Source of the DNA: Aminobacter carboxidus
Lineage (GTDB): Bacteria; Pseudomonadota; Alphaproteobacteria; Rhizobiales; Rhizobiaceae
Reading direction: 5' to 3'
Assembly: GCF_014863355.1 (NCBI RefSeq)
Contig: NZ_JACZEP010000005.1
Coordinates: 248,001 to 312,000 of the forward strand
DNA length: 64,000 nucleotides
Shown: positions 1-64,000 of the stretch, in pieces
Position numbering within the stretch: the stretch's first letter is position 1
Layout of the letters: every line of letters starts with the position of its first letter
Program-made: the position numbers and the translations under genes
Notes under the pieces: generated by a model
Databases searched by the model: none
Told to the model about the DNA's origin: nothing
What the model saw: only the letters and a program-made list of their open reading frames with translations

Positions 1-301
1 CGTAGGCCATGATCGCGCCGATGCCGCCCATGTTGGCCTCGACCACGATGCGTCCGGTGACCCCACAGGTCCGAGCCATTTGCTCGATCACTAGGACCGC
101 ATCCAGATAGGTCAGCCCTCGACCGCCATATTCCTTCGGAATCGTCATGCCCATGAAACCGGCCTTGGTCAGCTTCTCGATGTTGTCCCAAGGGTATTCT
201 TCGGTGAGGTCGACTTCCGCCGCACGCGCACGCACATGGCCTTCGGCGAGATCGCGCGCTTGATCCTGAAGCAGCTTTTGAGCGGGGCTGAGCTGAAACA
301 T
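1..301 (-). CDS. acyl-CoA dehydrogenase, N-terminal part (cut by window edge)
   Basis: The reverse strand from an ATG at 301 reads open to the window edge, about 100 residues. It matches the N-terminal helical domain of FAD acyl-CoA dehydrogenases: an LSPAQKLLQDQARDLAEGHV-like first helix, then GFMGMTIPKEYGGRGLTYLD and VIEQMARTCG. A GAGGAG ribosome site lies about 8 bases before the ATG. It starts 21 bases after the stop of the CoA-transferase gene on the same strand, so the two are probably one operon in which a CoA-thioester is formed and then oxidised. The FAD and catalytic-base regions are outside the window, so the substrate cannot be judged. Confidence 0.88.
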   Translation of the reverse strand, partial: MFQLSPAQKLLQDQARDLAEGHVRARAAEVDLTEEYPWDNIEKLTKAGFMGMTIPKEYGGRGLTYLDAVLVIEQMARTCGVTGRIVVEANMGGIGAIMAY

Positions 302-322
302 CGAGTGTCTCCTCGTCTGGGG

Positions 323-1537
323 TTAGCTTGCAACGGGCCGGTGCTTGCGATCGGCGGGCTGGTTCAAGAATTCGTCGAGCACGGCTTTGGTGTCTGCCCC
401 GCAAACCGGCGGCGGGCGACGATAGGTGACCGGCGTCTTCGACATCTTGATCGGGTTGCCGATCAGATCGACAACGCCGCCGCCTGCGAGCGGGTGAGGC
501 ATGGAAATCTTCATGTCCCGGGCTGCGACCTGATCGCTGTCGAAGACGTCTCGCAGCGTATTGATCGGTCCGCCGGGAATGCCGTTTGCTTCCATGCCGG
601 CAATCAGGCTGTTCCTGGCGAGGAGACGCAGCTTCTCCGCGATCATTGGGATGAGCGTCTCGCGATTTTTCAGCCGGGCGGCGTTGGTCGCGAAGCGCTC
701 GTCGTGTCCAAGTTCGGGGGCTTCGATGAGATCGCAAAAGCGCCGATACTGGCTGTCGTTGCCCACCGCCACGATGACGTGGCCATCGCTGGTTTCGAAA
801 ACCTGATACGGCACGATGTTGGGGTGCTGGTTGCCCCGGCGCACCGGCAGCTTGGCCGAAAGCAGATAGTTGGTACCCTCGTTGATCAGCCACGAGATCT
901 GAGCATCGACAAGGGCGATGTCGATATGTTGGCCCTGGCCGGACATTTCGCTGTGGCGCAGGGCAGCCAGAATGGCGGTCGCCGCATACATCCCGGTCAT
1001 GACGTCTGCTATGCCGACCGCCACTTTCGTCGGCTCGCCGTCGGCGGGGCCGGTCAGGCTCATGATGCCGCCATAGCCCTGGGCGAGTAGATCGTAGCCC
1101 GGCTTGTCGGAATTCGGGCCGGTCTGGCCGAAACCGGTGATCGAACAATAGACCAGGCGTGGAAATTGGTCTTTCAGGTCGTCATACGAAAGCCCGTACT
1201 TCTTGAGCCCGCCGACCTTGAAATTCTCAACCAGGACGTCGCAATGCGCCAGCAGTTCGCGGACGGTATCCGCCCCTTCCTGGGTGGCGATATCGAGTGC
1301 GACCGAGCGCTTGTTGCGGTTGGCGCAAAGGTAATAGGCGCTTTCCCCTGTGGCATTGCCGCTCTCGTCTTCGACAAAAGGCGGCCCCCAGGCGCGGGTA
1401 TCGTCGCCGGCTCCGGGCTTTTCGATCTTGATCACGTCAGCACCGAGATCGCCCAGAAGCTGGGTGCAACTCGGACCGGCGAGAATCCGGCTCAGGTCGA
1501 GAATGCGAACGCCCGCGAGCGGTCCTTGAATATGCAC
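323..1537 (-). CDS. class III CoA-transferase (CaiB/BaiF family)
   Basis: 404 residues. Moves CoA between carboxylic acids in the cytosol. The N-terminus (VRILDLSRILAGP, then GDLGADVIKIEKPGAGDDTR) is the family signature. The catalytic Asp is in GIADVMTGMYAA near residue 177, followed by GQGQHIDIALVDAQ. I chose a GTG start at 1537 because AGGAGG lies 6 bases before it. An upstream ATG at 1585 would add 16 residues (a Pro/Arg-rich stretch) with no family similarity. Downstream on the same strand is an acyl-CoA dehydrogenase; upstream and divergent is a LysR gene, the probable regulator. The acid activated is not evident; dicarboxylates such as succinate/glutarate are common in this family. Confidence 0.9.
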   Translation of the reverse strand: MHIQGPLAGVRILDLSRILAGPSCTQLLGDLGADVIKIEKPGAGDDTRAWGPPFVEDESGNATGESAYYLCANRNKRSVALDIATQEGADTVRELLAHCDVLVENFKVGGLKKYGLSYDDLKDQFPRLVYCSITGFGQTGPNSDKPGYDLLAQGYGGIMSLTGPADGEPTKVAVGIADVMTGMYAATAILAALRHSEMSGQGQHIDIALVDAQISWLINEGTNYLLSAKLPVRRGNQHPNIVPYQVFETSDGHVIVAVGNDSQYRRFCDLIEAPELGHDERFATNAARLKNRETLIPMIAEKLRLLARNSLIAGMEANGIPGGPINTLRDVFDSDQVAARDMKISMPHPLAGGGVVDLIGNPIKMSKTPVTYRRPPPVCGADTKAVLDEFLNQPADRKHRPVAS

Positions 1538-1673
1538 GCTGCCCCTCCTGCCCAGTCGTCGCGTCCACGGTTCCCCGGGCGCCACCGGAGCAGGACATAA
1601 ATTGAATGAAACCTAGACAACAGCGAGATATTATTTATTTTAGTGTGAGAAAATTTAACGCTATTTGTGACCC

Positions 1674-2546
1674 ATGAATCTTCGCTTTCTTCAGGCCATT
1701 GTGGCTATCGCCGAACAGCCCAGTTTCACCGCAGCGGCCAGCGCGCTGGGCCTCAGCCATTCGGCCATCAGCTTGCAGGTCAAGACGCTCGAGGAGGAAC
1801 TGCAGCTTCAGATCGTAGACCGCACCTCAAGACCGCCAACGCTCACCGACACCGGTCTTGCGCTGGTCGAGCATGCGAGGCGGATGCTCAAGATCGCTGA
1901 CGATATTCGCGCCCTAACCAGCGAAGACAGTCTCGTCGGCACCGTGACGATCGGCGTCGTGCCATCGGTGCTCGTGAACCTGATCCCACCCGCGCTCGCC
2001 AGACTTCGCCTCACCCATCCCAAACTGCTTGTACGTATCCGCAGCGGACTTTCGGGCGAACTCGCCCAAGCCGTGCGTAGCCGGGACATTGACCTTGCGG
2101 TTGTTTCGGAGCCGCGCGTCCTTCCGGATGGACTGGCGTCCTTCCCGATCTGCCAGGAACCTCTGAATGTCATCGTCCCGCTTTCCATGGCCGACGCCGC
2201 TGACGAGGATATTCTGCGGGCTTATCCCTTCATCTGGTTCAACCGGCGAACCTGGGCAGGACAGCAGATCGAACAGCATCTTCTCGACCGCAAGATCCAT
2301 GTTCAGCCGGTGATGGAGATCGATTCGATCGAAGCTGTGGAATCTCTTGTCGCGCACGGGCTCGGCATCTCGATCACGCCGACCCGAGCTTGCGCGCCCG
2401 ATAACGGCAATCACTTGCGGCGCATCCCGTTCGGAACGCCGCAGAAGCATCGTTCCCTGATCATGATGATGCTTGAAAAAGGCCCACGCCGACGGTTGGC
2501 GGAAACCCTTTTGCGTGAGCTTCAACAGCTCACTGGTCATGGCTGA
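1674..2546 (+). CDS. LysR-family transcriptional regulator
   Basis: 290 residues, normal LysR length. Residues 1-60 form the winged helix-turn-helix (NLRFLQAIVAIAEQPSFTAA, then SAISLQVKTLEEEL). The rest is a two-lobed effector domain starting about residue 90 (GTVTIGVVPSVLVNLIPP). It is divergent from the CoA-transferase/acyl-CoA dehydrogenase pair across a 136-base AT-rich gap, the classical arrangement for a LysR regulator and its target. The inducer is unknown. Confidence 0.9.
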   Translation: MNLRFLQAIVAIAEQPSFTAAASALGLSHSAISLQVKTLEEELQLQIVDRTSRPPTLTDTGLALVEHARRMLKIADDIRALTSEDSLVGTVTIGVVPSVLVNLIPPALARLRLTHPKLLVRIRSGLSGELAQAVRSRDIDLAVVSEPRVLPDGLASFPICQEPLNVIVPLSMADAADEDILRAYPFIWFNRRTWAGQQIEQHLLDRKIHVQPVMEIDSIEAVESLVAHGLGISITPTRACAPDNGNHLRRIPFGTPQKHRSLIMMMLEKGPRRRLAETLLRELQQLTGHG

Positions 2547-2710
2547 GTGGTAAGGCGCTATCGCCCGGCTAGGTCCAGCAACAGGCTCCACTGCAGCTTA
2601 TAGAGCCGGAACCTGCCAAGAACGTTTGCCACTCGCCTATTTGGGCGAAGACGCAGCGTCGGGTGGACAAGACAATTTCCATGGGCCATGCACTATGTGA
2701 GCTGTTGCCT

Positions 2711-2880
2711 TCAATCCGATGCGTCGCCCCCGGAGCCCCCTGGCCGTAGTTGCTCTATGAGAAGCTTTGCCCCCCGGGAGAGATTGTGGTCGCGACGATA
2801 CATGACGCCAACGGCACGGCATGGCTTGTCATGCTTGGTAGAACGGGGGTCAGTTCCATCAGCGCGAATCATAGCGAATG
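2711..2880 (-). pseudogene. fragment of a LysR effector-domain C-terminus
   Basis: In the space between the LysR gene and the binding-protein gene, the minus strand encodes CRAVGVMYRRDHNLSRGAK followed by LLIEQLR. This resembles the end of LysR-family effector domains (AVGLVYRRDR-LSPAA-F---LR). There is no upstream HTH and no ribosome site, so I read it as debris of a deleted regulator. The similarity is short and judged by eye. Confidence 0.4.
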
Positions 2881-2902
2881 TGTGTGTGCGCCTTAACGGC
2901 AT

Positions 2903-2932
2903 CGATCCTTCCCCCTTTAGCGGGAAGGATCG
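2903..2932 (-). terminator. perfect 11-bp inverted repeat after the binding-protein gene
   Basis: CGATCCTTCCC and GGGAAGGATCG flank an 8-base loop, about 20 bases downstream of the minus-strand gene that ends at 2954. There is no clear T-run after it in either direction, so it may be a 3' mRNA-stabilising hairpin rather than a true intrinsic terminator. Confidence 0.5.
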
Positions 2933-2953
2933 AGCGGCGATCATATCGCTATG

Positions 2954-3778
2954 TTAGCCGCCGAAGCCGAAGCCGACCGGCATGTCGTCCAATGAAATGC
3001 CCGAGGGTTCGAGGCTCTTGACGATCCATGTCTGGTTGTTGCCAATTCGACGGTTGTATTCCGCCCAGGCCGATACAAAGCTGCTGAAAACATCGTCCGC
3101 ACCGTAATTCAGAGCGATCACCGAAGGCGTCGACAGCACCGGCGTAGGAACCCGAACGCTGCCGATCCCGGGAGCCTTTTTCGAGATCACCAGACCGTTT
3201 AGCATCGTGTTGACGAGGCCATCGGCCTTGCCGGTGGTGACAGCGACGATAGCTTCATCACGCGTCTTGAAGCGCAGGATGTTCGCTTTTGGCAGGTACT
3301 GTTGCGTGATGAGGTCCTGGGCTGAGCCGAGATCAACCGCGAATGTGTATTTCGGGTCGTTCAGTTCGCCCCAGGTCTTGTTGGCGAGTTCGTCTTTAGA
3401 CGAAACTATGATGAAGCTATTGTAGTAGGTTGGGTCGGAAAACGACACCGACATCGCGCGGGCAGGCGTGGCCGTAACAGCAAAAGCCAAATCGACCTTG
3501 CCGCTCTGGACGTCGAGGATGGCATTCGACCAGCTAGACTCTACGATCTCAACCTTGACATCAAGGGTCTTGGCAATGTCGTTCGCCATGTCGATGACGA
3601 AACCTTGCCATTCGCCCGTCCGCGGGTCCTTGTTGAAATATGGGACCTCATTCAGGATCGCGGGGACGCGCAGCACGCCCCGGGCTCGAATGTCCTCGAT
3701 CGTGCCAGCCGAGGCGACCGTCCCCATCATGGACAGCGCCATGACGGCAACGCCGCACATCTTTGTGAAGAATTTCAT
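2954..3778 (-). CDS. amino-acid-type ABC transporter substrate-binding protein
   Basis: 274 residues. Periplasmic binding protein of family 3 (polar amino acids/opines). A signal peptide of about 23 residues ends in ASA before GTIEDIRARGVLRVPAI. Family motifs follow: GEWQGFVIDMANDIAKTL, DVQSGKVDLAFAVTATPAR, and FSDPTYYNSFIIVSSKDE. The start at 3778 is preceded by GGGAG; an upstream ATG at 3886 would bury the signal peptide. No permease or ATPase is adjacent on this strand. The likely partners are the plus-strand permease and ATPase at 11107-12564, which lack their own binding protein, so this gene probably serves the same imino/amino-acid cluster. Confidence 0.88.
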   Translation of the reverse strand: MKFFTKMCGVAVMALSMMGTVASAGTIEDIRARGVLRVPAILNEVPYFNKDPRTGEWQGFVIDMANDIAKTLDVKVEIVESSWSNAILDVQSGKVDLAFAVTATPARAMSVSFSDPTYYNSFIIVSSKDELANKTWGELNDPKYTFAVDLGSAQDLITQQYLPKANILRFKTRDEAIVAVTTGKADGLVNTMLNGLVISKKAPGIGSVRVPTPVLSTPSVIALNYGADDVFSSFVSAWAEYNRRIGNNQTWIVKSLEPSGISLDDMPVGFGFGG

Positions 3779-3934
3779 TTGTCTGGATCTCCCTTGTTCC
3801 TGGCCACCCTGGTGCATCCGTCCCCTCTCGGCTGGACACGGTCCGTGCGGTTCAAGGCAGCCTATCCCGGAAGCGATCCCGAGCAATGCTAGAGACCTAG
3901 AAGTGCTTATCTCATTTCTTGTATGTTGCCAGGC

Positions 3935-4864
3935 CTAGAGGGCTGGCGGCCTGAATTCCTCGTCTCGCGGGGGGTCGAGGAACGTCCCGACCAACTCGCT
4001 CAGGCAATCTTCGAAGAGCTGCTGCACCATGGGATGTTTTTGAAGAAAGCCGGCATTGCCGAAATAGACTCGAACCTCGGGGAGGTTGGACAGCCTGACG
4101 CTTTCGATCGCCACATCCTCCGGCTGGATGCACCAGAACGGGATGATCGAGAAGCCCAAGCCGTTTTCTACGCAGCGTTTGACGCTGGAGCTGCCAGAGG
4201 TGGAAAGCAGCGGCTGGACCTCGGCCCCGTTGCGGCTGAGATAATCGATGGAAAGGTTGCGCAGGGTTTGCCCTGGTTCGTAGGTGATGAACGGGCGTCC
4301 ACGGGTCCACAGCGGAATGTCCTTCTGGTCTGGCGGCGGGCCCCAAGCACGGGGGTAGACCAGGCTCAGCCGGTAACTGCCCAATAGCCGCTGAGGTACG
4401 ATGGGATCGCCGAAATATCGTTCCGAGATGCAGATATCGAGGCTGCCGTTCTTCACCAATTCGGCCAGGACCGTGTCGCGCTCGTAGACGTCGAGCTCGA
4501 GCTCCGGAAAACTCTGACGAAAGCGTGAGAGCACCTTGGGAAACAGGTAGAAGAAGATTGCCTGTGGCATGCCTATGCGCAGGGAAGACCGCTGGTTCTC
4601 GATCAGCTTCGTCAGCCGTTCGAGCATGATGTCCAACTCGGGGTGAAGCAGATTGTAGAGCGTCCGTCCTCGTGGCGTCAGGGCAATCCGTTTTGCACCC
4701 TGCTCGGAATCGATCAGCCTGCCATTCAGGATCTGTTCGAGGCGACGCACGTGATTTGCCGCTGATTGGTAGCTGAGATTCAGCTCGCGCGCGGCGGCGG
4801 AAAAGGAGCCGTGCCTAGCGACCTGATAGAATGTCTGGATCAATGTCAGGCTGATTTTCGCCAT
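3935..4864 (-). CDS. LysR-family transcriptional regulator of the adjacent oxidoreductase cluster
   Basis: 309 residues. N-terminal HTH (ISLTLIQTFYQVARHGSFSA, then QSAANHVRRLEQIL) and a LysR effector domain. The ATG at 4864 has GGGGGAG just upstream; the longer reading frame to 5059 runs through the divergent gene and has no domain similarity. It is divergent from the FAD oxidoreductase gene across about 145 bases that contain an 8-bp inverted repeat. It lies just upstream of the binding-protein gene on the same strand. It probably controls both. Confidence 0.9.
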   Translation of the reverse strand: MAKISLTLIQTFYQVARHGSFSAAARELNLSYQSAANHVRRLEQILNGRLIDSEQGAKRIALTPRGRTLYNLLHPELDIMLERLTKLIENQRSSLRIGMPQAIFFYLFPKVLSRFRQSFPELELDVYERDTVLAELVKNGSLDICISERYFGDPIVPQRLLGSYRLSLVYPRAWGPPPDQKDIPLWTRGRPFITYEPGQTLRNLSIDYLSRNGAEVQPLLSTSGSSSVKRCVENGLGFSIIPFWCIQPEDVAIESVRLSNLPEVRVYFGNAGFLQKHPMVQQLFEDCLSELVGTFLDPPRDEEFRPPAL

Positions 4865-4907
4865 GGCTCCCCCGGAGGCGGATGATTGGGGATCAGATCC
4901 TTTTAGC

Positions 4908-4950
4908 CGATACAAATTTCGTGAACAACCAAGGCTGCGATCTTGTATCG
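4908..4950. promoter_or_regulatory. inverted repeat, candidate LysR operator
   Basis: CGATACAA (4908-4915) and TTGTATCG (4943-4950) form a perfect inverted repeat with a 27-base spacer. It lies in the divergent promoter region between the LysR gene and the FAD oxidoreductase operon. The distance between half-sites is wide for a single LysR site, so it may mark two contacts of a tetramer. Inference only. Confidence 0.4.
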
Positions 4951-5009
4951 ACGGGCAGGCGCGGCCACCGCCAGTATTGGGCATCGCAAGTAGCCGGGCC
5001 GCTTCATCC

Positions 5010-6185
5010 GTGACAGCTCCATCGCACATATCATCGGCCATCATTGTCGGGGCGGGCATCGTCGGCGCGTCGGCTGCCTACTTTCTGACCGAACTAGGCG
5101 TGAAAGTACGCCTGCTCGAGGCACAAGCTCCCGCCGCGCAGGCAACTGGGGCGGCCGATGGGGCCGTTTCGGTCGCAAGCAAGCGACCGGGACCAATGAT
5201 GTCTGCCGCGCTCGCCGGCATCGAGCTCTATCGCAAGCTTGCCCGGGACGGTCTATTTGCCGATGTCTACCAGACGCGCTCGAGTTTCATCGTTGCTGCC
5301 TCGGACGCCGAATGCGCGCTGCTGGAGACGCATGCAACAGCGCTGACAAGCGTCGGCGTGGGCATTGAAAGGCTTGCGGGCGAGAGGCTGAGGCAACGCT
5401 ACCCGGTGTTGTCGCCCAACGCGCGCCTGGCGATCGAGGTCCAAGATGAGGGTCACGCCATCGGTTACAAGATCGTCCATCGGCTGCTGACGGCTGCTGG
5501 CGTCATCGTCGAGCGGGCCTCCACCGTGGACCGCCTTCTGGTCGATCATGACGGGTATGTGCGCGGTGTGGCAACTGAAAAGGGCGTGGTGCTGGCCGAC
5601 GCAGTGATCATCGCGGCAGGCAACGGCTCGGCACGATTGCTTGGCCTCGATGGTGTCCTGCGTCCGCGCAAAGGACAGTTGTTGGTGACGGAGCGCGCGC
5701 CTGCTCTCAATGCGGCGATGCCCGGCGCGATCATGTCGGGCCGGTATTTGCTCAGCAAGGGCAGCCAGGCGGGCGATTTGGCCACCCGTTCCCGCGGATT
5801 CGGACTTGTCATCGATCCGTTAGGAACGGGACAGTTTCTCATCGGCGGCACCAGGGAAGACAGCGACGCAGGACAATCGAACGATCTGGCCGCGGTTTCG
5901 CGCATCCTCGCTGACGCAGTATCTTTGGTGCCTGGCCTTGCCGGCGTTCGCCTGCTCCGGGCCTTCGCCGGTGTGCGCACTGCAGTGGCTGATGGACTGC
6001 CGCTGGTCGGCGCGCTGCCGGGTCTGAGGAATGCATATCTGGCTACTGGCTTCGAGGGCGATGGCATCTGCCTGGGGCCGGTTGCCGGCAGGGCGATCGC
6101 GCAGCTTGCCTGCGCCAAGCACCCGGCTTTCGACATCACCGCGTTCGACCCGGGTCGGTTCGCTGGCATCGGAGTTGCCGCATGA
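5010..6185 (+). CDS. FAD-dependent D-amino/imino-acid dehydrogenase subunit (DadA/OoxB/glycine-oxidase fold)
   Basis: About 391 residues. FAD-binding GAGIVG at residues 14-19 and a DAO-fold C-terminus (AGVRTAVADGLPLVGALPG, then ATGFEGDGICLGP). It would oxidise a C-N bond of an amino or cyclic imino acid. The next two genes encode a small 2Fe-2S protein and an FAD/NAD oxidoreductase. This three-gene layout is known for D-hydroxyproline dehydrogenase and for octopine/nopaline oxidases. No ATG fits; I used GTG 5010, which leaves a 145-base promoter region. The frame is open back to 4863 but that part overlaps the LysR start. Start uncertain, function class good, substrate unknown. Confidence 0.85.
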   Translation: MTAPSHISSAIIVGAGIVGASAAYFLTELGVKVRLLEAQAPAAQATGAADGAVSVASKRPGPMMSAALAGIELYRKLARDGLFADVYQTRSSFIVAASDAECALLETHATALTSVGVGIERLAGERLRQRYPVLSPNARLAIEVQDEGHAIGYKIVHRLLTAAGVIVERASTVDRLLVDHDGYVRGVATEKGVVLADAVIIAAGNGSARLLGLDGVLRPRKGQLLVTERAPALNAAMPGAIMSGRYLLSKGSQAGDLATRSRGFGLVIDPLGTGQFLIGGTREDSDAGQSNDLAAVSRILADAVSLVPGLAGVRLLRAFAGVRTAVADGLPLVGALPGLRNAYLATGFEGDGICLGPVAGRAIAQLACAKHPAFDITAFDPGRFAGIGVAA

Positions 6186-6436
6186 CGGACGAGACATTCC
6201 AATGGATGGCTCAAGAGATCCCCTTTCGCCAAGGCGAGAGCATAGCTGCCGCACTTGAGGCTCAAGACATTCAGACTTTCGGTCCCGACGCGTCGGGACA
6301 GGATACTCGCTTCTTCTGTGGCATTGGTGCCTGCCAATGCTGCCTCGTCAGGGTAGGCGGTTGCGTGACCGAAGCCTGCCTGACACCGGCCAGAAGTGGC
6401 CTATGCGTGGAAAGATTGGCAGGCAATGATGTTTGA
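6182..6436 (+). CDS. small (2Fe-2S)-binding subunit of the oxidoreductase
   Basis: 84 residues. Ferredoxin-like domain with cysteines 46, 51, 54 and 66 (C-x4-C-x2-C-x11-C), typical of the gamma subunit of heterotrimeric D-hydroxyproline dehydrogenase, opine oxidase and the N-terminal part of sarcosine oxidase alpha. It carries electrons between flavins in the cytosolic complex. The ATG overlaps the preceding stop by ATGA, and its own end overlaps the next start by 11 bases, so translation is coupled through all three subunits. Confidence 0.88.
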   Translation: MTDETFQWMAQEIPFRQGESIAAALEAQDIQTFGPDASGQDTRFFCGIGACQCCLVRVGGCVTEACLTPARSGLCVERLAGNDV

Positions 6437-7796
6437 CAGGGACGTCATCGTGGTCGGCGGCGGTCCAGCCGGAATTGCGGCGGCAATCGAGGCTGCACGC
6501 GCCGGCCTCTCGGTCGACATTCTGGAACAACGACCAAGCCTTGGCGGCGCGATCTATCGCCAGCCAATCGAGGGTGTCGCGCCGATACGGCAATCCCGTG
6601 CCGCGCTCAACCGCTACGCAGAACTGATGTCCGCGCTTACCGCATTCGTTGTCGGCCTGCGCCACATGTCCGTATTTCTGGGTATGGACGGTGATGGGTT
6701 GGTACTTTTTGAGGACCGCGGCGCCGGCACCGTGAAATCCTTGAGGGCCCGCGCCGTCGTCATCGCCGTCGGGGCCGTCGAGACAGTCCACCCGCGTCCG
6801 GGTTGGCAGCTTCCGGGCGTTTCAACAGCGGGTGGTCTCCAGGTGATGATGAAAGAGACCGGCAGGCCTCCACAGCGGCGTGTGCTGCTTGCCGGGAGCG
6901 GCCCCTTGCTCGTCGCCGTCGCAGCTCAGATGATCCGGTTGGGCAATCCGCCGGTCGCCATAGTCGAGGCGGGCGATCCGTTCGGCAGCATCCGCGACGG
7001 TCTAGGCCTGCTCAGGTTTCCCGGCCTGCTTGCCGACGCACTGTCTTATCTTCTGACCGTCGTTGCATCGCGTACGCCCTGGCAGCGAGGCACGACCCTG
7101 ATGAGCATCGAACGCACCAGATCGGGCCTGGAGGCTACCCTCAAGGATCGCAATGGCACGATGAGGACCATGACGGCCGATCGCATCGGCCTTCACGATG
7201 GCATCCGGGCCAACGATTTCGGCCTGCATCCGGCAGCAATCGATATGCCGTGCGGTCCGATCGTAATCCACGCCGGGGACTGCCGGGAGGCGCTCGGTGC
7301 CGTTGCGGCCGCGGCCGATGGCGCGAGGGCCGGTCGCCAGGTTGCGCGGCTGCTCACGGCCGCTTCCTCATCGACGGACGAGATCGAACGCCAGCTTGTC
7401 CGGGAGCGAAAAGCACAGGCGCTACTTGCCCAGCTTTTTTCCCCCGTCAATCCACCCGCCCCGCTCTCTTCCCTGCCTCGTGACACGATCCTTTGCCGTT
7501 GCGAAGGCCGCACGGCAGGCGACCTGCACAGCCTGATCGGGCCATCCGATGTGCTGTCCGGCCGCGAGGTCAAACACAACGGCCGCTTTGCCATGGGCGC
7601 CTGCCAGGGCCGCTTCTGTGCCACCCATGTCGCTGCGCTTATGAACGAACTGAGACCGGGCCATCCACCGGTCCATGCCAAGGACCTGATCGGCCAGCGT
7701 TGGCCGCTGCGGCCCACATCCATTGCAGGCCTCACGCATGTCGCCTCGGACGACATCGAGAACGACCAATTCAGAAAGGTTGACGCGAACCTATGA
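6426..7796 (+). CDS. FAD/NAD(P)-dependent oxidoreductase, alpha subunit with C-terminal BFD-type 2Fe-2S domain
   Basis: 456 residues. Rossmann motif GGGPAG at residues 11-16, a second nucleotide-binding segment (RRVLLAGSGPLLVAVAAQ), and a C-terminal domain with Cys357-x-Cys359 and Cys393-x4-Cys398, the bacterioferritin-associated-ferredoxin-like cluster of opine oxidase A/HcnB-type proteins. Works with the two preceding genes. The ATG at 6426 (or the next, 6429) gives a clean Rossmann start; a GTG at 6396 is possible. The stop overlaps the aldehyde dehydrogenase start by ATGA. Confidence 0.88.
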   Translation: MMFDRDVIVVGGGPAGIAAAIEAARAGLSVDILEQRPSLGGAIYRQPIEGVAPIRQSRAALNRYAELMSALTAFVVGLRHMSVFLGMDGDGLVLFEDRGAGTVKSLRARAVVIAVGAVETVHPRPGWQLPGVSTAGGLQVMMKETGRPPQRRVLLAGSGPLLVAVAAQMIRLGNPPVAIVEAGDPFGSIRDGLGLLRFPGLLADALSYLLTVVASRTPWQRGTTLMSIERTRSGLEATLKDRNGTMRTMTADRIGLHDGIRANDFGLHPAAIDMPCGPIVIHAGDCREALGAVAAAADGARAGRQVARLLTAASSSTDEIERQLVRERKAQALLAQLFSPVNPPAPLSSLPRDTILCRCEGRTAGDLHSLIGPSDVLSGREVKHNGRFAMGACQGRFCATHVAALMNELRPGHPPVHAKDLIGQRWPLRPTSIAGLTHVASDDIENDQFRKVDANL

Positions 7797-9190
7797 CGCA
7801 ACTTCGAAAATCGGCATTCACCGCATCGAACGCGATGGCCGTCAACAATCCCTTCAATGGCGAGACCGTCGGGGAGATTGCCATAAGCTCGGCCACTGAC
7901 ATTGAGGCAGCCCTGCTACGGGCGAAGACGGTGCAGCAGGAATTTCGGCATTCGACGCCGGCCATCCGCCGTGCCTTGCTGAACACCCTGGCTGCTGAAA
8001 TAGCTGCCGACGCCGAGACACTTGCGCGTATCATCTCTTCAGAGATGGGCAAGACCATCCGCGAAGCCCGCAACGAGGTTCGCCGTGCGCAGAACACACT
8101 GAAGCTCTCCGGCGACGCCGCCACTTTCCTTGACGGCGAAGTACTGCATTGCGGCATCGTCGAGGGCGGTGCCGATCGCTTTGCGACTATCACCTATGAG
8201 CCGGTGGGCGTGGTGGGGGCGATCACGCCATTCAACTATCCGCTGAACCTGCTGTGCCATAAGCTCGGGCCGGCAATCGCGGCCGGGAATGCCGTCGTGG
8301 CAAAACCGTCACCCAAGGCGCCGCTCGCGGCGAACCGGCTTGCCGAACTGGCCGAAAAGGCCGGCTGGCCGCAGGGCCTGTTCCAGATCGTTAATGGCGG
8401 CGCTGATACGGCGCAGGCTCTCGCGCGTGCCCCCATCGACTTGTTGTCGTTTACCGGCGGTCCGGTCGCCGGCTTGGCCCTGAAGAACGCCTCTGGCCTC
8501 GTCCGCTGCCTGATGGAACTCGGTGGCAACGATCCGCTCTTTGTCCTGCCCGACGCCGACATCGACAAGGCAGTGGCCACTGCCGTTGCTCATCGTTTCG
8601 AGATCGCCGGCCAAAGTTGCGCGGCCGCAAAGCGGCTGTACCTTCACCGAGACATCGAAAAGACGTTCACCGACAAGCTTCTCGCCGCCGTCGATGCCGT
8701 CGAATTCGGAGACCCCGCCAGGGACGACACCGACATGGGCCCGGTTATCGATATGTCGGCAGCAAAGACCATCGAGGATCGCGTGTTGGCGACGATCAAG
8801 GGCGGTGCCACCCTTCTGACCGGCGGCACCCGCGACGCGACGGTGATGGCACCGACGGTGATTGCGGATGTTGCGACAGATTCGCCTGTAATTGCCGACG
8901 AGACGTTCGGCCCGATTATCGCCATCCGTAGCTTCACCGATCCGCTTGCCGCCATCTCCGAGGTCAATGCGGGCGCCTACGGCCTCCAGGCAGGCGTGTT
9001 CACCAACGACCATGCACTCATCAAGACCTTTGCCCGCAATCTCGTCGTCGGCGGCGTGATGATCAATGAAGGGCCGGATTTTCGGGCCGAACACGTACCG
9101 TTCGGCGGTGTCAAGCGCAGCGGCCTCGGCCGTGAGGGCGTGCGCATCGCATTGCGCGAGATGTCCGAGCCCAAGGTGGTCATCGACTGA
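7793..9190 (+). CDS. NAD(P)-dependent aldehyde dehydrogenase
   Basis: 465 residues, full ALDH-superfamily length. Shows the N-terminal NNPFNGETVGEI signature, ITPFNYPLNL, the general-base Glu in MELGGNDP and the catalytic Cys in GQSCAAAKR; the C-terminal VPFGGVKRSGLGREG is present. It would oxidise a semialdehyde to an acid. In the hydroxyproline pathway the partner of a heterotrimeric dehydrogenase is alpha-ketoglutarate-semialdehyde dehydrogenase, and in lysine catabolism it is aminoadipate-semialdehyde dehydrogenase; either fits here, neither is proven. It is coupled to the gene before it and followed 11 bases later by the DapB-like gene. Confidence 0.88.
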   Translation: MTQLRKSAFTASNAMAVNNPFNGETVGEIAISSATDIEAALLRAKTVQQEFRHSTPAIRRALLNTLAAEIAADAETLARIISSEMGKTIREARNEVRRAQNTLKLSGDAATFLDGEVLHCGIVEGGADRFATITYEPVGVVGAITPFNYPLNLLCHKLGPAIAAGNAVVAKPSPKAPLAANRLAELAEKAGWPQGLFQIVNGGADTAQALARAPIDLLSFTGGPVAGLALKNASGLVRCLMELGGNDPLFVLPDADIDKAVATAVAHRFEIAGQSCAAAKRLYLHRDIEKTFTDKLLAAVDAVEFGDPARDDTDMGPVIDMSAAKTIEDRVLATIKGGATLLTGGTRDATVMAPTVIADVATDSPVIADETFGPIIAIRSFTDPLAAISEVNAGAYGLQAGVFTNDHALIKTFARNLVVGGVMINEGPDFRAEHVPFGGVKRSGLGREGVRIALREMSEPKVVID

Positions 9191-9201
9191 GGCGGGTGGA
9201 G

Positions 9202-9948
9202 ATGCGCATCGGAGTCGTTGGCGCCTCTGGGCGTGTCGGAACAAGACTGGTCGAGTCTATCTTGGCCAATCCCGGCTTGGAATTGGCCGCTGCACTGGTT
9301 TCGCCCAGCTCGAACCTGATTGGCAGGCCAGTTGCGAACGGCAGCCTAGTGTATCGCCCGGCCGCAGCGGCGATGAAAAGCAACTGTGACGTGATGATCG
9401 ACTTCTCCACGCCGGCAGCCTCCATGGCGCTCCAGAACGCCATGGGCGCTAAACGCATTCCGATGGTCATCGGGACGACTGGCTACACTGCCGAGCAGGA
9501 TGCCAGACTGACGGCGCTGTCGCGCTTCCGGCCGCTCCTGATCAGCGCGAATTTCGCACTTGGCTTCGAGGCTTTCACGCAGGTCGCGTTCGGCTTCGCC
9601 CGGCAGTTGCCAGGAGTGGAGCCGACGGTCGTCGAAGCCCACGAGCATAGCCGGCCCAGCGCGGTGTCCGGGCCATCGGACCTGCTGGCCAAAGGTCTTC
9701 AGGCCGAACGCAGCAGCGTGATGGGCTTTGCGGCAGGAGCCACCACCGTTGTCACGCGCCGGAAAAGCAATACAGCGGGGTTCAATGAGGTGCGTTTCAA
9801 CCTCGGCTCCTGCGAAGTCTCCCTGACGTTCGTCGTTCACACGCTTGCGGCCTACGCCGAGGGCGCGATTTCGGCTGCGCAATGGCTCGTTTCCGAAGCG
9901 CCTGCCATCGGTCGGTTCAGTTGTGCGGATTGCTTCAAGATAAGATGA
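9202..9948 (+). CDS. DapB-family (dihydrodipicolinate reductase-like) reductase with altered active-site motif
   Basis: 248 residues, somewhat shorter than typical DapB (about 270). The NAD(P)H-binding GASGRVG (residues 7-13) and VIGTTGYT are present, so the fold is clear. The family's catalytic/substrate motif HHxxKxDxPSGT is changed: His147 is kept, the second His is Glu148, the Lys is Arg151, and SGT reads SGP at 156-158. This suggests a related imine rather than dihydrodipicolinate as substrate. I used ATG 9202; GTG 9196 is an alternative. It sits between the aldehyde dehydrogenase and the DapA-like gene. Confidence 0.82.
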   Translation: MRIGVVGASGRVGTRLVESILANPGLELAAALVSPSSNLIGRPVANGSLVYRPAAAAMKSNCDVMIDFSTPAASMALQNAMGAKRIPMVIGTTGYTAEQDARLTALSRFRPLLISANFALGFEAFTQVAFGFARQLPGVEPTVVEAHEHSRPSAVSGPSDLLAKGLQAERSSVMGFAAGATTVVTRRKSNTAGFNEVRFNLGSCEVSLTFVVHTLAAYAEGAISAAQWLVSEAPAIGRFSCADCFKIR

Positions 9949-9960
9949 GGAACCTAGGCA

Positions 9961-10869
9961 ATGGATAACCTGTCTCAACGTTTCGCCGGCGTGTTCACGG
10001 CACTCGTCACTCCCTTCAGAAGTGACGCCGTCGACTGGGAGGCGTTCGATGCACTGGTAAACCGCCAGATCACCGCTGGTGTTGCCGGCCTGGTACCTGT
10101 CGGCACCACTGGCGAGGCCGCGACCCTGTCCGATGATGAGGCCGATCAACTCATCGCGCGCACGGTGAAGCTGGCCGACGGGCGTGCGCTGGTTATGGCG
10201 GGCGCGGGCGGCAATGACACGAGAAAGACCGTCGATAAGATACAGCGTGCTGAAAAGGCCGGCGCAGACGCAGTGCTCGTCGTCACGCCATACTACAATC
10301 GGCCAACGCAATCAGGTCTTGTCGCCCATTACACTGCGGCGGCGCAGGCGACGTCGCTGCCGGTGATGCTCTATTCGGTACCGGGCCGATGCGGCATCGA
10401 GATCGCGCCGGATACCTGTGCGGCCCTGATGGAGCGATGCGCCAATATCGTTGCCATCAAGGAGGCGGGAGGTTCGGCAACTCGCGTTACACAGCTTCGT
10501 GCTGCCTGCGGCGAAAAGTTGATTATCCATTCGGGCGATGATGCTCTGACCTTGCCGTTCCTGTCGCTCGGCGCTTGCGGCGTCACCAGCGTGGTCGCCA
10601 ATGTCGCGCCCACGCCAATGGTGGCAATGGTCGCGGCCTGGCAACAGGGAGAGGTCGCTCAGGCGCTCGCGTACCATGAAATGATCGCCGAACTTGTGGA
10701 TGGAATGTTCGTCGAAAGCAATCCAGGCCCCGTCAAGGCGGCGCTGGCGCTTGCAAACCTTGCGTCTCCCGAGTTGCGTCTTCCGCTTGTGACGGTCTCG
10801 GACGCAAACAGGCAACGTCTTGCGGGCATTCTGTCCCGCTTCGGTTCGGCATCTTCGTCCTTACGATAA
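9961..10869 (+). CDS. dapA: DapA-family lyase (4-hydroxy-tetrahydrodipicolinate synthase-like)
   Basis: 302 residues, TIM-barrel class I aldolase/NAL superfamily. The full DHDPS active-site set is visible: Thr49-Thr50 in GTTGEAA, Tyr112 region in VVTPYYNRPTQ, Tyr138, Arg143 in LYSVPGRCG, and Schiff-base Lys167 in AIKEAGG. By motif it could make or break the pyruvate/aspartate-semialdehyde adduct. By context (catabolic cluster with dehydrogenase, ALDH and transporter) it may instead act as a deaminase or aldolase, as the DapA relative does in hydroxyproline catabolism. It is unlikely to be the housekeeping DapA. RBS AGGAAC-like, 12 bases after the DapB-like gene. Confidence 0.85.
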   Translation: MDNLSQRFAGVFTALVTPFRSDAVDWEAFDALVNRQITAGVAGLVPVGTTGEAATLSDDEADQLIARTVKLADGRALVMAGAGGNDTRKTVDKIQRAEKAGADAVLVVTPYYNRPTQSGLVAHYTAAAQATSLPVMLYSVPGRCGIEIAPDTCAALMERCANIVAIKEAGGSATRVTQLRAACGEKLIIHSGDDALTLPFLSLGACGVTSVVANVAPTPMVAMVAAWQQGEVAQALAYHEMIAELVDGMFVESNPGPVKAALALANLASPELRLPLVTVSDANRQRLAGILSRFGSASSSLR

Positions 10870-10891
10870 AATCGCTAAGCGGTCGGCGATT
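10870..10891 (+). terminator. weak stem-loop after the DapA-like gene
   Basis: AATCGC and GCGATT flank a 10-base loop immediately after the stop, followed by GTTT. Short stem; it may partly end the metabolic-enzyme transcript before the transporter genes. Confidence 0.3.
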
Positions 10892-10984
10892 GTTTGCATT
10901 GCCGAATTGCGGCTTGCGATCAACTATCGGTGCGCCGGTGACAGGGGTTCGTTCGCTGGCCAACTCAAAACAGGGGAAACGAGC

Positions 10985-11110
10985 ATGACCGAGCCTGCAC
11001 CCATCAGGGATCGGACGAGCGGCAGGGAGTGGGCGCCGCCGATACCCGCCGGTCGACCCGAGCGCTGTTGTCTGGGCGCATTGGTCCGTATCGAGGGAGC
11101 CAGTGCATGA
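10985..11110 (+). CDS. possible 41-residue leader peptide coupled to the permease
   Basis: An ATG at 10985 preceded by a CAGGGGAAACGAGC purine-rich stretch opens a 41-codon frame (begins MTEPAPIRDRTSGREW). Its TGA overlaps the permease ATG as ATGA at 11107-11110. The peptide has no recognised domain. It could be a translated leader that couples permease translation, or just the untranslated 5' region. No homologue is known to me. Confidence 0.35.
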   Translation: MTEPAPIRDRTSGREWAPPIPAGRPERCCLGALVRIEGASA

Positions 11111-11772
11111 CATATAACTGGGACTTTCACTCGGTCTGGCAGTATTACGATCTTTTCGTCTGGGGCCTGTGGATCAGTGTTGTCTACACCTTCGCCTCGA
11201 TCCTATTTGGTGTGCTGATCGGTTTTGTGGCCTGCGCTGCGCGGCTTTCGCGCTGGCGGGTTCTCAATTTGATGGCGCGCGCCTACCAGGAGATTTTCCG
11301 CTGCACGCCGTTGCTGGTTCAACTGCTCTGGTTCTACTATGCATTTCCGTTGCTCGTCGGCGGCTCGATCGACAACAGGGTTGCAGCCCTGCTGACCTTG
11401 TCGCTTTATGTCGGCGCCTTTTACGCCGAGATCTTCCGAAGTGGCATCGTGTCGATCGACAAGGGCCAGCGAGAGGCGGCCGCAGCCATCGGGATGAGCC
11501 CGTGGCAGTCGATGAGGCGCATCGTACTGCCCCAGGCGCTCAAGCGGATGCTGCCGTCCTTCATTAATCAGTCGGTCATCCAGTTCAAGAATACCTCGCT
11601 TGTCTCAGTCATCTCTGTGGCCGACCTCGCCTACATGGCCGCGGTCGTGAATGGCCAGACCTACAGGCCACTGGAATCCTACACAGTGATGGCCCTCCTC
11701 TATATTGCCATGCTGCTACCGCTAACGCAGGCGGCGGACTGGATCGAAAAACGCCTTCGGGTCAGCGATTAA
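11107..11772 (+). CDS. amino-acid ABC transporter permease (HisM/QM family)
   Basis: 221 residues, several membrane helices (first at about 20-45). It has the family pattern EIFRCTPLLVQLLWFYYAFP and the EAA loop DKGQREAAAAIGMSPWQSMR, followed by VLPQALKRMLPSFINQ. Start at 11107 with GAGGGAG upstream. It is the only permease in the cluster, so it probably works as a homodimer with the ATPase that follows and the binding protein at 2954-3778. Confidence 0.9.
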   Translation: MTYNWDFHSVWQYYDLFVWGLWISVVYTFASILFGVLIGFVACAARLSRWRVLNLMARAYQEIFRCTPLLVQLLWFYYAFPLLVGGSIDNRVAALLTLSLYVGAFYAEIFRSGIVSIDKGQREAAAAIGMSPWQSMRRIVLPQALKRMLPSFINQSVIQFKNTSLVSVISVADLAYMAAVVNGQTYRPLESYTVMALLYIAMLLPLTQAADWIEKRLRVSD

Positions 11773-11784
11773 CGGAAACGGGCC

Positions 11785-12564
11785 ATGAAAACCAACGCCA
11801 ATTCTACCGCAGCCGTGCCGGTGATCTCAGTCGTCGGCCTGCGCAAGAGCTACGGTTCGCACGAGGTGCTCAAGGGAATTGACCTTTCACTGCTCCGTGG
11901 CGAAGTGGTTGCCTTGATTGGCCCGTCCGGGTCTGGCAAGTCGACCCTTATCCGGTGCCTTAACATGATGGAGACGCCAAGCCAGGGCGTCGTGAGCTTC
12001 CGTCAACAGGACGTGGGCGACCGCTTCCGCGACACTGGCGACAAGATCGGCATTGGAACGCTGCGCCGCCATGTTGGAATGGTGTTCCAGCACTTCAACC
12101 TGTTCCCGCACAAGACCGTGCTACAGAACGTGACGGAAGGGCCCATCGTGGTCTGCGGTCGCCCGCGGCAGGAAGCCGATGCCCTGGCAATGGACCTCTT
12201 GAACCAAGTCGGCCTTGTCGACAAGCACGCGGCCTATCCCAACCATCTCTCTGGCGGTCAGAAGCAGCGCGTGGCGATTGCCCGTGCACTAGCCATGGAA
12301 CCGGAGGTGCTGCTGCTCGACGAAGTGACGAGCGCGCTCGACCCCGAACTGGTCGGCGAAGTCCTGGCAGTGATTAAGCGACTGGGGGAGGGTGGTATGA
12401 CCATGGCCATCGTTACCCACGAAATGTCGTTCGCCGCCGAGGTGTCGAGCAGGGTCCTGTTTCTTGACCACGGCATCATTGCCCAAGAAGGCCGGCCGGA
12501 CGACATCATCTTGAATCCGCAGAACGAGCGGCTCCGGTCTTTCGTTTCGCGCTTCAAGTCCTGA
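11785..12564 (+). CDS. amino-acid ABC transporter ATP-binding protein
   Basis: 259 residues. Walker [10 protein letters not shown], signature LSGGQKQR, Walker [15 protein letters not shown] and H-loop IVTHEMSFA are all intact, typical of the polar-amino-acid (GlnQ/HisP) group. It follows the permease by 12 bases and precedes the saccharopine-dehydrogenase-like gene by 7, so it belongs to the same operon. A Val replaces the usual Pro after DE in Walker B (DEVTSALD), a mild variant. Confidence 0.92.
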
Positions 12565-12571
12565 GGGCGCA

Positions 12572-13648
12572 ATGGAGAAGTTCAAGCTCACCATATTCGG
12601 TGCAGGCAATGTAGGCACGGCACTAGCTGTAACCCTCACCAAAAACAGCGACTTCGCGATCCAACTCGTCGACCACAACGAAGATGCACTCCATCGTGCG
12701 CGGGCCTTGAACATTGATGCCGGTTTTCGAGCCTTAGGCGGAGGTGAAGAACTGGATCCGATCTTGTCGGGCCAGGACATGGTGGTTTCCGCCGTGCCTG
12801 ACATTACGGTACCACGGATCGCTGCGGCGGCCGCCCGAGCCGGCGTGCACTATCTGGATTTTTCAGCCGCGAAGGACCATACGCGGTCCGTCCTCGAGCC
12901 GCTGTCCCGGAGGCGGGCTGTCATGACCGGCTGCGGCGCCTCACCAGGAATCGTCGAGAATATTGCCTTTGGATTGTTGCGCGAGTTTTCGCCGGTTTCC
13001 GATCTCATTATTCGACTTGGCGCAATTCCACGATATCCGAATAACAGGCTTGGCTACGGTCAGATATGGAACGTCGACGGGCTGATCGACGAATACACCC
13101 TACCCAGTATGGCCATACGTGACGGGCAACTGGTGGCCCTGTCTCCGCTGGAGGACTACGAACGCTTTTGCGCAGAGGGTGTCAACTACGAGGCTTTTGC
13201 CACATCGGGAGGAATTGACTGTCTCAAGCTATTGTCCGTTTCCACTCTGAGGAACGCAACGTTTAAGACTATCCGCTATCCAAATCATCTCGAATATATG
13301 CGGTTCCTGCTTGATGACCTTGACTTGCGCCACCGCCGCGACATGCTGAAATCCCTGCTCTACAACGGACTGCCGGTGATAGAGGACGACGTGGTTCTGG
13401 TCGTCGTCACCGCACGGGGCTATCGCGGACGCCAGCCGACGGAACGAACTGTTTGCCACCGCTTTGCATCGGTCCGAAGCCTCGGACCATTCAACGCTTT
13501 GACGCAGTTAGCGGCGGGCTATGCAGGTTCGCTGATTTCTGCGCTGCAGGAAGGAAGTATACCGCTGCAAGGTACCGTAGTACATCACGGAGCCGAGATA
13601 GCTGAGTTATTGTCGAGCCCATACCTCAGTCCGCTGCTTGTCGAATGA
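12572..13648 (+). CDS. saccharopine dehydrogenase-family oxidoreductase (lysine-6-dehydrogenase-like)
   Basis: 358 residues. N-terminal Rossmann motif GAGNVG (10-15), then a saccharopine-dehydrogenase-type C-terminal domain (GCGASPGIVENIAFGLLREF, GYGQIWNVDGLIDEY). Length and layout resemble lysine 6-dehydrogenase and carboxynorspermidine dehydrogenase, which oxidise or form C-N bonds at amino-acid semialdehydes. As the last gene of the operon it may feed the aldehyde dehydrogenase (for example by forming a semialdehyde/cyclic imine). Substrate assignment is inference. Confidence 0.82.
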   Translation: MEKFKLTIFGAGNVGTALAVTLTKNSDFAIQLVDHNEDALHRARALNIDAGFRALGGGEELDPILSGQDMVVSAVPDITVPRIAAAAARAGVHYLDFSAAKDHTRSVLEPLSRRRAVMTGCGASPGIVENIAFGLLREFSPVSDLIIRLGAIPRYPNNRLGYGQIWNVDGLIDEYTLPSMAIRDGQLVALSPLEDYERFCAEGVNYEAFATSGGIDCLKLLSVSTLRNATFKTIRYPNHLEYMRFLLDDLDLRHRRDMLKSLLYNGLPVIEDDVVLVVVTARGYRGRQPTERTVCHRFASVRSLGPFNALTQLAAGYAGSLISALQEGSIPLQGTVVHHGAEIAELLSSPYLSPLLVE

Positions 13649-14113
13649 CGGTGATCAACGAGTTCTGTCGCAACGAGCATGACCTTGTTGGGCGGGTCCA
13701 CATTGGACATGACCGCGTTGTACTGAACGAGCAATTGCCAACGACCAGCCCTGAGAACGCTATGAGCGTAGGAAGGCACGTTCGCTGGTCATGTCCGCTG
13801 GAAACGACTTTTCTGCCATTCCGATGCGGCCGCGCAGACCAATGGGGGGGTCTTATCAGTCAAAATACCAAAGGTGGTCTCTTCAATTCTCGCGTGGAGA
13901 GCAGACTGGGACTATCAGAGTGCCATCCTGAACGTCCGCCAACGATAATGGATGCGCCGCAAGATGCCGGGCCGCAATCGGCCCCGGCTCTGCCGTCTGG
14001 CGGGACCGAATAAACGACAGGTTTCGGTGGGCCGGCGGCACTACGACGGCCCATACTGAAGTCGTCCAGGCCGTGGATTCATGGCTACGCGCGGTGATGG
14101 TGCGCACCAGACC
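13649..14113. other. gene-free spacer between convergent genes
   Basis: About 465 bases between the saccharopine-dehydrogenase-like gene and the RES toxin gene. A nested inverted repeat lies at 13743-13790: GACCAGC pairs with GCTGGTC, with ACGCT-ATG-AGCGT inside. It might be a terminator-like structure. Short minus-strand frames here show no family similarity. Confidence 0.4.
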
Positions 14114-14809
14114 TCAGGAAACCGCAAGCACGGTGCCCGTGTCATACTGGCGGACGAAATCCACGCGCGCGCCGTTCCAATGGTAGCAGTAGTGCCGTCC
14201 CTGCTTCGGGATACTCACGACATCCGGCCAGAAGGCTCCGACACAGCTTCCGCCAGGCATCCGAACGCTGTTCCAGTTCATTCCGTCGCTTCCAGCCGCC
14301 CGCAGTCCCCGCCCTTCGGCCTGGGAAGCGACATAGTCGTTCGGGTGCAGAACTGCGGGAACGGCGTTCACGTCGTCGAGGTCGCGATCCACACTCCCAA
14401 TGAGGACCCTGAAGTCCGAGGTCCAGCCGGCATCCTCAGTGGTGGCAGCCATTAATCTCTCGTGATGATGGATGGTCTCCGCGAGCGCCACCTCCTCGCT
14501 GTTGCCGGCGTAATAGATGCCGTAGGTCCCGTCCGTGAACCTCCCTGGCCGGAGCGGCGAACAGTGAACGAAGGGAGCCATGACGTAGCTTGCGCCGGCT
14601 CCTGCGACACGCCGGTGAGCAGGAACCTTGCCGAGGTCGCCGACTTCGAGCCTGACGCGCGGATTGGTCTTTGCCTCGACGGACACGAGCGCTTCCCAGT
14701 CCTTGGGATCGGCGATGTCATCGAAAAGGTCGATCGGAGGGTGGATAGAGCGGATAATGCGGTAGGTTTGCGGCCATTTGACCCGGCGGCGTACCGCCAG
14801 TCCGCTCAC
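14114..14809 (-). CDS. RES-domain toxin
   Basis: 231 residues. RES family (ADP-ribosyltransferase-like fold; characterised members degrade NAD+ in the cytosol). The family's Arg-Glu-Ser theme is seen in YRIIRSIHPP near the start, then YYAGNSEEVALAETIHHHERL, and the late SVRMPGGSCVGAFWPD. The GTG at 14809 overlaps the antitoxin stop (GTGA), with GGAG upstream. A longer frame to 14929 overlaps the antitoxin and is not needed. Second gene of a two-gene operon. Confidence 0.87.
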   Translation of the reverse strand: MSGLAVRRRVKWPQTYRIIRSIHPPIDLFDDIADPKDWEALVSVEAKTNPRVRLEVGDLGKVPAHRRVAGAGASYVMAPFVHCSPLRPGRFTDGTYGIYYAGNSEEVALAETIHHHERLMAATTEDAGWTSDFRVLIGSVDRDLDDVNAVPAVLHPNDYVASQAEGRGLRAAGSDGMNWNSVRMPGGSCVGAFWPDVVSIPKQGRHYCYHWNGARVDFVRQYDTGTVLAVS

Positions 14810-15219
14810 CACGCTCCACGCTCCGCGTCGAGCCACTCGCGGAGCGCCGCGAGGTCCGAGATCTCGCCTCGCAGCATCAGCTGCAGCGCTGACTGGTCCC
14901 CAAACGCCGAATTTGGTTTCCTGATCCAAGCATATCCGCGGGCCGGCTCCTTGAAGAGGTAGCGCAGCCCCTTATGGATGCCCATCAGGTGGGCCATCCT
15001 CGTCCGGAGGTCGCGGTCGATCCTCCCGTGCGCGCCATCCTTCCACCGTGCCCATGTACGAGCGGACATACCGCCGAGCAGACTGCATGCTTCCGCGTCA
15101 GTCAGGCTCCACGCTTTGAATAGGTTTACGGTGGTGCGCGCCAGGGCATCGGCCTCGTCATCGGAGATGGCGGGACTTGCGGTGTTGGCAGGGGTGACGA
15201 CAATAGGCTGCAGTCGCAT
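14806..15219 (-). CDS. Xre/MbcA/ParS-type antitoxin of the RES toxin
   Basis: 137 residues. N-terminal helix-turn-helix (LTDAEACSLLGGMSARTWARW) and a C-terminal DUF2384 toxin-binding domain ending in NSAFGDQSALQLMLRGEI. The DUF2384 block next to a RES gene is the standard pairing. Start at 15219 because GGAGG lies 7 bases before it; the ATG at 15261 falls inside the operator palindrome. Probably represses its own promoter. Confidence 0.87.
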   Translation of the reverse strand: MRLQPIVVTPANTASPAISDDEADALARTTVNLFKAWSLTDAEACSLLGGMSARTWARWKDGAHGRIDRDLRTRMAHLMGIHKGLRYLFKEPARGYAWIRKPNSAFGDQSALQLMLRGEISDLAALREWLDAERGAW

Positions 15220-15224
15220 AGTTT

Positions 15225-15270
15225 GCCTCCATTTGGCATACATACACATTCTGTTTGCCATTTGGCAAGG
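15225..15270. promoter_or_regulatory. palindromic operator of the antitoxin-toxin operon
   Basis: A perfect palindrome TTGCCA-TT-TGGCAA (15255-15268) lies just upstream of the antitoxin start. A second, imperfect copy of the same element (TTTGCCTCCATTTGGCA, 15222-15238) overlaps its leader. Two related sites fit cooperative autorepression by an Xre/DUF2384 antitoxin. Confidence 0.6.
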
Positions 15271-15322
15271 CGAGCCACGCAGAACCGATGACTGGCGCGC
15301 TGGACGGCCGTAATGGATCGAC

Positions 15323-15400
15323 TTGCGTCTCCTGGCTGAACCGGCGCGAGGTCATGTCGTCGATCAGCCGCTGGCGCGGCGGGCTGATGCGAGCATCGAG
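15323..15400 (-). pseudogene. N-terminal fragment of a tyrosine integrase
   Basis: The minus strand encodes ISPPRQRLIDDMTSRRFSQE, close to the SAM-like N-terminus of IS91-associated/phage-type integrases (LRQR-I-DM--R-FS--TQ). Similarity stops after about 22 residues and no catalytic part follows. A remnant next to the toxin-antitoxin pair. Confidence 0.45.
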
Positions 15401-15716
15401 AACAGGTGGGGCATGATCAGGCTCCTTATTGAAGAAGCCCGTCATGCTCTGCCGCTTCCAGACGACGCTCAATGCAAGCGCACGAACGGCTCGAACTCTT
15501 TACCTCACCGCGCGCGCCCTCCCGCGCAGCGGTTCATCGGCCCGTTGCCACCTTTCCTGCAGGCTTAGCGTGAGTGGCCTCACCAAGATGCGACAGACTG
15601 CGCAATCTACCGGCAAGAGAGCGTTTGAGGAGAGGGGATGGTAGCGCCCTTAGCGCGCTATTTGACTGCTCGCCAGTCAGATTAAGTGGTTGGCCACGAA
15701 CCGTTGGTGAAGCCAG
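15401..15716. other. spacer without recognisable genes
   Basis: Between the integrase and LOTUS fragments. Both strands have only short frames without family similarity. Probably scarred accessory DNA. Confidence 0.4.
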
Positions 15717-15935
15717 TCATGACTTCCGCATAGGCGAGGGCTTCGCTGGCATTAGCTTTTCGCGGATGCGCATGGCCCGGCCATCCGGATGTTCAATCTC
15801 AAAAGCACTAGTCTTGCGGACTAGGTCACTTAGCTTGCGGAAGCCGAAATTGCGGGGATCGAAGTCGGAAGATAGGTTCGCCAACTGCTTACCTACCGCG
15901 CCCAGCGTCCTATCGGGATGCTGCAACCAAACCTG
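15717..15935 (-). pseudogene. LOTUS/OST-HTH domain fragment of a NYN-type protein
   Basis: The minus strand encodes TLGAVGKQLANLSSDFDPRN followed by FGFRKLSDLVRKTSAFEIE. This is the C-terminal LOTUS (OST-HTH) domain seen in NYN-nuclease/DUF88 proteins. An in-frame stop precedes it at about 15940 and no NYN domain is found upstream, so the gene is truncated. Confidence 0.6.
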
Positions 15936-16034
15936 CCGGGCCTACCACCCGTCGCAACGATCGATCGGGCTCATTTCATTGGGAACAATCAAGCTCAAGC
16001 CGATGTTGTTGAATGAGGCGTTGCACCGAACTGC

Positions 16035-16805
16035 CTAATCCAGGATCGCTTTCAGGAACTCACGTGTTCTATCTTCACTTGGATCGGTGAAAAGCTCTTC
16101 CGGCGTCCCTTCTTCCCGGATTTGCCCGCGGTCGAAGAAGCAGACACGGTCGGATATCTCGCGTGCAAACCGCATCTCGTGGGTTACGAGCAGCATGGTC
16201 AGGTCGTGTTCTTCAGCAAGCCGGCCGATAACCGTAAGCACCTCGCCCACCAATTCAGGGTCGAGTGCCGAGGTTGGTTCATCAAACAACAGGATGCTGG
16301 GCCTCATCGCAAGTGCACGCGCTATACCGACACGTTGCTGCTGCCCTCCAGACAGCTGATGCGGGAACTTCTTCGCTTGATCGGCAAGGCCAACCAGATC
16401 TAGTAGTTCCTCGGCGCGTAGATGCGCGTCCTTCCTGCTAAGGCCCAGTACTTTTACTGGCGCTTCGGTGATGTTGCGCATCACCGTCATGTGAGGAAAC
16501 AGGTTGAACTGTTGAAAAACCATGCCCAGTTTGGAGCGCATCCGGCGCAGATGCCCTTCGCCAGCCGGCAGTAGCGCGCCCTCGCGCAGTTCATGCCATA
16601 GTGGTTCGCCGTCGACATAGACAACGCCGCCATCTATCCCCTCGAGCGTCATCAGGATACGCAGCACCGTCGACTTGCCCGACCCTGAAGGACCGATGAT
16701 AGAGACCTTTTCGCCTTTCTTCACCTCGAAATCGAGCTCGTCGAGCACGGTGAGGTCTCCAAAACGTTTGACCACCTTGTCGAATCTTATGATGGCATCG
16801 GTCAT
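16035..16805 (-). CDS. ehuA: ectoine/hydroxyectoine ABC transporter ATP-binding protein EhuA
   Basis: 256 residues. Intact ATPase motifs: [41 protein letters not shown]. It belongs to the polar-amino-acid transporter group. Start overlaps the EhuD stop (ATGA). It is the last gene of the run ectABCD-ask-ehuBCDA; the neighbours make ectoine import or recapture the likely role, although this group also includes amino-acid transporters. Confidence 0.88.
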
Positions 16806-17494
16806 TTCAACGGAAGTCCTTGCTTGGGGAGATGGGTGTCGAGCACACGGACGCCTGCCGAGGCCACCAGCGTCATGATGAGATAAAGGCAGCCAACCAG
16901 CGACAACGGTACGAGATAGTCGAAGGTGCGGTCGCCGATGATCTTGGCGACGTTGAGCATTTCGAGAACGGTCACAACCGACAGCACTGGAACGTCCTTC
17001 ATGATCGAGACCAGATAGTTGCCCATTGCCGGCACGATGCGGGGCACTGCCTGCGGCACGACAATGTGTGTGAAGGTGTTGGCAGCAGATAGGTTGAGAG
17101 CACGGGCCGCCTCACGCTGGTCTTTGCCGACAGCCTCGATGCCGGCGCGGTAGACTTCCGACGTATACGCGCTGTACTGAATGCCCAAGGCGAGCGCCCC
17201 GGTCATGAAAGCCGGCAGCACGATGCCGTATTCGGGTAGTACGTAGTAGAGGAAGAACAACTGTACCAGCAGCGGAGTGTCGCGAATGAACTCGGTGACG
17301 AGTTTTGCCGGCCAGGCAACGAACCGCGACTGTGCGCTCTTGAGAACGGCGAGAACGAGCCCGAGTACCAAAGCGACGAAGAAGCCCAGTACGGTCGCCT
17401 GGATTGTCACCCACATGCCAACCAGCAAGATAGGCAGGATGGAGATGGCAAAGTTCAACGGGTTCGTCAGGTCCCATTCGAAGCCGAAAAGCAT
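16802..17494 (-). CDS. ehuD: ectoine/hydroxyectoine ABC transporter permease EhuD
   Basis: 230 residues, HisM-type permease with the EAA loop [20 protein letters not shown] and the motif [20 protein letters not shown]. Start at 17494 (ATG with GGGGAG upstream) avoids a 17-residue extension into the EhuC gene. The EhuC stop is only 4 bases away. Forms the membrane channel with EhuC. Confidence 0.87.
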
Positions 17495-17498
17495 GAGA

Positions 17499-18170
17499 TT
17501 AGCTCCCCGCCATACGCCATCGACCGGCGAAGCGTTCGACAATGCGCATGATGATTGTGAGCACCACAGCCATTCCGAAATACATCAACAGCAGCAACGT
17601 GTAGATTGTGGTGCTGTCTTGGGTAAAGTTGCGGATCTGCTCGGCGCGAAAGGTCAGATCGCCGAGGCTTATCAGTGAAACAAGCGCGGTATCCTTGAGG
17701 TTCTGTACAGCCAGGTTGCCGAATGAAGGCATCATCTCAGGAATAGCCTGTGGGATGACGATGTTGAACAGCGTCTGCCTTGGCGTGAAGTTAAGGGCAC
17801 GCGCCGCTTCGCGCTGGTTCTGGTGTACAGATTGGATGGCGCCGCGCACGACTTCAGCACCATAGGCGCCGATGTTGAGGCCAAGTGCCAGCACGCCGGC
17901 AACCACTGGCGGCAGCCGCAGGTCGATACCGATTGCCATGCCAGCCAAGGGGAGAGCGAAATACAGCCAAAATAGCTGCACGAGCAACGATGTGCCGCGG
18001 AAGACTTCGATATAGCCGACCGAGACGCTCTTGATTGCCAGGTTGGATGACAGCTTGCCTATGCCGAAGACAAAGGCGAGAACCCCGCCCAAGATTGTGG
18101 AATAGACGGTGAGTTGGACTGTGACCCACGCGCCCTCCGTCAGGGGAAGGAGATATTCAGACCAGTGCAT
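17499..18170 (-). CDS. ehuC: ectoine/hydroxyectoine ABC transporter permease EhuC
   Basis: 223 residues. Inner-membrane permease with EVFRGTSLLVQLFWLYFALP and the EAA loop [20 protein letters not shown]. Pairs with EhuD. Downstream of ehuB behind an intercistronic hairpin that may lower its expression relative to the binding protein. Confidence 0.87.
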   Translation of the reverse strand: MHWSEYLLPLTEGAWVTVQLTVYSTILGGVLAFVFGIGKLSSNLAIKSVSVGYIEVFRGTSLLVQLFWLYFALPLAGMAIGIDLRLPPVVAGVLALGLNIGAYGAEVVRGAIQSVHQNQREAARALNFTPRQTLFNIVIPQAIPEMMPSFGNLAVQNLKDTALVSLISLGDLTFRAEQIRNFTQDSTTIYTLLLLMYFGMAVVLTIIMRIVERFAGRWRMAGS

Positions 18171-18207
18171 GAGTTGATTCCGCGAGAAAGGTATTCAGAA
18201 CCGAAAA

Positions 18208-18229
18208 GGCGGGCGCCGGGGCACCCGCC
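18208..18229 (-). terminator. intercistronic hairpin between ehuB and ehuC
   Basis: GGCGGG and CCCGCC pair around a partly paired core, about 24 bases after the ehuB stop. In the transcript the stem is followed by UUUU. Probably a partial terminator or 3' stabiliser that keeps the binding protein more abundant than the permeases. Confidence 0.5.
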
Positions 18230-18252
18230 TCGATCGCGACTATTCCGTCAGC

Positions 18253-19119
18253 TCAGTCGGCGCTGCAAAGATCGGCTGTGTTGTGAGCCGTCGATCCCGA
18301 AACGTCAGCTTCGGTGAACCCGTAACCGGTCACGATTTCCTTCCACTCCGGCATTTTCTTGAACTCGGAGAGTGCCTCATTCACGGCATCACGCAGAGTT
18401 TCGTTGCCACTGGCGAATGTGAACCCGCCCCAACTGCGAACCTCTTTGCCGTTCACTACCGGATCGGCAAAGTCGGACGCCACTTCCACGCCGTCGTTCT
18501 GGTTGGCCAGTCCGCTCACCGTCAGGCTGGTAGCGGCATAGGCATCAGCCCGTCCGGTTGAAACCGTCGAGATTGCATCGGCGTTGGAGGCGATGGTCAC
18601 GAGATTGCCTTCGGCAACGCCCAACGCCTGCATCATCTCCAACTGGTCGGCACCCGCCATGATCGCGACCTTTAGCGCGGGCTTCTTGGCGAAATCGTCA
18701 TACGTCTTGATACCCTTCGGATTGCCTGCAGCAACCAGAAGTCCTTCGCCGTAGGAGGTATTGGGCTCGGAGAAAAGGACCGTCTTGCAGCGGTCGGGCA
18801 GGATAGCCATCTCGGCCGCCACCATATCGAAGCGATCCGCCTGAAGGCCGGGGATAAGCGAAGAAAAGCTGGTCGTCACCCATTCGATCTTTTCGATGCC
18901 GAGTTTTTCCATCAGCTTCTTGGCAACCGCGGGGCCGGCGCCGAGAGCCTCGCCCTTGGGGTCGACATATCCATAGGGGATCTCATTGGCGACGGCGATG
19001 CGGATCGTGCCCGACTTCTTGATCTGCCCAAGCGTCGCGGCATTGGCCAAGTTGAGTGCGAGTGCGGACATGGCAACGCCCGAAAGCGCCATCAATACGG
19101 TTTTTCCGAATCCGTTCAT
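18253..19119 (-). CDS. ehuB: ectoine/hydroxyectoine ABC transporter substrate-binding protein EhuB
   Basis: 288 residues. A signal peptide of about 27 residues ends LANA, then ATLGQIKKSGTIRIAVANE. It continues IPYGYVDPKGEALGAGPAVA and VTTSFSSLIPGLQADRFDMV, as in EhuB proteins. It would bind ectoine or hydroxyectoine in the periplasm. Located 75 bases after the ectoine aspartokinase gene and before the permeases, which supports the Ehu assignment over a generic amino-acid transporter. Confidence 0.87.
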   Translation of the reverse strand: MNGFGKTVLMALSGVAMSALALNLANAATLGQIKKSGTIRIAVANEIPYGYVDPKGEALGAGPAVAKKLMEKLGIEKIEWVTTSFSSLIPGLQADRFDMVAAEMAILPDRCKTVLFSEPNTSYGEGLLVAAGNPKGIKTYDDFAKKPALKVAIMAGADQLEMMQALGVAEGNLVTIASNADAISTVSTGRADAYAATSLTVSGLANQNDGVEVASDFADPVVNGKEVRSWGGFTFASGNETLRDAVNEALSEFKKMPEWKEIVTGYGFTEADVSGSTAHNTADLCSAD

Positions 19120-19194
19120 CTCTCATACTCCTGTTGTTTTGATATGCGTCGGTATTGTGGAGCCTGGATCAGCTTAGATCGATCGCGCCCCAGT

Positions 19195-20658
19195 TCAGGC
19201 CGCGGCATTCAGCTGGGACAAGTCGTCGGCTGCAGCCAGTTGCCGTGTTTCGATGAGCTCCCGATGCAGGCTTGTGACGGCCAGCTCGAAATCGGCCTCC
19301 TCAACGATCACCTGAAGGTCGACCTTGCGGACCAGGGCATGGATGCCTAGCGGCGCGATCTCAACCTTTGCCAAAGCGTCGATGGCGCGAGAGAGTATGG
19401 TGGGGTCTGCGATGTTGCGCCCGATGGCTGAGATCAGCGCGACCTTTCGCAGTGTGATTTCCGCGTTAGGGTAGGTGTTGGACAGGTCCGACTCGACCCT
19501 CTTGATTGCCTTCATCGAACCCTTGAGGAAGTGAGTGATCGTGTTGGCGTTGGAGGTCTTCGACAGGATCCAGATCTTGTGGCGCGTCAGCGCTTCCAGT
19601 ATCTCGGCGTCATAGCCTTTCACCCCGACCATATCCTGGTCGTAGAACTCGAAGGCAAACACATTCTTCAACCCTGTGACAATCTCGACCTGGGCAGACT
19701 GAGCTGCAAGGTCGGCTCGTATCAGCGTACCCTCGTGGTCGGGCTCGAAGGCGTTGCGCACCCGCAACGGAATGCTGGCCTGGCGCAGGCTCTTGGCGGC
19801 GCGCGGATGGATCGCTTCCATGCCCATGTTCGACAGCTGGTCGGCAACGTCGTAGTTGGTTGCCCCGATCACACGGACAGCACCGGTCCCAACGATGCGT
19901 GGATCGGCCGAAGACAGGTGGAATTCCTTGTGAATAATGGCTTCACTGGCTTGGGTCACCACGGCCACGCGCGACAGTGTGACCTCGCTGTAGCCGCGGT
20001 CGTAACTGCGCAGAAGCGCTTCGGTGCACTGGGCGTACCCGGTCACGATCGGTAGTTCTCGGCTCAGTTCGACATCGGCGAACGCACGCCGGATGCACTC
20101 GTCAAGATCGTGCTGGACCCCTTCGCGCCAGCCGGTCAGATCGATAAGTCGGGCATTGACGCCGTGCAGATTGAGCAGCAGCACTGTATTGAAGGCGGAC
20201 TGAGCCTCGCCCAGCGAACAGAGCATCTCACGCACTGTCAGCAGGTGATGTTCGAGCTGGAAGTGGCCGAAGGAACAAAGGCGCGCCAGGTCGATCATGC
20301 ACGATCGCACGCCCTCTATGCGTTCCCGCACAAATCGATCGGCGGTCTGGCGCGCACCGTCGTCGGCGAAGACAGTGGCGTTGTGCGTCTGCATCCTCTC
20401 TGCTGCCACATTGAGCGCGTCGCCCCAGACCCAGCCGCCTTCCGCACCGGCAAACAGCGTATAGACACCCGGCTCGCCGGTCTTCTTGTGCTCGAGCAGG
20501 CTGTCGGTCACCCCTGCATAGGCCGAGACCACGAAAATGCGGTTGTAGAGAGCGTCTTCGCTGCGGTCACCTATCAGGACCGTATCGAGCAGTTCCTTCG
20601 AGCGGGACATCGATGTGCCGCCGATTTTTTCCACCGTGTGGGATCTGGTCGTGGTCAT
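19195..20658 (-). CDS. ask: aspartate kinase of the ectoine pathway (Ask_Ect)
   Basis: 487 residues. Phosphorylates aspartate to supply aspartate semialdehyde for ectoine. The N-terminus has VEKIGGTSM, a variant of the KFGGTS nucleotide motif found in ectoine-specific aspartokinases; ACT domains make up the last 150 or so residues. Start at 20658 with CCGGAG upstream; the frame open to 20949 overlaps ectD. An ectoine-dedicated kinase escapes the usual lysine/threonine feedback, so its presence here supports stress-inducible synthesis. Confidence 0.9.
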   Translation of the reverse strand: MTTTRSHTVEKIGGTSMSRSKELLDTVLIGDRSEDALYNRIFVVSAYAGVTDSLLEHKKTGEPGVYTLFAGAEGGWVWGDALNVAAERMQTHNATVFADDGARQTADRFVRERIEGVRSCMIDLARLCSFGHFQLEHHLLTVREMLCSLGEAQSAFNTVLLLNLHGVNARLIDLTGWREGVQHDLDECIRRAFADVELSRELPIVTGYAQCTEALLRSYDRGYSEVTLSRVAVVTQASEAIIHKEFHLSSADPRIVGTGAVRVIGATNYDVADQLSNMGMEAIHPRAAKSLRQASIPLRVRNAFEPDHEGTLIRADLAAQSAQVEIVTGLKNVFAFEFYDQDMVGVKGYDAEILEALTRHKIWILSKTSNANTITHFLKGSMKAIKRVESDLSNTYPNAEITLRKVALISAIGRNIADPTILSRAIDALAKVEIAPLGIHALVRKVDLQVIVEEADFELAVTSLHRELIETRQLAAADDLSQLNAAA

Positions 20659-20723
20659 GATTTCTCCGGACGCCCCATGATCTGGCGGGGCGTCGTCTTC
20701 TGGGGCACGTCTGAGGGCGCGGA

Positions 20724-21653
20724 TCAGGCCAGCAGGCCGCGTTCGACCTTTATCGGGCACGAAGGGCTGCGCGAACTCAGAAAGTCGGGTCGCGGCGCCT
20801 TTGCCGCGAAGGGCGCTCCGACGCGATTGCTCCAAGCATTGTAGACAAAAAACGCGTTGGAACGCGGGAAAGGCGTGATGTTGCCGTTCGATCCATGCAG
20901 CGTATTGCAGTCGAACAGAATGACGGTGCCTGCCTTGCCAGGTGCACATTCGATCCCGAACGCTTCGGCCATCCTCGACAGGGTCTGCTGCGAAGGCACG
21001 CCTACCTCTTGCTTCTGCAGCGAGGTCGCATGGTTGTTGTCAGGTGTTGCTCCCGCGCAAGAGACGAACGTCTTGTGCGAGCCAGGCATGAGCATCAGTG
21101 CGCCGTTGAGCGCATCGTTGTCAGTCAGCAGAACCGAAGCCGAGACTGCCCGCATCCGCGGCATACCGTCCTCCGCGTGCCATGTCTCGAAATCAGAATG
21201 CCAGTAGAACTCCTTTCCGGTGAATCCCGGCTTGTAGTTCAGCCGCGACTGGTGGAGATACACGTCGTCGTTCAGCAGAAACCCGGCACGCCCAGCGATG
21301 CGTTCGTCGCGTGCCAGGCGGTCAAACAGCGCGTTCTGCTGGTCCAGACGAAACACCGTCCGCACCTCCTTCGAGCCCGGTTCGGTGATGATGTTATTGG
21401 GATCAAGTTCGGCGTCGCCGGAGCGCATCCTTGAGGACTCGCCTTGCAGCGAAGCAATCTCTGACGGCGAAAATACGTCGTCGAGAACGAGGTATCCGTG
21501 CTGCTCGAATGCGCGCGTTTGATCATGGGTCAGCGGTGCATCCGGAGACCATTGGCCCCATACGGTAGGATCCTTGCGTTTGAGCCAGCGCTCTCCAGGT
21601 CGACGAGTGGGGTAGTCGTCGGGGCCGGCGACGACGGGTGCATGTAATGTCAT
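20724..21653 (-). CDS. ectD: ectoine hydroxylase EctD
   Basis: 309 residues. Fe(II)/2-oxoglutarate dioxygenase that makes 5-hydroxyectoine. The iron-binding H-x-D is in YWHSDFETWHAEDGMPRM, and the distal His in LMPGSHKTFVSCAG. That stretch is the EctD consensus. Length is as expected. Fourth gene of the operon, 26 bases after ectC. Confidence 0.95.
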   Translation of the reverse strand: MTLHAPVVAGPDDYPTRRPGERWLKRKDPTVWGQWSPDAPLTHDQTRAFEQHGYLVLDDVFSPSEIASLQGESSRMRSGDAELDPNNIITEPGSKEVRTVFRLDQQNALFDRLARDERIAGRAGFLLNDDVYLHQSRLNYKPGFTGKEFYWHSDFETWHAEDGMPRMRAVSASVLLTDNDALNGALMLMPGSHKTFVSCAGATPDNNHATSLQKQEVGVPSQQTLSRMAEAFGIECAPGKAGTVILFDCNTLHGSNGNITPFPRSNAFFVYNAWSNRVGAPFAAKAPRPDFLSSRSPSCPIKVERGLLA

Positions 21654-21679
21654 GGCTTAGCCTTTCGTTTTGAGTGATG

Positions 21680-22081
21680 TCAGTCGGCAATCGCAGGCCG
21701 GACAATGGCCTCATACGAACCGTCTTCGCGGTGCACCTCTTGTCCGATGACGGGCGGATTGAAGCAGCAAGCCATGACCAGCTCGCTGTTGGCGGTAAGC
21801 CGGTGCCGGTCATGCAGGTTGAGTGCGTAGACGGTGCCCGCGCGGATCTGATGGACCTTGCCCGTGGCCAGGTCCTCGATTGTTCCCTCGCCAGAGATAC
21901 AGTAGACGCTCTCGAAATGGTGCTTGTAGTGGAACACATGGCTCGTGTTGGCGTGAATGCGGGTGATGTGGAAGCTGAAGCCCATGCCGTCGCCGGCTAG
22001 CAGCAAGCGTGTGCTGTCCCAGCCGTCGGCGTTGACCAGGCGATCTGTCTGACGCGCGTGTTCCAACTCTCTGACTATCAT
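21680..22081 (-). CDS. ectC: ectoine synthase EctC
   Basis: 133 residues, the usual size. Cupin-fold enzyme that cyclises N-gamma-acetyl-diaminobutyrate to ectoine. Recognised by [20 protein letters not shown] and the cupin block [19 protein letters not shown]. Ten bases separate it from ectB. Confidence 0.96.
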
Positions 22082-22091
22082 GAGGTGACTC

Positions 22092-23381
22092 CTATTCGGC
22101 GGCGAGGCGCATGGCGCCCATGGTCATGGCGAACGCCGTTTCAAGCGTGTCCAGGCCGGCCGCAAATTGCTCTTTGGAAATGGTCAACGGGGCCAGGACT
22201 TTGACAATTTCGTCGTGGCTTCCCGAGGTTTCGATAATCAGCCCGCGCTCAAAACATGCCTGGCAGACGCTGGCGGCGTTTTTGCCGGAGCCAGCATCGA
22301 TCCCCATCATCATGCCGCGGCCCTTGGTGGCCAGGCCATGGGTTTCGGCTACAGCTTCAAGGCGTTTGGCGAGATAGGCGGCCTTGTCGGCGACCTCGTT
22401 TTTGAACCTATCGTCGTTCCAGAATTTCTCCAGCGCTGCCGTCGCGGTGACGAAGGCATGGTTATTACCGCGGAAGGTGCCGTTGTGCTCGGCTGGCTTC
22501 CAGATGTCGTGCTCCGGCTTGATAAGCGTCAACGCCAGTGGCAGTCCCAGGCCTGAGAGCGACTTGGCCATCGTGACGATGTCAGGCGACAACCCCATGC
22601 CGTCGAACGAAAAGAACCCTCCTGTTCGCCCGCAACCGGCCTGGATGTCGTCGATGATAAAGAGCGCACCATGCTGGCGTGCTATGGCCTCGATTTTGCG
22701 TAGCCACTGGGGCGATGCGACATTGAGACCGCCTTCTCCCTGCACCGTTTCCACAATGATCGCCGCGGGCGCATCAATGCCGCTTGATGGATCGGAAAGC
22801 TGGCGATCCAGCATTTCGGCGGTATCGATGTCGGGCCCAAAATAGCCTTCGAATGCGGCGCGCGTGACGCCCGACAAGGGTGTGCCGGCACCGGCGCGAT
22901 GCTTGGAATTGCCGGTCGCCGCCAACGCACCCATCGTGACGCCATGAAAGCCATTGGTGAACGCCACGACACTGTGGCGGCCGGTCACTTTACGCGCCAG
23001 CTTGATCGCCGCTTCGACGGCATTGGCGCCTGTTGGCCCAGTAAACTGCAGGCGATGATCCATTTCCCGTGGCTTCAGCACGATGCGCTCGAAGCTTGTC
23101 AAAAATCTCTGCTTGGCGTCGGTAAACATGTCCAGCCCGTGGGTGATGCCGTTCGCCGACAGGTATTCGACGAGAGCCCGTTTGAGGTCTGGGTCGTTGT
23201 GGCCATAATTGAGCGATGAGCAGCCGCTGAGAAAGTCGATATAGGCATTGCCTGCAGTGTCGTACAGAGTCGCGCCGATTGCCTTGTCGAACAGTCTGGG
23301 AAAGCTGCGGGAATAGGATCGAACCCGACTTTCGACCCGCTCAAAAGCGGTCGTTTCGGCGATTGTTCCAGTGGTGGGCAT
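22092..23381 (-). CDS. ectB: diaminobutyrate-2-oxoglutarate transaminase EctB
   Basis: 429 residues. PLP-dependent class III aminotransferase that converts aspartate semialdehyde to L-2,4-diaminobutyrate. Conserved blocks: [38 protein letters not shown], the Asp-containing [14 protein letters not shown] and the PLP Lys in [15 protein letters not shown]. Start at 23381 with AGGGAGA upstream. Confidence 0.95.
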
Positions 23382-23430
23382 TGGTAGTCTCCCTGGCGTC
23401 CAAGATTGAACGCCGTTCGTGCCAGAAGCG

Positions 23431-24012
23431 TCAGGCGGCGAGGCGTGCCGCAGTGTCCCGGTGAAACGGGCCGATGGTGACGGCAAATTCGCTGTCATGC
23501 AGGTGGTCGAAATGGGCATCCCGCGAGAAATGAATACGCTGGGCTATCGGCGCATCGAGCTTGTGAGCGATGGACCTGAAGAGGGCCCACGACGCGGCAT
23601 TGCACTCGGTGATGGTGCATTCGATATGCTTGATTTGGCTGCTGGCTTGCCTGGCCAAAACATCGGCAATGAGCTTCTTTGCCAATCCCTGTCGCTGCCC
23701 CACAGCGCTCACGCATATCTGCCAGACAAACAACGTGGATTGCTGGTGCGGGGGAATGTAGCCAGACATCCAGCCAACGATCTGATTGTCGCTTTCAGCG
23801 ATCGCGCAGGTGGACGCGAAATGGCTGCATTGCAACAAATTGCAGTAGAGCGAGTTGTCGTCCAGCCCTGGCGTTTGGCGGATTAGCTGCCACACTCGTA
23901 CGCCGTCGCCCGTGCGTGGCTTGCGAATGGCAGTCGGACCGCGAGTCGCCTTGATCGGGAGTGGAGTGCCGCCCGCCTTGCTGGACCCTATTTCATTCAA
24001 CAAACCTACCAC
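23431..24012 (-). CDS. ectA: diaminobutyrate acetyltransferase EctA
   Basis: About 193 residues, GNAT fold. Acetylates diaminobutyrate. Typical EctA pattern: RVWQLIRQTPGLDDNSLYCN, LLQCSHFASTCAIAES, acetyl-CoA loop VGQRQGLAKKLI, and HIECTITECNAASWALF. No ATG is available at the 5' end; GTG 24012, TTG 24015 or TTG 24003 are the only starts. GGTGGTAGG could serve TTG 24003. First gene of the nine-gene operon. Confidence 0.92.
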   Translation of the reverse strand: MVGLLNEIGSSKAGGTPLPIKATRGPTAIRKPRTGDGVRVWQLIRQTPGLDDNSLYCNLLQCSHFASTCAIAESDNQIVGWMSGYIPPHQQSTLFVWQICVSAVGQRQGLAKKLIADVLARQASSQIKHIECTITECNAASWALFRSIAHKLDAPIAQRIHFSRDAHFDHLHDSEFAVTIGPFHRDTAARLAA

Positions 24013-24323
24013 CAAAATTTTCTGATGCCGGAATTATCCCTGCTCGGCAATGGCATAAGCTTAGGTTTTACGAAATAAATGTCAACCGCATAAATTGGTC
24101 GAAAGCTCCTGCTCAGGCGCTTGGCGTCACGTATTATCTCACAGAAACAGCATGTTAAGGAACGCACATTTGCGGGAACTTAGATGGCTTCTGGCAGGGA
24201 TGAAAAAAAAATAGTTAGGAATTTCGCAATTATTCGACATCACTGCCAACACATTGGATTGCTATTGGGCTTGCAGTGATCGGAAGGTAGTATGCGACCG
24301 AGAAATGAAATGGGCTGCGATAG
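24013..24323. promoter_or_regulatory. divergent ectA / ectR control region
   Basis: About 310 AT-rich bases separate the ectoine operon and the MarR gene. The base composition contrasts with the surrounding GC-rich genes, and an A9 run lies at about 24204-24212. I expect the osmotically controlled ect promoter and the EctR operator here, but could not pick the boxes with confidence. Confidence 0.5.
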
Positions 24324-24803
24324 TTGGAAGACCGGACCAAGCAAGCATTGACTGCGATGCGCAAAATATTGCGCACCACAGAACTCAACGGTAGGGCAGT
24401 GATGCGCGCGACTGGGCTTACCCCTTCCCAGTTGGTTTTCATGCAGTTGCTCGAGGAGACCAACGAGCAAACGGCAGGGTATGTCGCGGGACGAATGGGC
24501 ATCACCCAGGCAACCACGACGGCGCTGATCCAGAAGCTCGAATCCCGGGGAATGATAAAGCGCCGCAAGGGCGAACAGGACCGGCGTCAAACTTGGCTTT
24601 CATTGACCGAAGCCGGACGCAGCTTGCTGGCTGCCTCACCAGATGGCGTGCAGGCTCGGTTTCAGAACGAGTTCAACAAGTTGGTCGATTGGGAGCAGGC
24701 CATGTTGACAGCCTCTTTGGAGCGCGTAGCCGCGATGATGGGAAATCAGGATCAGGATGTTGCGGCTGTGCTGGACGGAAAGCCCCTGATTGAGCTTGAC
24801 TGA
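24324..24803 (+). CDS. ectR: MarR-type regulator EctR of the ectoine operon
   Basis: 159 residues. Winged-helix MarR domain: LTPSQLVFMQLLEETNEQTA, then GRMGITQATTTALIQKLESR, wing KRRKGEQDRRQTWLSLTEAG. The C-terminus ends DWEQAMLTASLERVAAMM. EctR repressors stand next to ect operons in methylotrophs and marine bacteria. TTG 24324 follows a TAG directly, so no earlier start is possible; ATG 24357 would shorten helix 1. Divergent from ectA. Confidence 0.87.
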   Translation: MEDRTKQALTAMRKILRTTELNGRAVMRATGLTPSQLVFMQLLEETNEQTAGYVAGRMGITQATTTALIQKLESRGMIKRRKGEQDRRQTWLSLTEAGRSLLAASPDGVQARFQNEFNKLVDWEQAMLTASLERVAAMMGNQDQDVAAVLDGKPLIELD

Positions 24804-24973
24804 CATGAGGCCGCAAGCAGCCACCCTAGGAGCACCATGCTTGACGTTGTTGATGAAGCGGCGCGGGCCCTAGAATTTCACCTCAATTCCATGCCCCTGT
24901 CACCGGAATTTGCGGCAGCAAGGGTATACGCGGCGCGGGTTTCTCGCCCAATGAGCACCCTTAACTTTCGTCA

Positions 24974-25820
24974 TTGAAACAATTTGCCTACAAGTCATCA
25001 ATGACCAGATTTTCCAAACAGCCTCGTAGGGTGCCGATGCTTCGGCGCTCGCGCGCAATGTGGGTTTCGCCGCGCCTTTGGCGCCCCCGTTTTGTCTTCT
25101 GGGAGGGAGCAATCGCAATTGGTCTAATTAGCGTTCTTTTCACCAAGATGGCCGATCAGGCGCAATTCCTGTTCCGGCAATTCCTCTCCGGTGACGGAAG
25201 ATCTTGGATGCCGCTGTTCGTCACTCCAGTGGGCTTTGTTTGTTGCGCCTATGTTGGCTTCGCAATCCCAGCTTCTCAGTCCCTCCTCGAATGAACAACC
25301 TTCATAGCTTCGACACCTAGGCCGCTCGTTCATCCTTTCAGGAGCTTGTGGACTATGTGTCGCTTTGATTGGAATTTCATCAGACGGCTTGACCTTCGGT
25401 ACCGGTTACGATCAAGCCCGTAGTGCAATCGAAGGTGTGCCGCTTCCGGTATTCTATTTCGCAGAAAAGCTACTTGCTGGTTTGCTTTCGATGTTGCCAG
25501 GAATTCCCGGTGGTATTTTTGCCCCTCTCTGTCCGTTGGCGCTGGACTGGGCAGCAGCCTCGGGCTGCTCCTGGGTGCCAACGTGGGATTGGCTGCATTA
25601 CTTGGAATGGCTGGCTACTTCGCGGGCGTCGTGCAGGCGCCTATGACCGCATTCGTTATCATTCTTGAAATGACAGGCAACTACGACAACGTTATCCCGC
25701 TGATGTTGACCTCGATGCTTGGCTACGGGACGGCACGGCTGGTATCTCGGGAGCCCCTCTACCATGCCATGTCACGAATATTCGTGGCAGACGCCCTACG
25801 TCGCAGGCGCGCGGAAATGA
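24974..25820 (+). pseudogene. broken ClC-type chloride channel gene
   Basis: Three pieces of one voltage-gated chloride channel. The N-terminus ends in a stop at 25294. About 200 residues of the transport core are missing. A middle piece follows (SDGLTFGTGYDQARSAIEGV, then LPGIPGGIFAP), and after a frameshift near 25540 the C-terminal piece GMAGYFAGVVQAPMTAFVII, then YGTARLVSREPLYHAMS. IPGGIFAP is the channel's anion-site signature. The 3' end runs into an IS3 remnant. Not functional. Confidence 0.8.
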
Positions 25821-25829
25821 CGATGCTCG

Positions 25830-26275
25830 ATGGTTGTAATTGCGGAACCGCCCGGGCTTGAGGCTCGGCCGTTTCTGTTACGCCGTAGGGCGCGGGTTGA
25901 GCAACCGGCGGAGACGCGGAGCCCCTATCGAGCGAAGCGTCGGAGCCGGTTGCGGCGAGGGTTCCGGCGAATGCCGCCGGGGTCTGGTATCCGAGGTAGG
26001 AATGCGGTCTCGCGGTGTTAAAGTCCTGCCTCCATTCGGCGATGGCGCCTATCTGGTCGGCGAGCAGTTTCTTCAGCTTCGCGTTGTCGTCTTCTAGGGC
26101 CTTCAGGCGCTTGGCGTCGGACACGTCCATGCCGCCATGCTATAGCGTCGCCTCGGAAACCCCGTGATTGCGGGCCAGATCGCCAGCCTTTGCACCCGCC
26201 TCTTGCTTGCGCAGAACCGCGATGACCTAATCTTCCGTGAACCGTCCTTAAATCGACGCCGGACTCTAACTCCAG
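25830..26275 (-). mobile_element. IS3-family insertion sequence remnant
   Basis: The minus strand carries orfA pieces (VIAVLRKQEAGAKAGDLARN, then HGGMDVSDAKRLKALEDDNA) with two in-frame stops. These are joined by an internal deletion to the orfB end (EWRQDFNTARPHSYLGYQTP, then AAFAGTLAATGSDASL). Almost all of the DDE transposase is missing. It borders the broken chloride channel gene and probably helped destroy it. Confidence 0.8.
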
Positions 26276-26299
26276 GTGAAGGAAAAACTCGGTGGCAGG

Positions 26300-26589
26300 T
26301 CAAGTGATGTTCCACATCAGCGAGCGCACCAGACAGATTCCTGCTGCATAGAGCGGCGGGTAGAGGGTTCGGGCACCGAGGTAGAGCGCGCTACTGTCGT
26401 GGGCATTCGCAAGGTGCGCCAGCACCACTGCCGCGACGAAGAGGGGGAAGGTCTCGGCTAGATTGGCGGAAGCGCGAGAGAGACGACCAACAACGCCTGT
26501 GAGCGGCGACTGCGGCGCTTCTCGCGCGCTCGCGGCCCAGCGGTGGCTTTCGCCATCCGAATTTCTCCTCGCGTCTAACGTGGCTAGTT
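26300..26589 (-). pseudogene. MAPEG-family membrane protein fragment
   Basis: On the minus strand, an open frame of about 96 codons ending at a TGA at 26302-26300 reads RLSRASANLAETFPLFVAAV, then LAHLANAHDSSALYLGARTL and YPPLYAAGICLVRSLMWNI. This is the conserved C-terminal two thirds of MAPEG proteins. The N-terminal membrane helix is absent: a stop lies just upstream at about 26590 and there is no ATG. The frame has no standard start, so it is easily missed. Confidence 0.6.
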
Positions 26590-26658
26590 ACCTAGCCTTG
26601 TTTACCTCTAGACTTTGGTGGAAACTTAAGGCGCGAAAGCGTTGGGGGGAAGGATCAA

Positions 26659-27099
26659 TTGGCAACGGTTGTTTGGGTTTGCCTGATATCCGCAGCGCTT
26701 ATTATCGCCACTAGCGTTCTGCATTTCGAGGTTTTCGCAACAGTTGCCGGGCTCCACCGACAATATCGTCTGTCCAAGCGAGTCGAAATTGTCGCGCTTC
26801 TGCTCCTGACGTTTCTCAGTCATGTTGTGAGCATCGGTGGTTATGCAATCGTTTTTGCCCGGCTCCACCATCATCCGGAGTTCGGGCAGCTTGCAGGGCA
26901 ACTGAGCGAAAGCCCCATAGATTTCTTCTATTTCTCGCTCGCCTGTTATACGACACTCGGTTTTGGCGATGTCTACGCTACGGGCGACTTGCGGATCATA
27001 GCTGGACTGGAGGGCCTCAATGGACTCGTCCTTATTGCTTGGTCTGCTTCACTAACGTTCCTTGCCGTTCGGCCCAACTGGGACGACAATGAGCCGTAG
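26659..27099 (+). CDS. two-helix potassium channel-family protein
   Basis: 146 residues. Membrane segments at about 3-25, 45-68 and 110-135 flank a pore loop with the K+ selectivity filter TTLGFGD. This is the Ion_trans_2 family. The start is TTG, with GGGGGAAGGA upstream. It lies in a stretch of ion-transport genes next to the ectoine operon, which fits a part in osmotic or pH stress. Confidence 0.8.
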   Translation: MATVVWVCLISAALIIATSVLHFEVFATVAGLHRQYRLSKRVEIVALLLLTFLSHVVSIGGYAIVFARLHHHPEFGQLAGQLSESPIDFFYFSLACYTTLGFGDVYATGDLRIIAGLEGLNGLVLIAWSASLTFLAVRPNWDDNEP

Positions 27100-27250
27100 C
27101 GGAGTGTTTCGCTGAGTTCTCGACTGAAGGTTGCCATGGCGCTGCTCGCGCAGGCGGCTAGAGCCATCGCGTAACAACGGTGCTCAAAGCCCGTGAAAAA
27201 GCCAATGACGCTTCAGTGTGAGCGAACTCAAAAATTCCACACACAAGGTG

Positions 27251-28483
27251 TTAGTCCATCAGCCGAACGGGCAATTTTTCTAGGGTCCGAATACCTAGAC
27301 GCTTACGCCAATGGAGGTGCTCGGTTCCATCGAGCCGAATGTCGGGAAACCGACTGATAATGCGCTCGATCGCAATTGCAGCCTCTGCCCGAGCGAGTTG
27401 AAAGCCGAGGCAAAAGTGCACCCCAGTTCCGAACGAAAGGTGGGCGTTCGGATGACGCGAAATGTCGAAGCGATGGGCGTCCTCAAACTTTAGGGGATCA
27501 CAGTTGGCGGCAGCTAGAAAGCTCGCGAACATATCGCCGCGACGATATCGGCTTTCTTGCCAAAAGATGTCTTGGACAGCGAAACGTGGCTTTGTCATTT
27601 GCACTGGCGATACATATCGCAAACACTCTTCCACGCACATAGGCATGAGGTTCGGATCGGCTTTCAATCGTCGCAGTTGGTCCTCATGAGAAAGCAGAGC
27701 AAAAAGCCCTCCCGCAATCAGATGTGTTGTGGTTTCTTGCCCAGCTCCGAAAAGCAAGAAGATCATGGAGACGAGTTCGTCTTCGCTTAGCGTTTGGCCG
27801 TCCGATTCCGCATCGCGCAGCGCAGCGATGAGTCCGTCAGCTAGTACGCCGCCTCCTGGTCGCGAAGTTCGGCGAAGGTACCTCACGACCCGGATGACCC
27901 CAGGAATTGCCCGGATTACCGCTCCGATGTTGGCGGTGTCCTTCAACCCTCCCAACCAGGATTTGAACCGATCATGGTCCTTTTCCGGCAATCCGAGCAT
28001 TGCACAAATCACCGACAACGGCAGGTCACGGCAAAAATCTTCCATAAGGTCGGCCTGGTGTTTTCCTTCCAATCCGTCGAGTAGCCGATCGGCAATGGCC
28101 GATATCATCGGTCTAATGCTCTGGATGGTGCGGCGCTGAAACGCATGATCCACTAGACTGCGCAGTCGGCGATGTTCAGGGTCGTCGTGCCCAAGCATAT
28201 TCAGAGCCAGTAGCCCTATCGTTCTGGGCAAATATTTCAGTACGCGTTCTTGGGTCCGGCTGCCGGCATTGCCGGGATCGCGCGCGAAGTTCTCGTGATC
28301 CTTAAGCAGCGCCGAGCATGCGTCGTGCGTTACCGCCAAATAAGTCCGGCCGACGATAGGCAGTTTCATGGGAACAACCGGACCGAACTCTCGCATTCGG
28401 TCCAGTGTGGGAAATGGATTCGCGTGGAATGTCGGCGAGACGATGTCAAAACTGACCGATCCGAACCTATTGTCTTGCGCCAA
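27251..28483 (-). CDS. cytochrome P450
   Basis: 410 residues, bacterial class I type. I-helix oxygen-binding GAGQETTTH, K-helix EECLRY (ExxR) and heme-Cys loop FGTGVHFCLGFQLARAE are all intact. It needs an external ferredoxin and reductase, and none is adjacent. Start is TTG 28483 with GAGGAG 8 bases upstream. The substrate cannot be told; single-gene setting, no operon. Confidence 0.92.
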   Translation of the reverse strand: MAQDNRFGSVSFDIVSPTFHANPFPTLDRMREFGPVVPMKLPIVGRTYLAVTHDACSALLKDHENFARDPGNAGSRTQERVLKYLPRTIGLLALNMLGHDDPEHRRLRSLVDHAFQRRTIQSIRPMISAIADRLLDGLEGKHQADLMEDFCRDLPLSVICAMLGLPEKDHDRFKSWLGGLKDTANIGAVIRAIPGVIRVVRYLRRTSRPGGGVLADGLIAALRDAESDGQTLSEDELVSMIFLLFGAGQETTTHLIAGGLFALLSHEDQLRRLKADPNLMPMCVEECLRYVSPVQMTKPRFAVQDIFWQESRYRRGDMFASFLAAANCDPLKFEDAHRFDISRHPNAHLSFGTGVHFCLGFQLARAEAAIAIERIISRFPDIRLDGTEHLHWRKRLGIRTLEKLPVRLMD

Positions 28484-28938
28484 CGGTCGTCTCCTCGGTC
28501 TGCCGCCTTAACCCTACCGATATTCTTCAACCGAGACTTAATACTCCCGTTCCAACAATCAAGTCGATGCCACGATCGCGCAACTCAATGTCACGATCGT
28601 TAGCGCCAGCCTTGCCGCGCCATTTCAGAAAGCGGGTTTTGAAACATTTGTATCGGATGCGCTTGCCGTAGCGTGGTGAAGAATGGTCGACCAAGGGCGA
28701 CCATGTGTGCCCACTGAGAAGACGTTGTCGGTGGAGCCGTCGTCGCCCCGCCGTTGAGTGATCGAGGTCTATGCCCTGGTGGCACATAAGTTGCTGCTGC
28801 ACATAGTTCGACTTTCGACGATTCTAAGGGGTGTTTAAGGCCGCCGATCGGAGCGGCAGCCTTGAGAGGGGCTAGTGGAGGGATGGCCTCGCAGCGAATG
28901 AGCCTACAAAGGGCTCGCCGGCTACACGTCACACGTCG
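28484..28938. other. spacer without intact genes
   Basis: About 455 bases. A minus-strand stretch around 28740-28800 (HQGIDLDHST) faintly recalls IS66 transposases, but the similarity stops after about ten residues. Otherwise nothing recognised. Confidence 0.35.
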
Positions 28939-29508
28939 TCACAGCAGACTGCCAGAAGCCCTGTGGGGCCTGGCTGCAAACTTCATGCGCCTGCGTTCAC
29001 GGAACGCAACCAGCGCTGACCGGGTCAAAGAATAGAAAACCACGGCAACGAGAACACCAAGCGGAATGCCGCCAACGGTCATGGGTTTTATCAACGGCTC
29101 CCAAAGCTGAACGATGTCAAGTTGGGTCATGACTTGCCCAAGCTGCAGCGGAACCAAGTTGCCGGGATTTTGGCCGTAGAGGATGTACCGCCCAAGTCCC
29201 AGCGTTGCGGCCCAAATGAAAGGAAATGTAATTGGATTACCGATCGCGGTGCCCAAAGCGGAAGCTACAATATTTCCCCGTAACAGGAATGCGGCTATGG
29301 CAGCGATGAGGAAGTGAAAACCTACAAAGGGTAGGAACGAAGCAAACACTCCAGCCGCAACCCCAGCAGCGACCGCGTGAGGTGCGGCTGTGAGACGGAG
29401 AACTCGTTTTGTGAAATATCGCGCGGAACGCAAGAACGATCGGCGCGGCCAGAGGAATCCTCTGATCCTATCGCCCAGGCGCGCCTGCGTTCTTCGCTTG
29501 AAAAGCAT
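28939..29508 (-). CDS. DUF2062 membrane protein
   Basis: 189 residues. Contains the DUF2062 block AAPHAVAAGVAAGVFASFLP, then IVASALGTAIGNPITFPFIW, with about four hydrophobic segments. The ATG at 29508 fits homologues (MLFKRRTQARLGDRIRGF). The function of DUF2062 is not known. It is downstream of trkH on the same strand but separated by about 190 bases. Confidence 0.83.
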   Translation of the reverse strand: MLFKRRTQARLGDRIRGFLWPRRSFLRSARYFTKRVLRLTAAPHAVAAGVAAGVFASFLPFVGFHFLIAAIAAFLLRGNIVASALGTAIGNPITFPFIWAATLGLGRYILYGQNPGNLVPLQLGQVMTQLDIVQLWEPLIKPMTVGGIPLGVLVAVVFYSLTRSALVAFRERRRMKFAARPHRASGSLL

Positions 29509-29694
29509 ATACCGCCTTTTCCGTGTGCCACTCCAATCGGCGATTACGCTCTGTTCATTATCATGCAGGCTTTCAGGCGAACATAATCTGTGCAGCTTCT
29601 CCGCATTCAAATGCGCGTCAACGGCATGCCGGGCGCGCTCCCTCATGGAAAAACGTGAAGGTGAGCAGTTGCAAGCTCCGCGTGACCACCCTGG

Positions 29695-31151
29695 TTAGTT
29701 GCGCCAATAGGTTGGAGTGAACACCACTAAGACAACGAGAATTTCCAGCCTTCCGAGGAGCATGGCTGCCGACAGAATCCACTTGGATGCGGTCGGCAAC
29801 GACGCAAAGTTGCCCGCCGGACCGATAATGTCGCCCATGCCTGGGCCGACATTGGTCAGGGCAGTCAGAGAGCCCGTGATCGCGGTAACAAGATCAAGCC
29901 CGGTAGCGCCGAGCAGGATGACGACGATCCCCCAAATCATAAAAAAGGCCGAGATGAACAGCACGACGGCCCGCTGCATCTCGGCGTCGACGACACGGTC
30001 GCCATAGCGGATGGTAATGACGGCACTTGGATAAACCAACCTCCGTAAGCCATTGACCGTCATTTCGTAGAGAACAAGGAATCGATATGCCTTGATACCG
30101 CCCGCTGTCGATCCGGAGCAGCCACCAAGAAAGGTCGCTACGAAAAAGCAGGCCACGGCAAATGGACCCCATGCGGAATAGTCGCTGGAGGCGTAACCCG
30201 TTGTAGTGATCACGGATACGAAATTAAAAGCGGAGTGCGTCAAAGCTTCGAAGAAAGGCCTTTGAGAACCTCTGCTCAGATAGACTGCGACGGCGACGGC
30301 AAAAACGAGACAGTATCCGGCAAACACTCGAATCTGGGGGTCACGAAGTGCATCGTAACGCCCACGAATAGCAAATAGTATCAGAATCGAAAACGGCAGC
30401 CCGCCGATGAACATGAAGATTGTAGCGATCCACAGTATGTGCGGAGAGCTTGCGAACTGGCCAAACGATGCGTCGTAGGTCGACATCCCGCCAGTCGACA
30501 TGGTTGTCATAGCGTGGTTCAGCGCATCGAAACCCGTCATCCCTGCCAGCAGGTACGAGAGTCCACAAGCCAGCGTCAACATTGAGTAAATAGCTATCAG
30601 GCTGACAGCGAACGTTGCGAAACGTTCGAAGGGCCTGTCTTCGATGTCGGAGGACTCGATCTTGAAATAGGCGACGCCGCCGACCTTTAGGAAAGGCAAT
30701 AGGAAGAGACCCAGTGCTATCACGCCCAGACCGCCCATCCATTGCAAGATTGACCGCCACAGCAGCACGCCTGGCGGCCTGTGGTCGAGGCCAGTAATGA
30801 CAGTCGAGCCAGTTGTGGTTATAGCGGAGACTGACTCAAAAAAGCGTCGGCGAAGCTCAGCTGAAGCGACGAAATGAACAACGGCAGGGCTCCAGCCACC
30901 GCCATAGTAAGCCATAACAAATTGACCAGCAGGAAACCAAAACGGGTGGAGGCTGGTGGAACGTTGCCATGTGTCGCCAACGCGACTGCTAACGCGGCAC
31001 CTCCAGTGATGACGGCTGACCAAACAAATACCTGCCAGTCCTCGTGGTTGTAATACAAGTCCACGGCCGCAGGCAGTAACATTGCCGCCGCCAGGTAAAT
31101 GGCAAACACGGCTGACACATAGATTGCGGCGCGGCCAGATTCTCTATTCAC
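29695..31151 (-). pseudogene. trkH: TrkH-family potassium uptake protein, split by a frameshift
   Basis: Two overlapping frames together give a full TrkH of about 485 residues. The N-terminal 110 residues start at GTG 31151. The rest resumes as FFESVSAITTTGSTVITG and includes later K+ filter repeats such as AMTTMSTGGMSTYD, SVITTTGYASSDY and LTALTNVGPGMGD. The frame is lost at a run of six T at 30838-30843 (minus strand), where seven would restore GCT TTT TTT GAG. No other lesion is seen. It is either a one-base sequencing error, a recent mutation or slippage. Inner-membrane K+ uptake, normally with TrkA. Confidence 0.85.
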
Positions 31152-31297
31152 ACGTCAAGCCCAGCGATTTTGACAAATAGTCGTAGCATCGGCTGGCCAA
31201 ATGAACAACAACTCGGTGGCAACCCATCGCCAACCGGGTGTTCTTGTCTGCTCCGACAAATTCGTCATCTAAAAGAATCCATAGTCTGGTGTCTCGA

Positions 31298-32479
31298 TCA
31301 ACTGTGGAGTGCTTTAGAAGGCATTTTTGCGGAGGCGAAGCGCACCACCGCCCAGCCGACTGCCCCAGAGAAAAGCGAGCCGAGAAGCACGCCAACCTTG
31401 GTCTCCGTCTGTAGCGTTTCCGACTCTGGGTATGCCAGGAAGCCAATGAAAAGACTCATGGTGAAACCGATGCCGCACAGTACGGCCACCCCATAGAGAT
31501 GCAACCATGAAGCATGCCGAGGTAGCTCCGCAACGCCAGCTTTGATGGCAAGCCAGGCGAAAGTGAATATCCCGACCTGCTTTCCCAAAAACAGGCCGAG
31601 CGCTGACCCCAGCGGTACCGGATTCAATACAGAGGATAGAGAAAGTTCAGAAAATGACACACCAGCGTTCGCAAACCCGAACATCGGAACGACAAGATAT
31701 GCGACCCAAGGGCCCAATGCATGATGCAGCCGAAAGAGGGGGGTGCTAGGACTGTCGCTTGAAGAAATCCCCATGGGGATTGTGAGCGCAACGGCAATAC
31801 CCGCAACTGTTGCGTGGACGCCGGAATTCAGCACGAAGGACCACAAAACAGCGCCAAGTATGAGATAGGGGGCCAGGTACTTCACCCCAGTCCTGTTAAG
31901 TGCGACGAGCGCAGTAAACGTTGAGACCGCCATTCCCAGGTTCCACAGCGACAACTCCGAAGTGTAAAAGAGCGCGATGATCAATACCGCGCCGAGATCA
32001 TCAAGAATCGCCACAGCGGTTAGAAATACCTTCAGCCCAATCGGAACGCGTCGACCAAGCAGCGAGATTACGGCTAACGCAAATGCAATGTCGGTCGCCG
32101 ATGGGATGGCCCAACCACGTAGATTGACACCTTGCCCCCAATTGATAGCCACGAAAATTGCCGCAGGCATAATCATCCCGCCCACGGCAGCAATTCCGGG
32201 CAGAGCTCGGCGCTGCCACGTAGCTAGTTGTCCAACAAGCAGCTCACGTTTGATATCCAGCCCCATCAACAGGAAGAACACCGCCATCAGGCCATCGTTA
32301 ACCCAGTGAAGGATCGATAGCCCAAGAACATCACTGTGCAGTAGGTCTGAAAAAAATTGCGCTGCGGGTAAGTTGGCGAACGCCAATGCCAGTGCTGTGA
32401 CTAACATTAGAATGAGCCCGCCAGCAGCTTCAGTCTCTAAGGGAAGCGATCCATCGCGAAACCATTTTCCATTCAGCAT
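31298..32479 (-). CDS. nhaA: Na+/H+ antiporter NhaA
   Basis: 393 residues with about 12 membrane helices. The ion-binding Asp pair lies in [20 protein letters not shown], and [20 protein letters not shown] is family-typical. Exports Na+ at alkaline pH. With trkH, the K+ channel, the lost chloride channel and the ectoine operon it forms an ion and osmotic-stress neighbourhood. Confidence 0.95.
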
Positions 32480-32795
32480 CGTACGCGCCAGTTCATGAAG
32501 GGCTCAAAAGTCTAGCATCCAATTCCGCTCCAGATTGGTGCCTGAGCGAACTTCAAATCTGAATGCGCAACCTTCGCTCATCACGCCGATTGAGAGTGGG
32601 GAGCGACGAATGAGTGCGCGTAACGGTCGAGTCAATGTTGGAGATCGACCTAGCCCCAACCCTGTGGTCGCCGGCGACTGCGGGGGCTGCTTCTTCTGCG
32701 CGCACAGCCTCTCAATGTCGAGGCTGTTTCGGTGGCGGGCGGCTCGCCTGATGCTGGCGCTTGTCGACCAGCGTCGAAAATAGACGCCCCTGGCA
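32480..32795. other. spacer without recognisable genes
   Basis: About 315 bases upstream of nhaA. No frame with similarity to a known family; it probably includes the nhaA promoter. Confidence 0.4.
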
Positions 32796-32984
32796 TTAAG
32801 GATAACGTTGCGGTGCCAGTATCGCGTCGAGCTTGGTGCGCGATGGACCATGAACCTTGATAAGGGCGACGGCCTGTCCCAGCGACAAACGATATTTGTG
32901 AGCCAAGGCGTGGGCACTGTAGTCACCCTCAGGCTCTTTCAACAGATCCTCTATGTCGAGTTGGTGCTCAGCATGATTGATCAT
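32796..32984 (-). CDS. small conserved-looking protein of unknown function (62 aa)
   Basis: 62 residues (MINHAEHQLDIEDLLKEPEG, then HALAHKYRLSLGQAVALIKV). It is helical and resembles the short DUF3606-type proteins common in rhizobia, though I would not assign it firmly. A strong AGGAGG lies 6 bases before the ATG. The ATG overlaps the stop of an upstream small hydrophobic frame (ATGA). Confidence 0.6.
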   Translation of the reverse strand: MINHAEHQLDIEDLLKEPEGDYSAHALAHKYRLSLGQAVALIKVHGPSRTKLDAILAPQRYP

Positions 32985-33235
32985 GGCAACCTCCTATAGG
33001 CGACATAGAGGAACGTTCGACCGTGCCAAAACGATCCCGAAGTGGGGATTGCTACGTTGGAGTTCAATCCTGGGGCTGCACCATGAGATGAAAGTGAGTT
33101 CGCTATCCGGCAAACAGCCTGACGGCGCCGCCCCACCACTCCAAAGCCAATCAGTGCCATGACGCATATCGGGTAAATCACGAAATCTGCGATATCCCCG
33201 CCGGGCAGAGTTCTGTGCGCGAGCAGGACGACCAA
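32981..33235 (-). CDS. possible small membrane protein
   Basis: A frame of up to 84 residues with one clear hydrophobic segment (IADFVIYPICVMALIGFGVV). Its TGA overlaps the ATG of the 62-residue gene. No ATG start; TTG only. The overlap hints at a two-gene unit, but coding status is doubtful. Confidence 0.25.
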   Translation of the reverse strand: MVVLLAHRTLPGGDIADFVIYPICVMALIGFGVVGRRRQAVCRIANSLSSHGAAPGLNSNVAIPTSGSFWHGRTFLYVAYRRLP

Positions 33236-33289
33236 GCCTGCAACCAGGCAGCAATATCCTGGCTTCCCGATGGATGCATGCTGTGACCT

Positions 33290-33572
33290 TTAGACGCCCT
33301 TCGAATTCGCCCCAAAGTGGCCGTGGGGCTTGGGTTCTGGGTCACGTCCTTTCGAAGCCTCTGCCTCACTGCGACAACGCGCGAGCCAGCGTGCGGCGGG
33401 GTTGTTGCTGTCTTCGATCCCCAGCGTGTCGTCGACGAACCGTTCGGCTGCTGCGAACGCCCATTCTTCGTCGGTAGGCAGCTGCCATGTTTCGCCGGTG
33501 CGATCCGATAGCCAGTTTGCGTAGGCAGTCGCGTCTCGGAAACTCACTCCGGTAACGGGCAATGGCGATTGC
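33290..33572 (-). pseudogene. fragment of a formylglycine-generating-enzyme (SUMF1/FGE)-like gene
   Basis: The minus strand encodes LPVTGVSFRDATAYANWLSD, then TWQLPTDEEWAFAAAERF and HGHFGANSKGV before a stop. This is the middle of an FGE-sulfatase-modifying-factor domain. The N-terminal part is replaced by IS21 sequence and the C-terminal AGNVWEW region is missing. Confidence 0.65.
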
Positions 33573-33914
33573 GAGATGTGACTTGCCGGTACCTGTCCCA
33601 CCGACCAGGACGACATCGCGCTGATCGGCGACGAACGCGCCGGCGGCGAGGTCGCGGATCAGGGGTTCGTTGACCGGCGTGTCGGCGAAGTCGAAGTCCT
33701 CGATGTCCTTGGCCAAGGGCAACTTGGCGACGATGAGCTGGTATTTGCTGGAGCGGGCCTGCTTCTCCGATATCTCTGCCTGCAACAGATCCCCGACGAT
33801 CCTGAACGGTTTGAGCTGACGCTTAATGGCGACGCCCATGATCTCGTCATAGGCCGAGCGCATCCCGCAGAGCTTCAGCGTTCCCATCAGGTCCAGTACT
33901 TCGGCGCGTTCCAT
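33556..33914 (-). pseudogene. istB: truncated IS21 istB
   Basis: Starts at ATG 33914 with AGGAGG upstream (MERAEVLDLMGTLKLCGMRS) and keeps the N-terminal domain and Walker A (VVLVGGTGTGKSHLAIAIAR). It then loses its frame at the junction with the FGE-like fragment. The ATPase domain after Walker A is gone. Only about 120 of some 250 residues remain. Confidence 0.8.
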
Positions 33915-34066
33915 GGCTGTTTGTCCTCCTGAGACTGTCATGGCGAGCGCAGTCGGCGATCGGCTCGTGAGCCAGCTTCAACGCTTGGGGAATCGCGCCC
34001 GGCGCCGGATCACGGCTGCGGGCCAGAATGTTGAAGATCACCGCCGCCGATAAGCGCAGTGGAGGA
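33915..34066 (-). pseudogene. C-terminal remnant of IS21 istA transposase
   Basis: Directly upstream of istB, the minus strand reads VIFNILARSRDPAPGAIPQA, then LKLAHEPIADCARHDSLRR, the usual end of IstA proteins. The catalytic part is missing. Together with istB this is the 3' half of an IS21-family element. Confidence 0.7.
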
Positions 34067-34123
34067 AGCCGTGGCGTTGGCACTTGCACGGTTTGGTGCC
34101 AAACCCGCTTTGCGCCCGCCGAG

Positions 34124-34152
34124 TGATCCAGCCGGTCTGTGGTGCCGTATCA
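34124..34152 (+). promoter_or_regulatory. RpoE-type promoter before the DUF3833 operon
   Basis: TGATCC (34124-34129), a 17-base spacer and GTATCA (34147-34152), about 40 bases upstream of the DUF3833 ATG. The same arrangement precedes rpoE and the FAD-oxidoreductase operon in this window. TGATCC is the known -35 element of Rhodobacter RpoE/ChrR promoters. Confidence 0.65.
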
Positions 34153-34192
34153 AGCTTCGAGTTCAATTTTTCGAGAAGGTTGGAGGCATGCG

Positions 34193-34699
34193 ATGTACGG
34201 CGGGAAATTTGGCCTGCCAGGCTTGGCAATGACACTTCTGCTTGGCTTGGCACCTGCGGCCGCAGGTGACTTTACACTGGAAGGCTATTTTGCCGGAAAA
34301 ACATCAGCCGTCGGCAGCTTCAGCGCTATCAACGGCGTCAAGCGCAAGTTCACCGTCGACCTAATGGGTAAGTGGAACGGCAAGACTCTGACGCTGGTGG
34401 AGGACTTCGCCTATGACAATGGCGAGCGCGACCGAAAGACCTGGCGCTTCGAAAAGGTCGCCAGGGACAAGTATCGCGGCACACGCGAGGACGTGATCGG
34501 GGAAACGCTGGTGACGATCAGCGGCAATACCGCACGCTTCAGCTACGTTGCGGATCTCGATGCCAGCAACAAGAGCAACCGAGTGCGCTTTTACGACACT
34601 ATGAGGCTGCAGGACGATGGCACAGTGCTCAACAAGGCACTTGTGACGAAGTTTGGTCTGCCCGTAGCGCTGACACGGGTGGAGTTTCATCGCCGCTGA
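34193..34699 (+). CDS. DUF3833 domain protein, exported
   Basis: 168 residues. Signal-like N-terminus (GLAMTLLLGLAPAAAGDFTL), then the DUF3833 body (FTLEGYFAGKTSAVGSFSAI, TLVEDFAYDNGERDRKTWRF). ATG 34193 has GGAGG 7 bases upstream. Members of this family accompany Cfa/DUF1365/SDR genes in stress loci; biochemical function unknown. First gene of a three-gene operon behind an RpoE-type promoter. Confidence 0.82.
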   Translation: MYGGKFGLPGLAMTLLLGLAPAAAGDFTLEGYFAGKTSAVGSFSAINGVKRKFTVDLMGKWNGKTLTLVEDFAYDNGERDRKTWRFEKVARDKYRGTREDVIGETLVTISGNTARFSYVADLDASNKSNRVRFYDTMRLQDDGTVLNKALVTKFGLPVALTRVEFHRR

Positions 34700-34765
34700 C
34701 CGTGCGGGTTCCAGGCCTGTCAGCTTACGCCCTGCCGGGCACTGTCAAGAAATAGGGAGTGGGTC

Positions 34766-35164
34766 TTGTCAAATCAGACACCAACAGCCGTCGCATGGGG
34801 TCTGCTGGCCACGCTGAGCCTGGCTGCTGGGGCAGCGTCTGCCGAGGAACTGGATGGGCCCAAGATCAAGAAGCTGATCGCGGGGGAGACTGTGCGACTG
34901 GACACGCCGTTCGGCATTGCCTTGCCTTTGCGCTATCGCACAGATGGCGTTGTCGTGGGAGATGTTTCGGGAATTTCGGCGGCAAGCATGTTCGCGCCAA
35001 AGGAGGAAGGCCGCTGGTGGATCGAGCGCAACTCTCTCTGCCAAAAATGGCCAAGCTGGTACAAGGGACGCCAGTTCTGCTTCAAGATCACGTCGCTCGG
35101 TGAGCGCAGGATTTCCTGGGTCCGTGACGATGGGGCCAAGGGCACCGCACGCATAGGCGACTAG
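34766..35164 (+). CDS. secreted hypothetical protein
   Basis: 132 residues with a signal peptide cut near SAEELDG. The mature part has GRWWIERNSLCQKWPSWYKG and RQFCFKIT, a pattern like small periplasmic proteins with two Cys likely to form a disulfide. No family assigned. TTG start 34766 with AGGGAG upstream. The MFS gene begins right after its stop. Confidence 0.7.
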   Translation: MSNQTPTAVAWGLLATLSLAAGAASAEELDGPKIKKLIAGETVRLDTPFGIALPLRYRTDGVVVGDVSGISAASMFAPKEEGRWWIERNSLCQKWPSWYKGRQFCFKITSLGERRISWVRDDGAKGTARIGD

Positions 35165-36520
35165 ATGGCCAATGCAGAAAGCCGCGTGTCGGGGCAGGCC
35201 GTGAAGCTGTTGTGCTATGCATTGCCGGCCATTCCGCTGGCAGCAGTGGCACTGCCTCTCTACGTCATCGTGCCGACTTTCTATGCGCAGAATCTCGGGG
35301 TGCCCATCGCTGCCGTCGGAACGGTTCTGCTGCTCATTCGGCTGCTTGATGCAGCATGCGATCCGCTGATCGGCTGGCTCTGCGACCAAGTATTCATCAA
35401 ATCCGGGCGCAGGCGGACATTCTTTCTGATGTCCGTACCGTTGACGGCCCTGGCCGCATTCATGGTCTTCTGGCCGCCGTCGGGCGCTGGTGTTGGCTAT
35501 CTCGCCTTTTGGAGCACCCTGCTTTCGGTCGGTTATACCGGAACGCTGTTGCCCTATACGGCCTGGGGTGCGGAACTGTCCACGGACTATCGCGGACGTT
35601 CGGTGGTTTCAGCTTTTCGCGAAGGGGCGACGCTGGTCGGAACGCTTATCGCAGTCGTGCTGCCCTTCGCGGTTGGCCTCGACAACATAGACGGCCTCCA
35701 CGGCTTGGCCGCCGTCGCCGTCTTGACGATCTTGCTCCTGCCTTCTGCCGCCGTGCTTGCCGTCAAGACCGTGCCGGAGCCGGCCAATCGTTCGACGAGG
35801 AAGCTGAGCTTGGCGGTCAGCCTGCACTTCGTTGTGCGCAACAGGCCGTTCGTCCGGCTCATTGCCGCGTTCCTTCTTAACGGCTTTGCCAACGCAATCC
35901 CGGCGACGCTGTTTCTCTATTTCGTCTCCGAACGGCTCGGCGCTGCCGAACTGCGCGGCCCGCTGCTCTTCCTCTATTTCCTGTGTGGGATGCTCGGTGT
36001 ACCTTTGGCCGTCTGGCTTGCAGCAAAAGCATGCAAGCACCGTACGTGGTGTGGGGCGATGACCGTCGCCTGCGCGGTGTTTGCCTTCGCCGGTTTCCTT
36101 GGAGTTGGCGACATCGTGCCTTTCGCCATCATCTGCGCGGCGACCGGGTTGCTTCTGGGCTTCGATCTCGCCTTGCCGCCAGCCATACAGGCCGATGTCA
36201 TCGACTACGACACGGCCAGTTCGGGCGAGCAGCGTTCGGGGCTCTATTTTGCCGCCTGGGGGCTGGCCACCAAGCTATCGCTTGCGCTCGGCGTCGGCTT
36301 GGTATTCCCCATTCTTGCCTGGTCGGGTTTTGACGCTACAGGTGGCCAAGCCATGCCGGAGACAGCCCTCGCTACGCTGTCTGCACTCTATGCCTGGCTC
36401 CCCATTCTGCCCAAGGCCGCAGCCATTGCCGTGATGTGGAATTTTCCCCTCGGCGAAGATGCGCAACGATCTTTGCGAGCCCGCATCGACAGCACGGGGC
36501 GAGCACATCAAGGCTCATAG
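35165..36520 (+). CDS. MFS transporter of the GPH (glycoside-pentoside-hexuronide) cation symporter type
   Basis: 451 residues, 12 predicted membrane helices. Typical GPH features: RLLDAACDPLIGWLCDQVFI, then GRRRTFFLMSVPLTAL and GVLLPYT-like TGTLLPYTAWGAELSTDY. Starts right after the preceding stop. MFS genes of this type lie in RpoE/ChrR-regulated loci of other alphaproteobacteria. Substrate unknown; a lipid-related solute is conceivable given the neighbours. Confidence 0.87.
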   Translation: MANAESRVSGQAVKLLCYALPAIPLAAVALPLYVIVPTFYAQNLGVPIAAVGTVLLLIRLLDAACDPLIGWLCDQVFIKSGRRRTFFLMSVPLTALAAFMVFWPPSGAGVGYLAFWSTLLSVGYTGTLLPYTAWGAELSTDYRGRSVVSAFREGATLVGTLIAVVLPFAVGLDNIDGLHGLAAVAVLTILLLPSAAVLAVKTVPEPANRSTRKLSLAVSLHFVVRNRPFVRLIAAFLLNGFANAIPATLFLYFVSERLGAAELRGPLLFLYFLCGMLGVPLAVWLAAKACKHRTWCGAMTVACAVFAFAGFLGVGDIVPFAIICAATGLLLGFDLALPPAIQADVIDYDTASSGEQRSGLYFAAWGLATKLSLALGVGLVFPILAWSGFDATGGQAMPETALATLSALYAWLPILPKAAAIAVMWNFPLGEDAQRSLRARIDSTGRAHQGS

Positions 36521-36589
36521 TGAAGAACCAAGTGCGCCTGCGATAGTCGTGCGCTTCTCGTCTTCACCTGCCGATGGAAAGGAACCTTG

Positions 36590-37042
36590 ATGTCGAAAGT
36601 TTTCTCGCTCATGTCTTTCATGCTGGGCGTCGTTCTCATCGGTATGTTCATCGGCTACTCCTCTATACCGGGCGAATGGTACGCGAGCTTGAACAAGCCG
36701 TCGTTCACCCCGCCAAACTGGGTCTTTGCCCCGGTGTGGACGGTGCTCTATATCGTCATAGCGATTATCGGCTGGCGGTGCTGGGTTCGCGATCGAAACA
36801 GCAACGCGATGAAGTTGTGGTTCGTTCAGATAGCGCTGAATTTCCTGTGGTCGCCCGTGTTCTTCGGGGCGCAGCAGCCGGGTTTGGCCTTGGTCGTCGT
36901 GGTCGCAGCATTGGTGGCCGTGCTGGCCTTCATCGCGGTCGCCTGGAACAAAGACAGGCTGGGGGCAGTTCTGTTTCTGCCTTATGCGGCATGGACCGCA
37001 TTTGCCACCACTCTAACTGCGGGCGTGGTGACGATGAACTGA
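36590..37042 (+). CDS. tspO: tryptophan-rich sensory protein TspO/MBR
   Basis: 150 residues, five membrane helices, rich in Trp (GEWYASLNKPSFTPPNWVFA, WTVLYIVIAIIGW, LNFLWSPVFFG). Binds porphyrins and, in Rhodobacter, modulates pigment-gene responses to oxygen and light. ATG 36590 with AAGGAA upstream. Inside the RpoE/ChrR island, which fits a link to photo-oxidative stress. Confidence 0.93.
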   Translation: MSKVFSLMSFMLGVVLIGMFIGYSSIPGEWYASLNKPSFTPPNWVFAPVWTVLYIVIAIIGWRCWVRDRNSNAMKLWFVQIALNFLWSPVFFGAQQPGLALVVVVAALVAVLAFIAVAWNKDRLGAVLFLPYAAWTAFATTLTAGVVTMN

Positions 37043-37069
37043 TTGTTGCCGGCCTAAACAGAACAGGGT

Positions 37070-37115
37070 GTCGCCGGTCGTGCCGCACGTGCCTTGCTGC
37101 GTGCGCGGCAGGGAA
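37070..37115. terminator. possible bidirectional terminator between tspO and the DUF2177 gene
   Basis: An imperfect GC-rich stem (TGCCGCACG with CGTGCGCGGCA, two-base bulge) lies between the two convergent genes. No T-run. Confidence 0.3.
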
Positions 37116-37118
37116 CGA

Positions 37119-37535
37119 TCAGCCGGCCTTCGCTAGCATCCAGGCAGTGAAGAAATATCCGCAAGTTGCTGCGGTTGCGGTGAGCGCAACGCCCCAAATC
37201 ATGTCGACGACGCTGACGGAGACCGACCAGTTCTTCAGCGTAGCCAGGTTGGTCATGTCGTAGGTGCCGTAGGCGACGAGCCCGAGCAGCGCGCCATTGA
37301 CCAGCGCCGTCGCCCAGCTCGCGCCATTCACCGCCGGCGTCACCGCGAGGTGCACGATGCCAGCGACATAGACGAGATAGAAAAGGCCAGCGACGCCAAG
37401 ATTGGGCTGATCGAGAAGCAGTATGCCGATCCGGCTGCGATAGAAATTGGTCGATATGGTCGACAGCCAGACGAAGTCCAGGCTGAAGAAGACCACGGCA
37501 GTGGCAGCATAGGCGATGGCGTAAATTGCGATCAT
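37119..37535 (-). CDS. DUF2177 membrane protein
   Basis: 138 residues, four hydrophobic segments. Family pattern: DFVWLSTISTNFYRSRIGIL, YGTYDMTNLATLKNWSVSVS and VVDMIWGVALTATAATCGYF. DUF2177 genes often accompany RpoE/ChrR stress loci. Only 27 bases after the chrR stop on the same strand, so part of the rpoE-chrR transcript. Confidence 0.88.
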   Translation of the reverse strand: MIAIYAIAYAATAVVFFSLDFVWLSTISTNFYRSRIGILLLDQPNLGVAGLFYLVYVAGIVHLAVTPAVNGASWATALVNGALLGLVAYGTYDMTNLATLKNWSVSVSVVDMIWGVALTATAATCGYFFTAWMLAKAG

Positions 37536-37562
37536 TGGCGCTCTCAGGGCGAGGGCGCCCGG

Positions 37563-38225
37563 TCAGATTCCCAGGAACGGCTGGATCGCGCGAACGATCC
37601 AGCTACGGAACTTCAGCGGCGCGTCCGTTACCGCAAGGCAAATGCAGTCGGTGCCCGGCGTGGCCACGGGCTGATGCGTCAGGCTGGCGTCGGCATCCTC
37701 TATATCGCCGCGTGCGAACACTTCGCCGCCATCGGCGAAGCTGCCATTGAGCACCAGTGTGAGCTCGCGCCCGCCATGGCTGTGCTCCGGCACTGGCTTG
37801 CCGGCTGGGATGCGCAGCAGCCGCACCATGGTCTCGCGATCCCGGGTCCTAATCGGGATATGGTAGGCCCCGCGCCCGAGCGGACGCCATTTGAGAGTAT
37901 CAAAGTCACCGCCAACATAGGAGCGCAACGGCTCAGGCAAACCGCCGCTGTAGCCGGCGGGTGGCGTTTCGGGGGTTCCGCCTGCTGCAATCTTCGGCGC
38001 CTGCTGCAGGCGTGCGCGCACGCTGGCCCATGAGTGATCGACAGAGGCATTGTCGGAGATGTTCTCGAGCAGGTCGCCACCAATGCTTTCGGCCACCGAC
38101 AGGCTGCGCCGGCATGATGGGCAAAGGGCAAGGTGCGTGGCGACCGCAATGCTCCAGCCTTCAGCGAGGCTGCCGGCGGCATAGCTGACGAGCAGGTCGT
38201 CGCTTAGATGGTGACGAATAGTCAC
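37563..38225 (-). CDS. chrR: ChrR-type zinc anti-sigma factor
   Basis: 220 residues. The N-terminal anti-sigma domain has His6, His31, Cys35 and Cys38 (HLALCPSC), the same four zinc ligands at the same positions as in Rhodobacter ChrR. The C-terminal cupin domain (VPEHSHGGRELTLVLNGSFA, DGGEVFARGDIEDAD) senses singlet oxygen and organic peroxides. GTG start overlaps the rpoE stop as GTGA. Binds and inactivates the RpoE next to it until damaged or cleaved. Confidence 0.93.
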   Translation of the reverse strand: MTIRHHLSDDLLVSYAAGSLAEGWSIAVATHLALCPSCRRSLSVAESIGGDLLENISDNASVDHSWASVRARLQQAPKIAAGGTPETPPAGYSGGLPEPLRSYVGGDFDTLKWRPLGRGAYHIPIRTRDRETMVRLLRIPAGKPVPEHSHGGRELTLVLNGSFADGGEVFARGDIEDADASLTHQPVATPGTDCICLAVTDAPLKFRSWIVRAIQPFLGI

Positions 38226-38800
38226 GATACGTCTCCAAAGTGAGCGAGCGCGGTGCGCAGTTTTTCGAAGGCCAGGCGCATGCGCGACTTGACCGTTCCC
38301 AAAGGGAGATTCAGGCGCGTCGCGATCGCGCTGTGCGACTGGTCTTCGAAGAAGGACAATTTCAGAAGTGCCGCCTGTTCCTCCGGCAGCGCCGCGATTG
38401 CCTCGTGCAATTGCTCGGACACCTCGCGTGCGTCGAGCTCAGCATCGGCCAGGGCAGCGTCGTCAGGCACGAAAGCAGGATCGTTGGGGTCGAAGTCCGG
38501 CCGCTTCTCGCGCCGGAACGCATCGATGCGCAGATTGCGTGCAATGGTGAAGATCCAGGTGGAAACCGCGCCCTTCGACGGATCGAACCTGTCGGCCTTG
38601 TTCCATACCGCGATCATTGTTTCCTGCATCAGCTCCTCGGCAAGCTGGCCGTCGCCGCCCAAGCGTGCCATATAGGCTTTGACGCGTGGCGCGAAGTGGC
38701 GAAACAGCGCCTCATAAGCGTCGAGGTCGCGCCGCGCACCGACCGCGCACAAAAGTGCGACCATGTCGGGTGTCCGGTCGGCATCAGTCTTGCGGCGCAT
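38222..38800 (-). CDS. rpoE: ECF sigma factor RpoE (ChrR partner, ECF11-type)
   Basis: 192 residues. Region 2 (YEALFRHFAPRVKAYMARLG, then QETMIAVWNKADRFDPSKG) and region 4 (LPEEQAALLKLSFFEDQSHS, GTVKSRMRLAFEKLR) are complete. ATG 38800 fits homologues; the frame to 38995 runs through its promoter. Co-transcribed and translationally coupled with chrR. A TGATCC-N17-GTATCT box about 110 bases upstream suggests autoregulation. Confidence 0.93.
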   Translation of the reverse strand: MRRKTDADRTPDMVALLCAVGARRDLDAYEALFRHFAPRVKAYMARLGGDGQLAEELMQETMIAVWNKADRFDPSKGAVSTWIFTIARNLRIDAFRREKRPDFDPNDPAFVPDDAALADAELDAREVSEQLHEAIAALPEEQAALLKLSFFEDQSHSAIATRLNLPLGTVKSRMRLAFEKLRTALAHFGDVS

Positions 38801-38907
38801 ACTCAAACTTCCCAACTCGCAATGCCGCGGCGCGGAGCGCCAATGCCCCACCATAGAGCGTTTCTGCCACGCCGGCGCGCTTATGGGAACGAACGTATCC
38901 ATGCCGC

Positions 38908-38936
38908 AGATACGTCGCCTTTCACCCGTCGGATCA
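38908..38936 (-). promoter_or_regulatory. RpoE-type autoregulatory promoter of rpoE-chrR
   Basis: On the minus strand: TGATCC (38936-38931), a 17-base spacer, GTATCT (38913-38908), some 110 bases before the rpoE ATG. Same spacing and -35 box as the other two sites. Confidence 0.65.
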
Positions 38937-38962
38937 CCGATGCACGAAATTTCGTCTCCTAC

Positions 38963-38991
38963 CGATCCGGCGCGACCTGCGCTGCGTATCA
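38963..38991 (+). promoter_or_regulatory. RpoE-type promoter before the FAD oxidoreductase operon
   Basis: CGATCC (38963-38968), a 17-base spacer, GTATCA (38986-38991), about 43 bases before the ATG at 39034. Divergent from the rpoE promoter, 27 bases apart. Confidence 0.65.
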
Positions 38992-39033
38992 ACAAACAAG
39001 TACGCAGCAGGATCGGAAAGGCAGAAAGCGGGA

Positions 39034-40386
39034 ATGCACACCAACAAAGAGTTGCCTGATCATGCCCGCCGCGTGGCGGTCGTTGGATCGGGGATTGCGG
39101 GCCTTTCTGCTGCCTGGCTTCTCAGTCGCAGGCTCAGCGTCACACTCTATGAAAGTGAGAAACGCCTGGGCGGTCATTCAAACACGGTCATGGTTCCGAC
39201 GAGCCACGGAAGTCTGCCCGTCGATACTGGCTTTATCGTCTACAACGAGCGCAACTATCCCAACCTCGTTGCCTTGTTCAACGAAATCGGGGTGCCGACT
39301 GCTAGCTCCAACATGTCCTTCGCGGCCTCGCTTGAGGGCGGCAAGCTCGAATATTCCGGCTCCGGCATCAATGGCCTGATCGGCCAGCGCGGCAATGTCG
39401 TGCGGCCACGCTTCTGGCGGATGATGCGTGACATCTTGCGCTTCTACCGCGAGGCGCCTGCTCTGCTGCTTCGAGGAGACCTACACAGCGTCAGCCTCGG
39501 CGAATATCTCGACCGCAACGATTATGCGCCGGCCTTCATCGAGGACCATCTATTGCCGATGGGGGCGGCGATCTGGTCGACAACGGCGCGCGAGATGCGC
39601 GCCTATCCGCTGCTTGCCTTTGTCAGGTTCTTTGCCAGCCATGGCCTGCTCAGCCTGGCCGATCGGCCGAAGTGGCGAACTGTTCTTGGCGGCAGCCGCG
39701 AATATGTCCATCGGCTGAGCGCGAGCTTTATCGAGGGCGCCCGGCTCGGCGTCGGGGTCCGCAGCATCTCGCGGGAAAGCGGCCGTGTCGTCGTCACCGA
39801 CATGGCAGGAAATGCCGATACCTTCACCGATGTCGTCATTGCCACCCATGCCGACCAGGCGCTCGGCCTGCTGGCCGATGCCGACCATGAGGAGCGCGAC
39901 CTTCTTGGCGCCTTCCGCTACACCGAAAATCTGGCAGTGCTGCATTGCGACGAAAGCCTGATGCCAAAGCGCCGGCGTGTCTGGTCGAGCTGGAACTATA
40001 TCGGCGAAAGCAGAACCGAAAACGCCCAACCGTTGTGCGTGACCTATTGGATGAACCGTCTGCAAAACCTCGACATGCGCCATCAGCTGTTCGTGACGCT
40101 CAATCCTACCCGAGAGGCTGCACCGTCGCAGGTCATCGGACGTTATCATTATACCCATCCGCTGTTTGACCAGCGCGCGCTCGACGCCCAGCAGCAGCTC
40201 TGGCGCCTGCAGGGCAGGCGCAACACCTGGTTTTGCGGCGCCTATTTCGGCTTCGGCTTCCACGAGGACGGATTGCAGGCTGGGTTGGCCGCGGCCGAGA
40301 GCGTTACCGATGTGCGGCGGCCCTGGCACGTGCGTAACGAATCCGGGCGCATTGCGCTCCAACCCCAACTGGAGGCTGCGGAATGA
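39034..40386 (+). CDS. FAD-dependent amine-oxidase-like oxidoreductase
   Basis: 450 residues. FAD motif VAVVGSGIAGLSAAWLLSR, then YESEKRLGGHSNTVMVP, and a C-terminal flavin block (WFCGAYFGFGFHEDGLQAGL). The family (COG2907) sits next to DUF1365 and Cfa-like genes and in Rhodobacter belongs to the RpoE/ChrR regulon tied to furan or cyclopropane fatty acid formation. Probably desaturates or oxidises a fatty acyl chain; inference from family context. Confidence 0.88.
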   Translation: MHTNKELPDHARRVAVVGSGIAGLSAAWLLSRRLSVTLYESEKRLGGHSNTVMVPTSHGSLPVDTGFIVYNERNYPNLVALFNEIGVPTASSNMSFAASLEGGKLEYSGSGINGLIGQRGNVVRPRFWRMMRDILRFYREAPALLLRGDLHSVSLGEYLDRNDYAPAFIEDHLLPMGAAIWSTTAREMRAYPLLAFVRFFASHGLLSLADRPKWRTVLGGSREYVHRLSASFIEGARLGVGVRSISRESGRVVVTDMAGNADTFTDVVIATHADQALGLLADADHEERDLLGAFRYTENLAVLHCDESLMPKRRRVWSSWNYIGESRTENAQPLCVTYWMNRLQNLDMRHQLFVTLNPTREAAPSQVIGRYHYTHPLFDQRALDAQQQLWRLQGRRNTWFCGAYFGFGFHEDGLQAGLAAAESVTDVRRPWHVRNESGRIALQPQLEAAE

Positions 40387-41183
40387 GTGGCCAGTCGGCA
40401 CTGTTCCTGGGCGAGGTGATGCACATGCGCGTCCGGCCGCGCCGGCACAGGCTGCATTACCGCGTCTTTTCGCTGCTACTCGATTTCGACGAACTGCACG
40501 CCACGAGTGTCGCGTCCCGTCTGTTCGGCTACAACCGGCGGGCCATGCTGAGCTTCTGGGACGCCGATCACGGCGACGGCAGCGCCGGCGGCCTGCGCAT
40601 CTGGATCGAAGCGCGATTGCGTGAAGCTGGCAGGCTGGAGGAGGGCATGAGCATCCGGGTGCTCTGCTATCCCCGCATCTTAGGTTACGTCTTCAATCCG
40701 CTAACAGTCTACTTCTGCTACGCCTCGGGCGGTGCGCTTAGGGCCATCCTCTACGAGGTCTGCAATACCTTCGGCGAGCGCCACACCTATGTAATTCCGG
40801 TCGAGGACGGCACGACGGGGCCTGTGCGACAGGGGTGCGCCAAGGAACTCTACGTCTCGCCCTTCACGCCGATGTCGTGCTTCTACCGGTTCCACATCGA
40901 GCCGCCGGGCAACAACGTGCTCGTGCGCATCGATGAATCTGACGCGGAGGGCCTGCTTCTGGTCGCCTCGTTTTCAGGCCAGCGCGAGCCGCTGTCGGAT
41001 CGCGCGCTTCTGCGTGCGCTATTCCACTACCCGCTGATGACGATAAAGGTGACCGTGGGCATTCACTGGGAGGCGCTGCGCATCTGGTGGAAGGGCATTC
41101 CCGTGCACAGCCATCGTGCCGCAGCCAGCAGGGTGGCCACGACCATCGTGGCGGGCAAGATTTCAGGACACCAGCATTCATGA
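40383..41183 (+). CDS. DUF1365 protein
   Basis: 266 residues. DUF1365 pattern: GEVMHMRVRPRRHRLHYRVF, SIRVLCYPRILGYVFNPLTV, YFCYASGGALRAILYEVCNT. Always found with Cfa-like enzymes; biochemical role not established to my knowledge. ATGA overlap with the preceding and following genes marks a tightly coupled operon. Confidence 0.9.
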   Translation: MSGQSALFLGEVMHMRVRPRRHRLHYRVFSLLLDFDELHATSVASRLFGYNRRAMLSFWDADHGDGSAGGLRIWIEARLREAGRLEEGMSIRVLCYPRILGYVFNPLTVYFCYASGGALRAILYEVCNTFGERHTYVIPVEDGTTGPVRQGCAKELYVSPFTPMSCFYRFHIEPPGNNVLVRIDESDAEGLLLVASFSGQREPLSDRALLRALFHYPLMTIKVTVGIHWEALRIWWKGIPVHSHRAAASRVATTIVAGKISGHQHS

Positions 41184-42397
41184 CCAATGTCGCAGGAAAG
41201 TCGCTCTCCGCGAGGAGGCTTCGCCGGCCGCTATGGGCGAGATTTCTCTGCCGCTGGGCCGACAGAATCGTCGCGGGCCATCTCACCATCCGCTTTGCCG
41301 ACGGTAGCACGCACCACGCCCAAGGGACACTACCGGGCCCCCCGGCAAGTCTCAACGTGGGGTCGGGCAGGCTGGTGTGGAAGCTGGCCAGCTCCGGCAG
41401 CCTAGGCCTAGCTCGCGCATATGTCGATGGCGACTGGGACACGCCCGACCTCGGCGCGTTGATGCAACTGGGTCTTGCAAATGAAGCCCCGCTCGGTTCT
41501 ATCCTCGATACATCGGGGCCAGCCAGGCTGGTTGCTTTCCTGCGGCATCGGCTTTGCGCCAACACGCGCACTGGCAGCCGGCGCAACATCGCCTTCCACT
41601 ACGATTTGGGCAATGACTTTTACCGGCACTGGCTCGACGAGACGATGACCTATTCGTCGGCGTTGTTCCTGAGCGACGATCAATCCCTGGCCGATGCGCA
41701 GCGGGCCAAATACGCCCGTATCGTCGCAGCGCTCGATCTTGGCCCGGATGATCATGTGCTGGAGATAGGCTGCGGCTGGGGTGGCTTTGCCAAATATGCC
41801 GCGGGCGCGACGGGCTGTCGGGTGACCGGGCTCACGCTTTCGCGTGAGCAGGCCGAGTTCGCAAGGGAAAGCCTTACGCAGGCCGGTCTTGCAGACAAAG
41901 TCGAAATCCGGCTTCAGGACTACCGCGACTGCGCCGGGCGGTTCGATAAGATCGTTTCCATCGAAATGTTCGAAGCTGTCGGAGAGGAAAACTGGCCCAC
42001 CTATTTCGACGCGCTCCGGTCGCTCCTCAAGCCCGGCGGGTACGCCATGGTCCAGGCCATCACCATTGCCGACGAGCACTTTGCCCACTATCGCCGCAAC
42101 GCCGACTTCATCCAGACCTACATCTTTCCGGGCGGCATGCTGCCATCGCCCACGGCCTTCAACGCCGTCGCATCCGAGCGGGGGATGTCGGTGGTTGACG
42201 TGAAATTCTTTGGGGCCGACTACGATAGGACGCTGCTTGCCTGGGACAGGGCGTTCGTCGCCGCCTGGCATCACATCGAGCCGCTCGGCTTTGACGCCCG
42301 CTTCAGGCGGATGTGGCGTTACTATCTGCGCTATTGTGCCACAGGCTTCCGTAGCGGGAGGATCGACGTCGGCCAGTTCCTGCTGGCGAGAGATTGA
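41180..42397 (+). CDS. cyclopropane-fatty-acyl-phospholipid synthase family methyltransferase
   Basis: 405 residues. SAM-binding LEIGCGWGGFAKYAAG, the Cfa blocks HYDLGNDFYRHWLDETMTYS and IVSIEMFEAVGEENWPTYFD, and YIFPGGMLPS. Adds a methyl(ene) group to unsaturated fatty-acyl chains of membrane lipids. Start at 41180 overlaps the DUF1365 stop. In this setting it may make methylated precursors of furan fatty acids rather than cyclopropanes, by analogy with Rhodobacter. Confidence 0.9.
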   Translation: MTNVAGKSLSARRLRRPLWARFLCRWADRIVAGHLTIRFADGSTHHAQGTLPGPPASLNVGSGRLVWKLASSGSLGLARAYVDGDWDTPDLGALMQLGLANEAPLGSILDTSGPARLVAFLRHRLCANTRTGSRRNIAFHYDLGNDFYRHWLDETMTYSSALFLSDDQSLADAQRAKYARIVAALDLGPDDHVLEIGCGWGGFAKYAAGATGCRVTGLTLSREQAEFARESLTQAGLADKVEIRLQDYRDCAGRFDKIVSIEMFEAVGEENWPTYFDALRSLLKPGGYAMVQAITIADEHFAHYRRNADFIQTYIFPGGMLPSPTAFNAVASERGMSVVDVKFFGADYDRTLLAWDRAFVAAWHHIEPLGFDARFRRMWRYYLRYCATGFRSGRIDVGQFLLARD

Positions 42398-42408
42398 TCG
42401 GGTGGCGG

Positions 42409-43203
42409 TCAGTCGCGAACCATGCGCCGCGTCACGGCAAAGCGCAGCCGGGCCGGCAATACCGCCAGAAACTTCAGCGACAGCACCATCTTCCATGGAA
42501 AGGCAATTTCGAAGTGCCGCGATTTCAACCCGGCCATGATGTGATCGACTGCCGCATCGGTCGAAATCAGGAAGGGCATCGGAAAGTCGTTCTTCTGCGT
42601 CAGCGGCGTGTCGACGAAACCCGGGTTGATGAGGCTCAGGCGAACGTTGTGTGCCGCGAGTTCGGGGTAGAGCGCTTCGCACATGTTCATGAGCGCGGCC
42701 TTTGAAGCGCCATAAGCGGCGGCACCGGGCAGGCCGACATAGCCGGCGACCGAGGACACCACGGCAATGTGTCCCGCCCTGCGCATCAGCAGGCGCGGCA
42801 TCACAGCAGCAAGGCAATGGACGGAGCCCATCAGGTTGACCTCGACGGTGCTTCGAAAGGCGGCGGAGTCGAATTGCGCGGCGGAGTCGCGGGCATAGCT
42901 GCCGGCATTCAGCACAGCCAGGTCGAGCGGCCCAAGGTGATCCTCGATGCTGACAACGGTGGCAAGCACGGCTTCCGCGTCCGTGACGTCGAGCGGAAAC
43001 GGATGGATACGATCAGACGCTTCAGCGGCCAGAGTAGCGAGGTCCCGCACCGTCCGCGCGCTGACCGCAACGTTCCAGCCCTCCTGGGCGAGTCGTAGCG
43101 CCAGAGAACGTCCGATGCCGGACCCGGCGCCAGTGACCCATGCCGACCTGCCGGTTCTCGTCGTAGCCTCCACACGCTTGTCGATATTCATGTTGCCGTT
43201 CAT
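42409..43203 (-). CDS. short-chain dehydrogenase/reductase
   Basis: 264 residues. Cofactor motif VTGAGSGIGRS, NAGSYARDS, catalytic Ser in VVSSVAGYVG and YGASK (Tyr-x3-Lys), so an active classical SDR. ATG 43203 with GGGAACC upstream. Convergent with the Cfa operon, 11 bases away. SDRs of this kind occur in the same stress loci. No RpoE-type box found upstream, so regulation is unclear. Confidence 0.88.
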   Translation of the reverse strand: MNGNMNIDKRVEATTRTGRSAWVTGAGSGIGRSLALRLAQEGWNVAVSARTVRDLATLAAEASDRIHPFPLDVTDAEAVLATVVSIEDHLGPLDLAVLNAGSYARDSAAQFDSAAFRSTVEVNLMGSVHCLAAVMPRLLMRRAGHIAVVSSVAGYVGLPGAAAYGASKAALMNMCEALYPELAAHNVRLSLINPGFVDTPLTQKNDFPMPFLISTDAAVDHIMAGLKSRHFEIAFPWKMVLSLKFLAVLPARLRFAVTRRMVRD

Positions 43204-43374
43204 GGCGGTTCCCGTGCAAGATCCAGTTTTCACTTCTGTTACGTGCCCAGCAGGCAGTTGGTTCAATGGGCACCCCATGAAACTGCCGGGATGGTTTATC
43301 CGACTTGAGTGGTGGTGATCCAACGTCCTCGCGGATACAGGCAGCAATTGCCATGACAGCGACACCTGGTCGCG

Positions 43375-43781
43375 CTTCTCGCCGGCCGTCGATCCCCGAT
43401 TCAGCGATCGCGGCGAGGACGTCGTCGCCACGCTCGAACGGGTATGCCGGGGGCACGGATATCCGCAATCGATCCGCGTCGACCAGGGCTCCGAGTTCGT
43501 GTCGCGCGACCATCTCCCGCCCGGGAAAGCCGACCGACAACTCGTTCATCGAGTCGTTCAACGGTAAGTTCCGGGCGGAATGCCTGAATGCCCACTGGTT
43601 CCTGACGTTTGACGACGCCCGCCGGAAGATGGAGCATTGGCGTCGAGACCACAACGAGGTTCGTCCTCACAGCGCCTTCGGCAACAAGCCGCCGATATCG
43701 CTCATGAACGGCTCCGGCGCGTCCCATCTGCCGTGAGCCAAAATCCTCCAGCCGGGCGGTCCAAATCGGGGTGCACTTCAC
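43375..43781 (+). mobile_element. IS3-family transposase remnant (orfB end)
   Basis: Plus-strand pieces of IS3 orfB in two frames: FSPAVDPRFSDRGEDVVATL, then YPQSIRVDQGSEFVSRD, a small deletion plus frameshift, and GKPTDNSFIESFNGKFRAEC with the Glu of the DDE triad, to FGNKPPISLMNGSGAS. The 5' half is missing. GC-rich end with GGGGTGCACTTCA at about 43768-43780 may be the element's right end. Confidence 0.8.
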
Positions 43782-44052
43782 GCACGGGAAATCGGCAACG
43801 TTCTGGCGGCGAAGATCGAGGACGCATGCCTCACGAACAGACTTGCGCTTCTTCTCGCCCTAGCTGCCTGGCGAAGCCGTGATGTTCTTGGAGCTATCGT
43901 TGTGCAGTTGCTGAAACAGCGGGCGGAAGTTTAGCCCCTCGGGGCTTGTCAGATCGCGAGTGGCTGTCACTGGAACTTTTCCCAGAACTCTAGCCTCATC
44001 GATCCAGCCTTCCGCGTTCGATCCGATGCCAAGTCTGAAGCCGTGCCGCAGG
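43782..44052. other. spacer between the IS3 remnant and a LysR gene
   Basis: About 270 bases downstream of both genes. A 75-codon minus-strand frame here has no family similarity and overlaps the LysR 3' end. Nothing supported. Confidence 0.4.
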
Positions 44053-44958
44053 TCATTGGTCTTTGCGTCTTCCCAGACGCTCTGCAACCAGCGCCGGGAT
44101 CTCCCTTAAGGCGAAAGCGCGGAAGGCAGCGGCTATGGGGGAGGGGGGGACATCGCGCCGTTCGACCAGCCCGACCTGTCGGCTCGCCGACGTGTCGGCA
44201 AGTTCCAGCACCGCCACGCCGTCATGGGCGCCATGCATGGTGAGCGAGGGCAGGATGGTGAGCCCGAGGCCCGCTTTCACCAACGCGATGAGTGAGGTGA
44301 CGTTGTAGACTGTGATGAGTGACTGCGCAGACAGACGTTTGTGTTCCTCGGCTTCGATCCTGTCGGACGCACCGTTGCGGATCAGTGTAGCGCCGCTCAA
44401 GTCACTCCATTCGATAGGACGTTCTAGGCGGCAGAGGTCGTGGTCTTCCCTGCAGAGCAGTTGGAACCTGTCACTGAACAGCGAGCTGAACTCCACCCCG
44501 CCTCCGGCGCGGCTGTCGCCGGCAATTCCAATGTCGGCGACGCCGCTTTCCACCATCCGCCGCACCTGCGCGCTGTCGATGTCGAACAGCTCGACCTGGA
44601 CCTGTGGCCGGGTTTCGAGGAACCGCTGCAGGATCGGCGGCAACACGTTCGCAGCGACCGAAGGCACCGTGGCGATCGACAGGCTACCGATGCGGCTGTG
44701 CGCGAAGGCGCGCATGATGCTGACCGACTTGTCGAAACTGCGAATCTGCTCGCGACCGAGATCAAGCATCAGGTTGCCAAGTGCAGTCAGGCTGTTCTTG
44801 CGGTCGGTCTGGAACAGTGGCCCCCCGATTTCATCTTCCAGCTGCTTCAGGGTCATCGAAACGGCGGAGGCCGTGCGACCGACCGCATCGGCGGCATCCT
44901 TGATGTTCCCGCTCTCGGCGACCGTCACAAAGACCCGCAATGCTTCCAGTTTGATCAT
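44053..44958 (-). CDS. LysR-family regulator of the aldehyde dehydrogenase/betaine-transporter cluster
   Basis: 301 residues. HTH (IKLEALRVFVTVAESGNIKD, then TASAVSMTLKQLEDEIGGPL) and effector domain (GSLSIATVPSVAANVLPPIL). ATG 44958 matches the family's start; the frame to 45057 overlaps the next gene. Divergent from the operon 45056-54112 across about 97 bases, so its probable activator. Inducer unknown. Confidence 0.9.
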   Translation of the reverse strand: MIKLEALRVFVTVAESGNIKDAADAVGRTASAVSMTLKQLEDEIGGPLFQTDRKNSLTALGNLMLDLGREQIRSFDKSVSIMRAFAHSRIGSLSIATVPSVAANVLPPILQRFLETRPQVQVELFDIDSAQVRRMVESGVADIGIAGDSRAGGGVEFSSLFSDRFQLLCREDHDLCRLERPIEWSDLSGATLIRNGASDRIEAEEHKRLSAQSLITVYNVTSLIALVKAGLGLTILPSLTMHGAHDGVAVLELADTSASRQVGLVERRDVPPSPIAAAFRAFALREIPALVAERLGRRKDQ

Positions 44959-45055
44959 GTCACCAACTTCAATTCTTCTGAAATTGGTAACAGAAATATC
45001 TGCTTGATTGAAGCCGTCCGGTAGCTGATTTTTCGTCCGAACAATGGAGACGAAC

Positions 45056-46507
45056 ATGGCAAAACGCTACGCCAATCTGGTCGGCGGTCGTTGGCGGCTG
45101 GGCGAACGCTTCCACGAAAACCGCAGCCCGTCCGATGTCACCGACCTCATCGGTCTTTATGCGCAGGCCGATGCGGCCGATGTGGACGAAGCCGTTGCCG
45201 CCGGCCTGGCGGGCGTTCCGGCCTGGCGGGCGATCGGGCTCGAACAGCGCCAGGCGATGCTCAACAGGATCGGCATGGAACTGATAGAACGCTCGGCCGA
45301 ACTCGGCGAACTGCTTTCGCGCGAAGAGGGCAAGCCGCTCGCCGAGGGCCGTGGTGAGGTTTTCCGCGCCGGGCAATTCTTCACTTATTATGCGGCCGAG
45401 GTGATGCGCCAGCTTGGCGAGAATGCTGACTCGGTGCGGCCCGGTGTTGAGATCGACGTCCGCCGCGAGCCGATGGGGCTGGTTGCCGTAATCTCACCCT
45501 GGAATTTCCCGACCGCGACGGCCAGCTGGAAGATTGCCCCGGCGCTCGCCTATGGCAACGCCGTGATCTGGAAGCCGGCCAATGAAACTCCAGCCTCGGC
45601 CTGGGCCCTTGCCGACATCATCCATCGTGCCGGCCTGCCGGACGGTGCGTTCCAGCTGCTGATGGGACCGGGTGCGGTCGTTGGCAATGGGCTTGCCGGG
45701 CACCGCGGCGTCGACGCCATCACCTTCACCGGATCCTACGATGTCGGCTGCCAAGTCGCTGTCGCCGCGGCCGCGAACCTGACGAAGTTCCAGCTTGAAC
45801 TCGGCTCCAAGAACGCCCTGCTGGTAATGGACGATGCCGAGCTCGATCTGGCCGTGATGGCCGCCATTGGCGGCGGCTACTCCGGCACCGGTCAGAAATG
45901 TACCGCTTCTTCGCGCCTTGTCGTACACGAGAAGATCCACGACGCCTTCGTCGAAAAACTGGCCGCAGCGGTTGGCGGGTTGAAGGTTGGACATGCACTG
46001 GCAGCGGACACCCAGCTTGGCCCGGTTGTCAGCGAACGCCAGCTTGCTGCGAATCTCGCTTGGATGGACCGCGCTCGCGCGTGTGGCGCGGAAGTGGCGG
46101 TTGGTGGCGATCGCATCGAACTTGCACATGACGGATTCTACATGGCGCCAGCGCTGCTGACTGGCACCACCAATGCGATGGACTTCAACCGCGAGGAAAT
46201 GTTCGCACCCATTACCGCGGTGCAGAAGGTGGGTTCCTACGAGGAGGGGCTTTCCCTCGTCAACGATACGCGTTTCGGCCTCGTTGCCGGCATCTTCACG
46301 CGCTCGCTCGCCCGCGCCACCCATTTTAGGCGACATGCAGAAACGGGCTGCGTCACCGTCAATCTGCCGACGGCGGGAACCGACTATCATGTGCCTTTTG
46401 GCGGGCGGAAGGACTCGAGTTTCGGCTCGCGCGAGCAGGGCCGTTCGGCGGCCGAGTTCTACACCCAGGTCAAGACCGCCTATGTCAGGGCGGGGGAGCC
46501 GGAGTAA
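45056..46507 (+). CDS. aldehyde dehydrogenase (succinate-semialdehyde dehydrogenase-like)
   Basis: 483 residues. Complete ALDH: ISPWNFPTATASWKIAPALA, general base Glu in FQLELGSKNALLVMDD, catalytic Cys in GQKCTASSRLVVHE, and PFGGRKDSSFGSREQG at the end. ATG 45056 with GGAG upstream. First gene of the cluster. It oxidises the semialdehyde end product of the pathway; identity not evident. Confidence 0.9.
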   Translation: MAKRYANLVGGRWRLGERFHENRSPSDVTDLIGLYAQADAADVDEAVAAGLAGVPAWRAIGLEQRQAMLNRIGMELIERSAELGELLSREEGKPLAEGRGEVFRAGQFFTYYAAEVMRQLGENADSVRPGVEIDVRREPMGLVAVISPWNFPTATASWKIAPALAYGNAVIWKPANETPASAWALADIIHRAGLPDGAFQLLMGPGAVVGNGLAGHRGVDAITFTGSYDVGCQVAVAAAANLTKFQLELGSKNALLVMDDAELDLAVMAAIGGGYSGTGQKCTASSRLVVHEKIHDAFVEKLAAAVGGLKVGHALAADTQLGPVVSERQLAANLAWMDRARACGAEVAVGGDRIELAHDGFYMAPALLTGTTNAMDFNREEMFAPITAVQKVGSYEEGLSLVNDTRFGLVAGIFTRSLARATHFRRHAETGCVTVNLPTAGTDYHVPFGGRKDSSFGSREQGRSAAEFYTQVKTAYVRAGEPE

Positions 46508-46511
46508 GGCC

Positions 46512-47507
46512 ATGGACGCAAAGACCGTCAGCCCTCTCGTCGACTGCCTGCAATATGCCAACTGGAGCCCGGCCGTCTTCGCCCAGATGCGAGCCGGCGG
46601 TGTGCACGCAGTGCATGCCACTATCGCCTATCATGAGAATTTCCGCGAAACGGTGGCGAACATCATCGGCTGGAACCGCCATTTCGAGCGCCATTCCGAT
46701 CTGATCTTCCCCGGCCGCGCCGGCAACGATATCGAGCGCGCCATGCGGGAAGGGCGCACGGCCATCTTCTTTGGCTTGCAGAACCCGTCGCCGATCGAAG
46801 ACGATATCGGCCTGATCGAGATCTGCCACACGCTCGGCGTGCGTTTCATGCAGCTGAGCTACAACAACCAGTCATTGCTTGCCACCGGCTGCTATGAAGG
46901 GGATGATCCCGGCATCACCCGCTTTGGCCGCCAGGCCATCGCCGAGATGAACCGTGTCGGAATGGTCATCGACATGAGCCATTCCGCCGAACGCTCCACC
47001 CTGGAGGCGATAGAACTCTCGGCGCGGCCGATCGCCATCACCCATGCCAATCCGCACTGGTGGTATCCTGTCCTCCGCAACAAATCAGACGCTGTGTTGA
47101 AGGCGCTGACACAGTCGGGCGGGATGCTCGGTCTGTCGCTTTATCCTCACCATATGAAGGATGGATCGAACTGTACGCTGGAGAGTTTCTGCGCCATGGT
47201 CGCGGACACCGCCTCGCGCTATGGCGTCGAACATGTCGGTATCGGCAGTGACCTCTGCCAGGATCAGCCGGATTCGGTGGTGACGTGGATGCGCAATGGC
47301 CGCTGGTCAAAGACGCTGGACTACGGCGAAGGCTCGGCGTCGGCCGCAGGCTTTCCCCGGCAGCCGGCTTGGTTCGCCAGCAACGCGGACCTCGGCAACC
47401 TGCGCGGCGGCCTGCAGAAGGCCGGCTTTTCCGAACAGGAGGTGGGCGACATTTTGGGTGGCAACTGGCTACGCTTCTACAATGCGTCTTTCGGGCCGAT
47501 GTCATGA
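46512..47507 (+). CDS. M19 membrane-dipeptidase family protein with missing metal ligands
   Basis: 331 residues, TIM-barrel peptidase family M19. The usual first-strand H-x-D is absent: Asp11-Cys-Leu-Gln-Tyr15 stands in DCLQYANWS where DGHND is expected. The bridging Glu region reads GLQNPSPIED instead of GxEG. His157 (VIDMSH), His178 (ITHAN) and Asp247 (GIGSDLC) remain. A similar HxD-less subgroup accompanies glycine-betaine genes in pseudomonads. Its activity is probably not ordinary dinuclear dipeptide hydrolysis. Four bases after the ALDH stop; stop overlaps the next ATG. Confidence 0.85.
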   Translation: MDAKTVSPLVDCLQYANWSPAVFAQMRAGGVHAVHATIAYHENFRETVANIIGWNRHFERHSDLIFPGRAGNDIERAMREGRTAIFFGLQNPSPIEDDIGLIEICHTLGVRFMQLSYNNQSLLATGCYEGDDPGITRFGRQAIAEMNRVGMVIDMSHSAERSTLEAIELSARPIAITHANPHWWYPVLRNKSDAVLKALTQSGGMLGLSLYPHHMKDGSNCTLESFCAMVADTASRYGVEHVGIGSDLCQDQPDSVVTWMRNGRWSKTLDYGEGSASAAGFPRQPAWFASNADLGNLRGGLQKAGFSEQEVGDILGGNWLRFYNASFGPMS

Positions 47508-49198
47508 CCAAGATGGTACTGGACCTCGAGGCAAGACCGGCGCTGACGCTTCGCTCGCCTGATGTCGTCATGCGTCTGCGAAGGATGGGCGCGTCCTTTC
47601 CGACGCGGCTCAGTTTCCTACGCAGCTTGATCCGCAGTCTTGCTGAAGATGGTTCGTCGGTGAGCCGTCCGGTCTGGAGCATGGACGACCGAGGTTTCGG
47701 CGACGCGGTCTATACGCTCAAGCTTGGCGGGCATGACTACAGCCTCGTCGCCTTCTCCAGCCCGCTGCCTGACGAGCTACGCTCCGACCGGGTGATCGCC
47801 GAGGCGTGGGACACGAGTTATGTGCTCTATGACGGCGTTCCCGATGTCGCCGAGATCGACCGGCTGCGGGCGAACGCGCCACGGCAAGAGGCAGGCCGGT
47901 TCGGGCCGCGCGATTTGGTGCTGAGCCGAGCCAATAAGTCAGTCCGCTTCTTCGAGCATGTCGCCGATCGTCTGGCGGGCGGGCGGCAGCCGGATAGGGA
48001 CCGCCTCAGCGAGGTCGGCTACCTCCTGCGCACCACCGCCGTGTATGGCAACGGCAAGTTCGGCATTGCCGATCGCTTCGTGTTGGCGGAACGCCAGTGG
48101 TTGGACGGGCCCTTTCAGGCGGAAATGCTGACGGTCTGGCTAATCCGCGAATTCTCCCACGATCTCGTCGAGCATGTCGCCAGGTGCCGAGCACCGGAAA
48201 CCTTCGTGCCGCTTGCACCCGAATTGCGTCGCCACATTGGGGTCGGCAATTCCACCGGTCTCGGCATGGCACCGTTCCTGGCAAATCATCCGTTGCTGTT
48301 GAACAACTGGGTTCTCGCCCGCGAGACCGCGTTGGCGCGGGTGCGGTCCAAACCGTACCTTGATGATGCGACGCTGCACCGGCTCGCCGAGCTCTGGCGA
48401 CAGGCGGGCACGCATCTCGATCAGTGGACGGTCGAAGACGACGCCTTGATGGCGCGCATCCTGGGCTTGCGTGGGGAATGGGCTGAAGCCCAAGCCTGGA
48501 TCGACCCTGCAAGGCTGCGGGCCGTCTCGTGTCCTGTCGGGTCGCTGCTTGATCGTTCGCGGTTCATGTCCGTGGACTTTCAAGAGCTTCTTGCAGCACT
48601 TGTCATCGAAATGGCAGGAGCTGAAAACGACGACCTTGTGGACAGCATGGCTTCGGTGCGGGAGGCGACGCTCCAACCGGGCATGAGGCTTTCAGCACTT
48701 TGCGGGCTCCTGCGTGACCACTATGGCTGGGCGTTGGCCATCGCGTTCGACAAGCCGGCCGAGACTGCGCAGTTCTGGTATGTTTCGGAGGAGAAGCTGG
48801 AGCCTCGGCTTGGCCGTCGCGCTTCCGAGCCTGGCGCTGATCTCGAACTTCCCCTCGACATCGCACGACAGATACAGCGCCTTGACGCCGACCTTGCCGA
48901 CGAGCCGGGAACGCGGACAGTCGCTGCGTTCCTCGCGGACTTCCCACAGCATCGTCATGCGGTTCGCCGCATACAGGCGGCGGCCAACGCGCCCTATTCT
49001 GAGATCCGCGACAACCTGCTTTCGGAACGTTGCCGGCCGATCAACATGCTGCGCTGCAAGCTTGCATTCTTCGGTGCATCGAAGTTCGACCCGCGCTCGG
49101 ATCGCTGGACGCGCATCACGCTTTTTCAGGGCGCACCGACGGCGGGCGAAATCGCTGTTGGCGAAACCGACGATTGCTGGCTTCCGGTGCTGCGATGA
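47504..49198 (+). CDS. unrecognised cytosolic protein (564 aa) in the betaine-type cluster
   Basis: 564 residues, no signal peptide or membrane helix visible, mixed alpha/beta composition. Notable segments: SPDVVMRLRRMGASFPTRLS, LSRANKSVRFFEHVADRLAG, a glycine-rich HIGVGNSTGLGMAPFLANHP, and near the end NMLRCKLAFFGASKFDPRSD. I do not recognise a family. ATGA overlaps at both ends, between the M19-like gene and the DUF3726 gene, show it is translated with them and is likely part of the same enzyme system. Confidence 0.85.
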   Translation: MTKMVLDLEARPALTLRSPDVVMRLRRMGASFPTRLSFLRSLIRSLAEDGSSVSRPVWSMDDRGFGDAVYTLKLGGHDYSLVAFSSPLPDELRSDRVIAEAWDTSYVLYDGVPDVAEIDRLRANAPRQEAGRFGPRDLVLSRANKSVRFFEHVADRLAGGRQPDRDRLSEVGYLLRTTAVYGNGKFGIADRFVLAERQWLDGPFQAEMLTVWLIREFSHDLVEHVARCRAPETFVPLAPELRRHIGVGNSTGLGMAPFLANHPLLLNNWVLARETALARVRSKPYLDDATLHRLAELWRQAGTHLDQWTVEDDALMARILGLRGEWAEAQAWIDPARLRAVSCPVGSLLDRSRFMSVDFQELLAALVIEMAGAENDDLVDSMASVREATLQPGMRLSALCGLLRDHYGWALAIAFDKPAETAQFWYVSEEKLEPRLGRRASEPGADLELPLDIARQIQRLDADLADEPGTRTVAAFLADFPQHRHAVRRIQAAANAPYSEIRDNLLSERCRPINMLRCKLAFFGASKFDPRSDRWTRITLFQGAPTAGEIAVGETDDCWLPVLR

Positions 49199-49770
49199 CG
49201 ACGATACTGCTTTCTTACAACGAAGTGCAGACGCTCACCCGCAAGGCCGCCAGCGGAGCGGGATTGCCTCATGGCGTCGCGGAAGACATAGGCCAGGCTG
49301 CCGTCTGGTTGTCGGCGCGTGGCGTCGATGCCATCCGGGTCGTTGTCGCAGCCCTTACTGACGACCGGCAGAAGATTCTCGCCGGCCAGGCGGCCATCGA
49401 TGCGCTGTGCTGCGGCGAGACTGAAGAGATCGTCCTCGAGGATCGGGATTGCGGCCTGCTACTGATCGGTCTGGCGGGTGCGGCGTCGATGAACGCGGGG
49501 TTGACCCTCGCTGTGCGGCTTGGAGGTGGCGATTTGGTGCCGCTGGTGCGGGTAAGCGATGTCGCCGAGTGGGTGCCATCAGCCGCGACCCTGCGCCTGA
49601 TGTCCTGTGACGTCGATGACACGCCCGCCCGCTTCGGGGCACCGCGACCGGCGGCGACCGACGTTGGGGGCTATGCCGAAGCGCTCGGCTTGGCGGCGAA
49701 GACATATGTGGCGGCCACAGAGCTGTCGCGTGCCCAGGGCGCCGGCGCCGGCACCACCGACAACGACTGA
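49195..49770 (+). CDS. DUF3726 protein
   Basis: 191 residues. The N-terminus (SYNEVQTLTRKAASGAGLPH, then GVAEDIGQAAVWLSARGVD) fits DUF3726. Function unknown. Coupled by ATGA to the 564-residue gene, and followed 9 bases later by the Ldh-family gene. The pairing with an Ldh-family oxidoreductase suggests a helper role, as inference. Confidence 0.78.
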   Translation: MTTILLSYNEVQTLTRKAASGAGLPHGVAEDIGQAAVWLSARGVDAIRVVVAALTDDRQKILAGQAAIDALCCGETEEIVLEDRDCGLLLIGLAGAASMNAGLTLAVRLGGGDLVPLVRVSDVAEWVPSAATLRLMSCDVDDTPARFGAPRPAATDVGGYAEALGLAAKTYVAATELSRAQGAGAGTTDND

Positions 49771-49779
49771 GGATACCCC

Positions 49780-50784
49780 ATGACCGAACGGATGATGCCG
49801 CTCGCTGCGATCGAGCAACTGTGCCTGCGTGCCCTCACGTCTGCGGGCGCTAGCCAAGACAATGCCGCCGCTGTCGCCCGCTCGACGATGCTGGCAGAGC
49901 GCGACGGCATTCGCAGCCACGGGCTGCTCTATGTACCGATCTATGCGGAGCATGTCCGCTGCGGCAAGGTCGACGGCAAGGCGTTGCCCGTCGTGTCGCA
50001 GCCGCGTCCTGGCGCGGTAGTGGTCGATGCGGCGACCGGCTTCGCCCATCCGGCGATCAATGCCGGATGGGATCGTTTTATCGCCGCTGCGCGGCAGAAC
50101 GGCGTTGCCGCGATGACGGTGTTCAACTCGTATAATTGCGGCGTGCTCGGCCATCACGCAGAGCGCATCGCCGAAGACGGTCTGCTCGGCCTCTGCACCA
50201 CCCATGCGCCTGCTTCCATAGCCCCACCCGGCGGACGCGTGCCAGTCATCGGCACCAATCCATTCGCACTTGGTGTTCCCGATGAAGCGGGCGGTATCGC
50301 ATTTGTGCTCGATCAGTCCGCAAGTGTGGTAGCCAAATCGGAAATCCTGCTGCGCTCGCGCAAGGGCCGACCGATCGAGCCCGGCTGGGCCATAGACGAG
50401 CATGGCGCTGCGACGCTCGATCCGGCTGCGGCACTCAAGGGCTCTATGCTGCCGGCCGGCGGCCATAAGGGTTTCGGCGTCGGGCTTTTGGTGGAAATTC
50501 TCGCCGCCTGTCTTTCGGGTTCGGTGCTCAGCAAGGATGCGAGCCCATTCTCCGACGCGATGGGCGGGCCGCCGAGAACAGGCCACTGTTTCATCGCCTT
50601 CGACACGTTAGCCTTCTCGACGACCTTTTCTCACCATGTAGCAAGTCTCCTCGGCGCCATCGCGGCGCAAGCCGATGCTCGCCTTCCCGGCCAGGGCCGG
50701 AAAGCTGCGAGGAAGCGCACGGAGCGCGAGGGCGTGATGGTCGATTCCGACCTCGCGGAGCGGATCGAAGCACTCTGCCGCTAA
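49780..50784 (+). CDS. Ldh-family (malate/L-sulfolactate/piperideine-2-carboxylate reductase type) oxidoreductase
   Basis: 334 residues. NAD(P)-dependent Ldh family with its own fold. The catalytic His is in RSHGLLYVPIYAEHV, the nucleotide loop in YNCGVLGHHAERIAEDGLLG, then PVIGTNPFALGVP. Reduces or oxidises a 2-keto or cyclic imino acid. Follows the DUF3726 gene by 9 bases. Confidence 0.88.
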   Translation: MTERMMPLAAIEQLCLRALTSAGASQDNAAAVARSTMLAERDGIRSHGLLYVPIYAEHVRCGKVDGKALPVVSQPRPGAVVVDAATGFAHPAINAGWDRFIAAARQNGVAAMTVFNSYNCGVLGHHAERIAEDGLLGLCTTHAPASIAPPGGRVPVIGTNPFALGVPDEAGGIAFVLDQSASVVAKSEILLRSRKGRPIEPGWAIDEHGAATLDPAAALKGSMLPAGGHKGFGVGLLVEILAACLSGSVLSKDASPFSDAMGGPPRTGHCFIAFDTLAFSTTFSHHVASLLGAIAAQADARLPGQGRKAARKRTEREGVMVDSDLAERIEALCR

Positions 50785-50886
50785 AGTTTTTCTGAAATCT
50801 GCATCAGTTATTTCGGTTTGATAAAAGTGACCGCTTTCTACATCGTACCCCTCGAGGCCATCACAACGACAACAAAGGGAACTGCG

Positions 50887-51891
50887 ATGAAGCTCAAGAC
50901 ATCCATTCTTGCGGGAGTTTGCCTTGCCTGCATGGCGCTCGGCTCCAATGCCGCCGAGGCTACGGAATGCGGGACGAAGGATCCGATCACGATCGCCGAA
51001 ATGACCTGGCTGTCCGCCGGAACGCTCGCCTATGTCACCAAGGCAATCCTTGCCGAAGGCTACGGCTGCAACGTCCAGATCGTGCCGGGCGACACGGTTC
51101 CGACAGCATCGTCGATGCTTGCCAAGGGAGAGCCTGACATCGCACCCGAGCTCTGGGTCTCTACTGTAAAGTCGACCTGGGATCAGATGCTGGCGAAGGG
51201 CACCGTCTACAAGGCGGGTGACATCTTTGCCAGCGGTGGCCAAGAGGGCTGGTGGATCCCGGACTACATCGCCGAGGCGCATCCGGAGATCCGATCCGTC
51301 AGCGATCTCAAGGACAACTGGCAGGTGTTTGAGGATCCCTCGAATCCAGGCAAGGGCCGTTTCTATGCTTGCCCGCCTGGCTGGGGTTGCGAGATCATTA
51401 CCAACAATCTGGTCAAGGCGCTCGACCTGGAGGCGACTTACGAGGTCTATCCAACCGGTTCGGGCGCAAACCTCAAGGCGATGATCGCCAGGCAGGTGTC
51501 GCGCAAGAAGCCCTTCATTGGCTGGTACTGGGGACCGACCGAGGTGATCGGCAAATACAAGCTCAAGGTTCTCGGCATGCCGGCCTATAACCCGGCCAAG
51601 TTCACTTGCCTGACCGATGCCAAATGCGAAAAGCCGGAACTGACCGGCTGGGCCGTTGGCGAAGTTGCTGTCGCCGTGACTACCAGCCTCAAAGACAGGG
51701 CGCCGGCCGTTGCCGAATTCCTGTCGAAGATGCAGGTGCCGAACGTCGAGATCAGTGACGTGCTGGCTTGGGGCGACGACAACAAGGCGTCCCCCGAAGA
51801 GGTCGCTACGTACTTCTTCAAAAATTACGAGGCGATCTGGACCACGTGGGTTCCGGCCGATGTCGCCGAAAAGGTGAAGGCTGCACTCTGA
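50887..51891 (+). CDS. glycine betaine/choline-type ABC transporter substrate-binding protein (OpuAC family)
   Basis: 334 residues. Signal peptide of about 25 residues (AGVCLACMALGSNAAEA), then the OpuAC fold: PITIAEMTWLSAGTLAYVTK, PDIAPELWVSTVKSTWDQML, GSGANLKAMIARQVSRKKPF and GWYWGPTEVIGKYKL. The Trp-rich pocket suits a quaternary ammonium or similar compound. Periplasmic. ATG 50887. First gene of the transporter half of the cluster. Confidence 0.9.
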   Translation: MKLKTSILAGVCLACMALGSNAAEATECGTKDPITIAEMTWLSAGTLAYVTKAILAEGYGCNVQIVPGDTVPTASSMLAKGEPDIAPELWVSTVKSTWDQMLAKGTVYKAGDIFASGGQEGWWIPDYIAEAHPEIRSVSDLKDNWQVFEDPSNPGKGRFYACPPGWGCEIITNNLVKALDLEATYEVYPTGSGANLKAMIARQVSRKKPFIGWYWGPTEVIGKYKLKVLGMPAYNPAKFTCLTDAKCEKPELTGWAVGEVAVAVTTSLKDRAPAVAEFLSKMQVPNVEISDVLAWGDDNKASPEEVATYFFKNYEAIWTTWVPADVAEKVKAAL

Positions 51892-51900
51892 TCGCAGCCT

Positions 51901-51934
51901 GGCGGCCGCGTATCTTCCCCCAGTCGCGGCCGCC
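51901..51934 (+). repeat. first of two tandem hairpins between binding protein and permease
   Basis: GGCGGCCGCG and CGCGGCCGCC form a perfect 10-bp stem with a 14-base loop, 9 bases after the binding-protein stop. A likely 3' stabiliser that keeps the binding-protein mRNA in excess. Confidence 0.55.
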
Positions 51935-51988
51935 CTTCACATACGATGCCCGACTGGCTGCCTGGGGCTGTACTCGGAACGTCGAGAA

Positions 51989-52014
51989 CCGGCCGCCTCC
52001 GCGAGAGCGGCCGG
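51989..52014 (+). repeat. second tandem hairpin
   Basis: CCGGCCGC and GCGGCCGG form a perfect 8-bp stem with a 10-base loop, 54 bases after the first hairpin and 33 before the permease GTG. Same composition as the first; may be a REP-like pair. Confidence 0.5.
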
Positions 52015-52047
52015 CAGCGGGTCACCAACCTTTGAAAGGGTCACCCC

Positions 52048-52920
52048 GTGGCAGACAATTTTCCGGAACTCTTCGACACTCGCGGGCTTCGTTTTGCGAT
52101 CGATGATGGTTTCAGCTGGGTTGTCACAAACTATGGCGACACGCTCGAGCGGATGCTGGGGCCGCTGCTCAAGCTTCTGGGCGCTATGGAAGCCTTCCTG
52201 CAATGGTTGCCTTGGTATGTCACGATCGCCGGCGTCGCACTGTTGACGTACTCGGCCTCGCGAAACCTGAGGATGACCTGCAGCGCGGTCATCATGCTGT
52301 TCTTCATCGGTGCCGTAGGCTTGTGGAACGATGCCATGGCGACTGTCGCGCTGATGCTCGCTGCAACTGCGGTCGCCGTCGTGCTTGGGATCCCACTTGG
52401 TATCGTGATGGCACGTTCCGACTGGTTGCGCTCGGTGGCGCTGCCGCTTCTGAACATCATGCAGACGTTGCCGATCTTCGTCTATCTCATTCCTTTCGTT
52501 ATGCTGTTCGGACCTGGTAAGATCCCAGCTATCCTCGCCACCGTGTTCTTTGCCATCCCGCCGGTCATCCGGCTGACCGATCTCGGCATCCGTCAGGTGG
52601 ATGGCGAGGTAGTCGAGGCAATAGTCGCTTTTGGCGCGACACCGGGGCAAAAACTCATGAAGGTCCAGATCCCACTGGCCCTACCGACGATCATGGCCGG
52701 CATCAACCAGACGACAATGATGGCGCTGTCGATGGTGGTCATAGCCTCGATGATCGGTGCGGGCGGGCTTGGATACCAAGTGCTGCAGGGGATTCAGCGG
52801 CTGGAAGTCAGCCGAGGCCTGGTTGCGGGCATCGCCATCGTCTTTCTGGCAGTGATCTTCGACCGCATTGCACAGTCCTACGGACGTCGTGCTCAGAAGC
52901 ACCTCGACAATGGGGAGTAG
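52048..52920 (+). CDS. glycine betaine-type ABC transporter permease (OpuAB/ProW)
   Basis: 290 residues, about six membrane helices. EAA loop EAIVAFGATPGQKLMKVQIP, then LPTIMAGINQTTMMALSMVV, typical of ProW. GTG start at 52048. Works with the ATPase that follows and the binding protein before it. Confidence 0.9.
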   Translation: MADNFPELFDTRGLRFAIDDGFSWVVTNYGDTLERMLGPLLKLLGAMEAFLQWLPWYVTIAGVALLTYSASRNLRMTCSAVIMLFFIGAVGLWNDAMATVALMLAATAVAVVLGIPLGIVMARSDWLRSVALPLLNIMQTLPIFVYLIPFVMLFGPGKIPAILATVFFAIPPVIRLTDLGIRQVDGEVVEAIVAFGATPGQKLMKVQIPLALPTIMAGINQTTMMALSMVVIASMIGAGGLGYQVLQGIQRLEVSRGLVAGIAIVFLAVIFDRIAQSYGRRAQKHLDNGE

Positions 52921-52924
52921 GGCA

Positions 52925-54112
52925 GTGACTGCTTCGGACGTGAAAATCCAGGTCGACAAGGTCTACAAGATCTTTGGCAACCGAGCGGATGATGCGATGG
53001 CCGCACTCCAGGCCGGCGCGGCAAAGGCGGAAGTTTTGCACAAGACCGGCTGCATCGTCGGCCTCAAGCGTATCGATTTTTCGATCCGCCGCGGCGAGAC
53101 CTTCGTTATCATGGGGCTTTCGGGCTCGGGAAAATCGACGCTGATCCGCCATTTCAACCGGCTGATCGAACCCACCTCGGGCCGCATCCTCGTCGACGGG
53201 TGCAACATCATGGACATGAATGCCAAGGAACTGCTGGCATTTCGTCGCACCGGCATTTCCATGGTGTTCCAGCGTTTCGGTCTGTTGCCGCATCAAACGG
53301 TTCTGGAGAACACGATCTGCGGGCCGATCCTCCAGGGCGTGGATCAGCGCGAAGCGCGGGCGCGTGGCATGGAGCAGCTTGAGCTCGTCGGGTTGAAGGG
53401 CTTCGAGAACCGCTTTCCCAGGCAGCTCTCAGGCGGCATGCAGCAGCGCGTCGGCCTGGCTCGGGCGCTCACGACGCAGGCAGACGTGCTGCTGATGGAC
53501 GAGGCCTTCAGCGCGCTGGATCCGCTGATCAAAAGCGACATGCAGGAACAGTTGAAGGACATTCAGGCCCGGCTGAAGAAGACCATCATCTTCATTACCC
53601 ACGACCTCGACGAGGCGCTACATCTCGGCGACCGCATCGCCATCCTCAAGGACGGCGAACTGCGCCAGGTTGGCACTGGAGAGGAAATCCTGTTCCGCCC
53701 GGCGGACGATTATGTCGAGCGCTTCGTCCGCAAGGTCGATCTGTCGCGCGCCCTGTACACGCACGATGCCTTTGCCAAGGTTCCCGTGCTGACGCAGGCA
53801 CAAGCCACAGGAGACCGGACAACCGCACTGTTGCGCCAGCATCCTGCTGTGATCGTTGTGCATGGCGCCAAGTTGCGCGTGCTTACCTCGGCCGAGCCAG
53901 ATCGGGCGAACTGTGCCGCATCCATCGATGCCACAGCCACCCTTGGCCAGAGCTTTCCACTCTTGGCAGACCAGGAGGCTATCGTCGTCATGGACAGCGG
54001 TGCACCCGTTGGAATCCTCACGCGCGAAATGGCGTTCAAGGCACTGTCGCGATCGCACGGGGCAGCTAACAAACTATCGCCAGCCAGCCTGCTTCCATCA
54101 CCAGTCGCCTAG
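52925..54112 (+). CDS. glycine betaine-type ABC transporter ATP-binding protein (OpuAA/ProV)
   Basis: 395 residues. Walker A GLSGSGKST, signature LSGGMQQR, Walker B VLLMDEAFSALDPL, H-loop FITHDLDEAL. A C-terminal CBS-like tail (about residues 290-395) fits the ProV group. GTG 52925 has GGGGAG upstream; the earlier ATG at 52868 overlaps the permease end. Last gene of the operon. Confidence 0.9.
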   Translation: MTASDVKIQVDKVYKIFGNRADDAMAALQAGAAKAEVLHKTGCIVGLKRIDFSIRRGETFVIMGLSGSGKSTLIRHFNRLIEPTSGRILVDGCNIMDMNAKELLAFRRTGISMVFQRFGLLPHQTVLENTICGPILQGVDQREARARGMEQLELVGLKGFENRFPRQLSGGMQQRVGLARALTTQADVLLMDEAFSALDPLIKSDMQEQLKDIQARLKKTIIFITHDLDEALHLGDRIAILKDGELRQVGTGEEILFRPADDYVERFVRKVDLSRALYTHDAFAKVPVLTQAQATGDRTTALLRQHPAVIVVHGAKLRVLTSAEPDRANCAASIDATATLGQSFPLLADQEAIVVMDSGAPVGILTREMAFKALSRSHGAANKLSPASLLPSPVA

Positions 54113-54184
54113 TCACGGCGCCACGTCATGCGCGCTTTGGGCAGGCAAGCGGAAATGTCGGATGGAGCCGAACTGGTCGCGGGG

Positions 54185-55081
54185 TCAATGAACGGACTTC
54201 AGCAGAAAGTCGCGGAAGCACCGTGCGGCAGGCGAAAGGGAACGCGTCCGCTTCTGGATCAGGCTAACCTCGCGCTTGATGTGCGGCTCGGTCGGTGTGC
54301 GGACGACGAGACCCATGGAGGTCGCAAGACGCGTGACGGCCGAGGTCATGATCGCGACGCCTAAGCCGCCTTCAACCATGCCGATGATCGTCAGCGGCAG
54401 AGCCACTTCTTGCATCGATTTGTCCAGCGGCAAAACGATGCCGTTGCGCGCAAGTTCGTTTTCCAGCCGGTCGCGGATCGGGTTGCCACGCTGCGGACCG
54501 ATCAATTTGCAGTCGGCAAGGTCGGTCCAGCGCAACTCGGGACGTTTCACCAGCGGGTCGTCGGCATGGAGCACCACCAAGAACTCGTCGGTGGAAAGAC
54601 GCGTGCCGACGAGTTCCGAATCGTCTTCCGGCACCGTGCCGAGTCCGAGATCGACCAAACCGCTGGCGACCTGTTCCAGTACGGTCTTCTCCGCGACATC
54701 GTGCAGTTCGACCGTGATCTCGCTGTAGAGCTTGGTGAAGGCGTTGACGAGCTGCGGCAGCATCAGGGCGGCCTGAACCGTGCCGGCGGCCATCGTGACC
54801 TTACCGCGCCGCAGCGCATTCAGTTCTCGCGAACTCTCCACCATGCCCTCGATATCGGCAACGGCGCGGGCTGCGATCGGCAGGATGTCAATGCCCGCCT
54901 GGGTGAGGCGCAGCAGGCGGGTGTGCCGATCGAAGAGACGAAGATTAAGATTTTGCTCCAGCTGCCGCACCAGGGTGCTGACGGCCGATTGCGACGATCC
55001 GAGCTTGTCGGCGGCCAGCGTGAACTGCCCGAGATTGGCCACGGTGACGAAGGCGCGAAGCTGTTTCAGCGTGACGTCCAT
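54185..55081 (-). CDS. LysR-family regulator divergent from the nucleobase permease
   Basis: 298 residues. HTH (VTLKQLRAFVTVANLGQFTL, then SSQSAVSTLVRQLEQNL) and a standard effector domain (GKVTMAAGTVQAALMLPQLV). Divergent from the permease/molybdenum-hydroxylase cluster across 162 bases, hence its likely regulator. Convergent with the betaine-transporter operon. Confidence 0.9.
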   Translation of the reverse strand: MDVTLKQLRAFVTVANLGQFTLAADKLGSSQSAVSTLVRQLEQNLNLRLFDRHTRLLRLTQAGIDILPIAARAVADIEGMVESSRELNALRRGKVTMAAGTVQAALMLPQLVNAFTKLYSEITVELHDVAEKTVLEQVASGLVDLGLGTVPEDDSELVGTRLSTDEFLVVLHADDPLVKRPELRWTDLADCKLIGPQRGNPIRDRLENELARNGIVLPLDKSMQEVALPLTIIGMVEGGLGVAIMTSAVTRLATSMGLVVRTPTEPHIKREVSLIQKRTRSLSPAARCFRDFLLKSVH

Positions 55082-55243
55082 GCCGGTCCATTCATTCAGT
55101 TACTAGATGAATAAATATGATTGTGCCGATTGTTTGCTGATTTGGCCAGCCGCATGATCCCCCTTGTACGGCGTGCGGTGACAAAACATGAGGCCAAGAT
55201 GCCCCCCACCGCGCCGGAACACTATTCGCTGGGAGGATAGCGA

Positions 55244-56638
55244 ATGTCCAATCTTGATACGACGGATCCCGTCGAGAAGAAGTACCTGTTTCCGAGCCTT
55301 TTCGCTCTCGGCCTGCAACACGTTCTCGTCATGTATGCCGGCGCTGTCGCGGTGCCGCTCATCGTCGGCAGCGCGCTGCATTTGCCCAAGGATCAGATCG
55401 CCATGCTGGTCAGCGCGGATCTGTTTTGTTGCGGCATCGTCACCATCATCCAAGCTCTTGGTTTCGGCCGCCACGTCGGCATCCGGCTGCCAATCATGAT
55501 GGGCATTTCGTTTACTGCCGTTCCCTCGATCATCGCAACGGGCAGCAATCCGGACCTCGGCATGCCCGGCGTCATTGGCGCGGTCATCGCCTCCGGTGTC
55601 TTCACCGTCATCGCCGCGCCCTTTTTCGGGCGTTGGGTGCGGTTCTTCCCACCTGTGGTCACCGGCACGGTCATGCTGGTCATCGGCCTTTCGCTGATGC
55701 GCGTCGGCGTCAACTGGGCCGCTGGCGGCCAACCGATGATCCGGGGGCCGGAAGGCATGATCCCGAACCCGGCCTATGGCGCCCCCTTCGCGCTTTCCGT
55801 CGCAGCCATCGTGCTGCTGTCGATCCTGCTGCTCACGCGGGTTCTAAAAGGCTTCTTGTCCAACCTAGCGGTGCTGATGGGCATCGGCATTGGCTTTGCC
55901 ATCGCGATCGCATCCGGCAAGGTTGATTTCCATGGCGTAGCCGACGCCGGCTGGGTGCGCATCGTCCACCCGCTCGCCTTCGGCTGGCCGGTCTTCGAGT
56001 TCTGGTCGATCCTGTCTCTCTGTGCGGTCATGACCGTCATGATGATCGAATCGACCGGGCAATTCCTGGCGGTCGGCGACATGGCCGGGCGCAAGATCAC
56101 CCAGGCCGAGCTTACCCGCGGCCTCAGAACAGACGGCGTGGGCAACATCATCGGTGGCCTGCTCAACACCTTCACCTACACCACCTATGCGCAGAATGTC
56201 GGTCTACTGCAGATCACCGGCGTCTTGAGCCGATATGTGGTCGCTGCGGGCGGCGTCATCCTGATCCTGCTCGGTTCGCTGCCGAAGGTCGCCTTCGTCA
56301 GCGCCTCGATCCCGAGCTACGTCGTCGGCGGTGCCGCCATTGTCATGTTCGGTATGGTCTCGGCGACGGGTGTGAAGATCCTGGCTAAGGTGGATTTCGT
56401 CGCCAATCGCCGCAACCTCTACATCGTCGCGGTCAGCGTCGGGCTCGCCATGGTGCCGGTCGTGGCCGACAACATCTTCGCCCAGCTTCCGGCCGCGGTC
56501 GGCAAGTTCCTGCACAGCGGCGTGCTTGTCGGCACGTTTGCGGCAGCACTGCTCAACATCCTCTTCAACGGCGTGCCCGCGAAAGAGCGTGAGGACAGCG
56601 AGCTGCAGAACGGTGCGCCGGCGGCCGACCTCGCCTGA
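55244..56638 (+). CDS. NCS2-family nucleobase/xanthine-uracil permease
   Basis: 464 residues, 12-14 membrane helices. NCS2 signatures: FALGLQHVLVMYAGAVAVPL, the helix-8 FWSILSLCAVMTVMMIESTG, and FTYTTYAQNVGLLQITGVLS. Symports a purine, pyrimidine or related heterocycle with protons. GGGAGG upstream of the ATG. First gene of the hydroxylase cluster; its substrate is probably the compound that the molybdenum enzyme attacks. Confidence 0.92.
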   Translation: MSNLDTTDPVEKKYLFPSLFALGLQHVLVMYAGAVAVPLIVGSALHLPKDQIAMLVSADLFCCGIVTIIQALGFGRHVGIRLPIMMGISFTAVPSIIATGSNPDLGMPGVIGAVIASGVFTVIAAPFFGRWVRFFPPVVTGTVMLVIGLSLMRVGVNWAAGGQPMIRGPEGMIPNPAYGAPFALSVAAIVLLSILLLTRVLKGFLSNLAVLMGIGIGFAIAIASGKVDFHGVADAGWVRIVHPLAFGWPVFEFWSILSLCAVMTVMMIESTGQFLAVGDMAGRKITQAELTRGLRTDGVGNIIGGLLNTFTYTTYAQNVGLLQITGVLSRYVVAAGGVILILLGSLPKVAFVSASIPSYVVGGAAIVMFGMVSATGVKILAKVDFVANRRNLYIVAVSVGLAMVPVVADNIFAQLPAAVGKFLHSGVLVGTFAAALLNILFNGVPAKEREDSELQNGAPAADLA

Positions 56639-56656
56639 ACAGCAACAAACATGAGT

Positions 56657-56678
56657 CCGGCGGCCGTCGCGCCGCCGG
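56657..56678 (+). terminator. hairpin between the permease and the hydroxylase genes
   Basis: CCGGCGGC and GCCGCCGG form a perfect 8-bp stem with a 6-base loop, 18 bases after the permease stop. No T-run; perhaps a partial terminator or mRNA boundary. Confidence 0.4.
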
Positions 56679-56732
56679 AGCACGAGCCCTGAGCCCAAGA
56701 GGCTAAACGGCCAGAAATCCTAGAGGAATGAC

Positions 56733-57596
56733 ATGAGGCGCTTTGAATACCATCGGGCGGACACGCTGGAGCAGGCCTCCCGTCTTCTCACCGATCTCGG
56801 TGACGACACCTTTTTGTTCAACGGCGGGACGGACCTTTTGGTCGAGATCCGCGAACGACTGCGCCGGGTGCGCCATGTCGTCGACATCAAGCAGATCCCG
56901 GGTCTTTCCGACATCACCTATGACGAAACACGCGGCCTGACCTTTGGTGCGCTGGTGACCGTTGGGCGACTGGAAAACCTGGCGCTGGTGCGCCAGCGCT
57001 ACCCGAACCTGCGCGCAGCCTTTGCTTCGCTCGGCTCCATCCAGGTGCGCAACCGTGCGACCGTGGTGGGCAATGTCTGCCGAGCCTCGCCGTCGGCCGA
57101 TACGATCCCACCACTGATTGCCGATGGCGCCTTCATCCATATCTACAGCCGCACCAACATGCGGGTGGTCCCGCTTGCCGAATTCTTCACCGGCCCCGGC
57201 AAGACGGTGCTGGCCAAGGGCGAGATCGTCACCGGCATCACCGTGCCGCCGGCCGGCGACAACGCCGGCAAGGCCTATCTCAAGCACGGCCGCCGCAAGG
57301 CGATGGAACTCTCCACCGTCGGCGTCGCTGTCAGCCTCACTATGGAAGACGGTCTCTGCAATGACATCCGCATCGCGCTCGGCGCGGTTGGTGCCACCGT
57401 GCTGCGCGCGCCCGAAGCCGAAGCCATGCTCCGCGGCACTGCGCTCGACGCGGTAACTGTCAAGAACGCCGCCGACAAGGCGATGGAAGAGTGCACGCCG
57501 ATCAGCAACGTGCGCGCCAGCGCCGACTACCGCCGCGACATGGTCGGTGTGCTGACCGGGCGCGCCATCAAACAGGCACTGGAGGCTTTCGCATGA
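56733..57596 (+). CDS. FAD-binding subunit of a xanthine dehydrogenase-family molybdenum hydroxylase (CoxM type)
   Basis: 287 residues. FAD-binding FNGGTDLLVEIRERLRRVRH, then ASPSADTIPPLIADGAF and the C-terminal NVRASADYRRDMVGVL. Medium subunit of a three-subunit hydroxylase. Passes electrons from the iron-sulfur subunit to an acceptor. Its stop overlaps the next start (ATGA). Confidence 0.92.
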   Translation: MRRFEYHRADTLEQASRLLTDLGDDTFLFNGGTDLLVEIRERLRRVRHVVDIKQIPGLSDITYDETRGLTFGALVTVGRLENLALVRQRYPNLRAAFASLGSIQVRNRATVVGNVCRASPSADTIPPLIADGAFIHIYSRTNMRVVPLAEFFTGPGKTVLAKGEIVTGITVPPAGDNAGKAYLKHGRRKAMELSTVGVAVSLTMEDGLCNDIRIALGAVGATVLRAPEAEAMLRGTALDAVTVKNAADKAMEECTPISNVRASADYRRDMVGVLTGRAIKQALEAFA

Positions 57597-58075
57597 AACG
57601 GATCGTCGAACTCATCATCAATGGCGAGCCGCGCGACATGACGGTGGATAGCTGCCGTTCGCTGCTCGATGCGCTGCGCGACGATGTCGGCCTCACCGGC
57701 ACCAAGAAGGGCTGCGACGTCGGCGACTGCGGTGCGTGTACCGTCATCGTCGATGGCGAGCCGGTCAATGCCTGTCTGATGCTTGCAGTGGAGGCCGAAG
57801 GCCGCACGGTCGAGACGATCGAGGGGCTTCAGCCGGGCGTCGATGTGCTGCATCCGCTGCAGGATGCCTTCATGCGCTACGGCGCTTCGCAATGCGGCTT
57901 CTGCACGCCGGGCATCCTGATGATGGCCAAGAAGCTGCTCGACGACAATCCGCGCCCGACGGACGAGGACATCCGCTTCGGCCTCAGCGGCAACATCTGC
58001 CGCTGCACCGGCTACACCAAGATTTTCGACGCGATCAAAGCCGCCGCGATCGAGATGGAGGCTGCAAGATCATGA
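57593..58075 (+). CDS. (2Fe-2S) subunit of the molybdenum hydroxylase (CoxS type)
   Basis: 160 residues. Two 2Fe-2S clusters: the ferredoxin-type set in GCDVGDCGACTVIVDGEPV and the helical set in QCGFCTPGILMM and GNICRCTGY. Small subunit. Coupled by ATGA overlaps on both sides. Confidence 0.94.
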   Translation: MKRIVELIINGEPRDMTVDSCRSLLDALRDDVGLTGTKKGCDVGDCGACTVIVDGEPVNACLMLAVEAEGRTVETIEGLQPGVDVLHPLQDAFMRYGASQCGFCTPGILMMAKKLLDDNPRPTDEDIRFGLSGNICRCTGYTKIFDAIKAAAIEMEAARS

Positions 58076-60378
58076 ACATGACGACCCCTATCGAAAAGCG
58101 CGAATTCAAGATCGTCGGCAAGAGCGTCCGCCGCGACGACGTGCTCGAAAAGGTGACGGGCGAGGCCGAATACACTGGCGACGTCAAACTGTCGGGCATG
58201 CTGCACGGCAAGATCAAGCGCGCGGCAATCGCCCATGCGCGGATCAAGAGCATCGATGTCAGCAAGGCGCTCGCCTATCCCGGCGTTAAGGCGGTGCTAA
58301 CCCACGAGAACGTACCGCGCGTGCTGCACTACGGCTCGCCGCATCCGCGCTCGGCTTCCTGCACCAAGGACCAGTTCATCCTCGATGACAGGGTACGGTT
58401 CTGGGGCGAAGGCGTAGCTGCAGTCGCCGCCATCAGCGAAGAAATCGCCGACGAGGCGCTCGACCTGATCGAGGTCGAATACGAGCCCTTGCCGGCCGTT
58501 TTCGAGCCGGAGGATGCAGCCCAGCCGGGTGCGCCGCTGATTCACGAGGTCGGGCCGGGCGGCAACCTGGTACTTGATCCGGTGCGTATCAATCGCGGCG
58601 ATGTTGAAGCGGGCTTTGCCCAGGCGGATTTCGTGCTCGAGGGCACCTTCTCAGGCGGGCGCCCGCATCCGGCCTATATGGAGCCGAATGTCTGCATCGC
58701 GGACTGGGACGGCTCCAACAAACTGACCTTCTGGACCTCCACCCAGACCTCTTTCATGGTGCGCGGCATCCTGGCCGAAGTACTCGGCCTGCCGCTCACC
58801 AAGGTGCGCGTGCTCGTCGACCACATGGGTGGCGGCTTTGGGGCGAAGCAGGATCTGTTCCAGCATGAATTCCTCTGTGCACTGCTGGCGAAGGAAACGC
58901 GCCGGCCGGTGAAGATGGAATTCACTCGCCACGAGACCTTCGTCGCCGGCCGCTCGCGCCATCCCTGCAAGATATGGCTGAAGCAGGGCTTCAAGAACGA
59001 CGGCACGCTCGTCGCCCGCGACATGAAGCTCGTCTATGACTCGGGCGCCTACGGCTCGCACGGCCCGGGCGTAACGATCGTTGGCACCACCGCCGCCACC
59101 TCGCTCTATCGCTGCGAAAACGTGCGCCTAGAGGGGCGCTGCGTTTACACCAACACGCCGATCAACGGCGCTTTCCGCGGCTACGGCGTGGTGCAGAGCT
59201 ACTATGCGCTCGACATCCAGATGGACGAGGCGGCAGAGCGGCTCGGCATGGACCCAGCGGAGCTGAAGCTGAAGAACGTGGTGCGCGCCGGCGACATCGC
59301 CCCGTCGGGCCATCCGATCCTCGGCCACGGGCTGGAAATCTGCCTCCAGCACGGCATCGACGTGCTCGATTGGAAAAAGCTGCGCAACCGCGACCGTACG
59401 CCGGATCCCAGGCACCCGCACATGCGAACCGGCTGGGGCATCGGCTGCGAAATGCACGGTTCTTCCGCCTATCCCGGCATCAAGGAACAGGGCAACGCCA
59501 CGGTGAAGGTCAACGAGGACGGCACGGTGACGCTGCTCACCGGTGCCGCTGGCCTCGGCACCGGCGCGCATACCGCGCTAGCGCAGATCGTTGGCGAAGA
59601 ACTCGGCGTGCGCTTCGAAGATGTCGGCACGATCCATGGCGATACCGACGTTGTGCCGTGGGACATCGGCGCCTTTGCCAGCCACACGACCTATCTCGTC
59701 GGCACGGCCGCCAAGATGGCCGCCGGCAAGGTGCGCGCGGCCGTTCTCGATCGCGCTGCGATGAAACTGCAGGTTTCTGCGGCCGAGATCGACCTTTCCG
59801 AAGGCAAGGTCTTTGTCATCGGTGATCCTGGTCGTTGCATGACGGTCGCCGAGGCGATGGGTCCGTCGCGCGGCATTCCCGCAGCCAACATCGTTGCGAA
59901 CGGCACCTACGAGCCGACCAAGTCCTATTCTTTTGCCGCGCATTTCGCTGAGGTACATGTCGATACGGAAACCGGCATCGTCGAGGTGAAGCGCGTCATA
60001 CCGGTGCACGATGTCGGCCGTGTTATCCACCCGATCGCCGCACAGGGCCAGATCGAGGGCGGTATACAGCAGGGCATCGGCCACACGCTGACCGAAGACT
60101 ACATCATCGATAAGAAAACCGGTCGGTCGCTCAACGCCGGCCTCGTCGATTACAAGATGCCGCTGTCCATGGACATGCCTGATATCGAGACGATCATCCT
60201 CGAGGCAGCACCGGATCCGGGCGGCCCATGGGGTGCCAAGGGCGTCGGCGAAGATCCGATCATCGCCATCGGACCGGCCATCGCCAACGCCATCCACGAT
60301 GCCATCGGCGTCCGCTTCCACCATTATCCGATCACTCCGGAAGACATCCTGAAAGCCTTGAGGGAGAAGGGCGCATGA
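58072..60378 (+). CDS. molybdopterin catalytic subunit of the xanthine dehydrogenase-family hydroxylase
   Basis: 768 residues. Moco-binding blocks GGGFGAKQD and GAFRGYGVVQ (the Arg that orients purines in XDH is kept), and the catalytic Glu in GAKGVGEDP. Hydroxylates a heteroaromatic ring or aldehyde with water as oxygen source. Its shape follows the CoxL/nicotinate/xanthine subfamily rather than CO dehydrogenase, since no AYRCSFR-type loop is seen. With the upstream permease a heterocycle is the likely substrate. Confidence 0.92.
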   Translation: MNMTTPIEKREFKIVGKSVRRDDVLEKVTGEAEYTGDVKLSGMLHGKIKRAAIAHARIKSIDVSKALAYPGVKAVLTHENVPRVLHYGSPHPRSASCTKDQFILDDRVRFWGEGVAAVAAISEEIADEALDLIEVEYEPLPAVFEPEDAAQPGAPLIHEVGPGGNLVLDPVRINRGDVEAGFAQADFVLEGTFSGGRPHPAYMEPNVCIADWDGSNKLTFWTSTQTSFMVRGILAEVLGLPLTKVRVLVDHMGGGFGAKQDLFQHEFLCALLAKETRRPVKMEFTRHETFVAGRSRHPCKIWLKQGFKNDGTLVARDMKLVYDSGAYGSHGPGVTIVGTTAATSLYRCENVRLEGRCVYTNTPINGAFRGYGVVQSYYALDIQMDEAAERLGMDPAELKLKNVVRAGDIAPSGHPILGHGLEICLQHGIDVLDWKKLRNRDRTPDPRHPHMRTGWGIGCEMHGSSAYPGIKEQGNATVKVNEDGTVTLLTGAAGLGTGAHTALAQIVGEELGVRFEDVGTIHGDTDVVPWDIGAFASHTTYLVGTAAKMAAGKVRAAVLDRAAMKLQVSAAEIDLSEGKVFVIGDPGRCMTVAEAMGPSRGIPAANIVANGTYEPTKSYSFAAHFAEVHVDTETGIVEVKRVIPVHDVGRVIHPIAAQGQIEGGIQQGIGHTLTEDYIIDKKTGRSLNAGLVDYKMPLSMDMPDIETIILEAAPDPGGPWGAKGVGEDPIIAIGPAIANAIHDAIGVRFHHYPITPEDILKALREKGA

Positions 60379-61496
60379 ACATGCATATCGAACCCGCGAG
60401 CCAGAAGCTCCCCATCACGATCCTCACTGGGTTCCTCGGATCGGGAAAGACGACGCTGCTCAACTACATCCTCACCGAACGCCACGGCCACCGCATCGCG
60501 GTGATCGAGAACGAGTTTGGCGAAGTCGACGTCGACAGCGACCTGGTGCTCGCCTCCGATGAGGAGATCTTTCAGATGCAGAACGGCTGCATCTGCTGCT
60601 TCGTCGATGTGCGCAACGACCTCATCGACGTGATGAAGAAGCTCTTGAGCCACAAGGACAAGTTCGACCACATCATCGTCGAAACTTCGGGCTTGGCGGA
60701 CCCGACCCCCGTCGCCACTGCCTTCTTCGTAGACCGCAGTGTCGCCGACGAGGTCGAGCTGGATGCCATCGTCACGCTCGTCGATGCCATGCATATCGAC
60801 CAGCACCTCTACGATCCGGTGCTGGACGGCAGCGACAACCAGGCGGTCAACCAGATCGTCGCGGCCGACCGCATCATCGTCAACAAGATCGACCTTGCAG
60901 GTGAGGAGGCGCTCGGCTCGCTGGAGGCGTCGCTGCGCAAGCTCAACCAGACTGCACCCATCCTGCGTTCCAGCTACGGCGTCGTGGACCTTACGAACAT
61001 CCTCGGCGTCAACGGCTTCCGGCCGTCCTACGTGCGCGAGCGGGCGGAAATACTCGACATCGACATGGACAACGACCACGACGCGCATGGCCATCACCAC
61101 CACGAATGCCACGATTCGGCCTGCGACCATCCAGACCATGGCCACGAGCACCATCATGATCACGGCCACGCTCCCGCACTGCGACCGCACAGCCATGACG
61201 CGACGGTAAAGTCTCACTCCTTCGTCTACCCGCACTCGTTCGACGGCGAGAAGCTCGCCACCTTCCTGAAGGATTATCTCGACGAGCGCGGCGACGACAT
61301 CTTCCGCACCAAAGGTATCGTTTCGGTGGCCAATGACGAGCGCTTCTTTGTGCTCCAGGCGGTGCACAAGCTGGTCGATTTCCGCCCGGACCACAGCTGG
61401 GGCGAGGACACGCGGAAGTCGAAGTTCGTCTTCATCGGCCGCAATCTCGACCGTGACGGCATAGACAGGAACTTGCGTGCATGCCTGGCGGCCTAG
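60375..61496 (+). CDS. CobW/COG0523-family GTPase metallochaperone with His-rich insert
   Basis: 373 residues. Walker A GFLGSGKTT (19-27), the metal-binding GCICC (71-75), NKID (170-173) and the C-terminal CobW domain. Residues 235-274 hold about 20 histidines with Cys and Asp, a metal store. Overlaps the hydroxylase stop (ATGA), so co-made with it. Probably loads zinc or another metal into the amidohydrolases that follow, or into a cofactor of the pathway. Confidence 0.92.
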   Translation: MNMHIEPASQKLPITILTGFLGSGKTTLLNYILTERHGHRIAVIENEFGEVDVDSDLVLASDEEIFQMQNGCICCFVDVRNDLIDVMKKLLSHKDKFDHIIVETSGLADPTPVATAFFVDRSVADEVELDAIVTLVDAMHIDQHLYDPVLDGSDNQAVNQIVAADRIIVNKIDLAGEEALGSLEASLRKLNQTAPILRSSYGVVDLTNILGVNGFRPSYVRERAEILDIDMDNDHDAHGHHHHECHDSACDHPDHGHEHHHDHGHAPALRPHSHDATVKSHSFVYPHSFDGEKLATFLKDYLDERGDDIFRTKGIVSVANDERFFVLQAVHKLVDFRPDHSWGEDTRKSKFVFIGRNLDRDGIDRNLRACLAA

Positions 61497-61544
61497 CGTC
61501 GTTTCTCCCGTCCTAAGCGCCTGCTCAAGAACTCTGTCCAAGAC

Positions 61545-61570
61545 GTCCGCGCAATTTCCAGTGCGCGGAC
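61545..61570 (+). terminator. hairpin after the CobW-family gene
   Basis: Perfect 8-bp stem with a 10-base loop, 48 bases after the GTPase stop. No strong T-run. Confidence 0.4.
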
Positions 61571-61820
61571 GGTCGCCTCTTGCTCTGCGAAAAATCATTT
61601 AAAAAGAATGAGTTAGAGCAGTTTGTCGATTGACAAAAAGGCGATCTCATGGTTTCTTCAAAGGCGAGTAGAAGCGCCGACAATTGCTCACCGTCTGTTG
61701 GACGATGAGGCCGCGATGTCGATGCTCTCTGTGAAAGGAACACCTGTTGGCTGCAGCCGCCCCGCGGCATCAGCACCAGCTTTCCTTCCCCGTCATTGGC
61801 ATTTCCTGAGATCGCGCATC

Positions 61821-61844
61821 CCATGCCGGCTTTTGCCGGCATGG
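61821..61844 (+). promoter_or_regulatory. strong leader hairpin before the amidohydrolase pair
   Basis: CCATGCCGGC, loop TTTT, GCCGGCATGG: a perfect 10-bp stem ending 54 bases before the ATG at 61898. Could be a terminator of upstream transcription, an attenuator or a protein-binding RNA site. Confidence 0.45.
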
Positions 61845-61897
61845 CGTTCATCGCGCGGCCCCGCATCGACCGGACCCTCTACGACAGGAGAACAGGA

Positions 61898-62821
61898 ATG
61901 ATAATCGACCTAAGCTGCTATCCCACCGATCTGGTGGACCTGGCTTGGCGCCACGACGGTCCGCCGTTCACCGGCGACAAGCTTTTGAAGATGATGGACG
62001 GCCCGTACTATGTGAACGGCAAGCCGCGCCGCATCGACAAGGCCTTCATCCAGCCGCCGCAGGGCAACACTATCTACACCCATGAAGTCATGGACCTAGA
62101 AGGCAAGGCCGCCATCCGCCAGTACATGGCGTACACGGAAAAGATGGTGACGGAGCATCCCGACCGCTTCCTCGGCTGCTTCGTCTACAACCCGCGCTAC
62201 GGCACGCAGAACGGCGCCGAAGAAATCGAACGCTACGCAAAGGAGTTCGATTTCAAGATGGTGCAGCTGCAGGCGAACATGCACGCCTACCGCCCCGACC
62301 GCGCGCTCGACTGGCTGCGTCCGGCCATGAAGAAATGCGCCGAGCTCGGCCTGATGGTGAAGGTGCATACTGGCGACGGCCCGTACTCGATCCCGACGGA
62401 GTTCTACCCGATCATCCGCGAGTTCCCGGAAGTGAACTTCATCCTGGCGCATTTCGGTGTTCAGACCGGCGGCGTCTACGTGTTCGAGCCGATGCAGATG
62501 GCGCTGGACACACCCAGTGTCTACGTCGAATCCGGCTGGTGCCTGCAGTCGCGCATCGTCGAATTCGCCAAGGTCCTGCCCAAGCACAAGATCCTGTTCG
62601 GCTCAGATACGCCGCCGAACGAGCCGGGCATGTGGATCAACCTTCTGGAAGTCCTCTGCCACGAGCCGCCGCAGGGCCTCAACCTAGATGAGGATACGCT
62701 CGAGGATTACCTCGGCAACAACACCGCCCGCATGATCGGCCTCGAGCCGACCAAGGCTCCGGCGAGCGTCGAGGAAGCCGAAGCGTATCTGCGCCAGCAC
62801 GGCGTCGCGCTCGCCGCATAA
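61898..62821 (+). CDS. amidohydrolase-2 family protein lacking the HxH metal motif
   Basis: 307 residues, TIM-barrel family of ACMSD/gamma-resorcylate-type decarboxylases. The first-strand H-x-H is replaced by Ser6-Cys7-Tyr8 (MIIDLSCYPTD), while His157 (KVHTGDG), His185 (LAHFG) and Asp237 (GSDTPPN) remain. It is closely similar throughout to the next gene, which has the HxH. Either it binds metal in another way, or it is a structural/regulatory partner of its paralogue. ATG 61898 with CAGGA upstream. Confidence 0.88.
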   Translation: MIIDLSCYPTDLVDLAWRHDGPPFTGDKLLKMMDGPYYVNGKPRRIDKAFIQPPQGNTIYTHEVMDLEGKAAIRQYMAYTEKMVTEHPDRFLGCFVYNPRYGTQNGAEEIERYAKEFDFKMVQLQANMHAYRPDRALDWLRPAMKKCAELGLMVKVHTGDGPYSIPTEFYPIIREFPEVNFILAHFGVQTGGVYVFEPMQMALDTPSVYVESGWCLQSRIVEFAKVLPKHKILFGSDTPPNEPGMWINLLEVLCHEPPQGLNLDEDTLEDYLGNNTARMIGLEPTKAPASVEEAEAYLRQHGVALAA

Positions 62822-62839
62822 AATTGAACGGAGTGAATC

Positions 62840-63784
62840 ATGATCATCGATACCCATCTTCACCCGACCAACCTCGTCGACGAGGCATGGCGTCATACGG
62901 GTACGCCCTTCACCGGCGAGCGCATGCTGAAGCTGATGGACGGCCCCTACATGATCAACGGCAAGCCGCGCCGGATCGACATGGGTTTCATCCAGCCGCC
63001 GCCGGGCAATACCGGCTACCGTGATGGCAACCGCAAGGGCCGCGACGGTATTCGCGACTACATGGCCTACTGCGCCGAGCTATGTCAGACGTATCCGGAC
63101 CGCTTCATCGGCAACTTCAACTACAACCCGCGCTGGGGCCCTGAAAACGGCGCAGCAGAGCTGGAATTCCACGTCAAGGAATACGGCTTCAAGATGCTGA
63201 AGCTGCATGCCAACATGCACGGCTACCGCCCTGACCGCGCACTCGACTGGCTACGTCCGGCGATGAAGAAGTGCGCCGAACTCGGCGTTGTCGTCCTCAT
63301 CCACACCGGCGACGGTCCGTACACCATCCCGACGATGTTTTACCCGATCATCCGCGAGTTCCCGATGGTCAACTTCATCATCGGCCATTTCGGCATCCAG
63401 ACGGGCGGCAACTACTCGTTCGAATCCTTCTGGATGGCGATGGATACGCCGAACGTCTACTGCGAATCCGGCTGGTGCTTCCAGTCGCGCATCGTGGAGT
63501 TCGCCCAGCAGCTGCCGAAAAACAAGATCGTCTTCGGCACGGATAGCCCGCCGAACGATCCGGGCATGTGGCTGCGCGAGCTGGAAGTGCTCTGCAAGGA
63601 CCCGCCGCACGGCATCAACCTCTCCGAGGAATATCTGGAAGGCTATCTCGGCAACAACATCGCCAAGCTCGTCGGCATCGACCCGTCGCCGCCGCCGCGC
63701 GACGTGAAGGATGCCCAGGCACGCCTAAAGGACTCCTATGCCGGCGTCGACCGCGCCACCGGAAGGCACCTGGAGTTCGCGTGA
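62840..63784 (+). CDS. amidohydrolase-2 family (decarboxylase/hydrolase)
   Basis: 314 residues. Complete metal site: His6-x-His8 (DTHLHP), His155 (IHTGDG), His183 (GHFG) and Asp235 (GTDSPPN). Family members decarboxylate hydroxyaromatic acids or hydrolyse lactones and amides. Tandem paralogue of the preceding gene, 18 bases apart. Followed by a UbiD-type gene, so decarboxylation of a (hetero)aromatic carboxylate is the favoured role. Confidence 0.9.
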   Translation: MIIDTHLHPTNLVDEAWRHTGTPFTGERMLKLMDGPYMINGKPRRIDMGFIQPPPGNTGYRDGNRKGRDGIRDYMAYCAELCQTYPDRFIGNFNYNPRWGPENGAAELEFHVKEYGFKMLKLHANMHGYRPDRALDWLRPAMKKCAELGVVVLIHTGDGPYTIPTMFYPIIREFPMVNFIIGHFGIQTGGNYSFESFWMAMDTPNVYCESGWCFQSRIVEFAQQLPKNKIVFGTDSPPNDPGMWLRELEVLCKDPPHGINLSEEYLEGYLGNNIAKLVGIDPSPPPRDVKDAQARLKDSYAGVDRATGRHLEFA

Positions 63785-63843
63785 TTTGACCACGGCGGCG
63801 CCCTCCGGGCGCCGCTATCTACCCGCTGCATCGAGGCCGAGAC

Positions 63844-64000
63844 ATGACCCAGCATCACAAGCAAGACGTCCGCCGTTTCCTCGCTGACTATCGGTCGGAA
63901 CATCCCGAGGATGTCATCACCATCGACCGGCCGGTCTCGGACGACCAGGACGCAACCGCGCTGATCTGGAACCTTGCGGACAAGGGCCAGCATCCGATGC
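63844..64000 (+). CDS. UbiD-family decarboxylase, N-terminal part (cut by window edge)
   Basis: About 52 residues: DVRRFLADYRSEHPEDVITI, then DRPVSDDQDATALIWNLADK. This matches the start of UbiD-family prenylated-FMN-dependent (de)carboxylases. The rest lies outside the window. It follows the amidohydrolase by 59 bases in the same direction. Confidence 0.78.
   Translation, partial: MTQHHKQDVRRFLADYRSEHPEDVITIDRPVSDDQDATALIWNLADKGQHPM

Follow-up and report, generated by a model that had tools for sequence, protein, structure and literature searches.

Background

A bacterial route from pterins to purines was reportedly described in biochemical terms sixty years ago. McNutt, writing in J Biol Chem in 1963-64, is said to have followed in Alcaligenes faecalis the conversion of isoxanthopterin through 7-hydroxylumazine, tetraoxypteridine and xanthine-8-carboxylate to xanthine, with tetraoxypteridine isomerase reportedly being a named enzyme of that route. 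The pterin deaminases (Arad3529 and Variovorax F1 PDA) and isoxanthopterin deaminase carry out the same type of reaction as the one proposed below for the head of a pathway of this kind. A 2022 paper on folate degradation by Variovorax described the deamination of folate and pteroate and, as far as its main text goes, left the later breakdown open (PMC9513972); the terms 'gene cluster', 'UbiD', 'amidohydrolase' and 'xanthine dehydrogenase' do not occur in that main text. Within the open-access literature, to which our search was confined, we found no paper naming the genes described here or identifying a gene for tetraoxypteridine isomerase or for the decarboxylation of xanthine-8-carboxylate, and none whose title concerned this cluster or pterin or pteridine degradation genes of this kind.

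Here, we describe two adjacent amidohydrolase genes, Ami1 and Ami2, and the cluster in which they lie. Judged from sequence and gene context, the chances are about even that their products form a heteromer in a pterin-to-xanthine catabolic cluster, turning tetraoxypteridine into xanthine-8-carboxylate, which a UbiD-family enzyme would then decarboxylate.

Results

Two paralogous amidohydrolases differ in the metal motif

The window, by which we mean the whole 64,000-nucleotide stretch of Aminobacter carboxidus DNA that was analyzed, carries the two genes near its end, preceded and followed by the genes listed here (L004 is the window's own locus).

54185 to 55081, minus strand: divergent LysR-type regulator, assigned from its translation
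55244 to 56638, plus strand: NCS2 permease, exceeding the TIGR03173 cut-off (xanthine permease subfamily)
56733 to 57596, plus strand: Mo hydroxylase, FAD subunit
57593 to 58075, plus strand: Mo hydroxylase, [2Fe-2S] subunit
58072 to 60378, plus strand: Mo hydroxylase, large subunit, xanthine-dehydrogenase-like, below the cut-off of all xanthine dehydrogenase models listed
60375 to 61496, plus strand: CobW-family GTPase, possible metal delivery
61898 to 62821, plus strand: Ami1, ATG start, 307 aa, ACMSD-like amidohydrolase without HxH (Ser6-Cys7-Tyr8), upstream partner
62840 to 63784, plus strand: Ami2, ATG start, 314 aa, ACMSD-like amidohydrolase with His6-x-His8, His155, His183 and Asp235
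63844 to 64000, plus strand: start of a UbiD-family decarboxylase gene, which continues beyond the window (L004:10845-12218)
L004:12222-12806, outside the window: UbiX, downstream of UbiD
after UbiX, outside the window: XdhC-like maturation factor

The CobW reading frame was listed from 60228; the start given here is an internal ATG at 60375, which shares bases with the stop codon of the preceding gene.

An earlier note on this DNA had described the two proteins as similar along their whole length, and both open-reading frames were found in place, separated by 18 bases on the plus strand, with 64% identity over a full-length alignment and with the stretches MDGPY, NGKPRRID, and ALDWLRPAMKKCAELG in common. 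The alignment also bore out the difference that the note had pointed to at the N-terminus, where Ami2 begins MIIDTHLHP and Ami1 MIIDLSCYP, so that residues 6-8 read H-L-H in the second protein and S-C-Y in the first. Both proteins belong to PF04909 (Amidohydro_2), scoring 130.7 bits (Ami1) and 160.6 bits (Ami2) against a gathering cut-off of 26.4 bits. Of the residues expected in this family, the HxH that closes strand 1 is present in Ami2 and absent from Ami1, while the two further histidines and one aspartate are kept in both, as the note had also claimed (H157/H155, H185/H183, and D237/D235 in Ami1/Ami2 numbering); within each set of paralogues, their conservation is 98.5% or higher. The paralogues differ at other positions as well. 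Gln123 and Gln125 are fixed in Ami1 where Ami2 has a fixed Lys121 and His123, all of them located on or just past predicted barrel strand 4, and an RDGNR stretch (61-65) is conserved in Ami2 only. Many other polar residues of Ami1 are nearly invariant.

The two genes are inherited together

Searching the contigs of 84,980 species genomes with Ami1 returned 163 relatives, and the best 80 of the 163 were analyzed together with the window's own locus, giving 81 loci; this selection by similarity to Ami1 could hide singletons. Of the 80 other loci, 32 are from beta-, 28 from alpha-, and 19 from gamma-proteobacteria, and one is from an actinomycete. Ami1 and Ami2 are adjacent, in the same order and on the same strand, in all 81; the spacing between them ranges from -4 to 60 bases, and in 23 loci the two genes overlap. 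The motif difference between them is fixed across the loci, with SCYP in 81 of 81 Ami1 sequences and HLHP in 80 of 80 Ami2 sequences, the 81st (L071) being interrupted by a contig end.

Surveys with Ami2 as the query were used as a fairer test for singletons than loci chosen by Ami1. The pair was present in 25 of 249 genomes from the genus of the L040 Pseudomonas genome (E ≤ 1e-25), in 38 of 200 genomes from the family of the L039 Paraburkholderia genome (E ≤ 1e-20), and in 4 of 398 genomes from the window's phylum (E ≤ 1e-20), at least two of these last four carriers recurring in the Paraburkholderia-family survey with identical coordinates. Every carrier in the three surveys had exactly two matches, side by side in the coordinates listed, and no genome had only one of the two genes at the thresholds used. 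A first gene occurring alone, which according to the earlier note would speak against its reading, was thus looked for and did not appear, and the conservation of the pair elsewhere that the note had anticipated was confirmed by the adjacent genes of the loci and the two copies per surveyed carrier. In the window's order, one of 297 genomes carries the pair, and this is the window's own (Ami1 or Ami2 as query, E ≤ 1e-40); five more genomes searched down to E ≤ 1e-10 again gave only the two matches. On plasmids, 182 Ami1-query matches fell in 91 records, two per record among the 30 records listed; in two records, no match covers 80% of the query. The presence of exactly two adjacent matches in each carrier genome strongly supports the view that Ami1 and Ami2 are an obligate gene pair. 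The system is patchily distributed, as expected for a catabolic island. The cluster occurs in many proteobacteria and the pair is carried by Sinorhizobium meliloti pSymB, where, in the two annotated records examined, it is annotated as 'amidohydrolase' only and no function is assigned to the cluster.

A putative heteromer with Ami1 as a pseudo-enzyme subunit, which the note had suggested without placing the pair in a pathway, is plausible, and the note's interpretation is to this extent partly supported. In an alternative view, Ami1 acts as a separate enzyme through a divergent metal site or a metal-free one, and the two proteins carry out successive steps without forming a complex. This view is compatible with any reading of the pathway and draws on the near-invariance of H157, H185, D237 and the many polar residues, which exceeds the apparent need of a structural partner. 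We consider it doubtful, since the short or negative gap in every locus is typical of subunits, if no proof of a complex, and since the surveys, at the thresholds used, turned up no singleton.

An early split of the paralogues and strong constraint on Ami1

In a tree of 22 Ami1 sequences, 22 Ami2 sequences, and one distant outgroup, the Ami2 sequences form one side of a branch of length 0.52 with a support of 99/100. The root of this tree is not fixed, as the outgroup, on a branch of about 10, attaches among the Ami1 rows in the tree as drawn and is too distant for rooting. The placement of Ami2 on one long, well-supported branch indicates that a single Ami1/Ami2 split preceded the spread of the pair across the alpha-, beta-, and gamma-proteobacteria. 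A recent or strain-specific duplication is ruled out by the same branch. Over the same loci, the mean pairwise distance was 0.18 for Ami1, 0.11 for Ami2, and 0.29 for UbiD, and the lower value for Ami1 than for UbiD argues for strong constraint on Ami1. Decay of the Ami1 gene is ruled out by this lower variation together with the retention of its unusual motif in every locus. The distances of Ami1 and Ami2 correlate at 0.92, but correlation with UbiD gives nearly the same value (0.90), and the mirror-tree comparison was, therefore, dropped as evidence of contact.

The surrounding genes form a conserved cluster

UbiD lies directly after Ami2 on the same strand in 79 of the 81 loci, the two others stopping at a contig edge, and UbiX was found in 76. 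The [2Fe-2S] Mo subunit is present in 73 loci (and in L052 too with a different query), CobW in 70, and the NCS2 permease in 68. Some of the absences fall on short contigs and others do not, the latter being, for CobW, those in L021, L075, L079, L084, and L085. A homologue of the LysR-type regulator adjoins the NCS2 gene in rhizobial loci. Further conserved neighbors were sought, yielding mostly shadow frames, and Pfam scans of some neighbors returned transporters, regulators, and unrelated enzymes.

The UbiD protein scores 304 bits against TIGR00148 (cut-off 244.85), placing it in that family, and YHR and EGPFGE, which we take to be the stretches with the catalytic Arg and Glu, are present in 79 of 79 UbiD sequences. 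The solved structures nearest to it include 6H6X/6H6V and AnInD 7P9Q, presumably acting on furan dicarboxylate and indole carboxylate, respectively. The NCS2 permease exceeds the TIGR03173 cut-off of 414.15 both in the window (506.8 bits) and in L040 (472.1 bits). The Mo hydroxylase large subunit falls below the cut-offs of the xanthine dehydrogenase equivalog models, scoring 653 against 780 (NF043082), 640 against 916 (NF007426), and 328 against 849.5 (TIGR02965). A xanthine dehydrogenase encoded separately in the host genome reaches 1370 bits, against 325 for the cluster Mo hydroxylase (cut-off 849.5), which rules out the cluster enzyme as the normal xanthine dehydrogenase. The Paraburkholderia and Pseudomonas loci have a Mo hydroxylase of another kind, and no FAD subunit like that of the window was found in them. 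The type of reaction carried out by the Mo hydroxylase thus seems to be retained across the loci while the enzyme itself is exchanged.

Predicted structures resemble enzymes of the ACMSD group

AlphaFold2 models built from a 30-sequence alignment were of moderate quality, with a pLDDT of 80.8 and a pTM of 0.86 for Ami1 and a pLDDT of 77.1 and a pTM of 0.82 for Ami2. The stretches of lowest confidence (128-131 and 187-191 in Ami1, 187-190 in Ami2) lie within or beside strongly conserved segments; they may become ordered by a partner or ligand in the modeled proteins, or may reflect the shallow alignment. Among the 50 Foldseek matches listed for each model, most belonged to the ACMSD, dihydroxybenzoate decarboxylase, LigJ, and isoorotate decarboxylase group, at query-normalized TM-scores of 0.52-0.65, 11-20% identity, and a loose superposition (rmsd of about 5-11 Å). 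This fold group includes an isoorotate decarboxylase solved with uracil. A sequence search against solved structures (E ≤ 0.001) gave four relatives for Ami2 and none for Ami1.

Many of the solved fold relatives listed are decarboxylases, so the pair could itself decarboxylate, and we count this against reading it as an isomerase. Under such a reading, the pair would be a heteromeric non-oxidative decarboxylase whose substrate might be a pteridine or purine carboxylate, leaving UbiD to act on a different one, such as the pterin-6- or lumazine-6-carboxylate derived from folate. The top Foldseek matches of Ami2 are 2,6-dihydroxybenzoate and related decarboxylases, and the matches listed for Ami1 and for Ami2 each include ACMSD and isoorotate decarboxylase, but the solved decarboxylases listed are less than 20% identical to the pair, and a second decarboxylase is less needed where UbiD is already downstream in all 79 loci that reach that far. 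We hold this alternative to be unlikely.

A xanthine riboswitch and two types of deaminase occur at the loci

A search with Rfam of 29 of the 81 loci found a xanthine riboswitch (RF03054, cut-off 36) upstream of Ami1 on the same strand in three of them, L027 (43.4 bits), L028 (41.4 bits), and L029 (41.5 bits), at distances of 127, 127, and 140 bases from the Ami1 start, respectively. These three loci are all of one lineage (Ensifer/Sinorhizobium). The same type of search across 54000-62000 of the window gave no match at E ≤ 1. The riboswitch is independent evidence, read from sequence, that the operon probably makes xanthine or a close relative.

The L039 and L040 deaminases score 798.6 and 778.9 bits, above the NF009059/PRK12393 cut-off of 543. 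By tblastn, a deaminase of this type is present in 41 of the 81 loci, 40 of them at 71% or above and L078 at 47-48%, and a CodA-like deaminase lies in the flank of 19 others (18 alpha-proteobacteria and the actinomycete), so that one or the other type is found in the flank of 60 loci. Neither was found within the examined flank of the remaining 21, the window's own locus (L004) included, and some of these are on short contigs; both types are also absent from loci of Cupriavidus and Paracoccaceae whose flanks are complete. In the window's genome, no protein exceeds the PRK12393 cut-off (best 272 bits against 543), and a CodA-like deaminase is encoded about 10.6 kb past Ami2 (L005:2341-3633), just outside the examined flank. 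That the deaminase in this genome is CodA-like, with the PRK12393 type below cut-off, weakens the pathway reading. The S. meliloti plasmid pSymB also encodes a CodA-like deaminase, at 69% identity, as does an E. adhaerens plasmid, at 82%. Among solved structures, the L039 deaminase matched 2PAJ best (454 bits), followed by 3HPA (306 bits) and the 8-oxoguanine deaminase 7WW2 (294 bits); 2PAJ we take to be the isoxanthopterin deaminase of Hall et al. 2010.

With deaminases that are only CodA-like in the alpha-proteobacteria, and with NCS2 permeases and Mo hydroxylases forming broad families, the cluster might break down some other purine-like N-heterocycle that is not a pterin, on which deaminase, hydroxylase, pair, and decarboxylase would all act. 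The closeness of the deaminase of the tested Paraburkholderia locus to 2PAJ and the link that the riboswitch makes between operon and xanthine in three loci both argue against this, and we hold it to be improbable.

A proposed pathway from pterin to xanthine

A route from pterin to xanthine would call for a deaminase, a Mo hydroxylase, an enzyme acting on amide bonds, and a prFMN decarboxylase, together with a sensor of xanthine, and this combination is the basis on which Ami1/Ami2 is proposed as an isomerase. From this set of genes, we infer the substrate, the order of steps, the heteromer, and the mechanism, as follows. The substrate would be taken up via the NCS2 permease and converted by a cyclic-amidine deaminase, of the PRK12393 type in beta- and gamma-proteobacteria and of the CodA type in alpha-proteobacteria, to an oxygenated lumazine, which the Mo hydroxylase would oxidize to 2,4,6,7-tetraoxypteridine. 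Tetraoxypteridine and xanthine-8-carboxylate are isomers, related through the opening and re-closure of an amide, so an amidohydrolase suits the step between them. In the ring contraction by Ami1/Ami2, a metal-bound water would hydrolyze one amide of the oxalyl-diamide ring, and the amine thus released from the pteridine would close on the other carbonyl to give xanthine-8-carboxylate. UbiD, whose nearest solved relatives include enzymes presumed to use heteroaromatic acids and which suits this step, would decarboxylate the product with prFMN from UbiX, and the resulting xanthine would enter normal purine catabolism, with the separate xanthine dehydrogenase of the host available for it. Ami2 would be the subunit with the metal site, its metal possibly supplied by CobW, and Ami1, its own metal site degenerate, the partner completing either the active site or the oligomer; in a variant of this scheme, one subunit would open the pteridine ring while its partner steers re-closure.

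The assignment to this pathway stands at about even odds. Counted against it are that no activity is known for any cluster protein, that 21 of the 81 loci have neither deaminase in the examined flank, that the riboswitch was found at 3 of 29 loci, all in one lineage, and that the structure models are moderate and fit their solved relatives loosely. The pair might instead be a simple lactam hydrolase, acting on an oxidized pteridine or related N-heterocycle and handing on the ring-opened product. Amide hydrolysis is the first half of the proposed isomerization and the namesake activity of the superfamily, but UbiD decarboxylases are known for acting on conjugated acids, which favors a re-closed imidazole carboxylate over an open oxamate, and the riboswitch in three loci points to xanthine as the product; we hold this reading to be quite improbable.

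Discussion

Returning to the proposed isomerization, we consider it possible, if a little short of an even chance, that Ami1 and Ami2 are the first genes for tetraoxypteridine isomerase, that the enzyme is an obligate heteromer in which an intact subunit is joined by one with a degenerate metal site, and that UbiD/UbiX is the xanthine-8-carboxylate decarboxylase. If true, this would attach genes to the bacterial pterin-to-purine route and complete it from pterin to purine, would explain a cluster carried by many proteobacteria, including on the pSymB of Sinorhizobium meliloti, and would provide a clean case of an amidohydrolase tied to a paralogue without the metal motif. The enzyme set of the cluster would fit the chemistry of McNutt's Alcaligenes faecalis route, the link between the two being made from gene context.

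The closest relatives by fold are the ACMSD-like enzymes (ACMSD, gamma-resorcylate/2,6-dihydroxybenzoate decarboxylase, 5-carboxyvanillate decarboxylase, the LigJ hydratase, and isoorotate decarboxylase), which share the Pfam family and the predicted barrel of the pair and have the HxH / His / His / Asp pattern in common with Ami2. Among the ACMSD-like structural matches listed, no title describes a pair of an intact and a motif-less paralogue. A shared active site has precedent in the fold, as the title of PDB 4IFK, a zinc-dependent decarboxylase, names an arginine from the neighboring subunit as essential. The Pseudomonas pseudo-dihydroorotase of aspartate transcarbamoylase is likewise an amidohydrolase without a metal site that serves as an obligatory subunit. 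Its partner is a transcarbamoylase, whereas the putative partner of Ami1 is an intact paralogue of its own family.

Xanthine riboswitch upstream of the Ami1 operon

In three loci, all from Sinorhizobium/Ensifer, a xanthine riboswitch (RF03054) was found directly upstream of the Ami1 operon, a position that ties this functionally unassigned operon to xanthine.

L027:9804-9873, xanthine riboswitch
L028:9804-9873, xanthine riboswitch
L029:9791-9860, xanthine riboswitch

Genomic setting of the cluster

Putative transporter genes flank the cluster, and a distant relative of Ami2 is encoded elsewhere in the window's genome.

Window 50818-54112, upstream of the cluster, putative glycine-betaine/proline-type ABC transporter genes (from translations only)
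L005:277-2289 and L004:15567-19203, downstream of the cluster, putative BMP-type nucleoside importer (ABC transporter)
L003:1246-2091 (G000:C27 near 158314), distant Ami2 relative, 281 aa

The upstream set would comprise a binding protein, a permease and an ATPase. The BMP-like importer would consist of two binding proteins, two permeases and an ATPase and is accompanied by a CodA-like deaminase; several further loci have relatives of these downstream genes close to their copy of the cluster. The 281-aa protein is 31% identical to Ami2 over part of its length, and its N-terminus also lacks the HxH motif.

The cluster is also present in an actinomycete record, Enemella evansiae (L023), where Ami1 matches that of the window at 88-89% identity and the gene order resembles that of the Mameliella locus (L025). 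Either the cluster was transferred horizontally or the assembly is contaminated.

Mo hydroxylase large subunit

The large subunit of the cluster's Mo hydroxylase (window 58072-60378) carries GGGFGAKQ at the site that typically reads GGGFGGKE in xanthine dehydrogenases; its substrate may be other than xanthine.
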